DNA from: an uncultured Pelagibacteraceae bacterium
Lineage (GTDB): Bacteria; Pseudomonadota; Alphaproteobacteria; Pelagibacterales; Pelagibacteraceae
NCBI GenBank assembly: GCA_902535255.1
Contig: CACASQ010000006.1
Coordinates: 1-39,701 of the forward strand
DNA: 39,701 nt
Direction: 5' to 3'
This document shows, in pieces, positions 1 through 39,701 of this stretch. The position numbers and the translations under genes are program-made. The notes beneath the pieces were generated by a model. The model was not told where the DNA came from. It worked only from the letters and a program-made list of their open reading frames with translations, and searched no databases. The first letter of the stretch is position 1. Every line of letters begins with the position of its first letter.

Positions 1-699
1 ATATTAAAAATTGAAGAACTTTTAGAACGAAGACCAAAGGAATTATCAGGCGGACAAAGACAAAGAGTTGCTATTGGCAGGGCAATCACAAGAAATCCTA
101 AATTATTTTTGTTTGATGAACCCCTTTCAAACCTCGATGCAGCTTTAAGATCGGAAATGAGAGTTGAAATTTCAAAATTACATAAAAAGTTAAAAAGTAA
201 TATCGTTTATGTAACTCACGACCAAATTGAAGCTATGACTTTAGCCGATAGAATTGTAATTATGAATAATGGAAAAATTGAGCAGTTTGGAAGCCCAGAG
301 GAAATCTACAATAATCCATCAAATATTTTTGTAGCTGAATTTATAGGAAACCCTAAAATGAACATCTTAAAGATCCAAGTTCAAGATATTATAAATAAAA
401 ATACTTTTAAATTACTTGAGAAAGAAATTAAATTTGAAAACTCTCATTTTGATAAAGAGTTTTATATAGGTATAAGACCGGAGGATATCTCATTAGAAAA
501 AAATAGTGAAATATCAATTGATATAAGTGTGGATCTTGTCGAAAACTTAGGTTCCGAAAAAATCATATACACTCACTTAAATAATACAGAAATCAGAATA
601 AAATCCAGTAAAAATATAAATGAAAAAAATATTACAATTTACTTACCAAAAAATAAGTTATATTTATTCGATAATAACAAAAATAGATTAAAAACATGA
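1..699 (+). CDS. ABC transporter ATP-binding protein, sugar-type (partial, 5' end outside window)
   Basis: This is the C-terminal part of an ATP-hydrolysing subunit of the MalK/UgpC importer class. The reading frame is open from base 1, so the start and Walker A lie outside the window. Visible motifs are the signature LSGGQRQR (bases 46-69), Walker B LFLFDEP, the D-loop SNLD and the switch histidine in YVTHDQ. A TOBE-like regulatory domain follows, recognisable from GIRPEDISL. The stop at 697-699 lies 28 bases before tRNA-Cys. The class normally serves sugars or polyols, but the substrate cannot be told without the missing upstream genes. Confidence 0.9.
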
Positions 700-727
700 C
701 TCCCATCATGATTTTGTCTGAAGGAGT

Positions 728-801
728 GGCCACGTGGCGGAATGGTTACGCAGAGGATTGCAAATCCTTTTATCCCAGTTCGATTCTGGGCGTGGCCTCC
801 A
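728..801 (+). tRNA. tRNA-Cys (GCA)
   Basis: The acceptor stem pairs GGCCACG (728-734) with CGTGGCC (791-797). The discriminator is U, as expected for tRNA-Cys, and CCA is encoded at 799-801. The anticodon stem GAGGA/TCCTT holds the loop TTGCAAA, giving anticodon GCA. The T-arm TTCGATT is intact. Confidence 0.95.
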
Positions 802-849
802 AAAAATTTAGTTGTTTTATTTTATTAAAAAAAGTATGTTCGCTTTTAT

Positions 850-925
850 TCCTCGGTAGCTCAGTTGGTAGAGCAGTTGACTGTTAATCAATTGGTCGCA
901 GGTTCGAGTCCTGCCCGAGGAGCCA
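850..925 (+). tRNA. tRNA-Asn (GTT)
   Basis: The acceptor stem pairs TCCTCGG (850-856) with CCGAGGA (915-921), followed by G and an encoded CCA at 923-925. The D-arm contains AGCTCAGTTGGTAGAGC and the anticodon loop CTGTTAA gives GTT. It lies 48 bases after tRNA-Cys and is probably co-transcribed with it. It ends one base before the convergent XRE gene. Confidence 0.95.
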
Positions 926-926
926 A

Positions 927-1292
927 TTAGCCAATTTTTTCAAATTTAGATGTGTTGCTTAAGATTTGTAAAATTTTATTTTTTTGATCGCTTGATAATG
1001 AAGAAAAAGTTCTGCTTAAAAAAGAATAATTTAAATCTTCATTACTTTCTTGGTTTGAGTTTATGTCTTTAAATTCTTTATAATCTTCAAAAAAATATAT
1101 TATAGGCACTTTTAAAAATTGAGATAATTGCATCAATCTATTTGAACTAACACCATTAGTTCCCTTTTCATATTTTTGAATTTGTTGAAATGTAACGTTA
1201 ATAGCTTGGGCGACTTTAGTTTGCGTTAGGCCTAGTGATAGTCTTCTCATTCTTAATTTTTTACCTAAATGGACGTTGAAATTTTCTTCCAT
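927..1292 (-). CDS. XRE-family helix-turn-helix transcriptional regulator
   Basis: A 121-residue DNA-binding protein. Residues about 10-65 form a Cro/CI-type helix-turn-helix with the usual signature: LGLTQTKVAQAINVTFQQIQ, then KYEKG and LMQLSQFLKVP. The C-terminal half is short and polar with no recognised sensor domain, as in the small XRE regulators common in alphaproteobacteria. The start at 1292 is supported by an AGGGAG ribosome binding site a few bases upstream. The neighbours are tRNA-Asn (convergent) and a secreted DUF6134-like gene upstream on the same strand. The target is unknown, and self-regulation is only a guess. Confidence 0.85.
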   Translation of the reverse strand: MEENFNVHLGKKLRMRRLSLGLTQTKVAQAINVTFQQIQKYEKGTNGVSSNRLMQLSQFLKVPIIYFFEDYKEFKDINSNQESNEDLNYSFLSRTFSSLSSDQKNKILQILSNTSKFEKIG

Positions 1293-1311
1293 AGAACTCC
1301 CTAAATTTTTA

Positions 1312-1317
1312 ATTATA
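1312..1317 (-). promoter_or_regulatory. Possible -10 box for the XRE gene
   Basis: On the minus strand a perfect TATAAT lies 19 bases upstream of the XRE start codon. The best -35-like words, TTGACC and TTGCCA, are 12 and 20 bases away, so neither spacing is ideal. Only the -10 match is strong. Confidence 0.35.
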
Positions 1318-1436
1318 AAACCTCAAAATGGTCAATTTGGCAATAGATATAATTTTTTTTTTTAAGGGGTTTAAAAAGCCAAAAAAAGTGTTTTTTACTA
1401 TTGACTTAGGCTTAAAAATGAAGTGCAAAATAAAAA

Positions 1437-2120
1437 CTATTCTGCTTTTTTTAGTCTGTACTCCCAATAACCTGTTTTATCAAAAGCTGCTTTCACCCAA
1501 AGATAGGTATCTTCTTCATACCAGATATCTGTATTCAGTTTTTTATCTTTAGATAAACTTGGATCAGAGGAGCTAAAATTAAATCTTAATGTTTTGTAGA
1601 TTTTATCTCCGATTTTAACATCTTCTTTGCCAATAAATTTTACTTTTTGTTCGATTATTCTTCCAGAGACAGCGCTTATTTGGGCTTTTTTTTTTACAAT
1701 TTCATGATTCCACCACGTTCCGATTATCATTTCTTTGTCGGCTTTACCTTTGTATGAAGATCCGTCAATTATTAGATTATTATCCTTAGGATCAATCGAG
1801 ATATTAACATATTTCTCTTTTTTATTCTGATTTGTTTTTGAATTAAACCCCGTAAATTTACTATTAACGTATTTTTCCACTCCTTCTGCATTATATTTAT
1901 ACAATTCAATACCCAATTTTTTAATTTTAAAACTTACTTGATTGTCAATTATTAAGGTGTCTCCATTTTTCTTAAATTTATATTTATGAAAACCAATTAA
2001 ATTATCGTTTCTGTACAATTCATACTCTAAATAATTATACTTTGAATAATGGTCTACATGAGCATTAATAGAGGATGAAAAAATCAATATTATACCGATT
2101 GAAAGTAAAATTTTTTTCAT
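1437..2120 (-). CDS. Secreted DUF6134-like protein
   Basis: A 227-residue protein of unknown function. It starts with a clear signal peptide (MKKILLSIGIILIF..., likely cleaved after SINA), so it should be periplasmic. The mature part is beta-rich, with the LEYELYRNDNLIGFHKYKF opening that I associate with DUF6134. The C-terminal half has conserved-looking Trp and Tyr residues (IWYEEDTYLWVKAAF). The frame is open back to 2159, but I chose the ATG at 2120 because it places the signal peptide at the N-terminus and avoids overlap with the divergent cysteine synthase. The family resemblance is from memory and not tested by a search. No function is assigned. Confidence 0.75.
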   Translation of the reverse strand: MKKILLSIGIILIFSSSINAHVDHYSKYNYLEYELYRNDNLIGFHKYKFKKNGDTLIIDNQVSFKIKKLGIELYKYNAEGVEKYVNSKFTGFNSKTNQNKKEKYVNISIDPKDNNLIIDGSSYKGKADKEMIIGTWWNHEIVKKKAQISAVSGRIIEQKVKFIGKEDVKIGDKIYKTLRFNFSSSDPSLSKDKKLNTDIWYEEDTYLWVKAAFDKTGYWEYRLKKAE

Positions 2121-2132
2121 ATATTTAATGAT

Positions 2133-3128
2133 ATGGATAGTAATATCGTTATATCGCAAATTGGAAATACACCATTAATTAGATTAAAACAAGCCTCAGA
2201 ATTGACTGGTTGTAATATTTATGGAAAAGCTGAATATTTCAATCCAGGAGAGTCTGTAAAAGATAGAGCAGCATTATTTATAGTCCAAGATGCTATAAAA
2301 AGAAAACTTATATCTAAAGGTGGAACGATCGTAGAAGGGACAGCTGGGAATACTGGAATAGGTTTAGCTGTAGTTTGTAAAGAATATGACCTTAAACTAA
2401 AAATAGTAATTCCGAATACGCAATCAATCGAAAAAAAAGAAACACTTAAAAAATTAGGAGCTGAATTAATTGAGGTTGACGCTGTTCCATATTCTAATCC
2501 GAAAAATTACATTAAGCAATCAAAACTGATCGCTGATGAATTAAATAAAAAAACTAAGAACGGAGTATACTGGGCTAATCAGTTTGATAATGTAATCAAT
2601 ACAGATGCTCATATTAAAACTACTGCAGAAGAAATTTGGAACCAAACCGCTGGTACGATCGATGGATTTACTTGTGCGGTAGGAACAGGTGGAACCTTAG
2701 CTGGTGTATCTATAGGGTTAAAAAATAAGAACAAAAATATAAAGATTGCTCTATCCGATCCGATGGGTTCTTCGCTATTCTCTCATATTAAGAATAATAA
2801 ATTAGAAAGCTCGGGAAACTCAATAACAGAAGGTATTGGTACCGCAAGAATTACTAAAAATTTTGAAAAAGCATTAATTGATGAAGCTTTTCAAACAGAT
2901 GATTCTGAGGCTTTAAATATAGTATATGATTTAATCGAAAAGCAAAAAATTGTACTAGGTGGATCTTCTGGTATTAATATTGCTGGAGCCATTAAACTTG
3001 CTCAAAAAATGGGTCCTGGAAAAACTATAGTTACTATACTTTGTGATCATGGAAAAAGATACGCTAGTAAAATTTTTAATAAAGAATTTTTAAAAAGTAA
3101 AAATTTGCCAATACCAAAATGGTTATAA
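2133..3128 (+). CDS. cysK: Cysteine synthase (O-acetylserine sulfhydrylase family)
   Basis: A PLP-dependent enzyme that makes L-cysteine from O-acetylserine and sulfide in the cytoplasm. Visible motifs are the N-terminal IGNTPLIRL, the PLP lysine K43 in SVKDRAA, the substrate loop [10 protein letters not shown], the phosphate-binding GTGGTLAG and the C-terminal [11 protein letters not shown]. Length (331 residues) fits the family. CysK, CysM and cystathionine beta-synthase-like enzymes share these motifs; CysK is the best fit but not the only one. The start codon is only 12 bases from the divergent DUF6134-like start. No Shine-Dalgarno sequence precedes it. The 3' end overlaps the convergent aapP by 6 bases. 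Confidence 0.9.
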
Positions 3129-3854
3129 TATTTGACTTAAAAAAAGCTTAGTTCGATCTGATTTTGGATTTTCAAAAAACTCTTTAGTTTTTGCTCTTTC
3201 AACTATTTTTCCCTCGTCCATGAAAATCATATAGTCTGCAACTTCCTTAGCAAATCCCATTTCGTGAGTTACTACTATCATGGTCATTCCTCCTTTTGCT
3301 AAATCGACCATCACATCTAAAACCTCTTTTATCATTTCGGGATCTAATGCAGAAGTTGGTTCATCAAATAACATTATTTTTGGCTCCATACAAAGTGCTC
3401 TTGCTATCGCTGCTCTTTGTTGTTGACCTCCTGAAAGTTGACCGGGAAATTTTAAAGCTTGATCATCTATTTGAACTCTCGTTAAATTTTTCATGGCTAC
3501 TTCTTCAGCTTCTTTTTTAGGTAATTTTTTTACCCAAATAGGTGCCAAAGTACAGTTATCTAAAATTGAGAGATGAGGAAATAAATTAAATTGCTGAAAA
3601 ACCATCCCAACTTCAGCTCTTATTTTTTCAATATTTTTAGTGTTCTCGGCTAGTTCAGTGCCATCAACGACTATATTACCTTGTTGATGTTCCTCTAATC
3701 TATTTATGCATCGAATTAAAGTAGATTTTCCTGATCCTGATGGACCACATATAACTATTTTTTCCTGTGGGGCAACTTCAAGATCAATATCTTTTAGCAC
3801 CTGAAATTTATCAAACCATTTATTTACTTTTTTTAACTCTATTATTTTTCCCAT
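3123..3854 (-). CDS. aapP: General L-amino acid ABC transporter, ATP-binding protein
   Basis: The 243-residue ATPase of the Aap/Yhd importer, of the polar amino acid (GlnQ/HisP) class. It carries Walker [10 protein letters not shown], the Q-loop [11 protein letters not shown], signature [14 protein letters not shown], Walker B IMLFDEP and the switch histidine in VVTHEMGFA. It drives import through AapQ and AapM. It is the last gene of aapJQMP, 16 bases after aapM, and its end overlaps cysK on the other strand. The two genes leave no room for a separate terminator. Confidence 0.93.
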
Positions 3855-3870
3855 AATTATCTTTCGGTAC

Positions 3871-5109
3871 TTAATTTTTTTCTAAATTTTGACTATATCT
3901 ACTCATTGCATAACATATTACCCAGAAAACTAAACCTGCAAAAACATATCCCTCCATTGCCATACCCAGCCATTTTGGATTTGTTTTTGCTAAGCCTATC
4001 ATACCTGCTAATTCCATCAACCCTACAACGAAAATTAATGGTGTATCTTTTACTAAAGCTAGAAGAGTATTTGCTATTCCAGGTATCACTAGTTTAAGCG
4101 CCTGAGGTAATATTATTAGTGCGTTCATTCTCCAATAGCCCATACCTAAAGACTTTGCGGCTTCATATTGACCTTTTGGTAAAGCTTGTAATCCACCTCT
4201 AACAACCTCCGCCATGTAAGCAGCTTCAAATAATGTGATTGCTATCAAAACTCTAATTAATTTATCAATAAAAGTTCCGTCTGGCAAAAACATAGGAAAC
4301 ATTACAGCTGACATAAATAAAACTGTAATTAGAGGAACTCCCCTCCAAAGTTCGATAAAACCAATAGAAATATATCTTATTGCAGGTAATGAGGATCTTC
4401 TTCCAAGAGCTAAAATTACACCAATTGGAAAACAAAAAAGTATAGCAAAAGCAGAAATAATGAAAGTTAACGAAAGACCTCCCCAAGCCGCACTTTCAAC
4501 ATACTCAAGTCCAAAACTCCCACCTGAAATAAGTTTAATTCCTAAGAACGGGAAAACAAAAACTAAGAATAAGACAAAATATTTTTTAAGTTTTTCAGAT
4601 ACGAAAAATGAAACTCCTACAATAGCAAACAAGATTAAAAAAGCTGTATTTATTCTCCATTGCTCTGCGTCAGGATAAAGACCATACATGAATCTGTTGA
4701 ACCAAACTTTTATAAAAACCCAACAAGCACCATCACCTGTGCAATCATCTTTTGAGTTACCTAAAAAATTTGCCTCTAGAATAAACCAGTCCAACATTGG
4801 AGGAATTGACTTTATAATAATAAAAATTGTGAAAAGCGTTAATAAAGCATTAAAATTATTCGAATTTATATTTTTATTTAAAATATCTAAGAAACGAACA
4901 CCACTAAATTCAATTCTGATAAGGTAAAAACCAATAAAACCTAATATTAATGGTAAAAAATAGCTTAATTGCGATGGCAAAAATGCCATTAAATTAAAAT
5001 TAAAGAATGCATTAATAAATACATCTAAAATACTTAAAGAGACAAGAAACAAACCTATTGGAGCATAAGTTTTAAGATTCTCTTTAGAAGGTTTTGCAAT
5101 TAAATTCAT
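3871..5109 (-). CDS. aapM: General L-amino acid ABC transporter, permease AapM
   Basis: A 412-residue inner-membrane permease with about eight hydrophobic segments. The N-terminal half is a family-specific extension. The C-terminal half is the HisM-type permease domain, with the ATPase-contacting EAA loop in [20 protein letters not shown] followed by [11 protein letters not shown]. It pairs with AapQ to form the channel. Its ATG overlaps the aapQ stop (TAATG), which indicates translational coupling. The order binding protein, AapQ, AapM, AapP matches the Rhizobium aapJQMP and E. coli yhdWXYZ operons. A Cys-rich loop ([10 protein letters not shown]) lies near residues 120-130. Confidence 0.92.
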
Positions 5110-6284
5110 TATTTTTCCTTTATTGCCATTTTTTTATTGTACCAATTCATAAAGATTGAAATTGAGATACTTAAAGTTAGGTATGTAAGCATCGTTATAG
5201 AAATTATTTCAATTGCCCTACCCGTTTGCATTAAAGCAGTTCCCGCAAAAACTAATACTATATCCGGATAAGCAATAGCGGCCGCTAATGAAGAATTCTT
5301 TGTTAAATTTAAATACTGATTTGTAGTTGGTGGAATAATTATTCTCAATGCTTGGGGCATCACTACGAGTTTTAAAATTTGATTTTTATTTAATCCTATG
5401 CTTGCTGCGGCTTCTTTTTGACCTTTACTAACTCCCAAAATTCCAGCTCTTACATTTTCAGCAATAAATGTTGCTGTGTACATTGACAAAGCTAAAGCTA
5501 ATGCAATTAACTCTGGAATAATGCTAACACCACCCGCATAAGTGAAGACTGTTGGAGAAAGTTGTTTTAGAACAGGGTATTCAAATGTAAGGGTTACTCC
5601 AAGAAAAAGAAATGTAATTAAAGGTATTAATATTAATGATGCTAAAGAAATGGTAGTTACTGGTATTTGTTTTCCAAATTGTTCTCTTTGTTTAGTTGCA
5701 TAAGAATTTATAAAATAAATTGCTATAAACGCTGCTATTACCGATAAAAGAAAAACATTAAAATTTGTCCATATAAATTTTGGAACATACCAACCTTTAA
5801 TTGTTAAAAATGAAATATCATAAAAACTTATACCATTTTCAGGTAAAGGTAATGCTCTTAGCGCTGCAAAGTACCAGAAAAATATTTGTAGAATTAAAGG
5901 AATGTTTCTAAAAATTTCTACATACCACTCTGCAACTTTAGCAATTAAGTAGTTATCTGATAGTCTAGATATACCAACTATTACTCCCATAATTGTTGCA
6001 AAAAATATTCCTATAGCTGAAACTAAAATTGTATTTAACAAACCTACTAAAAACGCTCTCCCGTATGAATGTGAGCCATCATATTCAATCATTGAGAATG
6101 TAATATCAAATGATGCTTCTTGATTTAAAAAACCGAATCCAAAAGATATTCCTCGGTTGCCCATGTTAATTTGAGCATTAGTGGCAAAATAGATAATTAT
6201 AGAAAGTAAAGCTAAAACAGTAATTGCTTGAGGAATTAAGTCTCTTGCTTTTTTGTTTTCAATGTTGAATTTTTTAAAAATCAT
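5109..6284 (-). CDS. aapQ: General L-amino acid ABC transporter, permease AapQ
   Basis: The partner permease, 391 residues from the chosen start. The frame is open back to 6386, but that would overlap the aapJ end and translate through the hairpin at 6301-6328. The ATG at 6284 (MIFKKFNIENKKARDL) is therefore preferred. It has an N-terminal transmembrane segment (ITVLALLSIIIYF), a periplasmic loop, and a C-terminal permease core with the EAA loop ENVRAGILGVSKGQKEAAAS, then PQALRIIIPP. It acts in the inner membrane with AapM and AapP. Expression probably depends on read-through of the hairpin after aapJ. Confidence 0.9.
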   Translation of the reverse strand: MIFKKFNIENKKARDLIPQAITVLALLSIIIYFATNAQINMGNRGISFGFGFLNQEASFDITFSMIEYDGSHSYGRAFLVGLLNTILVSAIGIFFATIMGVIVGISRLSDNYLIAKVAEWYVEIFRNIPLILQIFFWYFAALRALPLPENGISFYDISFLTIKGWYVPKFIWTNFNVFLLSVIAAFIAIYFINSYATKQREQFGKQIPVTTISLASLILIPLITFLFLGVTLTFEYPVLKQLSPTVFTYAGGVSIIPELIALALALSMYTATFIAENVRAGILGVSKGQKEAAASIGLNKNQILKLVVMPQALRIIIPPTTNQYLNLTKNSSLAAAIAYPDIVLVFAGTALMQTGRAIEIISITMLTYLTLSISISIFMNWYNKKMAIKEK

Positions 6285-6296
6285 TATTTTGAGAGT

Positions 6297-6328
6297 AAAA
6301 AAAAGGGCCAGATAAATCCAGCCCTTTT
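6297..6328 (-). terminator. Hairpin with U-tract between aapJ and aapQ (attenuator)
   Basis: Bases 6301-6312 pair with 6317-6328 in a 12-bp stem with two G-U pairs and a TTTA loop on the minus strand. Eight A's on the plus strand (6297-6304) give a run of U's at the end of the transcript. It sits in the 59-base gap after the aapJ stop, so it fits a leaky terminator that lowers aapQMP expression relative to aapJ, or a 3' stabiliser. Confidence 0.8.
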
Positions 6329-6343
6329 TAATTTTATTAGCAA

Positions 6344-7390
6344 TTATCTTGCTGGTGGTACGTAAAGAATTCCACCTTTTGTCCATAATTGATTAGGACC
6401 TCTATTAGGTAAAATTCCAGTATCAGCTATATGTTTCTTATAGCTTTCACCATAGTTACCAACTTGCTCAATAATTCTTAAGCTCCAGTCATTATCTAGA
6501 CCAAAAGCAGCACCTAATTCTCCTTCGGCACCAACTAATCTTTTTATAGCTGGGTTATCAGAGTCTTTTAGGCTAGAAGCATTTGATGAATTAACACCAT
6601 ACTCTTCTGCTTCGATCATAGTATTAAGAGACCATCTTACGATATCTTCCCATACTGCATCCCCTTGTCTTACAACAGGACCTAATGGTTCTTTAGAAAT
6701 CGTTTCAGGTAATACTTTATGTTCATCTGGATTTGACATTTTAGTTCTTTGTGCCGCTAAACCAGATTTATCAGTTGTGTAAGTATCACATCTTCCAGCA
6801 TCATAAGCTTGTACTACTTCATCCGCTTTTTCAAAAGCGATTGGTTCGTAACTTATGTTTTTAGAATTAAAGAAGTCTCTCATGTTAAGCTCGGTAGTTG
6901 TACCTGTGTTTGTACAAGCAGAAATACCGTTTTTGAAATCATTCACAGAATTAATTCCAGAATTTTTTCTTACCATGAAACCTTGACCATCATAAAAGTT
7001 TACACCAACAAAAGTTAAACCAATGTCAGCATCTCTTGATAATGTCCAAGTAGTGTTACGTGCAAGTACATCGATTTCACCTGATGTTAATGCCGTAAAT
7101 CTTTCTTTAGCACTCAATGGAGTATATTTTACTTTATCAGCATCACCTAATACAGCCGCTGCAACAGCTCTACATACATCCACATCAATACCTGACCAGT
7201 TTCCAGATGCATCTGCATTAGAGAAACCAGGTAGACCTTGTGAAACTCCACATTTCACAAATCCAGCTTTCTTAGTATTGTCTAGTGTTTTGGATTTTTT
7301 AGAACCTGATCCGCCTCCGCCTTGGCCGCAAGCAACTAATAGCAAAGAAGCAAATCCAACTAAAATCCAAGTTTTAATAGATTTAATCAT
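6344..7390 (-). CDS. aapJ: General L-amino acid ABC transporter, substrate-binding lipoprotein
   Basis: A 348-residue solute-binding protein of the AapJ/YhdW type. The mature sequence GFVKCGVSQGLPGFS...GIDVDVCRAVAAAVLGD is typical of the family, and LTSGEIDVLARNTTWTLSRD marks the ligand-binding lobe. It captures amino acids for AapQMP. The signal peptide ends in LLVAC followed by a glycine/serine-rich linker, which reads as a lipobox with the lipidated Cys at position 21. Family members in Gram-negatives are usually soluble and periplasmic, so this one may be membrane-anchored. It is the first gene of the operon, behind a good promoter and an AGGAAA ribosome binding site at 7397-7402. Confidence 0.93.
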   Translation of the reverse strand: MIKSIKTWILVGFASLLLVACGQGGGGSGSKKSKTLDNTKKAGFVKCGVSQGLPGFSNADASGNWSGIDVDVCRAVAAAVLGDADKVKYTPLSAKERFTALTSGEIDVLARNTTWTLSRDADIGLTFVGVNFYDGQGFMVRKNSGINSVNDFKNGISACTNTGTTTELNMRDFFNSKNISYEPIAFEKADEVVQAYDAGRCDTYTTDKSGLAAQRTKMSNPDEHKVLPETISKEPLGPVVRQGDAVWEDIVRWSLNTMIEAEEYGVNSSNASSLKDSDNPAIKRLVGAEGELGAAFGLDNDWSLRIIEQVGNYGESYKKHIADTGILPNRGPNQLWTKGGILYVPPAR

Positions 7391-7408
7391 TTAAGATTTC
7401 CTTTTTTT

Positions 7409-7443
7409 ATTGTTAACAATATTTTTGAATTAAGAATTCAAAA
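7409..7443 (-). promoter_or_regulatory. Two adjacent palindromes in the aapJ leader
   Basis: ATTGTTAACAAT (7409-7420) is a perfect 12-bp palindrome. Just beyond it, arms TTTTGAATT (7423-7431) and AATTCAAAA (7435-7443) form a perfect 9-bp inverted repeat around 3 bases. Both lie between the predicted promoter and the aapJ start. They could be operator sites or, in RNA, 5' hairpins. Their role is inferred. Confidence 0.5.
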
Positions 7444-7449
7444 CGATTT

Positions 7450-7478
7450 AATATAATTTTATTTTATTCCTACTTCAA
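7450..7478 (-). promoter_or_regulatory. Predicted sigma70-type promoter of aapJ
   Basis: On the minus strand a -35-like TTGAAG (7473-7478) is followed after exactly 17 bases by TATATT (7450-7455). Transcription would start near 7443 and leave a leader of about 50 bases carrying both palindromes. The match is by eye in AT-rich sequence. Confidence 0.5.
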
Positions 7479-7548
7479 TTTTATGGTGGTCAATATATAG
7501 ATTTGCAATTATTATTTATAACTAAATATGTGTATTTACAACCAAAAT

Positions 7549-8589
7549 TTAAGATAATTTTGATGCAGTCATTTCGTGGAGTCTGCTCGTTGTTCTTTTA
7601 AAAGTTTCTGAATGTTTTTTTGAAGTTCCAATATTATTTAGATCTCTTTCCATTGAGAGAGTTAGGTTTATTTTTTTTTCGTAGAGAATATCTATTAATG
7701 TAATAAATCTTAATTGTTGATTAGAATTATATTCATTAAATACTGGCACCTCCTCAATAAAGATATGATCGCAAATCTGAGATATATTAAGGTAATCTTC
7801 GGCTCCTAAGTTTTGGTCACATAATTCTTTGAAACTAAATCTGGCCAAACCTCCATAATAATTATTTATTTTAAAAACTCTTCCTTTAGTATTAATTGTT
7901 TTTTCCTCTTTTTTTAAATTTTTTGTAAATATTCTAAATTTTTGATTAATTTTAAATAAAGTTTTTTCATTTAAAGGGTGAAAAATTCTCTGATTATTGA
8001 CCTGATTTTGAGTCCTGTAATCATCTTCTAAAAACAATTCTTTTTGTATTGATTTTTTTTCGATTAGACTGATAAAAGGGATAAATTGCTCCCTTTGTAA
8101 GCCGTCTTTATATAAATTGATTAAACTAATATTTGTAGTAATAAGAATTTTTATATTATTTAAAAAAATATTTTCAAATAATTTGCCTAAAATCATAGCA
8201 TCGACAATATTTGTCACTTGAAATTCATCTAAATATAAAAAATCGAATTTTCGTTTGAGATTTTTTACAAATTTTGTAATTGAATTATCATCTTTTTTTT
8301 TATGTCTAAAATCATGAAAATTAATCATGAATTCATTAAAATGAAATTTAGTTTTTTTAATATTTATTTGGTCGTATACAAAATTAGCTATCATAGTTTT
8401 ACCAACTCCAACATTTCCATAAAGATAGAAGCAACTAGGGTCTTCTTTTTTTGAAAAAAAATTAAATAATTTATTCCTTGGAAAAATGAATTTTTCTAGA
8501 CTGGTTAATATTTCTATTTGTTTTTTATTAATCTCGAATTTATTTTTATTACAAAATTCACTAAAAGAGTTTTGTAGACTGGTTGACAT
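7549..8589 (-). CDS. zapE: AFG1/ZapE-family ATPase
   Basis: A 346-residue P-loop ATPase of the AFG1 (ZapE) family, which in E. coli is linked to the division ring and in mitochondria to turnover of respiratory subunits. Walker A is GNVGVGKTM and Walker B is FLYLDEFQV, followed by the family segment NIVDAMILGKLFENIF and the sensor-like ITTNI. A further in-frame ATG lies at 8607 inside galE. I prefer 8589 because it forms a TAATG overlap with the galE stop, a coupling seen repeatedly here. It is the last gene of the run from tRNA-Arg through galE. Confidence 0.85.
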   Translation of the reverse strand: MSTSLQNSFSEFCNKNKFEINKKQIEILTSLEKFIFPRNKLFNFFSKKEDPSCFYLYGNVGVGKTMIANFVYDQINIKKTKFHFNEFMINFHDFRHKKKDDNSITKFVKNLKRKFDFLYLDEFQVTNIVDAMILGKLFENIFLNNIKILITTNISLINLYKDGLQREQFIPFISLIEKKSIQKELFLEDDYRTQNQVNNQRIFHPLNEKTLFKINQKFRIFTKNLKKEEKTINTKGRVFKINNYYGGLARFSFKELCDQNLGAEDYLNISQICDHIFIEEVPVFNEYNSNQQLRFITLIDILYEKKINLTLSMERDLNNIGTSKKHSETFKRTTSRLHEMTASKLS

Positions 8590-9560
8590 TATTGTCTTTT
8601 TTCCCAACTTATGCAGCTTTTGACTATTGTATTTAGGTTATTAAATTTTGGTTTCCATTTAATAAACTTCTTCAACTTATTATTCGCGGCAATAATTTTT
8701 ACTAGATCACCTTTTCTCCTTTTTAAAACTAAAATTTCTACCTTTTTAGAAGTTTGTTTTTTAAATGCTTTTGCAACTTCTAGAACTGAAATGCCTTTGT
8801 TATAACCACAATTTAGTATTTTAGAATTGTTCAAATTATTTATCTTTTCCAAAACTTTGTAATGAATTTCTGCGATATCAGAAACGTGAATAAAGTCTCT
8901 TATACAAGATCCATCTTTTGTGTCATAATTACCTCCGTAAATTTTAAGAATGGGTCTTTTTTTGATAATTTCTCTAGAAAAATTTTTGAATAAATGGTCA
9001 CTTTTATTTATTAATCCAATTTTTCCAGAAGGGCTTGATCCCGCAATGTTGAAATATCTGAGAATACAGTAATTAATTTTATTTCTTTTACAAAATTGTT
9101 TAATAATTTTTTCAGCTTTAATTTTTGTTTTTCCGTAAACACTTTTTGGCTTAATAACAGAATTTTCATGTACTTTATATTGACCATCTTTGTAAACAGC
9201 CGCCGTTGAGGAAAAAACTAAGTTTTTTATTCCTGTATTCTTACATGATTCTAGTAAATTTTTAGTTCCTAGAACGTTGTTTTTGAAATATTTTTTCGGG
9301 TATTTTTCACCTTCTCCAATTATTAAATTAGCAGCTAAATGTATGACAGAATCTATTTTGTTTTTTATAATTATTTCCCTAATTTTTTTACTTTTAAGAA
9401 TGTCTACCTTAAAGAATTTAGCTTTTTTATTAATAAGTCTTCTATAACCGGTAGACAAATTGTCTGTTATAAAAATTTTTTTTTTATTTTTGATTAAAAC
9501 TTCTGAAACATGAGAGCCTATGTAACCAGCCCCTCCAGTAATAAGAATGTTTTTAATCAT
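8589..9560 (-). CDS. galE: UDP-glucose 4-epimerase
   Basis: A 323-residue extended short-chain dehydrogenase that interconverts UDP-glucose and UDP-galactose, here most likely for surface polysaccharide. The N-terminal Rossmann motif is TGGAGYIGSHV and the catalytic Tyr-Lys pair is in SVYGKTK. FSSTAAVY carries the Ser, and LRYFNIAGS and CIRDFIHVSDIA are typical GalE segments. No other galactose genes are nearby. The start codon lies only nine bases after the encoded CCA of tRNA-Arg and has no Shine-Dalgarno sequence. Other UDP-sugar epimerases are possible but less likely. Confidence 0.9.
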   Translation of the reverse strand: MIKNILITGGAGYIGSHVSEVLIKNKKKIFITDNLSTGYRRLINKKAKFFKVDILKSKKIREIIIKNKIDSVIHLAANLIIGEGEKYPKKYFKNNVLGTKNLLESCKNTGIKNLVFSSTAAVYKDGQYKVHENSVIKPKSVYGKTKIKAEKIIKQFCKRNKINYCILRYFNIAGSSPSGKIGLINKSDHLFKNFSREIIKKRPILKIYGGNYDTKDGSCIRDFIHVSDIAEIHYKVLEKINNLNNSKILNCGYNKGISVLEVAKAFKKQTSKKVEILVLKRRKGDLVKIIAANNKLKKFIKWKPKFNNLNTIVKSCISWEKRQ

Positions 9561-9569
9561 AGTATTGAT

Positions 9570-9646
9570 TGGCGCGCCCTGAAGGATTCGAACCTACGAC
9601 CCTCGGTTTAGAAAACCGATGCTCTATCCAGCTGAGCTAAGGGCGC
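9570..9646 (-). tRNA. tRNA-Arg (TCT)
   Basis: On the minus strand the acceptor stem pairs GCGCCCT (9640-9646) with AGGGCGC (9574-9580), followed by discriminator G and an encoded CCA (9570-9572). The anticodon stem TCGGT/ACCGA holds TTTCTAA, giving anticodon TCT. The D-arm TAGCTCAGCTGGATAGAGC and T-arm GGTTCGAATCC are intact. It lies 17 bases after futC and 9 bases before galE on the same strand. Confidence 0.95.
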
Positions 9647-9663
9647 TGAACCGTTATATTTAC

Positions 9664-10734
9664 TTAAAAACATACTAAATGGTCAATATAAATCGGAGAC
9701 TTAACACCAAATTGTTCCGACTTCTCATGTTGATGAATATGATGAGAGTGAACAAATACAGGTAAATGCTCACCTTTTTTAGTCTTTAAAGTATAAATAA
9801 AATTTGTACCTCTAAATTTTCTATCTACTACTTCTAATTTTAGTTTACTTTGATCATCGTGTATCAAATCCTCAGGCTGTAAAAGTAATTTAACCTTTGC
9901 TCCAGATGGAAAATTATTTGATAATTTTCCTCTAATTTCTCCAAGTTCATCGTGTTTTAATCTATGTACTGCACATTCACTATCTACAACCTGAACATCG
10001 ATAAAAATTCCCTTATTTAAAAAATTAGCAACATCAATTGAGTTAGGTTCATGATGCACATTATAAGGGATATCGTACTGCTTTAATTCTTGATCTAGAA
10101 TAATTCCACATTTATCAGCCATTGAAAAAGCTTCATATGAGTCATGTGTTACAATTATAGTTGTTAAATTTATTCTTTTTAAAAGCTTTTTTACTGATAC
10201 TTGAATTTCCTCCTTTAAGCTTTGATCTATATTTGAGAACGGTTCGTCCAACAATAGCAGATCAGGTTTAGACATTAACGATCTAGCTAATGAAACTCGT
10301 TGAGCCTCACCGGCGCTTATTTGATGAGGGTATTTTTCTAATATGGGTTCAATTCTTAATAATCTAATTATTTCTTTTACATCTACACTTGAACCAAAGC
10401 CATTAGATCTTTTTTCCCCAAAGTTTATATTGTCAATTATTTTATAATTAGGGAAAAGAGAATTATCTTGAAAAGAGAGAGCTACATTTCTTTTTTCTGG
10501 CTCAATATGAATTTTGTCAGAGGCTAAAATTTTATCTCTAAGTTTAATCTTACCCTCACTAAGTTTTTGTAAACCGGCAATCGTTCTAAGTATAGTGGTT
10601 TTGCCTATTCCAGAAGGACCCAACAAAGAAATAATCTCTCCCTGTTTTTCTATGATTAGATTAACGTTATTTACTTTATTTTTGTCACTCGCAGTAAAAT
10701 TACCATTTTGAATCTCAAAAAAATTATTGGTCAT
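9664..10734 (-). CDS. futC: Ferric iron ABC transporter, ATP-binding protein
   Basis: The 356-residue ATPase of the Fbp/Fut/Afu iron importer. It has Walker A GPSGIGKTT, the Q-loop LSFQDNSLFPNY, Walker B LLLLDEP, the D-loop SNID and the switch histidine in VTHDSYEAF. The signature is ISAGEAQR, slightly off the LSGGQ consensus. A C-terminal TOBE-like domain follows (LLLQPEDL, residues about 290-350), ending in a His-rich stretch (HSHHIHQHEK) unusual for the family. The iron assignment rests mainly on the FutA and FutB neighbours. It starts 13 bases after futB. Confidence 0.88.
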   Translation of the reverse strand: MTNNFFEIQNGNFTASDKNKVNNVNLIIEKQGEIISLLGPSGIGKTTILRTIAGLQKLSEGKIKLRDKILASDKIHIEPEKRNVALSFQDNSLFPNYKIIDNINFGEKRSNGFGSSVDVKEIIRLLRIEPILEKYPHQISAGEAQRVSLARSLMSKPDLLLLDEPFSNIDQSLKEEIQVSVKKLLKRINLTTIIVTHDSYEAFSMADKCGIILDQELKQYDIPYNVHHEPNSIDVANFLNKGIFIDVQVVDSECAVHRLKHDELGEIRGKLSNNFPSGAKVKLLLQPEDLIHDDQSKLKLEVVDRKFRGTNFIYTLKTKKGEHLPVFVHSHHIHQHEKSEQFGVKSPIYIDHLVCF

Positions 10735-10747
10735 TAAGGTGATTATA

Positions 10748-12364
10748 TTAATTTTTTTTTGAAAGTATATATCTAGATGATAGAAGTATCAAAATTGTAG
10801 ACCAAAATATTAAAAAAAGAGATGGTAATGCAGCGGCTTCAAGTAAATCTTGGGACGCATATATATAAGCTTGAGTGGCAAATGTTTCGAAATTAAAAGG
10901 TCTTAAAATCATTGTCATGGGTAATTCTTTAATTACCTCTAGAGAAATCAATAAAACTATCAAAATTATATTTGTGCTTAAATAAGGAATATGAATTTTC
11001 AAAAATGTATTAATCTTAGAGTAACCAAGAAGATAGGCACTTTCATCAATAGAATTATTAATTTTTTCGTAACTTGATTTTATTCCATTAAAAGATAATG
11101 AAAAAAATCTTATAAAATATGCTAATAATAATCCAAAAATAGATCCAATAAATAAACCTTTTGAACTTTTAAAATCAAAATTATTTGTAAAAAAATCACT
11201 TAAATTTGAAAAAAATGTAATGAATGCAACTGCTAAAATAACCCCTGGTATCGCATAACCAGAGATAGAAAAAGTTGTAATGTAATTTAGAATTTTGCTT
11301 TTTGATATTCTGCTACCATAATTAATAAATAAAGAGATAGATACAATAAAAGCGCTAGCTAACAGGACTAAAGTTAAAGTATTTAAGTTTATTTTAAATA
11401 TATCTATGTCTTGAATATATTTAGGAAACTTTACAGTCCAATAAATCATCTGGGAAACTGGAAAAATGAAACTCAACAGAAAAATCAATGAACAAATTAA
11501 AACTGGGAATATAGACTTTCTTCCAGTTAATTTGATTTTAGTAATTGGCTTAAATCCTCTACCTGGTTGATGATACCTTGCTTCTTTTCTTGAATAAATT
11601 TCTACCGAAAAAAGCAAAAGAATAAAGATTAATAATATAAAAGATATCTGATTAGCGGTATTTAAGTCATCAAAGGATAACCAAGAATTATAAATTCCAG
11701 TAGTCAGTGTATTAACACTAAAAAATGATACAGTACCAAAGTCCGATAAACACTCCATTGATACTAAAGCTAAACCAGCGATAATTGCTGGTCTTGCAGA
11801 TGGTAAGACTATCCTAAAAAAAGTTTCATTAGATGATAGGCCTAGGTTTTTTCCAACTTCAATATAATTATTTGATTGATAATAAAATGATGCTCTCGTT
11901 AATACGTAAACGTAAGGAAACAAAGAAAAAGATATAGATAAAATAGCTCCAATTAATCCATCTATTTTAGGAATGATTGAATTGTAATTATTTTCACCAA
12001 AAAGAAATGTTAATAATGAAAAGGCTGTACCGTAATTTTCAAAAAAAGCAATTATTGAAAATGCGAAAATGTACCCAGGGACTGCAAATGATAAAATTAA
12101 CGCCCAACTAAAAAAGTTCGATAATGGAAAATCATAAAAAGATACAAAATATGCTGAAAAAATTCCTAGAATGAATGTAAAAAATATAACGAAAAATAAG
12201 ATTGTTATAGAGTTAAAAATATACTCGAATAAAAATGTATCTTTTAATAAGTAAAAATAGTCACTTGTCTCAGTAAAAAAACTTAAGAAAACCGTAATAA
12301 TAGGCATAGCTACTATAGAGGCTACCATCAATGAACCAAAAAACCATATATTATACTTTGTCAT
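10748..12364 (-). CDS. futB: Ferric iron ABC transporter, fused permease
   Basis: A 538-residue inner-membrane permease with two tandem permease domains, the layout of FbpB/SfuB/FutB. About twelve hydrophobic segments are visible. Each half has an EAA-type loop: YIEVGKNLGLSSNETFFRIV near residue 165, followed by LPSARPAIIAG, and SIDESAYLLGYSKINTFLKI near residue 440, followed by IPYLSTNI. It carries iron handed over by FutA and is powered by FutC. It lies 12 bases after the small CxxC gene and 13 before futC, so it is part of one operon behind the Fur boxes. Confidence 0.9.
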   Translation of the reverse strand: MTKYNIWFFGSLMVASIVAMPIITVFLSFFTETSDYFYLLKDTFLFEYIFNSITILFFVIFFTFILGIFSAYFVSFYDFPLSNFFSWALILSFAVPGYIFAFSIIAFFENYGTAFSLLTFLFGENNYNSIIPKIDGLIGAILSISFSLFPYVYVLTRASFYYQSNNYIEVGKNLGLSSNETFFRIVLPSARPAIIAGLALVSMECLSDFGTVSFFSVNTLTTGIYNSWLSFDDLNTANQISFILLIFILLLFSVEIYSRKEARYHQPGRGFKPITKIKLTGRKSIFPVLICSLIFLLSFIFPVSQMIYWTVKFPKYIQDIDIFKINLNTLTLVLLASAFIVSISLFINYGSRISKSKILNYITTFSISGYAIPGVILAVAFITFFSNLSDFFTNNFDFKSSKGLFIGSIFGLLLAYFIRFFSLSFNGIKSSYEKINNSIDESAYLLGYSKINTFLKIHIPYLSTNIILIVLLISLEVIKELPMTMILRPFNFETFATQAYIYASQDLLEAAALPSLFLIFWSTILILLSSRYILSKKN

Positions 12365-12376
12365 TATAATATACTT

Positions 12377-12547
12377 TTAATCTTTTTTAAAAATTGAAGA
12401 TACGATTGTTTTTACTTCTTCAATTTTAATTTCAGAAATCTTTCTATTCGAGATTTTCTGCTCCATTTTTTTAGCCTCTGACATACAAGGCGAACAACCC
12501 GATTTTAACTTATTCAAGTTAATTTCTTTTTTTATTGTTCGCCGCAT
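12377..12547 (-). CDS. Small CxxC protein between futA and futB
   Basis: A 56-residue open frame fills the gap between futA (11 bases before) and futB (12 bases after), on the same strand. Reading from the ATG at 12547, it is basic and has the core KSGCSPCMSEA, with C18 and C21 forming a CxxC pair. A charged, probably helical tail (KKMEQKISNRK...VKTIVSSIFKKD) follows. No signal peptide or membrane segment is present, so it should be cytoplasmic. An in-frame stop directly precedes the ATG. I do not recognise a family. Its place suggests a role in iron handling or redox control, but that is inference. Confidence 0.6.
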   Translation of the reverse strand: MRRTIKKEINLNKLKSGCSPCMSEAKKMEQKISNRKISEIKIEEVKTIVSSIFKKD

Positions 12548-12558
12548 TTAATTAACAA

Positions 12559-13578
12559 CTACTTCCAACCTGCTGCTGTCATTACTTCTAAAGCATCTGC
12601 TTGTCTTTTTCCGTAATTGACAACTTTTGTTTTAAGATCTTGTTTAAAATCTAATCCCATATTTACAACAAGTGGATGTGGAGACACACCTTTTATCATT
12701 GGATACTCAAATGTATTATTTACAATATGATTTTGAGCTTCCTCACTTAATAAGAACTCAACTAATTTTATTGCATTAGCTTTATTCGGTGCTCCTTTTA
12801 CAAGACCTGCACCGCTAATATTCATATGAGTTCCTCTTCCATCTTGATTAGGAAAGAAAGGTTTCACTTTTTTAGCAGCAGCTTGCTGTTCTGGTCCTTT
12901 TTTTCCAGAAAGCATAAGTGCTAAGTAATAAGTATTAGCTACAGCTATATCTGCCTCTCCTGCTGCAACGGCAAGTATCTGAGCTCTATCATTTCCCTTT
13001 GGAGATCTAGCCATATTAGAAACCATTCCTTTTGACCAATCAGCTATTTTACTTTTTCCATTATTTTTAATTAATGAAGCTACAAGTGATTGATTGTAAA
13101 TATTGTTTGAAGCCCTAATTACTAGTCTGCCTTTCCATTTCGGATCAGCTAAACTTTCATAAGTTAAACCAGCTAATTCTGCACCACTTACTCTTTCCGG
13201 AGCAAAATATACAATTCTAGCTCTCTTCGCTATACCAGTCCATTTAGATGTTCTAAAGTTACTTGGTACGGCAGATTTAATTGCTGCACTAGTAAGACCT
13301 CCTTGAAGGTTAGCTTCAAAAGCACCTAGTCTTCCAGCGTCTGCTGTAATATAAAGATCTGCTTGGCTATCTGCTCCCTCTTCTATTATCCTTTTTTCCA
13401 GAGCACCTGACTTTCCTGATACAACGTTTACTTGAATTCCAGTTTTGGCTGTAAATTTTTCATAAAGTTGAACATCAGAGTCATAATGCCTTGCGCTAAA
13501 TATATTAACTTCATTTGCAAATAGACTTCCTGCAAATGTAATTAAAAATAGATAACTGATTATTGTTATTTTTTTCAT
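12559..13578 (-). CDS. futA: Ferric iron-binding periplasmic protein
   Basis: A 339-residue solute-binding protein of the FbpA/FutA/IdiA type. The signal peptide MKKITIISYLFLITFAGSLFA is cleaved before NEVNIFSARHYDSD, a typical mature start. The paired tyrosines in NTYYLALMLSG match the iron-binding tyrosines of the family. GTHMNISGAGLVKGAPN is another family segment. It binds ferric iron in the periplasm and delivers it to FutBC. A GGGGA ribosome binding site lies about 7 bases before the start, and two Fur boxes lie 18-63 bases upstream. It is the first gene of the iron operon. Confidence 0.93.
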   Translation of the reverse strand: MKKITIISYLFLITFAGSLFANEVNIFSARHYDSDVQLYEKFTAKTGIQVNVVSGKSGALEKRIIEEGADSQADLYITADAGRLGAFEANLQGGLTSAAIKSAVPSNFRTSKWTGIAKRARIVYFAPERVSGAELAGLTYESLADPKWKGRLVIRASNNIYNQSLVASLIKNNGKSKIADWSKGMVSNMARSPKGNDRAQILAVAAGEADIAVANTYYLALMLSGKKGPEQQAAAKKVKPFFPNQDGRGTHMNISGAGLVKGAPNKANAIKLVEFLLSEEAQNHIVNNTFEYPMIKGVSPHPLVVNMGLDFKQDLKTKVVNYGKRQADALEVMTAAGWK

Positions 13579-13595
13579 TTATTTTCCCCATTATT

Positions 13596-13614
13596 GATAA
13601 TGATTATCATTTAC
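13596..13614 (-). promoter_or_regulatory. Fur box 1 upstream of futA
   Basis: On the minus strand the 19-mer GTAAATGATAATCATTATC matches the classical Fur box GATAATGATAATCATTATC at 17 of 19 positions. It lies 18 bases upstream of the futA start, where a bound repressor would block transcription when iron is ample. Confidence 0.85.
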
Positions 13615-13622
13615 AATATATT

Positions 13623-13641
13623 GAGAATGATTATCATTTGC
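13623..13641 (-). promoter_or_regulatory. Fur box 2 between futA and the 71-residue gene
   Basis: The minus-strand 19-mer GCAAATGATAATCATTCTC matches the Fur box at 16 of 19 positions. It starts 27 bases from box 1, about two and a half helical turns. It is followed on the plus strand by TATAAT at 13665-13670, so it may also control the divergent gene. Confidence 0.8.
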
Positions 13642-13707
13642 ATAATTGACGCACTCTAGGATAGTATAATCTGTTGATAACTTAAGTAAAATAGAGTTAA
13701 TAGAGAA

Positions 13708-13923
13708 ATGTTACAAATCAATCCAAAAAAATTTAAAAATATTCAAAATAAATCAATCCCATCTCCATTGAGACCTAAGTTCAGGAATAAAGCTGAAACA
13801 AATATCTATTTCCTCTCAAAAAGAAAATTTCATAGTGAAAAAAAACAAACATTAATAAAAAAAATTAAATTTGTTTCAGGAATTATTATTTTAGTAATTG
13901 GTGGTTACCTACTATCTAATTAA
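13708..13923 (+). CDS. Small basic membrane protein, divergent from futA
   Basis: A 71-residue protein I do not recognise. The first 50 residues are polar and strongly basic (KKFKNIQNK, RPKFRNK, KRKFHSEKK). Residues about 53-69 form one hydrophobic segment (FVSGIIILVIGGYLL) ending at the C-terminus, so it could be a tail-anchored inner-membrane protein with its bulk in the cytoplasm. A perfect TATAAT lies 37 bases before the ATG. It shares the intergenic region and the two Fur boxes with futA, so it may respond to iron. Its end overlaps the convergent hydratase gene by 8 bases. Confidence 0.6.
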   Translation: MLQINPKKFKNIQNKSIPSPLRPKFRNKAETNIYFLSKRKFHSEKKQTLIKKIKFVSGIIILVIGGYLLSN

Positions 13924-14692
13924 TTTTAGTTTTAACAGATCCCAGTTTTTCAATTGTGCCTTTATAGATGCCTTTACTAAGGATTGGAACAACTCCTACT
14001 GATGAACCAGTAAAAACATAAAAATCTTTATCATGTTTGATCTTATCTTTCTGGAGCTTTTTTAAAACAAATAACAAAGAATTCATAGGATTAATATAAA
14101 CAGTATTCGTATTTCCATTTACTGATTGTTTGATCTTTGAATTAGAAATATTAGTTTTTAAGTTATTCACATTATTATTTTTAAATTTCTTTTTTGTACC
14201 AACGATGAATTTTACATTAGCTCCAAAATCAGAACATAAGTCTCCAAAACTTTTAATCCCTTTTTTCTTTTGTCTGTATCCAACTACTTCAATGCAGGGA
14301 GCAATATAATTTATAAATTTTTTCATATTATTTTTTGAGATCTTGCTTTTAAAATCGAAAAAATTTTTTTTAAGGAGATAGCAAACTTCGAGTTCAATTC
14401 CTAAAGTATATTTATTAATTTTTACAGATTTATTATTTTTAAGCACGTTGTGCTTATATACTGAAGCATAGAAAGGCTCTTTTTCTTTAAGTTTTTTTAA
14501 AACAGGTATACCAGTTCCTCCAGCTTTAAATCCTATAATCGGTTTTTTTATTTTACTCTCACATAATTTTCTAAATTTTTGAGCATTCGTAAGTTTTTTT
14601 GTATATTTACTGGATATAGGATTTATAATTTTGCTTTCAAGAAAAGCCTTTACAAGTTTATTAGCAATTAAATTTGATTTTTTATCTTTCAT
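13916..14692 (-). CDS. 2-keto-4-pentenoate hydratase-like protein (FAH superfamily)
   Basis: A 258-residue protein resembling MhpD-type hydratases and decarboxylases. The recognisable parts are IIGFKAGGTG, IELEVCYLLKK (metal-ligand region), YIAPCIEVVGYRQ, FGDLCSDFGANVKFIVG and FYVFTGSSVGVVPI near the end. It is unusually lysine-rich, and no aromatic-catabolism genes lie nearby, so the classical role in catechol breakdown is doubtful. Its ATG overlaps the pfk stop (TAATG), placing it in an operon behind pfk. The true substrate is unknown, and another FAH-superfamily reaction on a keto acid is possible. Confidence 0.75.
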   Translation of the reverse strand: MKDKKSNLIANKLVKAFLESKIINPISSKYTKKLTNAQKFRKLCESKIKKPIIGFKAGGTGIPVLKKLKEKEPFYASVYKHNVLKNNKSVKINKYTLGIELEVCYLLKKNFFDFKSKISKNNMKKFINYIAPCIEVVGYRQKKKGIKSFGDLCSDFGANVKFIVGTKKKFKNNNVNNLKTNISNSKIKQSVNGNTNTVYINPMNSLLFVLKKLQKDKIKHDKDFYVFTGSSVGVVPILSKGIYKGTIEKLGSVKTKIN

Positions 14693-15780
14693 TAAATATC
14701 GTCTCCTATATAAATTCCTAAAGAGAGAGCTGTTTCGACTAAAGAGTCTTCTCTTTCAACATTTTTATAAGTTTTAATACCTTCATCAATAGGAACATCT
14801 ACTACTCTTCTATCTCTCCATGCAACCATTCGATCAAATTTTTTTTGATTTAATAAATCTACAGCATAAACACCAAAGGCACTAGCTAATATTCTATCAC
14901 TCGCTGTCGGGGGAGCTCCTCTTTGAACATGGCCAAGTGACGTAACCCTACATTCAACATCTGTTTTTTTCATTAATTCCTGAGCTATGTAATCTCCAAT
15001 ACCACCAAGTCTTTGTTCTCCATCCATATATTTGTGAACTACTCTAGAACCATCTTCTTTTTTTACCGCCTCTGCAACTATAATTAATGAATGTTGAATA
15101 TCATTTTTTTTCATGGAATTTAATTTATTAATTATTCCATCAATTGAATATTTAATCTCCGGTATCAAAATAATATCAGCACCACCCGCAATTCCAGCGT
15201 TTAAAGCTATATGTCCGGCATCTCGACCCATAACCTCGAGTATCATAGATCTTCTATGGCTAGCTGCTGTAGATTGTAAATTGTCTAATGCCTGTGTTGC
15301 AACATCTACTGCAGTATGAAAGCCTATCGAACTTTCTGTAGCTCCTACATCGTTATCTATTGTTTTTGGAATAGCTACAATTTTCATATCACCGTCTTTA
15401 GCTAATTTTTTTAAAATTTGCATACTTCCGTCTCCACCGATGATTATTAAACCATCAAGTTTCATTGAATGATATCCTTGAATTATTTCTTTTGATTTAT
15501 CAACGTATTTGCCATCATTTGTTGGGATTTTAAAGGGATTACCTTTATTGGTAGACCCCAAAAAAGTTCCTCCTTGTCTTAATAAATATCCTCCAAAAGT
15601 TTTATGAGTTAGTTGCATAACATCTACTGGACGTTTGATTAAGCCAGCTGTACCATCTCTAATTCCATATACTTCCATCTTATATTTATTTTTTGCTCTA
15701 TAAAAAATTGATCTAATCGCTGCGTTTAAACCTCCACAATCCCCTCCGCTCGTTAAAATTCCTATTCTTTTGTTGCTCAT
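14692..15780 (-). CDS. pfkA: 6-phosphofructokinase
   Basis: A 362-residue phosphofructokinase, which commits fructose 6-phosphate to glycolysis. It carries the N-terminal GILTSGGDCGGLNAAIR, GGDGSM at residues 115-120, PKTIDND at 138-144 and the substrate segment EVMGRDAGHIAL. The residue that separates ATP from pyrophosphate enzymes is Gly118 (ATP-type), but position 139 is Lys rather than the bacterial ATP-type Gly. This Gly/Lys pair is typical of the divergent clade often called group X. ATP use is likely, but the phosphoryl donor is not proven. It is divergent from pyk with 65 bases between them. Confidence 0.9.
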   Translation of the reverse strand: MSNKRIGILTSGGDCGGLNAAIRSIFYRAKNKYKMEVYGIRDGTAGLIKRPVDVMQLTHKTFGGYLLRQGGTFLGSTNKGNPFKIPTNDGKYVDKSKEIIQGYHSMKLDGLIIIGGDGSMQILKKLAKDGDMKIVAIPKTIDNDVGATESSIGFHTAVDVATQALDNLQSTAASHRRSMILEVMGRDAGHIALNAGIAGGADIILIPEIKYSIDGIINKLNSMKKNDIQHSLIIVAEAVKKEDGSRVVHKYMDGEQRLGGIGDYIAQELMKKTDVECRVTSLGHVQRGAPPTASDRILASAFGVYAVDLLNQKKFDRMVAWRDRRVVDVPIDEGIKTYKNVEREDSLVETALSLGIYIGDDI

Positions 15781-15845
15781 TTAAATTAATTTTTCTTTAA
15801 TATTTTTTTTTAAGAGAAGTGGTGTTATAACATAAATATCTCTTA

Positions 15846-17258
15846 ATGGAAAAAAAAGCAAAAATTATAGCTACTCTAGGTCCAGCAATTTACAGCGAAA
15901 ATAAGTTAAAAACGCTAGTAGAGCTTGGTGTAGATGCTTTTAGAATTAACTTTAGTCATAACACTATTGGAATTAGTAGAATTATTTCTAAAATTCGGAA
16001 AATAGAGAAAAAAATCGGGAAGAAATTATCCCTTATTGCTGATCTCCAAGGTGTAAAGTTAAGAATAGGTAAAATTAAAAATGAAAATCAAAGAATAAAA
16101 TTTAATCAAATATTTACATTTGATAATAATAAAAATCTTGGTGACCATTCTAGAATTAATTTTCCTTATCCTGCAATTCTAAAAAAATTAAAAATAGGTA
16201 GTAAGATTTTAATCGATGACGGAAAGTATTTGTTTTCTGTTATTAGTAAAAAAGGTAACTCGATTACTACGAAATGTCGAAGCCAAAATTGTGTTCTCAG
16301 CAGTAATAAAAGTTTTCATGTTCCTAATTTAGATATGACTTTTAATAAATTAACTTTAAAAGATAAACAAGATATAAAAACTGCAATTAAACTTGGTTGT
16401 AATTGGATTGCGTTATCATATTTGCAAAATGAAAAATTAATTCTTGAAACTAGAAAATTAATCAAAAAAGATATGGGTATTATATCCAAAATTGAAAATA
16501 AACATGCACTTAAAAATATAAAAAAAATTATTCAAGCTACAGACTCAATTATGATCGCTCGTGGTGATTTAGCTATTGATATCGGGCATAGTGAAGTACC
16601 AAAAGTACAATTAAGTTTAATAAAAAAATGTTCTCAATTTTCAAAATCTGTAATTGTCGCGACTCAGATGCTAGAAAGTATGATTGAGAATAATACTGCA
16701 ACACGAGCCGAAATAAATGATATTGCTACAGCAATCTTTCAAGGTGCAGACACAGTAATGCTATCAGCTGAAGCAGCTATTGGCAAATTTCCTACTCAAG
16801 CTGTATCTACAATGACTGAAACAATACTTTCTACTGAAAAATATAAAAGAGAACATATAGAAGATTTTAAAAATTCTATAATAGCAAATAAAGATCCGGT
16901 TAAATCAATTCTTCTTTCTGTAAAAGACATGGCGTACAATTCAAATGTTAAGGCTATAATAGTATTTTCAAATTCTGGAAAGTCAGCTAAGCTTGTTTCA
17001 GCTATGCGTCCTGCAGCAAAAATAGTGACAATTTCCCCTAACATAAATGTCAGTAGACAAGTTTCTCTTCTTTGGGGCGTTCAATCTATTAATAGTAGAG
17101 ATGCCAACGGATGGAAAGATATGATGTCTATTTCAAAAGAAATCATAAAAAAATTAAAATTTATTAAAAAAAACGATTTTGTTGTTATCACAGCAGGTTT
17201 GCCCTTCGGTAAAGCTGGTATGACTAATATGGTTAGGCTTTATAAAGTAGGTACGTAA
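15846..17258 (+). CDS. pyk: Pyruvate kinase
   Basis: A 470-residue enzyme that makes pyruvate and ATP from phosphoenolpyruvate. Present are KIIATLGPA, the substrate-site RINFSH, ISKIENKHAL, IMIARGDLAIDIG, and ATQMLESMIENNTATRAEINDIATAIFQGADTVMLSAE, which holds the catalytic and metal-binding core. The C-terminal domain (residues about 345-470) carries the regulatory fold. In the usual DLQGPK motif the proline is replaced by valine (DLQGVKLR). It overlaps the next small gene as TAATG. Together with pfk it points to a working Embden-Meyerhof pathway, which many SAR11 lack. Confidence 0.93.
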   Translation: MEKKAKIIATLGPAIYSENKLKTLVELGVDAFRINFSHNTIGISRIISKIRKIEKKIGKKLSLIADLQGVKLRIGKIKNENQRIKFNQIFTFDNNKNLGDHSRINFPYPAILKKLKIGSKILIDDGKYLFSVISKKGNSITTKCRSQNCVLSSNKSFHVPNLDMTFNKLTLKDKQDIKTAIKLGCNWIALSYLQNEKLILETRKLIKKDMGIISKIENKHALKNIKKIIQATDSIMIARGDLAIDIGHSEVPKVQLSLIKKCSQFSKSVIVATQMLESMIENNTATRAEINDIATAIFQGADTVMLSAEAAIGKFPTQAVSTMTETILSTEKYKREHIEDFKNSIIANKDPVKSILLSVKDMAYNSNVKAIIVFSNSGKSAKLVSAMRPAAKIVTISPNINVSRQVSLLWGVQSINSRDANGWKDMMSISKEIIKKLKFIKKNDFVVITAGLPFGKAGMTNMVRLYKVGT

Positions 17259-17431
17259 TGGAAGATAATTATAGTATCGATGAAATTTTATCAGCAGTTG
17301 ACGATCTTCAAAATATAAGCAGAGACAAAGATAAAAAAAATTTAAAAGAAACTTCAATTGAATTTGATAATTCAAATATTCCTAAAAATACACTTAGATT
17401 GATTGAAGAAGCTGAGAAATCAAAAAATTAA
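17258..17431 (+). CDS. Small acidic protein downstream of pyk
   Basis: A 57-residue frame starts at the TAATG overlap with the pyk stop and ends 4 bases inside the convergent gap gene. The sequence begins MEDNYSIDEILSAVDDLQNI, continues through a lysine-rich middle and ends with a probable helix, NTLRLIEEAEKSKN. It is acidic at both ends and has no signal or membrane segment. The opening faintly recalls the SMEDILASI start of PopZ-like proteins, but the C-terminal PopZ region is missing. I therefore assign no function. The tight coupling to pyk supports a real gene. Confidence 0.55.
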   Translation: MEDNYSIDEILSAVDDLQNISRDKDKKNLKETSIEFDNSNIPKNTLRLIEEAEKSKN

Positions 17432-18432
17432 ATTAACCCAGATATCTGAATAGCCGTATCACACATCCTGTTAGAAAATCCCCATTCGTTATCATACCAA
17501 GAGAGAACTCTGCTAAATTTTCCTTTAATAACTTGGGTTTGAGTTACGTCAAATATTGAGCTATGAGGATTGTGATTAAAATCTTTTGATACTAAAGGTT
17601 TTTTGTTTACATCTAAGATTCCTTTTAAATCTCCTTTTGCAGCGTTTGTCATAGCTTCATTAATACTTTCAGCTGAAACTTCTTTATCAGTAACTAATGT
17701 TAAATCAATTAATGAAACATTTGGTGTCGGAACTCTTATAGCCGTTCCATCTAACTTACCTTTTAAACTCGGCAACACTAGACTCATTGCCTTGGCTGCT
17801 CCTGTCGATGTAGGTATCATTGCTCCTTCCGTAGAACGAGCTCTTCTTAAATCTTTATGCAATGTATCTAAAAGTTTTTGATCGCCTGTGTAACTATGAA
17901 TTGTAGTCATATAGCCATAACTTATACCAAAGTTTTTTTCTAAAACCATTGCAACTGGCGCTAAGCAATTTGTAGTGCATGAACCGTTAGAAATAATATT
18001 GTGCTCTTTTTTTAAATCTTTACTATTAACACCTTGTACAATCGTAAAATCTACTTCTTTACCAGGAGCAGAAATTACTACTTTTTTTGCTCCACCTTTA
18101 AAGTGTTTTTCTGCTGAAGACTTATCTAAAAAAATACCTGTACATTCTAACACTACCTCAGCACCTACTTTTCCCCAAGATATATTAGCTGGATCCTTTT
18201 CTGCAAAAACTTTTATTACTTGATTACCTATTTTAAAACCGTCTTTAGAAGTCTGAATTTCTTCATTAATGATACCATGGGTGCTATCATATTTAATTAA
18301 GTGAGCATTAGTTTCTATTGATCCTAAATCGTTAATCGCAACAACTTGAATTTTATTTTTATAATTCTCTAAAATAGCTCTTAAAATTAATCTACCTATT
18401 CTCCCAAAACCATTAATTCCAATTTTTACCAT
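17428..18432 (-). CDS. gap: Glyceraldehyde-3-phosphate dehydrogenase (type I)
   Basis: A 334-residue enzyme that oxidises glyceraldehyde 3-phosphate to 1,3-bisphosphoglycerate with NAD. It has the N-terminal GINGFGRIGR, Asp35 in AINDLG favouring NAD, the catalytic C152 in SNGSCTTNCLAPV, and the C-terminal WYDNEWGFSNRM. It starts only five bases after glpU, so it appears to be the last gene of the glycerol transport operon. It is not followed by pgk, as is usual in many bacteria. This position links glycerol uptake with lower glycolysis. Confidence 0.95.
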   Translation of the reverse strand: MVKIGINGFGRIGRLILRAILENYKNKIQVVAINDLGSIETNAHLIKYDSTHGIINEEIQTSKDGFKIGNQVIKVFAEKDPANISWGKVGAEVVLECTGIFLDKSSAEKHFKGGAKKVVISAPGKEVDFTIVQGVNSKDLKKEHNIISNGSCTTNCLAPVAMVLEKNFGISYGYMTTIHSYTGDQKLLDTLHKDLRRARSTEGAMIPTSTGAAKAMSLVLPSLKGKLDGTAIRVPTPNVSLIDLTLVTDKEVSAESINEAMTNAAKGDLKGILDVNKKPLVSKDFNHNPHSSIFDVTQTQVIKGKFSRVLSWYDNEWGFSNRMCDTAIQISGLI

Positions 18433-18437
18433 ATATT

Positions 18438-18794
18438 TTATACGTATTTAAATACTAGTACGAAATAAGCAACACAAATAATTGTTGCTATCCACAATAA
18501 ACTTCCAACTAAACCTAACCAAGCTAAGTGAATAAATGCACTCCCTAACAAAGATACAAAAAGCCTATCGCCCCTAGTTGTATCTAATCCTAAAATTCCT
18601 TTTCTTGGAGATCCGCCAGGTACTTTTTTTTCCCAAAAATACATGACAGATATACATAATGCTATAAAAATAAAAAAACTTGCTGTAGGCCACGTCCAAG
18701 CCATCCAAGTTATAAAGTCAAAATCAAAAAGACCTTTTTCTTTTGGTTGACCCACATTTGACCAACTAGATGCATTTAAATTTGTAAAAATCAT
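18438..18794 (-). CDS. glpU: GlpU-like small membrane protein (DUF2160)
   Basis: A 118-residue inner-membrane protein with three hydrophobic segments (around residues 27-50, 78-97 and 98-117) and the polar loop KKVPGGSPRKGILGLDTTRGDR. These features match DUF2160, the GlpU protein of the Rhizobium glycerol importer operon, whose exact function is unknown. It overlaps glpQ as ATGA and lies five bases before gap. It may be an accessory subunit or assembly factor of the importer. The name rests on operon position and resemblance. Confidence 0.8.
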   Translation of the reverse strand: MIFTNLNASSWSNVGQPKEKGLFDFDFITWMAWTWPTASFFIFIALCISVMYFWEKKVPGGSPRKGILGLDTTRGDRLFVSLLGSAFIHLAWLGLVGSLLWIATIICVAYFVLVFKYV

Positions 18795-19591
18795 ACTCTT
18801 CCCATTGCAAATCCTTTTGCGATGTAATTTCTTACAAAGTAAATTACCACCGCACCTGGGATGATTGTCAAACTACCTGCTGCTGCTAATAAACCTAATT
18901 CATATCCTGATGTACTCGAGGTTCTTGTCATTATTGCTGCGATAGGTTTAGCAATAGTTGCAGTAAGAGTCTTTGCTAATAGCAATTCAACCCAAGAAAA
19001 CATAAAACAGAAAAACATGGTAATACCTATTCCTGCTGCTATTGTTGGAATAAAGATCTTAAAGAAAAATCTTCCAAAAGAATATCCATCGACATAAGCT
19101 GTTTCATCTAATTCTTTTGGAACAGCTGACATAAATCCCTCTAATATCCAGACAGCTAAAGGTATATTAAAAAGGCAATGTGATAAAGCTATAGCAATGT
19201 GCGTATCAAATAAATTTACCGAAGAGTAAAATTGAAAAAATGGTAAAGCGAAAACAGCAGGCGGAGCCATTCTATTTGTTAACAACCAGAAAAATAAGTG
19301 TTTATCCCCTAAAAATTTATATCTAGAAAAAGCGTAAGCTGCCGGAAGTGCTGCGGATACAGAAATTATAGTATTAAAAACAGTATAAGTGATAGAGTTT
19401 ACGTAACCCATATACCAAGTGCTATCGGTAAAAATTGTTACATAATTTTCTAAAGTGAAATCTTTCGGCCATAAAGAGTAAACATTAATAATTTCAGTTG
19501 TTGTCTTAAAGGACATATTTAATAACCAATAAATCGGTAGCATTAAAAATATTATATAAATTGTAGGAACTAACCATTTAATTTTTTTCAT
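18791..19591 (-). CDS. glpQ: Glycerol ABC transporter, permease GlpQ
   Basis: A 266-residue permease of the carbohydrate-uptake-1 class (MalG/UgpE type) with six hydrophobic segments. The ATPase-contacting EAA loop reads ELDETAYVDGYSFGRFFFKI and continues into FIPTIAAGIG. It forms the membrane channel with GlpP. Start and stop overlap both neighbours as ATGA, so translation is coupled from glpP to glpU. This gene is unrelated to glpQ glycerophosphodiesterase, which shares the name. Confidence 0.88.
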   Translation of the reverse strand: MKKIKWLVPTIYIIFLMLPIYWLLNMSFKTTTEIINVYSLWPKDFTLENYVTIFTDSTWYMGYVNSITYTVFNTIISVSAALPAAYAFSRYKFLGDKHLFFWLLTNRMAPPAVFALPFFQFYSSVNLFDTHIAIALSHCLFNIPLAVWILEGFMSAVPKELDETAYVDGYSFGRFFFKIFIPTIAAGIGITMFFCFMFSWVELLLAKTLTATIAKPIAAIMTRTSSTSGYELGLLAAAGSLTIIPGAVVIYFVRNYIAKGFAMGRV

Positions 19592-20454
19592 GTCCGAGCC
19601 TCATTTTTCATCATTAAGCTGTAAAAAATCCAGCATATTAATAGAACAATTAGAAAATAAATAAGTGACATCGCTGCAGCAGGTCCAAGATCAAATTGTC
19701 CTAAGGCCATTTTTACTAAATCTAAAGAAAGAAAGTTTGTTGCATTACCAGGTCCCCCACCAGTCAAAACAAAAGGTTCAGTATAAATCATGAAACTATC
19801 CATAAATCTTAAAAGTATTGCTAAAGTTAAAACTTTTTTCATTTTGGGAAGCTCTATGTATCTAAATATATCCCATCTACTAGCGCCATCAATTTCAGCT
19901 GCTTGATAATAAGCCGGTTGTATTGAATTCAAGCCGGCGTAAGATAGAAGCACTACTAAGGAAGTCCAATGCCAAACATCCATTAATACTGTTGTAAACC
20001 AAGCATCCCCACTTTGTTGTGTAAAGTTATAATCAAATCCAATCGAATTTAATGAATTCCCTAAAAAACCAATATCTGGGAGTGCAAATATATTCCACAT
20101 TGCTCCAACTACATTCCAAGGAATTAGTAATGGCATTGACATCAATATTAAACAGACTGGAACACCCCAACCTTTTTTAGGCATAGTCAATGCAATAAAT
20201 ATACCTAGAGGAAGCTGAATTAACAAAATTATAAAAGTAAATATAGCTTGCCTTCCTAAAGATGCATGAAATCTTTCAGAATGCAGAATTTCCTTAAACC
20301 ATCTAGTTCCTTCCCAGGCAAAAACATTACTTCCAAATGTTTCTTGAAATGAATAATTTACAACTGTCATCAATGGAACCGCTGCATTGAACGCAACGAG
20401 GACAAAAACAGGAATTACAAAATACCAGGCTTTTTGATTAAATGTTTTATTCAT
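19588..20454 (-). CDS. glpP: Glycerol ABC transporter, permease GlpP
   Basis: A 288-residue permease of the MalF/UgpA type. Six hydrophobic segments are visible, starting with AWYFVIPVFVLVAFNAAVPL. The EAA loop is YYQAAEIDGASRWDIFRYI followed by ELPKMKKVL. It pairs with GlpQ in the inner membrane. Its ATG overlaps the glpT stop (TAATG), and its stop overlaps glpQ (ATGA). UgpA-like sugar permeases are similar, but the flanking glpU, glpV and glpK genes favour glycerol. Confidence 0.88.
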   Translation of the reverse strand: MNKTFNQKAWYFVIPVFVLVAFNAAVPLMTVVNYSFQETFGSNVFAWEGTRWFKEILHSERFHASLGRQAIFTFIILLIQLPLGIFIALTMPKKGWGVPVCLILMSMPLLIPWNVVGAMWNIFALPDIGFLGNSLNSIGFDYNFTQQSGDAWFTTVLMDVWHWTSLVVLLSYAGLNSIQPAYYQAAEIDGASRWDIFRYIELPKMKKVLTLAILLRFMDSFMIYTEPFVLTGGGPGNATNFLSLDLVKMALGQFDLGPAAAMSLIYFLIVLLICWIFYSLMMKNEART

Positions 20455-21518
20455 TATTCAATTATCCAGTTGTCTCCATATGCATATGTATATTTTTGAT
20501 CAAAAGAAATATGTGCGCTACCAGTTGGTATTTCAGTAGAGGCACTAGCCAAGACTTTAATATTGCCACTTTTGCATTCGGTGTCGACTACTTTATGTCT
20601 ACCTGTATCACTAACTCTTTTAATCTTTACTTGAATTCCGTCATTTGAAAAATTAATAAATTCTGGTCTTATACCTACCTGTGTCTTGCTAAAGTTCGTT
20701 TTTTTTATTCTAGTATTTGTAGGTAATACTTTTCCTTCAAAATTTATTTGACCATTCTTAATTTCACAAGGAAGAATGTTCATTCCTGGTGACCCTATAA
20801 AATGACCAACAAAAGTATGTTTTGGTTTTTCAAATAATTCCACAGGTGTTCCAGTTTGTACAATCTGTCCTTCATGCATCACAACAACTTGATCCGCGAA
20901 TGTTAATGCTTCTATTTGATCGTGGGTTACATAAATCATAGTACGATTGATTTTTTGATGTAATTCTTTTAATTTTGATCTTAAAACCCATTTTAAATGT
21001 GGGTCAATTACCGTCAAAGGTTCGTCAAACATAATTACATTTACATCTGATCTAACAAGTCCTCGTCCTAGAGAAATTTTTTGTTTCCCATCTGCTGTCA
21101 ATCCGGATGCTCTATTATTTAATGTAGAGCTTAGTTCTAACATTTCAGCAATTTCTTTAACCTTACTGTCGATTTCAATATCTGATAAACCTCTATTTTT
21201 TAAGGGAAATGCTAAATTATCATAAACAGTCATGGTGTCATAAATGACTGGAAATTGAAAAATTTGTGCAATATCTCTTTCAACTGGATTAAGCGTTGTT
21301 ACATCTTTATCATCAAATAATATTTCGCCTTCAGTTGGTTTTAATAAGCCAGATATAATATTTAATAAAGTTGTTTTTCCACAACCTGAAGGTCCTAATA
21401 ATGCATAAGCTCCTCCATCTTTCCAATCAATGTCAACTCCTCTTAGGGCCCAATCGGAATCATTATTTTGATTGGCTAAATAACTATGACTTAGTTTTTT
21501 TAAAGTAATCTTAGCCAT
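20454..21518 (-). CDS. glpT: Glycerol ABC transporter, ATP-binding protein GlpT
   Basis: One of two ATPases of the importer, 354 residues from the chosen start. The frame is open back to 21560, but the ATG at 21518 (MAKITLKKL) starts the domain and overlaps glpS by only 8 bases. Walker A GPSGCGKT (42-49), Walker B VIMFDEP with its catalytic Glu, and the switch histidine H199 (YVTHDQ) are intact. The signature is not LSGGQ but LTADGK (140-145), so this subunit cannot supply a normal signature to its partner. A TOBE-like domain follows (VGIRPEFINF). It is unrelated to the GlpT G3P antiporter. Confidence 0.88.
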   Translation of the reverse strand: MAKITLKKLSHSYLANQNNDSDWALRGVDIDWKDGGAYALLGPSGCGKTTLLNIISGLLKPTEGEILFDDKDVTTLNPVERDIAQIFQFPVIYDTMTVYDNLAFPLKNRGLSDIEIDSKVKEIAEMLELSSTLNNRASGLTADGKQKISLGRGLVRSDVNVIMFDEPLTVIDPHLKWVLRSKLKELHQKINRTMIYVTHDQIEALTFADQVVVMHEGQIVQTGTPVELFEKPKHTFVGHFIGSPGMNILPCEIKNGQINFEGKVLPTNTRIKKTNFSKTQVGIRPEFINFSNDGIQVKIKRVSDTGRHKVVDTECKSGNIKVLASASTEIPTGSAHISFDQKYTYAYGDNWIIE

Positions 21519-22575
21519 GATTAACCAATCTGTTGTTTTGATCAAAATATAAAAATTCATCTACATTCATATGTAATTTTGTATCCTCACCAATATTTCT
21601 TTGTTGGATGCCATTCGATAAAGAAACCCAATTTAATTTTCCATTAGTAAAATGGATTAAGCTTTCTGATCCAGAAAGTTCAGAAATTAAAACTTTCCCA
21701 TTAATTTCAACTGAATTACTACCTTCTTTATAAGTTGTTATATTGTGAGGTCTGATACCAATTTTATAATTTCCGTCTTTTATATTTACATTTGATTTCC
21801 ACTGGACATTATTATCAACTAATTTAAAATTATCTCCAGACTTTGTAATTTCAGCAATATTCATTGGAGGGTCACTAAATACTTTGGCAGAAGTTAAATT
21901 GTCAGGTTTATTATAAACATCTAAAGTTTTTCCATACTGAACGACATTCCCTTCTAATAATGTTGCAGTATTACCTCCTATCATAAGCGCATCAAGAGGT
22001 TCAGTTGTTGCATAAACAACAATGCAATCTCTGTCTTCAAATAGCTTTGGTAATTCTTCTCTAAGTTCTTCACGTAACTTAAAATCCAAATTAGCTAAAG
22101 GTTCATCTAATAATATCAGATCAGAATCTTTGACTAAGGCTCTAGCTAAGGCGGTTCTTTGTTGTTGGCCACCAGATAATTCATCCGGTTTTTTATTAAG
22201 CATTGCAGATAATTTTAAAAGCTCTGCAACTTTACCTACTCTTTGTTTAATTTCATCGGAATTAATTCCTGTAATTTTTAAAGGTGATGCAATATTATCA
22301 AAAACAGTAAAATTAGGATAATTAATAAATTGCTGGTAAACCATTGAACAATTTCTTTTTTGAACTTCTTTACCTGTCACATTTTCTCCGTTAAACCAAA
22401 TTTCTCCTGAAGTTGGTTTGTCTAAACCGGCCATAATTTGCATTAATGTTGTTTTACCAGCTAAAGTAGATCCTAATAAAACATTAATAGTATTTTTTTC
22501 TAATTTTAAATTTGTAGAATATATATGAGTTTCTATTCCAACTTTTTTTTCAACTTCTTTTAATTCTAAACTCAT
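21511..22575 (-). CDS. glpS: Glycerol ABC transporter, ATP-binding protein GlpS
   Basis: The second ATPase, 354 residues. Walker A is GSTLAGKT (35-42), the signature LSGGQQQR (133-140) is canonical, and Walker B LILLDEP keeps its Glu. The switch-loop histidine is replaced: YVTHDQ of the family reads YATTEP here, with T191 at the His position. The C-terminal TOBE-like domain contains IGIRPHNIT. It follows the hairpin after glpV and overlaps glpT by 8 bases. Its defect complements that of GlpT, so the pair should have one normal and one inactive ATP site. Confidence 0.88.
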   Translation of the reverse strand: MSLELKEVEKKVGIETHIYSTNLKLEKNTINVLLGSTLAGKTTLMQIMAGLDKPTSGEIWFNGENVTGKEVQKRNCSMVYQQFINYPNFTVFDNIASPLKITGINSDEIKQRVGKVAELLKLSAMLNKKPDELSGGQQQRTALARALVKDSDLILLDEPLANLDFKLREELREELPKLFEDRDCIVVYATTEPLDALMIGGNTATLLEGNVVQYGKTLDVYNKPDNLTSAKVFSDPPMNIAEITKSGDNFKLVDNNVQWKSNVNIKDGNYKIGIRPHNITTYKEGSNSVEINGKVLISELSGSESLIHFTNGKLNWVSLSNGIQQRNIGEDTKLHMNVDEFLYFDQNNRLVNHG

Positions 22576-22592
22576 ATTTGTAATTTGGTTTT

Positions 22593-22621
22593 AAAAAAAG
22601 GGGGCAAAATTGCCCCCTTTT
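22593..22621 (-). terminator. Strong hairpin with U-tract between glpV and glpS
   Basis: AAAAGGGGGC (22596-22605) pairs perfectly with GCCCCCTTTT (22612-22621) around a 6-base loop. A run of seven A's on the plus strand (22593-22599) gives the U-tract on the minus strand. The six G-C pairs stand out in this AT-rich DNA. It lies in the 66-base gap after glpV and probably ends or protects most glpV transcripts while some read through. Confidence 0.85.
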
Positions 22622-22641
22622 AAGATTTAGATTAACCTAAG

Positions 22642-24372
22642 TTATTTCCAAGCGTCTTTAAATGCTACGGTTTTACCTTTAGGTTTCTCATTAACTTTAG
22701 CCTTTGGCGAACCTTTTTGATTTAACCAATAAGAAGCTTCTCTTGGTTTGTTAAGTCTAGGTCCACATCCACCGTAAGCGTTACTACCTTTATCAGCAGC
22801 TTCCATACGAGACATAACTAAGTCCATCTCATCTGCAAGACGATCCATAGTTTGTTGTGGAGTAAATGTGCCAGAGTTTACCTCTCCGATATGCTGCCAC
22901 CATAATTGTGCTAGCTTCGGATAATCTGGAACGTTGACACCTGTTGGTGACCAAACATTTCTGTTTTTTGATCTGTAGAACTCTACAAGTCCACCAAGCT
23001 CCGGTGCTCTCTTTGTAAAGTGTTTGTGATTAATTGTACTTTTTCTCACAAATGTAATACCAACATCAGCTTTTTTAAGAGATACTGTTTTTGAAACAGC
23101 AAATTGAGCGTACAACCATGCAGCTTTTCTTCTCTCAACGTCAGTAGACTTAAATAAAGTCCATGATCCAACGTCTTGATAACCAAGCTTCATGCCTTGT
23201 TCCCAATATGGTCCTTTTGGCGAAGGTCCCATTCTCCATAGTGGCATACCGTTTGCATCAACAACTTTATTATTAGGATCTTTTCCTACTAAAGATGCTG
23301 TGAAAGCCGTGTACCAGAAAATTTGCTGAGCAACGTTTCCTGAAGATAGTGACGGTAGAGACTGATAGAAGTCCATTGCCGCAGCTCCTGGAGGCGCATA
23401 TTGTCTTAACCACTCATCCCATTTTCTAATAGCGTATACAGCAGCGGGGCCGTTTGTAGCTCCACCTCTTGATACGTTAGCACCTACTGGGTTACAAGAA
23501 CCAGGCTCCATTCGAATTCCCCACTCATCTACTGGAACTCCGTTTGGTAATCCTTTACTTCCTGCGCCAGCCATTGATAACCACGCATCAGTCATTCTCC
23601 ATCCTAAATCTGGAGCTCTTTTACCGTAGTCCATGTGACCGTATATTCTTACACCATCAATTTCTTTAACATCTTCTGAAAAGAATTTAGCTATATCTTC
23701 ATATGCAGACCAGTTTACTGGTACTCCTAAATCATAACCATATTTTTTCTTAAATGCTTTTTGAATTTCAGGTCTATCAAACCAGTCTTTTCTAAACCAA
23801 TAAAGGTTAGCAAATTGTTGGTCTGGTAGTTGATAAAGATTTCCATCAGGACCCGTAGTAAATTGAAGTCCTATGAAGTCATCTAAATCCAACATTGGAT
23901 TAGTGACAGCTTTACCTTCACCTTTCATCCAGTCAGTTAAATTTACAGCTTGTTGCATACGCGCGTGCGTACCAATTAAGTCTGAGTCATTTACATACGC
24001 ATCGTAAATACTTACGTTCGTTTGCATTTGAGTTTGTACAGCCATTACCACATCACCTTCACCAATAATTTGGTGTTGGACTTTGATACCTGTTATCTCT
24101 TCAAACGCTTTTGTAAGAACCTTAGATTCATACACGTGAGTAGGTATTCCTTCAGATACTACTTTTAAAGACATTCCTTTGAATGGCTTAGCAGCATCGT
24201 GGAACCATTGTAGTTCTTTTTCTCTATCTTTTGCAGATAGAACTGAAAGACTAAATTCCCCATTTGACCATTTCTTAATTGCAGCCATATGACCGTCTGC
24301 AAATGCGCTAGAAATAGTTACGATTGAAAATGAAACAGCAACAGCAAAAATAGTTTTTAATGTTTTAATCAT
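22642..24372 (-). CDS. glpV: Glycerol ABC transporter, substrate-binding protein
   Basis: A large periplasmic solute-binding protein of family 1, 576 residues against about 430 for UgpB or MalE. The signal peptide MIKTLKTIFAVAVSFSIVTI... is cleaved near SSAFA. The long insert is rich in Trp, Gly and Pro (PGAAAMDFYQSLPSLSSGN) as in GlpV. I chose the ATG at 24372, preceded by an AGGGAA ribosome binding site, over one 12 bases upstream. The 104-base gap after glpK probably holds its promoter, though I see no clear boxes. Sugar-binding relatives exist; the operon argues for glycerol. Confidence 0.88.
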   Translation of the reverse strand: MIKTLKTIFAVAVSFSIVTISSAFADGHMAAIKKWSNGEFSLSVLSAKDREKELQWFHDAAKPFKGMSLKVVSEGIPTHVYESKVLTKAFEEITGIKVQHQIIGEGDVVMAVQTQMQTNVSIYDAYVNDSDLIGTHARMQQAVNLTDWMKGEGKAVTNPMLDLDDFIGLQFTTGPDGNLYQLPDQQFANLYWFRKDWFDRPEIQKAFKKKYGYDLGVPVNWSAYEDIAKFFSEDVKEIDGVRIYGHMDYGKRAPDLGWRMTDAWLSMAGAGSKGLPNGVPVDEWGIRMEPGSCNPVGANVSRGGATNGPAAVYAIRKWDEWLRQYAPPGAAAMDFYQSLPSLSSGNVAQQIFWYTAFTASLVGKDPNNKVVDANGMPLWRMGPSPKGPYWEQGMKLGYQDVGSWTLFKSTDVERRKAAWLYAQFAVSKTVSLKKADVGITFVRKSTINHKHFTKRAPELGGLVEFYRSKNRNVWSPTGVNVPDYPKLAQLWWQHIGEVNSGTFTPQQTMDRLADEMDLVMSRMEAADKGSNAYGGCGPRLNKPREASYWLNQKGSPKAKVNEKPKGKTVAFKDAWK

Positions 24373-24476
24373 TATTTCCCTCATTTGTTTGTTATTGTTT
24401 TTTTTAATAAATTATTGAAGCAAATATAGATAAAAAAGTACAGTGTTTATAATGGAATATTCAACCAAGAGATGTA

Positions 24477-25958
24477 TTAATGTATTAAAGTTCTTTTTAT
24501 GGCTTTAATCCATCCCTCTAGAAGCGCTGATCTTAATTTTCTGCTCATCTTAGGAGAAAACTTTTTGTCTACATCCCAATTTCTGGAAATATCTTTTAAT
24601 GATTTATAAACACCTATGTGTAATCCTGCCATAAAAGCTGCTCCAAGAGCTGTAGTTTCTTGTACTTTTGGTCTTAATACTTTTACGTTAACAACATCAG
24701 ATAAAAATTGAGAGAACCAATTATTCATAACCATTCCTCCATCTACTTTAACTATTTTAGGTCTTAAACCATCATGTTTCATAGCCTCAAATAAATCATG
24801 AGTTTGGTAAGCAACAGCCTCAATTGTTGCTCTTACTATTTCTTTTGGACTTGTATCTCGTGTAATTCCACTCAAAACTCCTCTAGAATTTGCATCCCAA
24901 TAAGGAGCTCCAAGACCAGTAAATGCTGGTACTAAATAAATATCATTATTGCTTTTAAGAGATTTTACTATCTTTTCAGTTTGAGATGCTTTGTTAAAAA
25001 ATTTCATTCTATCCCTTAACCACTGCACTCCTGCCCCAGCAATAAAAATTGATCCTTCCATTGCATAAGTTGTCTTACCATTAATTCTATAGGCGATAGT
25101 TGTTAGCAATCTATTTTTTGAGTAAATTTTTTTACTCCCTGTGTTTAATAGAACAAAAGCGCCAGTTCCATAAGTGCTTTTCAATGATCCAGGTTCAAAA
25201 CAGCATTGACCAATTGTTGCAGATTGTTGATCTCCAACTACACCATTAATTGGAATTGATTTACCGGTAATTGATGAATGAGTTTGACCAAAATCATCTG
25301 CACAGTCTTTTACTTCTGGTAGGATATTTTTTTTAATCTTAAGTAGTTTTAAAATAGTATCGTCCCATTGATTAGATGTAATATTATAAATCATAGTTCT
25401 ACTAGCGTTAGTAGCATCGGTTGCATGAACTTTGCCTTTAGTGAATCTCCATATTAAAAAACTATCAATAGTTCCAAAAAGTAATTGATTACTACTCATT
25501 AGTTTTTTTGCTTTAGGCACATTATCCAAAATCCATTTAATTTTCGTGCCTGAAAAATATGAGTCTATTAAAAGACCAGTCTTGTTAAAGATCATCGTAT
25601 CTTTATTTTGTTTTCTCAATTTAGCACAAAATTCTTCTTGTCTTCGATCTTGCCATACAATTGCATTGTAAACTGGTTTGCCTGTTCTCTTGTCCCATAA
25701 AACAGTTGTTTCTCTTTGATTGGTGATTCCGATATTTAAAATTTCTCCCCTAAGTTTTTTAGCTTTTTGAATTACATCTTTTAAAGTTTTTACAGTTGTT
25801 CTCCAAATTTCTTCAGGATTATGTTCTACCCAACCGCTTTTGGGAAAGTATTGTGTGAATTCTTTTTGAGAGGAGAAAACTGGCTTACCTTTTAAATCAA
25901 AAAGAATGGATCTATTCGAAGTAGTTCCAGCATCTATAGAGATGATAAATTTTCTCAT
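24477..25958 (-). CDS. glpK: Glycerol kinase
   Basis: A 493-residue FGGY-family kinase that converts glycerol to glycerol 3-phosphate and traps it in the cell. It has the phosphate-binding DAGTTSNRSILFD (most relatives have Gln in place of Ala), GITNQRETTVLWD, IVWQDRR, GDQQSATIGQ, the ATP-site GTGAFVLLNTG and VDGGMVMNNWFSQF. Length matches the family. It starts one base after the SHOCT gene and lies 104 bases before glpV. The operon runs gpsA, SHOCT, glpK. Confidence 0.95.
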   Translation of the reverse strand: MRKFIISIDAGTTSNRSILFDLKGKPVFSSQKEFTQYFPKSGWVEHNPEEIWRTTVKTLKDVIQKAKKLRGEILNIGITNQRETTVLWDKRTGKPVYNAIVWQDRRQEEFCAKLRKQNKDTMIFNKTGLLIDSYFSGTKIKWILDNVPKAKKLMSSNQLLFGTIDSFLIWRFTKGKVHATDATNASRTMIYNITSNQWDDTILKLLKIKKNILPEVKDCADDFGQTHSSITGKSIPINGVVGDQQSATIGQCCFEPGSLKSTYGTGAFVLLNTGSKKIYSKNRLLTTIAYRINGKTTYAMEGSIFIAGAGVQWLRDRMKFFNKASQTEKIVKSLKSNNDIYLVPAFTGLGAPYWDANSRGVLSGITRDTSPKEIVRATIEAVAYQTHDLFEAMKHDGLRPKIVKVDGGMVMNNWFSQFLSDVVNVKVLRPKVQETTALGAAFMAGLHIGVYKSLKDISRNWDVDKKFSPKMSRKLRSALLEGWIKAIKRTLIH

Positions 25959-25959
25959 A

Positions 25960-26151
25960 TTACTTCTTTAAAATTTTTTTTTTTTCTTTTTCGTATTCAT
26001 ATCCACTTATTGCTCCAGACTTATAAAGATCCTGTAAATTTTTAAGTTGATCAGAAATAGCAGTAGTTTCTTTTGAATTTTGACTTTCATTAGCGTAAGA
26101 AAAAGTAGATAATAGAATATTTAATATTAAAATTAAAAAAATCTTTTTCAT
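25960..26151 (-). CDS. Small secreted SHOCT-domain protein
   Basis: A 63-residue protein with an N-terminal signal peptide (MKKIFLILILNILLSTFSYA, then NES). The rest ends in a SHOCT motif: ISDQLKNLQDLYKSGAISGY, then EYEKEKKKIL. SHOCT domains are short helical hairpins often found at the C-termini of unrelated proteins and thought to bind nucleic acid, protein or membrane surfaces. This one is almost only signal plus SHOCT, so it would act in the periplasm. It overlaps gpsA (ATGA) and lies one base before glpK. No function in glycerol metabolism is known to me. Confidence 0.75.
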   Translation of the reverse strand: MKKIFLILILNILLSTFSYANESQNSKETTAISDQLKNLQDLYKSGAISGYEYEKEKKKILKK

Positions 26152-27194
26152 CTAAATAACTCCCAATTAATATCGAGTTTTTTATCTTCTACTATAGCAT
26201 TAATCATGCCGAGCATTAATGGTAATTTTTTTTCGTTAAAATCTTCATTTACTTTTTTTGCAATTTCTTTAGCTAGATCTGCACCTTCCACCGTAACCTT
26301 TTCCATTTTTGTTTTCTTAGCCTCTGAGAAAGTTAAACCTTCTCCAATATAAGAACCCATTTTTGCATTTCTACCTCCACCTGAACTTACATAAAGATCA
26401 CCTAAGCCAGCTAATCCTCTCACTGTTTCTTTTTTACCTTTTAAGTGTTCTACAAAAATTTCCATTTCATGGATTGATTGTTTAATTAAAGCAGACGCTG
26501 TATTTAAATAATTTTTTTCTCTTACCTCATTTGTAACATTTTGGCTGCACAAACCCTTTGCGGCTCCAACAGCCATGGAAAAGATATTTTTAATTGCAGC
26601 AGCTACCTCAACACCATTTAAATCATTTGAGTATGAGGTGTGGTAATAATTAGTGTTTAGCATATCAGCTATTTTTTTTGCTTTATTAAGATCTTTGTTA
26701 GCAATTACAACACTGCTATGAATTCTATTTGCTAAACCAGCTGCCAAACAAGGACCACCAACAGCAGAAATATCTACTTCAGAAATTCCCCTATCAGCTA
26801 ATAATCTTTCAAGTTTATCTACTAATAATTCGTACTGATTGTTATGAATACTTAAACCTTTAGTCAACATTAGCAAGTTTGGTAATTTTTTGTCTTTAAA
26901 TAATCTACTTAATTGATCTGCAACCCACTCCACACCTTTTGAACTGATACCTAAAACTATTAGGTCAACATTTGACTTTATTAACTCCTCAAATTTTTCA
27001 AATTTAAAAATTTTTATTTCACTAGGAATTTTTGTTTTTAAACCTGGGTGTAAATTTTCTTTTTGTTTTAAAGAGTCAATAAATTCGTTTTCTAAGTGAG
27101 TTCCGACGATACTAACATCATGGTTATTGTCTAAACATGGTAGAGAGAAAGCTGTGCCCATTGCGCCTGCTCCTATAATTAATATTTTTGACAT
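26148..27194 (-). CDS. gpsA: NAD(P)-dependent glycerol-3-phosphate dehydrogenase
   Basis: A 348-residue soluble dehydrogenase that interconverts glycerol 3-phosphate and dihydroxyacetone phosphate. The nucleotide-binding loop is IIGAGAMGTAFSL (family usual GAGSWGTAL). AVGGPCLAAGLANR, VAAAIKNIFSMAVGAAKGL with the catalytic Lys, and VRGLAGLGDLYVSSGGGRNAKMG match the GpsA catalytic domain. It starts next to the trkH stop and overlaps the SHOCT gene. GpsA normally makes G3P for phospholipids, but its place beside glpK suggests it may also work in the catabolic direction. A divergent member, with assignment fairly secure. Confidence 0.88.
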   Translation of the reverse strand: MSKILIIGAGAMGTAFSLPCLDNNHDVSIVGTHLENEFIDSLKQKENLHPGLKTKIPSEIKIFKFEKFEELIKSNVDLIVLGISSKGVEWVADQLSRLFKDKKLPNLLMLTKGLSIHNNQYELLVDKLERLLADRGISEVDISAVGGPCLAAGLANRIHSSVVIANKDLNKAKKIADMLNTNYYHTSYSNDLNGVEVAAAIKNIFSMAVGAAKGLCSQNVTNEVREKNYLNTASALIKQSIHEMEIFVEHLKGKKETVRGLAGLGDLYVSSGGGRNAKMGSYIGEGLTFSEAKKTKMEKVTVEGADLAKEIAKKVNEDFNEKKLPLMLGMINAIVEDKKLDINWELFR

Positions 27195-28607
27195 TTATTC
27201 CTTTAAAAATATTTTTTTGAAAATTAGAAATATCGATACTAGCTCAATTTTACCAATTATCATAAAAATAATTAAGCTTATTTTAGATGATGTTAACAGA
27301 AAAGAAAAATTTAGATTTTCAAGACCATACATCCCAGAGTTTACAGTATTAGTTAAAGTAAGTATTGAAAGTTTAAAAGATTGCTCAAAACCAATGTTAT
27401 CTAAAATTAAAAGACTTGATAGAATAAATAAACTTAAAAAAAATGAAATGAATATTAAAAAAGAAATTTTTATACTATCATCGGTAATCTTACTATCTGA
27501 GTTAAATATTGTTTTATTAATTATATTATTAGGACTTATTAATTTAATTATCTCTAAAGAAGTAATTTTAGTGAGAATATAAAATCTACTCAATTTTATA
27601 CCCGATGTATTCGAGATTAAAGAACCTCCAATCATTGCAATAAAAAGAAAATATAAGCTCAAATTATTCTCTTTTTCTAATAATGAAACTCCTGAATTAG
27701 CTAAACTACTTAAAACACTAATGACAACATCAAAAGTATTTATATTATTAAAATATATTATTAAAATTAAAAAAATCGCAGTTCCTAATAAATAAAAATC
27801 TTCTTTATGTTCTTTTATAAACACCCTTCTATTGAAAATGTTAAATATTAAATAAAAGTTGAGCATAGAGATTGTTAACGACAATATCACAACAATTTTT
27901 TGGTAATTTGTTGAAATAATTTCCCTAAGAGAATTCGTGGGAAGAAATCCACCGTTTGAAACTAAAGTCATAGATAAATTTAGTGAATTAAATAATCTTA
28001 CGCCAGATAAATTTAATAGTGTAAAAAAAATAAAACTTAAAATAGTATAAAAAATAAATATTTTTAAAATAATAATTTTTATATTTTCTTTTGATTTTAA
28101 ATTACTCTCTTCAGAAAAAGTCAAATTAGTCATTTTAAAATTAAATTTTCTGTTTGAAAATAACAACACCAAAAAACATAAAAAAAATAAACCTCCAACC
28201 CATTGAGATGAAGATCTCCAAAGTATAAGCGTTGGATCTAAATATTTTATATTTTTAAAAATAGAAAAACCCGTGCCTGTTAAACCTGAAATTGACTCAA
28301 AGAAAGAACTGGCAAAATTAATTTGAAAATTACTTAGATAAAAAGGAATAGATATTAAAAAACCAGTGATCAAATAAACCAGTATAATTAAAATTAATTG
28401 TTCAATGAAATTAATTTTTTTTTCAGAATTTTTTCCTACATAAAATAAGATAACCCCAATAATGATGGAAAAAAATAAAGTAATAAAATAAGCTTCGATA
28501 CTTAAAAAATAATCAAAATAAGACGAGTAAAGTATGTTTATGAAAGCTAAAATAGCTATTGGAAAGCAAAAAAAACTTAAATAATAACTTATGCTTTTAA
28601 AGTTCAT
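27195..28607 (-). CDS. trkH: Trk-type potassium uptake membrane protein
   Basis: A 470-residue potassium channel-like transporter subunit of the TrkH/KtrB family, with about ten hydrophobic segments. Four short pore loops with the selectivity glycines are visible: SGLTGTGFSI, LVSNGGFLPT, LANSGVSLL and NTVNSGMYG. It moves potassium across the inner membrane under control of TrkA, encoded 6 bases upstream. It is shorter and more divergent than E. coli TrkH, closer to the KtrB length. Many alphaproteobacteria have hfq rather than trkH after trkA. Confidence 0.88.
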   Translation of the reverse strand: MNFKSISYYLSFFCFPIAILAFINILYSSYFDYFLSIEAYFITLFFSIIIGVILFYVGKNSEKKINFIEQLILIILVYLITGFLISIPFYLSNFQINFASSFFESISGLTGTGFSIFKNIKYLDPTLILWRSSSQWVGGLFFLCFLVLLFSNRKFNFKMTNLTFSEESNLKSKENIKIIILKIFIFYTILSFIFFTLLNLSGVRLFNSLNLSMTLVSNGGFLPTNSLREIISTNYQKIVVILSLTISMLNFYLIFNIFNRRVFIKEHKEDFYLLGTAIFLILIIYFNNINTFDVVISVLSSLANSGVSLLEKENNLSLYFLFIAMIGGSLISNTSGIKLSRFYILTKITSLEIIKLISPNNIINKTIFNSDSKITDDSIKISFLIFISFFLSLFILSSLLILDNIGFEQSFKLSILTLTNTVNSGMYGLENLNFSFLLTSSKISLIIFMIIGKIELVSIFLIFKKIFLKE

Positions 28608-28613
28608 TAAGAG

Positions 28614-29987
28614 CTAAATAGATCCAACACTAAAAATATCTTCAACAGCTTTCAGTTGCTCTCTTTTTGCAAGAAAAACAACTAGATCATCTTTTTCAAA
28701 GATAAAATTAGATCTTGGTATAATAACTTTATTTTTTCTAACTATTGCACCTATTCTAATATCTTCAGGTAAATTTGAGTCTCGTATTGATTTATTTAAA
28801 AGTTCTGACTTATCTAGAATTTTTGCTTCAATAAATTCATATTCACCATCTAAAAGTGAATAAACTGTTCCAATAGTCCCTTTGTGGACATGCTCCATAA
28901 TTCTTGAAACAGTTGTCATCCTTGGATCAACTAAATCATCAATATTTAGTGAATCTTGTAATAAGTTATAATTAGACTTGTTTACAATGGCAATTGTTCT
29001 TTTTTTTAAACCAGTCTTTTCTGCTAAGACACATGCCATCATATTATTTTCATCATCATTAGTTAATGCCAAAACTGTTTCTGATCCCTCTAAATTAGCT
29101 TCTTTTAAAATTTCTTCATCTAACGCATCACCATTAATGACTATTGAAGATGAAAGATCATTAGCAATTTCTTCTGCTCTATTTTTGTTTTTCTCAATAA
29201 TTTTTATTCTTAGATCGTTAAAATTTTCCTCTAGCATTTTTGCTAAATTTAAACCTATATTTCCACCACCTATAATTAAAACATTTTTAGCAACTTTCTC
29301 ATCATGACCAAATGCCTTTAATATTGGGTTTAATTGGTCGCTACTCACCACAATGTATACATTATCATCTTCAAGCATTTGATCATTTTTTTTTAAATAG
29401 ATAAATTTATCTTTTCTTTGAGCACCGAGAATATTCGCTTTAAAATCTGGAAATTTTTCAGTTAATTTTTTTAGTGGAACATTTTTTAAAGGGCAGTTTT
29501 TTTCAATTGATATCTCTAACATCTTAACTTTATTATTTCCAAAAGGAACATTATCTAATGCTCCGGGAGCCTCTAATCTTCTATATAATGATCTGGCAAC
29601 CTCTATTTCTGGTGATATTATTACATCGATTGGAATGTTAGATTTATTAAATAATTTTCCCCATTTTCCCTCTAGAAAATCTTTTGTTCTTATTCTTGCA
29701 ATTTTTTTGGAAATATTAAAAAGTGAGCTTGCTAATTGACAAACGATCATATTTGTTTCATCGTTTCTTGTCACAGCTATAATCATATCCGCTTTTTCAG
29801 CTCCAGCATTTTCTAAAACACTAGGTAAAGAAGCCCTACCGACTATTCCTTTGGCATCTTGTGTATCATTTATTCTTTTTATGTCATCAGATGACTGGTC
29901 AATTACAGTCACGGAGTGTCCTTGAGCTGATAATTGTTTACTGATTGAAAAGCCGACCTTGCCGGCCCCACATATTATTATATTCAT
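28614..29987 (-). CDS. trkA: Trk potassium transport regulatory protein
   Basis: A 457-residue cytoplasmic protein with two tandem RCK units. The first Rossmann domain starts with IICGAGKVGFSISKQL (residue 3) and the second with VLIIGGGNIGLNLAKML (about residue 236). Each is followed by an RCK_C domain. It binds NAD(H) or ATP and gates TrkH. It starts one base after ntrX and is probably in the ntrYX-trkAH operon. ntrYX followed by trkA is a conserved alphaproteobacterial order. Confidence 0.93.
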   Translation of the reverse strand: MNIIICGAGKVGFSISKQLSAQGHSVTVIDQSSDDIKRINDTQDAKGIVGRASLPSVLENAGAEKADMIIAVTRNDETNMIVCQLASSLFNISKKIARIRTKDFLEGKWGKLFNKSNIPIDVIISPEIEVARSLYRRLEAPGALDNVPFGNNKVKMLEISIEKNCPLKNVPLKKLTEKFPDFKANILGAQRKDKFIYLKKNDQMLEDDNVYIVVSSDQLNPILKAFGHDEKVAKNVLIIGGGNIGLNLAKMLEENFNDLRIKIIEKNKNRAEEIANDLSSSIVINGDALDEEILKEANLEGSETVLALTNDDENNMMACVLAEKTGLKKRTIAIVNKSNYNLLQDSLNIDDLVDPRMTTVSRIMEHVHKGTIGTVYSLLDGEYEFIEAKILDKSELLNKSIRDSNLPEDIRIGAIVRKNKVIIPRSNFIFEKDDLVVFLAKREQLKAVEDIFSVGSI

Positions 29988-29988
29988 T

Positions 29989-31356
29989 TTAATTTATTCC
30001 CTTGATTCCAAGTTCTTTAAGTTTTCTGTGAAGCGCAGATCTTTCCATACCAATAAAATCTGCAGTTTTAGAAATATTACCGTGATTTTTTTTAAGCTGT
30101 GTAGTTAAATATTCTTTCTCAAAATGTTTGCGTGCTTCTTTTAGAGGTGATGAAAGAGATTTCTCTAAGATATCACTTTTGTTTTTTTCAGAAAAAGACG
30201 GATTAAGTATATCCTGAATAATCTTATTTGTATTTCCTTTAGTTTCATCAGCTGAAAGAATGGTAATTCTCTCGATTAAATTACGTAATTCTCTTACATT
30301 ACCTGGCCAATCATAAGTATATAAATTATCATTATTAATATCTATTGAAGGTTGTTGAACTCCATTAATTTCAGAAAGTTTTGTTTTAAAATATTCAATC
30401 AACAAAGGAATATCCTCTGTTCTAGAGCTAAGAGGTGTTAATTCTATAGGTATAACATTTAGCCTGTGGTAAAGATCTTCTCTAAAATTATTGTTTTTTA
30501 CTAACTCATTTAAATCTTTAGAAGTTGATGATATTAGTCTTATATTTACATTAATATTTTTCGAACCATTTACTCTTTTAAATTTTTGATCAATTAATAC
30601 TCGAAGTACATTTGCTTGTGTTTCATAGGGAATTTCAGAAACTTCATCGATTAACAAAGTGCCTTTATTTGCTCTTTCTAATGCGCCAAAAGAAATATTC
30701 CCTTCATCAAGTTCCTCACCAAATAACTCTTTTTCATAAGTGTTTTCCTTTAGCAAAGCAGCATTAATAATTACAAATGGTTCTTTAGATCTAGGCGAAT
30801 TTTTATGTATTTTTCTTGCTACTAACTCTTTACCTGAACCAGTTGGTCCAGAAATAAGAATTCTGCTTTCTGATGTATTCAATTTTTCAATTACCTTTTT
30901 AATTTTTGAAATTGAAGGACTTTTTCCTATTAGTTCAAAAGAGTGAAACAATTTATTTTCAATGAAATCTTTTTCTTTTTTTAAAGCTAGAGATTCTAAA
31001 GCTCTGTTCACATAATTAAGAATTTTCTCTTTAGAGAAAGGTTTTTCTATAAATTCATATGCACCTAATCTTGTTGCTTCAACTGCAATTTGAACCGTTG
31101 CATGACCAGATATCATGATAACTGGTATTAATTTATTTTTTTTTGTTAAAAGCTTTAATAAATCAATTCCGTCTTTGTCGGTTTTATCCAATTTGATATC
31201 GATAATAGCAAGGTCTGGTATTTTTTTATTAATTTCAAAAACTGCCTGATCGTAATTAGCGGCTGTTCTTACCTCAAAATTTTGTTCTTTTAAGATATTG
31301 CTAACTAATGAACGAATATCAGGATTATCATCAATAACTAAAATTTCTTTATGCAT
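29989..31356 (-). CDS. ntrX: Response regulator NtrX (lacking the GAFTGA loop)
   Basis: A 455-residue response regulator. The receiver domain (1-120) has its phosphorylation site at D53. The AAA+ domain (about 140-365) has Walker A SGPTGSGKE and Walker B GTLLIDEV. A Fis-type helix-turn-helix (about 410-455) ends ISKTADFIGMERSALHRKL. Where sigma54 activators have GAFTGA, this one reads ELFGEELDEGNISFGALERA, so it should not activate sigma54 polymerase. It probably acts as an ordinary DNA-binding regulator, as proposed for other GAFTGA-less NtrX proteins. It overlaps ntrY by 8 bases. Confidence 0.92.
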   Translation of the reverse strand: MHKEILVIDDNPDIRSLVSNILKEQNFEVRTAANYDQAVFEINKKIPDLAIIDIKLDKTDKDGIDLLKLLTKKNKLIPVIMISGHATVQIAVEATRLGAYEFIEKPFSKEKILNYVNRALESLALKKEKDFIENKLFHSFELIGKSPSISKIKKVIEKLNTSESRILISGPTGSGKELVARKIHKNSPRSKEPFVIINAALLKENTYEKELFGEELDEGNISFGALERANKGTLLIDEVSEIPYETQANVLRVLIDQKFKRVNGSKNINVNIRLISSTSKDLNELVKNNNFREDLYHRLNVIPIELTPLSSRTEDIPLLIEYFKTKLSEINGVQQPSIDINNDNLYTYDWPGNVRELRNLIERITILSADETKGNTNKIIQDILNPSFSEKNKSDILEKSLSSPLKEARKHFEKEYLTTQLKKNHGNISKTADFIGMERSALHRKLKELGIKGIN

Positions 31357-33130
31357 TAGCTTTAGGTAGTAAAATATTGATTACAGTACCATTTCCCTCT
31401 TTTTTATTTCTAATTGAAAAGTTTCCTGAGTGCTCGTTTATTATTTTCGTTACTATTGGTAAACCTAAACCGGTACCAGTTTTTTTGGTTGTAAAATATG
31501 GAGTCATTGCTTTTTTTGCGTCTGTAATACCTGGGCCATTATCAGTTATTCTAAAGACTATATAGTCATTATTAGAGTCAATTTCTATGTCAATTATACC
31601 TTTAAAATTAGCCTTTTTTTTTGACATTTCCATAAAAGCTTCTTCTGAATTCTTTATTAAATTTATTAATGCTCTGTTTAATTGATCCTCATCGCCTTTT
31701 ATGAACAAGTCTTCAGTATTAACTTTTAAATTAATTGAGTTTTTTGAACTCATTTTAATAAAATCAAGAGATTTTTTAGTAAGATTTGAAATATTAGTTC
31801 TTTTTAAAATAGGCCTTGGCATTCTTGCAAAATTAGAGAACTCATTTACAAGTTTTTCTATATCTTTAATTTGTCTATTTATTGTTTCAAGATATTTTTC
31901 AAATTCTTGACTTTGATTATTTAGTTTATTTTTATATTTTTCTCTTAAACTATCTATTGATAATTGTATGGGTGTTAAAGGGTTTTTAATTTCATGAGCC
32001 AGTTTTCTTGCAACCGTTTCCCAAGCTTCGTATCTCTCTGTTATTAGTAATCTATTTTGCTGTTCTTTAAGTCTTTCTATCATAGAATTAAAATTTTTAT
32101 TGAGTTGTTTAAATTCTTCATCGGTTTCTAATTCTGGAACTTTTACATCCAATGCACCTTTGCTAATAGAGTCAGATGCTCCAATTAAATTAACGATCGG
32201 TTTAGTCATTCTTGATGCAAAAGTTATAGCTATAGAAGTTGATAAAAATAATAATAAAGTTACTACTATTATATAAATTATAGCAAAAGTAACCTTGATG
32301 CCTGTTTGACTATTTTCAACAGAATAATAAAAACTTACAGCTTCTTCAGTCTCATTCAAATACCTTAAAATTTCGGGATCAATATTTCTTGAAATATATA
32401 AATAAGTATCCACCAAAGAATTAAGTTTTGTCATCACGGTAGTTTTGTTATCTAAATTATTAGTAATAAATACTGGCTTACCTTCTAAAACTTGATCATA
32501 ATTTTCATCTGAAGGAATAATAAATTCTTCAGATATATCTCTTACATCTGAAAGCAAAATATTACCAAGGCTATCTATTAAATACACATCGTCAATTCTT
32601 CTTAAAATTTTTTCAGATCTTATAATATTTTTAAATCTGTTTTGGTTACTGTAATAAAAATTTGATGCTCTATTTAACCCCACACTCATCAAAATCACAT
32701 CTGAAAGAACATTTTCTCTGCTCTCATCTAAATAATTCTTTGCAACATCATACGAATTATTTACTGCTTTTGTAATTTGTTTATCAAAGTAATTTTGAAT
32801 TCCAAAGTTAAAAATAAATAACGAAAATATTGCTACAATTAATGATGGGATAACTGTAAACAAAGAAAAGACTGAAATATATTTTAAATTTGTTTGAGAG
32901 CCTTTTTTATTTTTTTTTCCAGTATAATAAAACCGATAAAAATTCTTAAAGATTAAACTGAAAAAAATTAAAAGTAAGAAAATATCTATTATTAATAAGG
33001 TTTGAAGGTTTTTATCAGTTAAAGGTACAAACCCCTCGTTTATGAAGGTTAGAAAAGTTACTATCCCCATAAAAATACATAAAAATGAGGATAAAATTAT
33101 CCAATTAAAATTCTTTATAATTTTAAACAT
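31349..33130 (-). CDS. ntrY: Sensor histidine kinase NtrY (no PAS domain)
   Basis: A 593-residue inner-membrane kinase that should phosphorylate NtrX. Three transmembrane segments lie in the first 110 residues, followed by a periplasmic sensor region (about 110-285) and a fourth segment near 290. The HAMP domain ASRMTKPIVNLIGASDSISK runs straight through a coiled coil into the H-box HEIKNPLTPIQLS. The ATPase core has NLIKNSEEAF, DNGPGI and GTGLGLPIV. Most NtrY proteins have a PAS domain between HAMP and H-box and are about 750 residues long; here that domain is missing. It is divergent from ispDF across 48 bases. Confidence 0.92.
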   Translation of the reverse strand: MFKIIKNFNWIILSSFLCIFMGIVTFLTFINEGFVPLTDKNLQTLLIIDIFLLLIFFSLIFKNFYRFYYTGKKNKKGSQTNLKYISVFSLFTVIPSLIVAIFSLFIFNFGIQNYFDKQITKAVNNSYDVAKNYLDESRENVLSDVILMSVGLNRASNFYYSNQNRFKNIIRSEKILRRIDDVYLIDSLGNILLSDVRDISEEFIIPSDENYDQVLEGKPVFITNNLDNKTTVMTKLNSLVDTYLYISRNIDPEILRYLNETEEAVSFYYSVENSQTGIKVTFAIIYIIVVTLLLFLSTSIAITFASRMTKPIVNLIGASDSISKGALDVKVPELETDEEFKQLNKNFNSMIERLKEQQNRLLITERYEAWETVARKLAHEIKNPLTPIQLSIDSLREKYKNKLNNQSQEFEKYLETINRQIKDIEKLVNEFSNFARMPRPILKRTNISNLTKKSLDFIKMSSKNSINLKVNTEDLFIKGDEDQLNRALINLIKNSEEAFMEMSKKKANFKGIIDIEIDSNNDYIVFRITDNGPGITDAKKAMTPYFTTKKTGTGLGLPIVTKIINEHSGNFSIRNKKEGNGTVINILLPKANA

Positions 33131-33178
33131 TCTAAATAATCATTAAATATTCTTATAAATATTATATAAGTTTATACC

Positions 33179-34324
33179 ATGAGTTTTTGTTTAATAATTC
33201 TTGCTGCAGGCAATAGCCATAGATTTAAGTCTAATATTGGCAAACCATATCAAAAAATAGCTGGTAAATCATTAATTGAAATAAACGTTAATAAAGCACG
33301 TAAATTCAAACAAATAAAAAAGATTATTTTAGTCTACAACAAAAAAGACTCTAAGCGTGCTAAAACCCTAAATCTCAGAAATGTGAAATTGATAATTGGA
33401 GGAAAAAGTAGACAAGAGTCAACGTTTAATGCTCTTAAGTATTTAGTTGATAAGAAAAGGACGTCTAAAGTTCTAATACATGACGCTGCAAGACCAAATT
33501 TTTCAACAAAGCTTTTAAATTCAATACTCAAAAATATGAGTGATGCTAGAGCGGTCGTTCCAAAAATTAAAGTTCAAGATGCAATAAAACAAATTATAGA
33601 CTCTAGTAAAGAAGAATATATTGTGAGCAAAAATAGAGATAATTTATTTTTAACTCAAACACCACAAGCTTTTAATTTAAAAGAAATATACCACTTACAT
33701 AAAAAAAATCTCGGTAAATATAAAGATGATGATATTTCTCTTTATATGGACTTAAATAGAGTTAAATTTATTGAGGGGGAAAAGAGCAATTTTAAAATTA
33801 CAGAAAAATCAGATTTTGAAAATCTAAGGAATATTTATAAGTCTAAACAAAGTATAGGGATTGGGTTTGACGTTCATAGACTAGTTCCTAAAAGAAAACT
33901 TTTTTTAGCAGGATTAAAAATCAAATCGAAATTAGGGACATTGGGTCATTCAGATGGTGATCCAGTTCTTCATTCAGTGACTGATGCTATTTTAGGCGCT
34001 TGTAAAATGGGAGACATAGGTCAAAAGTTTTCAGATAAAAATAAAAAATTCAAAAATATAAGATCAACAATTCTTCTTCAGGAAGTAATAAAACAATGTA
34101 ACGCAAAAGGTTATTTTATAAATAATATTGATGTTAATATCATTACTCAAACACCTAAAATCAAAAATTTAAAAAATAGAATGACTCATAGTATCGCTAA
34201 ACTTTGTAAAATTTCTCAAGATCGAATTAACATCAAAGGAAAAACTGCAGAAAAATTGGGTGTTGTTGGAAAAGAAAAAGCAATAGCTTGCGAAGCTATA
34301 TGCTCGGTTATTAAATATGATTAA
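33179..34324 (+). CDS. ispDF: Bifunctional IspD/IspF isoprenoid enzyme
   Basis: A 381-residue fusion of two enzymes of the MEP isoprenoid pathway. IspD (1-220) has the nucleotide-binding ILAAGNSHRFKSNIGKPYQK and the segment VLIHDAARPNF. IspF (about 225-381) has the zinc-site GIGFDVHRLV, LGHSDGDPVLHSVTDAILGA and the C-terminal KGKTAEKLGVVGKEKAIAC. The fusion is common in alphaproteobacteria. It overlaps pgpA by 8 bases and heads a three-gene operon with pgpA and pncC, an order typical of the group. Confidence 0.95.
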   Translation: MSFCLIILAAGNSHRFKSNIGKPYQKIAGKSLIEINVNKARKFKQIKKIILVYNKKDSKRAKTLNLRNVKLIIGGKSRQESTFNALKYLVDKKRTSKVLIHDAARPNFSTKLLNSILKNMSDARAVVPKIKVQDAIKQIIDSSKEEYIVSKNRDNLFLTQTPQAFNLKEIYHLHKKNLGKYKDDDISLYMDLNRVKFIEGEKSNFKITEKSDFENLRNIYKSKQSIGIGFDVHRLVPKRKLFLAGLKIKSKLGTLGHSDGDPVLHSVTDAILGACKMGDIGQKFSDKNKKFKNIRSTILLQEVIKQCNAKGYFINNIDVNIITQTPKIKNLKNRMTHSIAKLCKISQDRINIKGKTAEKLGVVGKEKAIACEAICSVIKYD

Positions 34325-34820
34325 AACCATAAATTATTTATTTGTTACATGTTTTGGTTTAGGATCTTTTAGATTTGCTCCAGGCACTACAACTTCTCTA
34401 ATTACAACTATTTTTCTATATAGTTTATTTCATATAGTTAATTTATCTAGCGGTATTATATTATTATTTCTATTTTTAGTTTTTATATATTCATTTTACG
34501 CAGTTTCTGAATATATAAAATACAATGAAAACAAAGACCCTAAAGAAATTGTTATAGACGAGTTTATCGGTCAATCTATTCCAATTTATCTTTACGAAAT
34601 CGCACACGGAACTACGAAAGACTCGCAGGAGTCAATTTTATTTTATCTATATATTTTTATTTTATTTAGGTATTTTGATATTAAAAAACCTTTTCCAGTC
34701 AGTTTTTTTGATAAAAAATTTAAAAATAGTTTTGGAGTTATAATAGATGATGTAGTTGCAGGTCTTTATGTTGTCCTTACATTGGTAATCTTTATGGTAA
34801 TTAAATCAAAGTTTTTTTAA
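34317..34820 (+). CDS. pgpA: Phosphatidylglycerophosphatase A
   Basis: A 167-residue inner-membrane phosphatase that makes phosphatidylglycerol from its phosphate. Family motifs are GLGSFRFAPGTTTSLITT near the N-terminus, the metal-site IVIDEFIGQSIP, FRYFDIKKPFP and IIDDVVAGLYV. About four hydrophobic segments are present. It overlaps ispDF by 8 bases and pncC by one (TAATG). The assignment rests on these motifs and the conserved gene order. Confidence 0.9.
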   Translation: MIKTINYLFVTCFGLGSFRFAPGTTTSLITTIFLYSLFHIVNLSSGIILLFLFLVFIYSFYAVSEYIKYNENKDPKEIVIDEFIGQSIPIYLYEIAHGTTKDSQESILFYLYIFILFRYFDIKKPFPVSFFDKKFKNSFGVIIDDVVAGLYVVLTLVIFMVIKSKFF

Positions 34821-35299
34821 TGAGTTTAAATAAAAAGATAATTTCATTAATTAAAAGAAAAAGGATGAAACTTGCAATAGCGGAATCTTGTACTGGAGGA
34901 ATGCTGTCTAGCGTTATTACCTCTGTAAGTGGATCATCAAAAGTATTTACTATGGGATTAGTCACTTACTCAAATCAAGCCAAAACAAGTATACTAAAAG
35001 TACCTCAAAAAATTATAAAAAAATATGGCGCTGTAAGTGTTCAATGTTGTTTGGCTATGGTTAATAACCTAAGTAAAATTAGTAAATCAAAAGTCTGTGT
35101 TTCAATAACGGGAATAGCTGGTCCTAAAGGGGGATCTAAACAAAAGCCAGTTGGTTTGGTTTACATTGGAATTAGAGTCGGAAAAAAGGTTGTTGTTAAT
35201 AAATGTAATTTTAAGAATAAAGGAAGAATTTTTATTCAAAAGCAAACTGTGAAAAAGTCTCTAAATTTATTATCAAATTTGATTAAACAGGATAGCTAA
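34820..35299 (+). CDS. pncC: CinA-like nicotinamide-nucleotide amidase
   Basis: A 159-residue stand-alone CinA C-terminal domain, which deamidates nicotinamide mononucleotide and so recycles NAD. It has the family motifs AESCTGGMLSSVITSVSGSS, VTYSNQAK, VSITGIAGPKGGSKQKPVG and TVKKSLNLL. The N-terminal MoaB-like domain of full-length CinA is absent. It is the last gene of ispDF-pgpA-pncC and overlaps the convergent membrane-protein gene by 17 bases. Confidence 0.9.
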   Translation: MSLNKKIISLIKRKRMKLAIAESCTGGMLSSVITSVSGSSKVFTMGLVTYSNQAKTSILKVPQKIIKKYGAVSVQCCLAMVNNLSKISKSKVCVSITGIAGPKGGSKQKPVGLVYIGIRVGKKVVVNKCNFKNKGRIFIQKQTVKKSLNLLSNLIKQDS

Positions 35300-35594
35300 A
35301 CTCTGGGTTCACAATTACATTTAAAAGATGAGCAGTGAAACTATTAAGTAACAAAAAAATACCAAAAGCTATTAAATAAAGTATAAAAACTAAAAAATTT
35401 CTAGCCCTTTTCCTTTGTAATAAATTTTTATCCTCAGGAATCCACTCTTTATTTTTTGATTTGAAATCATAAGAAAACATCCAATAAGTTAAATTGGTTT
35501 CATTGGGATCACCTGTTCTAATTGTTTTAATATATGAAGACAAAAATTTAAAAGTTAGAATAAATAAAATTAATAAAGATGATATTGTAAACAT
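35283..35594 (-). CDS. Small two-segment membrane protein, function unknown
   Basis: A 103-residue protein with hydrophobic segments at about 3-20 and 68-92, joined by a polar loop (DPNETNLTYWMFSYDFKSKN). Both termini would face the same side of the inner membrane. Its ATG overlaps the coq10-like stop (TAATG), so it is the last gene of the lipA operon. I do not recognise a family. The overlap with pncC on the other strand suggests tight packing rather than a false call. Confidence 0.65.
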   Translation of the reverse strand: MFTISSLLILFILTFKFLSSYIKTIRTGDPNETNLTYWMFSYDFKSKNKEWIPEDKNLLQRKRARNFLVFILYLIAFGIFLLLNSFTAHLLNVIVNPEFSYPV

Positions 35595-36037
35595 TACTTG
35601 TATAATTTAATTGCTCTTTCTTCAAAAGCCTTGGCTATTTTATTCAAACCAAGCTCGAAAGATTTTTTCATTATCCCATTCAAAAATGGATTTTTCAATT
35701 CAAAATCAATAAAAAATTCCAGCTGTGTCGAATTGTTTACTTCTTTAAATTTCCACTCATTTTTTAAATGTTTTAATGGCCCGTCAAGGTTTGTTACTAT
35801 AATAGTGTCTTTTTCTTTGTAATAAGATACGTGACTTGAGAAGGTCTCATTCAAAATACTCTTCCCTACTTTTAAGTCTCCATTAAAAGTAATTAAATCA
35901 GCACTTTCATTTTTATCGAAAACTTTGCCTTCTATACACCAAGGAACAAATTCTGGATATTTCTCAATATCAAGAACCATTTCAACTAATTGTTCTTTTT
36001 TACAAGGAATAATTTTTTTTATTGATGAGGATGACAT
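35594..36037 (-). CDS. Coq10/RatA-family SRPBCC protein
   Basis: A 147-residue START/SRPBCC-fold protein. The recognisable opening is [20 protein letters not shown], with the later strands [16 protein letters not shown] and the C-terminal helix [18 protein letters not shown]. Relatives in alphaproteobacteria are named RatA toxin or Coq10. In this context, next to lipA in an energy-metabolism cluster, a role as ubiquinone-binding chaperone is the more likely reading. The start overlaps lipA by 19 bases. A toxin function is not supported by the neighbours. Confidence 0.82.
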
Positions 36038-36963
36038 TCAAGCTGTTTATTTCTTGCATCCTGTAATTTTTTGAAATCTTCATCAGCATGATAAGAAGAT
36101 CTCGTTAAAGGGGATGAAGACACAAGTAAGAACCCTTTTGTCTTAGCAATTTGCTCGAATTCCTTAAATTCATTGGGGTGATAGTAACGATTTAATGGAT
36201 GATGTTTTGGAGAAGGTTGTAAATATTGACCGATTGTAATGAAATCAACTTCAGCAGATCTTAAATCATCCATGACTTGAATTACTTCCTCTTTATTTTC
36301 GCCTAAACCAACCATTATTCCAGATTTAGTAAAAACTTTTTTGTTAAACTTTTTTGCATTCTTTAAAAGTTCTAAAGAAGAAAAATATCGTGCTCCTGGT
36401 CTAACAGTTGTATAAAGTCTTGGCACTGTTTCTATGTTATGATTAAAAACATCTAGATCAGCTTCTAAAACTTTTTTATAAGCATCTCCCTTTCTTAAAA
36501 AGTCAGGTGTTAATACTTCAATAGATGTATCAGGATTTTTTTCTCTGGTCGCTTTCACAACTTGATAGAAATGAGCTGACCCACCATCCTTAAGATCATC
36601 TCTGTCTACAGATGTAATTACAACATGTTTTAAACCTAAGTTCTTTACGGCTTTAGCAATTTTAATTGGCTCAAAAATATCGAGGTCTGTAGGTTTTCCA
36701 GTTTTAACATCACAAAATGCACAAGCTCTTGTACATGTGTCTCCCATAATCATAAAAGTTGCATGCTTTTTACTCCAGCATTCTGTAATATTTGGGCAGT
36801 TTGCTTCTTGGCAAACTGTAACCAAATTATTTTTATTTACCAATTGTTTAGTTTGAAAAAAAATTTGAGAATCAACCATTTTTGATCTAATCCATTCTGG
36901 TTTCCTTTTTATAGGATTAAATGGTTTATTTACCTTCTCAGGATGTCTTGGTTTTTGGCTCAT
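36019..36963 (-). CDS. lipA: Lipoyl synthase
   Basis: A 314-residue radical SAM enzyme that inserts two sulfurs into octanoyl groups on lipoyl domains. The auxiliary cluster cysteines are C51, C56 and C62 ([12 protein letters not shown]). The SAM cluster is C77, C81 and C84 (CTRACAFC). The conserved C-terminal [13 protein letters not shown] supplies the auxiliary-cluster serine. Its start overlaps the ftsB stop (ATGA). In relatives it follows the pyruvate dehydrogenase genes, which are missing here. Confidence 0.95.
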
Positions 36964-37253
36964 TTTATTTTTATAATAATTTCGTCTTTTGATCCATATT
37001 TAAAATTTTTTCTATAAATCATATCTAAATAATCTAGATCATTATTTTCAATTAAATATATTTTATTTTCTAAGTCTTCAATTTGACTAGTTAACATCTT
37101 TTCTTTAATTACTAACTCCTCGTAAATTTTTTTTTTATCAAAATACGAAATTAACCCTCTTTCACCTCCAATTAAATTAATTCCAATATAAAGAGTAAAG
37201 AAAATATTAAATAGTATAAATCTTTTTTTCTTTAAACTTTCAATAAGTCGCAT
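36960..37253 (-). CDS. ftsB: FtsB/DivIC-like septum formation protein
   Basis: A 97-residue single-pass membrane protein. The hydrophobic segment is [19 protein letters not shown] (about 12-30), followed by a coiled coil ([20 protein letters not shown]...) and a C-terminal tail. This is the FtsB/DivIC layout, a link of the division complex with FtsL and FtsQ. Position right after eno is typical for ftsB. The sequence is divergent, so the call leans on topology and gene order. Confidence 0.8.
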
Positions 37254-37256
37254 AGT

Positions 37257-38510
37257 CTAGATTCTAGCCATTTTAGCTTGATTGCCAAGTTCTTCTTCGA
37301 TACGCAATAACCTATTGTATTTAGCTACTCTTTCTGATCTAGCTAATGATCCTGTTTTAATTTGTGAAGAATTTGTCGCCACTGCCAAATCAGCAATGAA
37401 CGTATCTTCGGTATCACCTGATCTGTGAGAAATAATGGTAGAGATATTTGCGTTTTTTGCTGTTGAAATAACTTCTAAGGTCTGGGTCAAGGTTCCTATT
37501 TGGTTAGGCTTAACTAGAATACAATTAGCTGATTTTTCTTTAATACCTTTGTTAAGACGTTTAGTATTCGTAACAAATAAATCATCTCCAACAATCTGCA
37601 CATTAGATCCAATTTCTTTTGTAATTTTTTTCCATGCAGCCCAGTCTTCCTCTGCAAAAGGATCTTCAATTGATTTTATAGGATAATTTGAAATTAATTT
37701 TTTGTAATAATTAATATTTTCTTCAACTGATGAATAAGTTTTAGACTTAATTGAATATTCACCTTTTTCATTTATGAGCTCATTTGCTGCTACATCTAAA
37801 CAAATAACCACATCTTTTCCTGGTTTTAATTTTGATTTTTCAATCGCATTAATAATTAATTCAAGGGCTGCCTCGTTGGAATTAATAGATGGTGCAAAGC
37901 CTCCCTCATCACCTACATTAGTAAGCATTCTGTTTGATTTCATAATTTTTTTTAAATTTTGAATTACTACATAACTCTTCTCGATAGCATCCATAAAATT
38001 TTTAGCAGAGTCAGGTCTGATCATAAACTCTTGTATGTTTAAATCATTATCTGCATGTGCTCCTCCATTAATTATATTCATAAGCGGAATTGGCAAAGAA
38101 AAACCGTTTCCTAAATTTTTATATAGAGATTTTTTATTTGATATGGCTGAACATTTAGAAATGGCCAAAGAAACTGCAAGAGTAGCGTTTGCGCCCAAAT
38201 TAGTTTTATTTTCGGTTCCGTCTAAATCTAATAGGACTTTGTCAATATTTTTTTGGTCATTTGCATCTAATCCTTTTAATTTCGTTGAAATTTTCTTATT
38301 TATATTTTCTATAGCTTTATTTACACTTTTCCCCAAAAATATATTTTTATCTTGATCTCTTAATTCATGTGCCTCAAACGCTCCTGTGGATGCGCCTGAT
38401 GGTGAAATTGCTGAAGCAGAAATATCATTATCCAAAAAAACCTCTGCCTCAACAGTAGGGTTTCCCCTGCTATCAAAGACTTGTCTGCCTTTTATATTTC
38501 TTATTTTCAC
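37257..38510 (-). CDS. eno: Enolase
   Basis: A 417-residue enzyme of lower glycolysis that converts 2-phosphoglycerate to phosphoenolpyruvate. It has [16 protein letters not shown], the substrate-loop [38 protein letters not shown], the catalytic Lys in [12 protein letters not shown] and [17 protein letters not shown]. It overlaps kdsA by 4 bases (ATGA) and sits 3 bases before ftsB. The pyrG-kdsA-eno-ftsB order is a known alphaproteobacterial arrangement. Confidence 0.96.
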
Positions 38511-39328
38511 TTTATTAATTTATCAATGTCCGACAATTTTTTAAGTAAGTTTTTTAGTTCTTTTAATGGGACCATATTAGGTCCATCTGAGGGAGCGTTA
38601 TCTGGGTCTTCGTGAGTTTCCATAAAAATTGCTCCTACTCCAACTGCGATTGCTGCTCGTGCCAGATAAGGAACGAATTCTCTTTGTCCACCACTTTTCT
38701 CACCCATTCCACCCGGTTGCTGAACAGAGTGAGTTGCATCAAAAACAATTGGGAAACCAAATTTGGACATTATAGGTAAAGATCTCATATCTGAAACAAG
38801 GGTGTTGTAACCAAAACTTGCTCCTCTCTCAGTTATCAAAATATTTTTATTTCCAGAGTCTTCGATTTTTTTGATTACATTAGCCATATCCCAAGGCGCT
38901 AAAAATTGTCCTTTCTTAACATTAATTATTTTTCCTGTTTTTGCTGCAGCAATTAAGAGATCCGTTTGCCTACATAAAAAAGCTGGTATTTGCAAAACAT
39001 CAACATGATTTGCAACGACAGAACATTGTTCAGCTGTGTGAATATCAGTCAAAACTGGAACACCAACATCCTTCCTTAATTTATCAAAAATTGGAAGCGA
39101 CTTATCTAATCCTAAACCTCTCTTGCCTTTAAGGCTGGTCCTGTTAGCTTTATCAAAAGAAGTTTTGTAAATTAAATTAATACCAAGTTCAGTGGTAATT
39201 TTTTTCAATTCAGTAGAAATCATCACGGCGTGCTCTTCACTTTCGAGCTGGCATGGTCCTGCGATTAAAGTAAATGGTTTGTTATTAGCAATTTCAAAAT
39301 TTGAGCATTTAACTTTGTGATTATTCAT
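38507..39328 (-). CDS. kdsA: 3-deoxy-D-manno-octulosonate 8-phosphate synthase
   Basis: A 273-residue enzyme that condenses arabinose 5-phosphate with phosphoenolpyruvate for the KDO sugar of lipopolysaccharide. Typical motifs are [73 protein letters not shown] and [12 protein letters not shown]. Its presence shows a Gram-negative cell that makes KDO-containing lipopolysaccharide. It overlaps pyrG and eno by 4 bases each. Confidence 0.96.
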
Positions 39329-39701
39329 TTTCTTGAAATTATTTTTGCAGCTTTAATAAATGATGAGAATAAAGGATGTGGTTCTAAAGGTCTAGATTTA
39401 AATTCAGGATGAAACTGTACTCCAATAAACCAAGGGTGTTCTTTCAATTCCACTATTTCTGGTAATTTATTGTCCGGTGACATACCTGAAAAAATCATTC
39501 CTTTCTTTTCAAAATCTTTTTTATAATTAACGTTGACTTCATATCTATGACGGTGTCTCTCATGTATTTTTAATGACTGATAAATTTCACTTATTTTTGT
39601 GTCTTTTTTAAGTCTTGCTTCGTAACTCCCCAATCGCATAGTTCCTCCTAAATTTTTAACTGTTCCCTTCATCAATTTACCGTCTTTTATCCACTCGCTA
39701 A
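39325..39701 (-). CDS. pyrG: CTP synthase (partial, C-terminal end)
   Basis: The last 125 or so codons of CTP synthase, which aminates UTP using glutamine. The frame runs off the right edge of the window, reading [13 protein letters not shown] into [13 protein letters not shown]. The glutamine amidotransferase His and Glu are visible in [10 protein letters not shown], while the catalytic Cys lies outside the window. The stop overlaps the kdsA start as ATGA. Apparent starts inside this stretch are internal codons. Confidence 0.95.

Follow-up and report, generated by a model that had tools for sequence, protein, structure and literature searches.

Complementary motif changes in the paired ATPases GlpS and GlpT of a predicted glycerol importer, a layout also present in other ABC importers

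Introduction

It has long been asked how much ATP is spent per imported molecule, and whether both ATP sites of an importer need to fire. In importers of the MalK type the two ATPases are identical, and changing one site without the other therefore takes engineering. Lopsided pairs are described among exporters and channels. In TM287/288, BmrCD, TAP, MRP1 and CFTR, the signature is changed in one nucleotide-binding domain (NBD) and the core in the other, all within one composite site, and the D-loops are asymmetric, as set out in the available portions of PMC7756269 and PMC5216877; according to the latter, nucleotide held in the degenerate site of heterodimeric exporters stabilizes the NBD contact by way of these D-loops. 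Among importers, one ATP site of RbsA/NupO of Bacillus subtilis is described as degenerate in the available text of PMC11466899, and both ATPases of the DppD/DppF importer are proposed by the authors of PMC12136057, in the portion available, to hydrolyze ATP.

Two described importers are of the glp type: glpVSTPQ of Ruegeria pomeroyi DSS-3 is assigned to glycerol with the help of a mutant (PMC10130141, available text), and glpSTPQUV of Rhizobium leguminosarum VF39 is described as a glycerol transporter (PMC7912956, available text). Such systems encode two ATPases, GlpS and GlpT. Here we analyze this pair in an uncultured Pelagibacteraceae bacterium and in related loci, and compare it with other paired ATPases. 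No description of the GlpS/GlpT asymmetry was found in the titles and abstract openings of the open-access papers listed by the literature searches, nor in the available text of the two glp-importer papers (PMC10130141 and PMC7912956).

Gene organization of the glp locus

The window is the whole stretch of DNA analyzed, 39,701 nucleotides of contig CACASQ010000006.1. In the window and in the locus maps the genes for S, T, P, Q, the DUF2160 protein and V are adjacent, as in the glpSTPQUV importer (Table 1), and the gene set is identical to those of R. leguminosarum VF39 and R. pomeroyi DSS-3; the order differs in that glpV comes first in the window and last in R. leguminosarum UPM791 (locus L180). 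Consecutive genes overlap by 8 nt (glpS/glpT), 1 nt (glpT/glpP), 4 nt (glpP/glpQ) and 4 nt (glpQ/glpU). The glpT start codon is set at 21518 (MAKITL), with the open frame extending upstream to 21560; this choice gives the residue numbering of the first-pass annotation, whose positions (GlpS Thr191, GlpT 140–145) are exact. The closest named locus, among the best 80 of 593 matches in a GlpV search, is that of the Pelagibacterales (SAR11) genome SAG-MED41, with a glpV 99% identical to that of the window. Homology and the neighboring glpK gene suggest that GlpSTPQUV of the window transports glycerol, the experimental assignment being that of R. pomeroyi (PMC10130141, available text).

Table 1. 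Genes and ATPase motifs of the glp locus (positions in the window).
Feature	Position	Strand	Basis
glpK, glycerol kinase	24477..25958	(-)	NCBIfam profile match
glpV, solute-binding protein	22642..24384	(-)	open reading frame, Pfam, homologues
glpS, CUT1-type ABC ATPase, 354 aa	21511..22575	(-)	reading frame, profile matches, model
GlpS Val12, A-loop position, no aromatic	22540..22542	(-)	alignment; column adjoins a gap and is less certain than the others
GlpS Walker A GSTLAGKT 35-42, Leu for Gly at fourth residue, Lys41 kept	22450..22473	(-)	alignment
GlpS signature LSGGQ 133-137 (LSGGQQQR 133-140), canonical, serves GlpT core	22165..22179	(-)	alignment
GlpS Walker B LILLDEP 153-159, Glu158 kept	22099..22119	(-)	alignment
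GlpS Thr191 (YATTEP 188-193), replacing switch His	22003..22005	(-)	alignment, model
glpT, CUT1-type ABC ATPase, 354 aa	20454..21518	(-)	reading frame, profile matches, model
GlpT Tyr13, A-loop aromatic	21480..21482	(-)	alignment
GlpT Walker A GPSGCGKT 42-49 (Lys48)	21372..21395	(-)	alignment
GlpT LTADGK 140-145 (LTADGKQK 140-147), replacing LSGGQ, faces GlpS core	21084..21101	(-)	alignment, match to solved ATPases, model
GlpT Walker B VIMFDEP 161-167, predicted catalytic Glu166	21018..21038	(-)	alignment
GlpT D-loop LTVIDPHLK	20991..21017	(-)	alignment
GlpT switch His199 (YVTHDQ 196-201)	20922..20924	(-)	alignment, model
glpP, permease	19588..20454	(-)	reading frame, profile matches
glpQ, permease	18791..19591	(-)	reading frame, profile matches
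glpU, DUF2160 small membrane protein	18438..18794	(-)	Pfam

Motif changes in GlpS and GlpT

Both proteins match PF00005 (ABC ATPase), and solved sugar-importer ATPases head the sequence and fold searches with either one. GlcV and UgpC are among their top NCBIfam matches, all under the curated cut-offs, and neither protein passes any NCBIfam model; the 25 best NCBIfam matches for each of the two include no LivF or LivG model. PF17912, the C-terminal OB-type regulatory domain, is found in GlpT with a score barely over the cut-off. GlpS has no Pfam match to PF17912, yet its predicted structure matches MalK-type chains at full length, as the GlpT model also does in the fold search. The nearest sequence family is that of MalK and UgpC, CUT1 ATPases that form homodimers and have the same fold. 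A tree built from 108 ATPases places the GlpS proteins in one clade and the GlpT proteins in another (100/100 in both cases), that of GlpT including a cut GlpT (L248) that lies under the score threshold for GlpT.

The CUT1 hallmark, LSGGQ and a switch His within one chain, is absent from both proteins, GlpS being without the His and GlpT without the GG. The first-pass annotation had read GlpT as carrying LTADGK in the place of LSGGQ while keeping Walker A, Walker B and the switch His, and GlpS as keeping LSGGQ with Thr in place of the His; motif positions and alignment agree with both readings. The motifs of the two proteins fall in common alignment columns and line up with the LSGGQ and THD motifs of sugar-importer ATPases of solved structure. 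In AlphaFold single-chain models (mean pLDDT 91.0 and 88.7), LSGGQ of GlpS and LTADGK of GlpT both open the signature helix, and Thr191 and His199 directly follow the switch strand, each in its own chain.

These changes are complementary. First, the altered signature of GlpT and the altered core of GlpS belong to a single composite site, which is the layout of degenerate-site ABC heterodimers. Second, three further changes, in the A-loop and P-loop of GlpS and in the D-loop of GlpT, map to the same GlpS-core/GlpT-signature site. Third, the only canonical composite site is formed by Tyr13, GPSGCGKT, Glu166 and His199 of GlpT with LSGGQ of GlpS. The earlier proposal of one complete site (GlpT core with GlpS signature) and another lacking both elements is thus borne out, and it is strengthened by the A-loop, P-loop and D-loop changes.

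Conservation across glp loci

DUF2160 served as the anchor for collecting loci, with a match in 85 of 398 genomes of the phylum and in 35 of 247 genomes of the order (the window's genome being in both). The 202 loci comprise 118 from DUF2160 matches, the window, three plasmid-collection records and 80 named loci (the best 80 of 593 GlpV matches). Both ATPase genes are present in 195, corresponding to 189 distinct pairs, many of which are close relatives and do not amount to 189 independent cases. Phyla beyond Pseudomonadota are represented by a single actinomycete (L179) and a single MAG bearing the label SAR324 (L201).

The pattern is general among these loci. All four features (LSGGQ and a non-His switch residue in GlpS, a non-LSGGQ signature and the switch His in GlpT) are present in 187 of the 189 distinct pairs, and in the other two (L189 and L231) GlpT is cut by the contig end before the His. 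The first-pass annotation had proposed alignment across glp operons as a check on whether the two losses always occur together, and they do in all 187 fully readable pairs; no copy with just one of them was found among the pairs examined. Position by position, GlpS has LSGGQ in 197/197, its switch residue being Thr in 154, Ser in 42, Ala in 1 and His in none, whereas GlpT lacks the signature GG in all 195 and has the switch His in all 193 readable sequences. The aromatic A-loop residue is missing from GlpS in 195/197 and the fourth-position P-loop Gly in 168/197; GlpT has the A-loop Tyr and the D-loop TV[IV]D in 195/195. Matching motifs are carried by R. leguminosarum UPM791 (L180) and two Ruegeria loci (L256, L260), and the actinomycete Nonomuraea gerenzanensis (L179) has the unchanged layout in different letters (GlpS YSTADP, GlpT LDAGR).

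Several of the replacing motifs are near-fixed over the 189 pairs, namely L-x-[AP]-D-x-K-Q and TVIDP in GlpT and YAT[TS]EP in GlpS, while the fourth P-loop residue of GlpS and some GlpT signature positions, including the fifth, are variable. This conservation suggests that the new motifs are probably under constraint. Chance or a single-genome error is ruled out by the 187 of 189 pairs, and pseudogene decay by the open frames together with the conserved new motifs. At one locus (L245) GlpT is split over two frames. The divergences of GlpS and GlpT correlate at 0.93 over the 189 pairs, as is expected of any two co-inherited genes.

Wherever both genes are present, in 195 loci, glpS and glpT are neighbors. 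The seven loci without the pair all lie at contig edges: L156, L170, L197, L220 and L233 have neither gene, L192 has a cut GlpS, and L248 has GlpS and a cut GlpT. This constant adjacency bears on the suggestion that no functional GlpS–GlpT heterodimer exists, the proteins instead forming homodimers, or one of the two joining a different CUT1 ATPase, for instance a UgpC-like one. The window's genome does encode such an ATPase (L289), and CUT1-type ATPases are reported to be shared between importers (PMC7658222, abstract), but GlpS–GlpS and GlpT–GlpT dimers would each have two incomplete sites, and with the genes so constantly side by side we regard this suggestion as highly improbable.

Proposed roles of the two sites

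We therefore favor, as the probable arrangement, a GlpS–GlpT heterodimer beneath the GlpP and GlpQ permeases with one hydrolyzing and one non-canonical site, a pairing drawn from the motifs and the constant adjacency of the genes, the models being of single chains. GlpS and GlpT would pair 1:1, and the GlpT core (Tyr13, Lys48, Glu166, His199) with LSGGQ of GlpS would be the only site competent for hydrolysis. Since the Walker A Lys and the Walker B Asp-Glu are retained in GlpS, nucleotide is probably still bound at the site formed by the GlpS core and the LTADxK of GlpT, where hydrolysis would be slow or nil. This second site would keep the dimer assembled and pass a signal by way of the changed D-loop of GlpT, much as the degenerate site does in heterodimeric exporters (PMC5216877 and PMC7756269, available text), and we infer that one hydrolysis would drive each import cycle. 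The arrangement predicts that Glu166 of GlpT and LSGGQ of GlpS are essential and Glu158 of GlpS dispensable, and that one ATP is used per glycerol.

Several observations temper this proposal. The Walker A Lys, the Q-loop Gln and the Walker B Asp-Glu of GlpS are each kept in 197/197; in this GlpS differs from the many degenerate-site exporters that are without the catalytic Glu in that site (a frequent, not a universal, trait), and since both the Glu and the Lys are retained some hydrolysis at the GlpS-core site is possible. Moreover, a review (PMC7756269, available text) indicates that each of the motif changes, taken singly, has proved tolerable in one ABC protein or another, and the number of working sites therefore cannot be read from sequence. 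The retention of nucleotide-binding residues in GlpS where the A-loop aromatic is lost, and the MalK-like C-terminal regions of both models, would also suit a non-canonical site that senses nucleotide and adjusts transporter activity to the ATP level or to another ligand, beyond merely being exempt from hydrolysis. Nothing in the GlpS or GlpT sequence demands such a regulatory site, and we consider it quite improbable.

Control ATPases and other importers

E. coli UgpC has LSGGQ and THD, and all 28 UgpC-like controls are canonical, with GG, the switch His and an aromatic A-loop. Thirteen further CUT1 loci, including 7 true tandem pairs, supplied another 20 control ATPases; His and the aromatic A-loop are present in all 20 and GG in 18. 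A pair of different ATPases need not be lopsided, since DppD and DppF of the E. coli heterodimeric importer both keep GG and His.

The first-pass annotation had called the arrangement unusual for an importer, and in this respect it does not stand: LivF/LivG and a CUT1-type pair at locus L317 share the layout, and RbsA/NupO are importers described with one degenerate site (PMC11466899, available text). LivF and LivG, the ATPases of branched-chain amino-acid (HAAT) importers, belong to a different ATPase family and show the same complementarity. In E. coli K-12, LivF has MSGGE and VEQN, and LivG has LAYGD and IEHD. In the two pairs of the window's genome, read directly from the sequences, LivF has LSGGE and VEQN, and LivG has LPYGD or LSFGQ and IEHD or IEHN; for these proteins the LivF and LivG models are the best NCBIfam match, below cut-off. 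The comparison covers 30 loci for each protein among the matches listed for a sample of the phylum, with E. coli and the window genome's own loci added (38 LivF and 40 LivG rows, 37 and 38 of them distinct). In 37/37 LivF the GG is present and Gln replaces the His; in 38/38 LivG the first Gly of the signature is lost and the His retained. The LivF/LivG version is milder than that of GlpS/GlpT, in that LivG keeps the second Gly and LivF has an ordinary P-loop. In the sugar-type L317 pair of Rhizobiales, one ATPase combines LSVNI with an unaltered core, the other carries LSGGE, GPP[LT]SGKS and Asp-Asp for Asp-Glu, and His is present in both. RbsA/NupO differs from GlpS/GlpT in having two NBDs fused in one chain, the second without its Walker A Lys (PMC11466899, available text); GlpS and GlpT are separate and keep the Lys. 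TM287/288, BmrCD, TAP, MRP1 and CFTR resemble GlpS/GlpT in layout but are exporters or channels rather than importers. The GlpS/GlpT asymmetry is correctly described, general and probably constrained; within CUT1 it is a strong case of a layout common to other importers and not an exceptional one.

How the asymmetry arose is a separate matter. That the two losses were co-selected is plausible. They could also have come about by a neutral ratchet, in which loss of one element of a heterodimer site by drift frees the rest to change, leaving the asymmetry unselected, the pair locked and one site still working. The confinement of all changes to one composite site is what would be expected if a first loss freed the others, and the different letters at equivalent places in Nonomuraea, with the variable GlpS P-loop and GlpT fifth signature positions, fit as well; the near-fixed motifs, however, suggest constraint, and the similar layouts in LivFG and the L317 pair suggest recurrence, so that we think such a ratchet rather unlikely. 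All copies seen carry both sets of losses with no one-loss intermediate, and joint selection and a ratchet therefore cannot be told apart by these data.

More tentatively, it is possible that GlpST, LivFG, the L317 pair and the fused RbsA reached the alteration of one site independently, that single-site importers are a widespread class, and that GlpSTPQV spends one ATP per glycerol. If so, the economy would pay off where sea water is poor in nutrients and the substrate is a cheap three-carbon compound. GlpST occurs in nature as a CUT1 pair with one non-canonical site, and its transporter gives a growth phenotype in a non-pathogenic marine bacterium; the pair is a good test case of whether one working ATP site suffices for import; the milder LivFG version allows the roles of the two sites to be compared across importer families.

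The L317 pair was traced from one of the two GG exceptions among the 20 other-CUT1 controls. Its layout is found in 6/6 distinct loci (L317 and L328–L332; L327 coincides with L317), and its ATPases fall outside both the GlpS and the GlpT clade. The genes adjoin those for a Gfo/Idh/MocA protein and a sugar isomerase. Under strict cut-offs the pair is rare: of 150 genomes examined in its order 2 have it, as do four plasmid records.

Distribution of the glp gene set

In the order-level survey, which was anchored on DUF2160, a match was found in 35 of the 247 genomes of the window's order (some of them incomplete), spread over three of the ten genera. Within this same partly incomplete set its occurrence is patchy among close relatives, and gain, loss or transfer inside the order is therefore likely. 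The full S-T-P-Q-U-V set is also present in the actinomycete Nonomuraea gerenzanensis, whose GlpV is 58% identical to that of the window.

The glpU gene, encoding a small membrane protein with DUF2160, neighbours glpQ in the intact operons among the mapped glp loci. UgpC-type operons elsewhere have weak DUF2160 matches nearby, for example at G043:C335:142353, adjoining a UgpC-like ATPase. Mechanical ORF calling made the glpT frame 14 codons too long at its 5′ end (window 21511-21560, minus strand); a start at the ATG at 21518, where the overlap with the glpS stop reads ATGGCTAA, fits better.

Other ATPase pairs with altered motifs

In both LivF/LivG pairs of the window's own genome, and in E. 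coli, LivF has Gln in place of the switch His and LivG has lost the first signature Gly. In a further, rare CUT1-type pair, from Rhizobiales, ATPase 1 has LSVNI, and ATPase 2 carries GPP[LT]SGKS and has its catalytic Glu replaced by Asp, all of these altered motifs falling within one composite site (core of one subunit, signature of its partner).

Locations of glpU and of the additional ATPase pairs
Feature	Location	Strand	Remark
glpU	18438-18794	-	adjoins glpQ
LivF/LivG pairs (two; L265, L269)	G000:C1, about 143.6-145.2 kb and 156.5-157.8 kb		own genome
Further CUT1-type pair	L317, 3465-5624		likewise L328-L332
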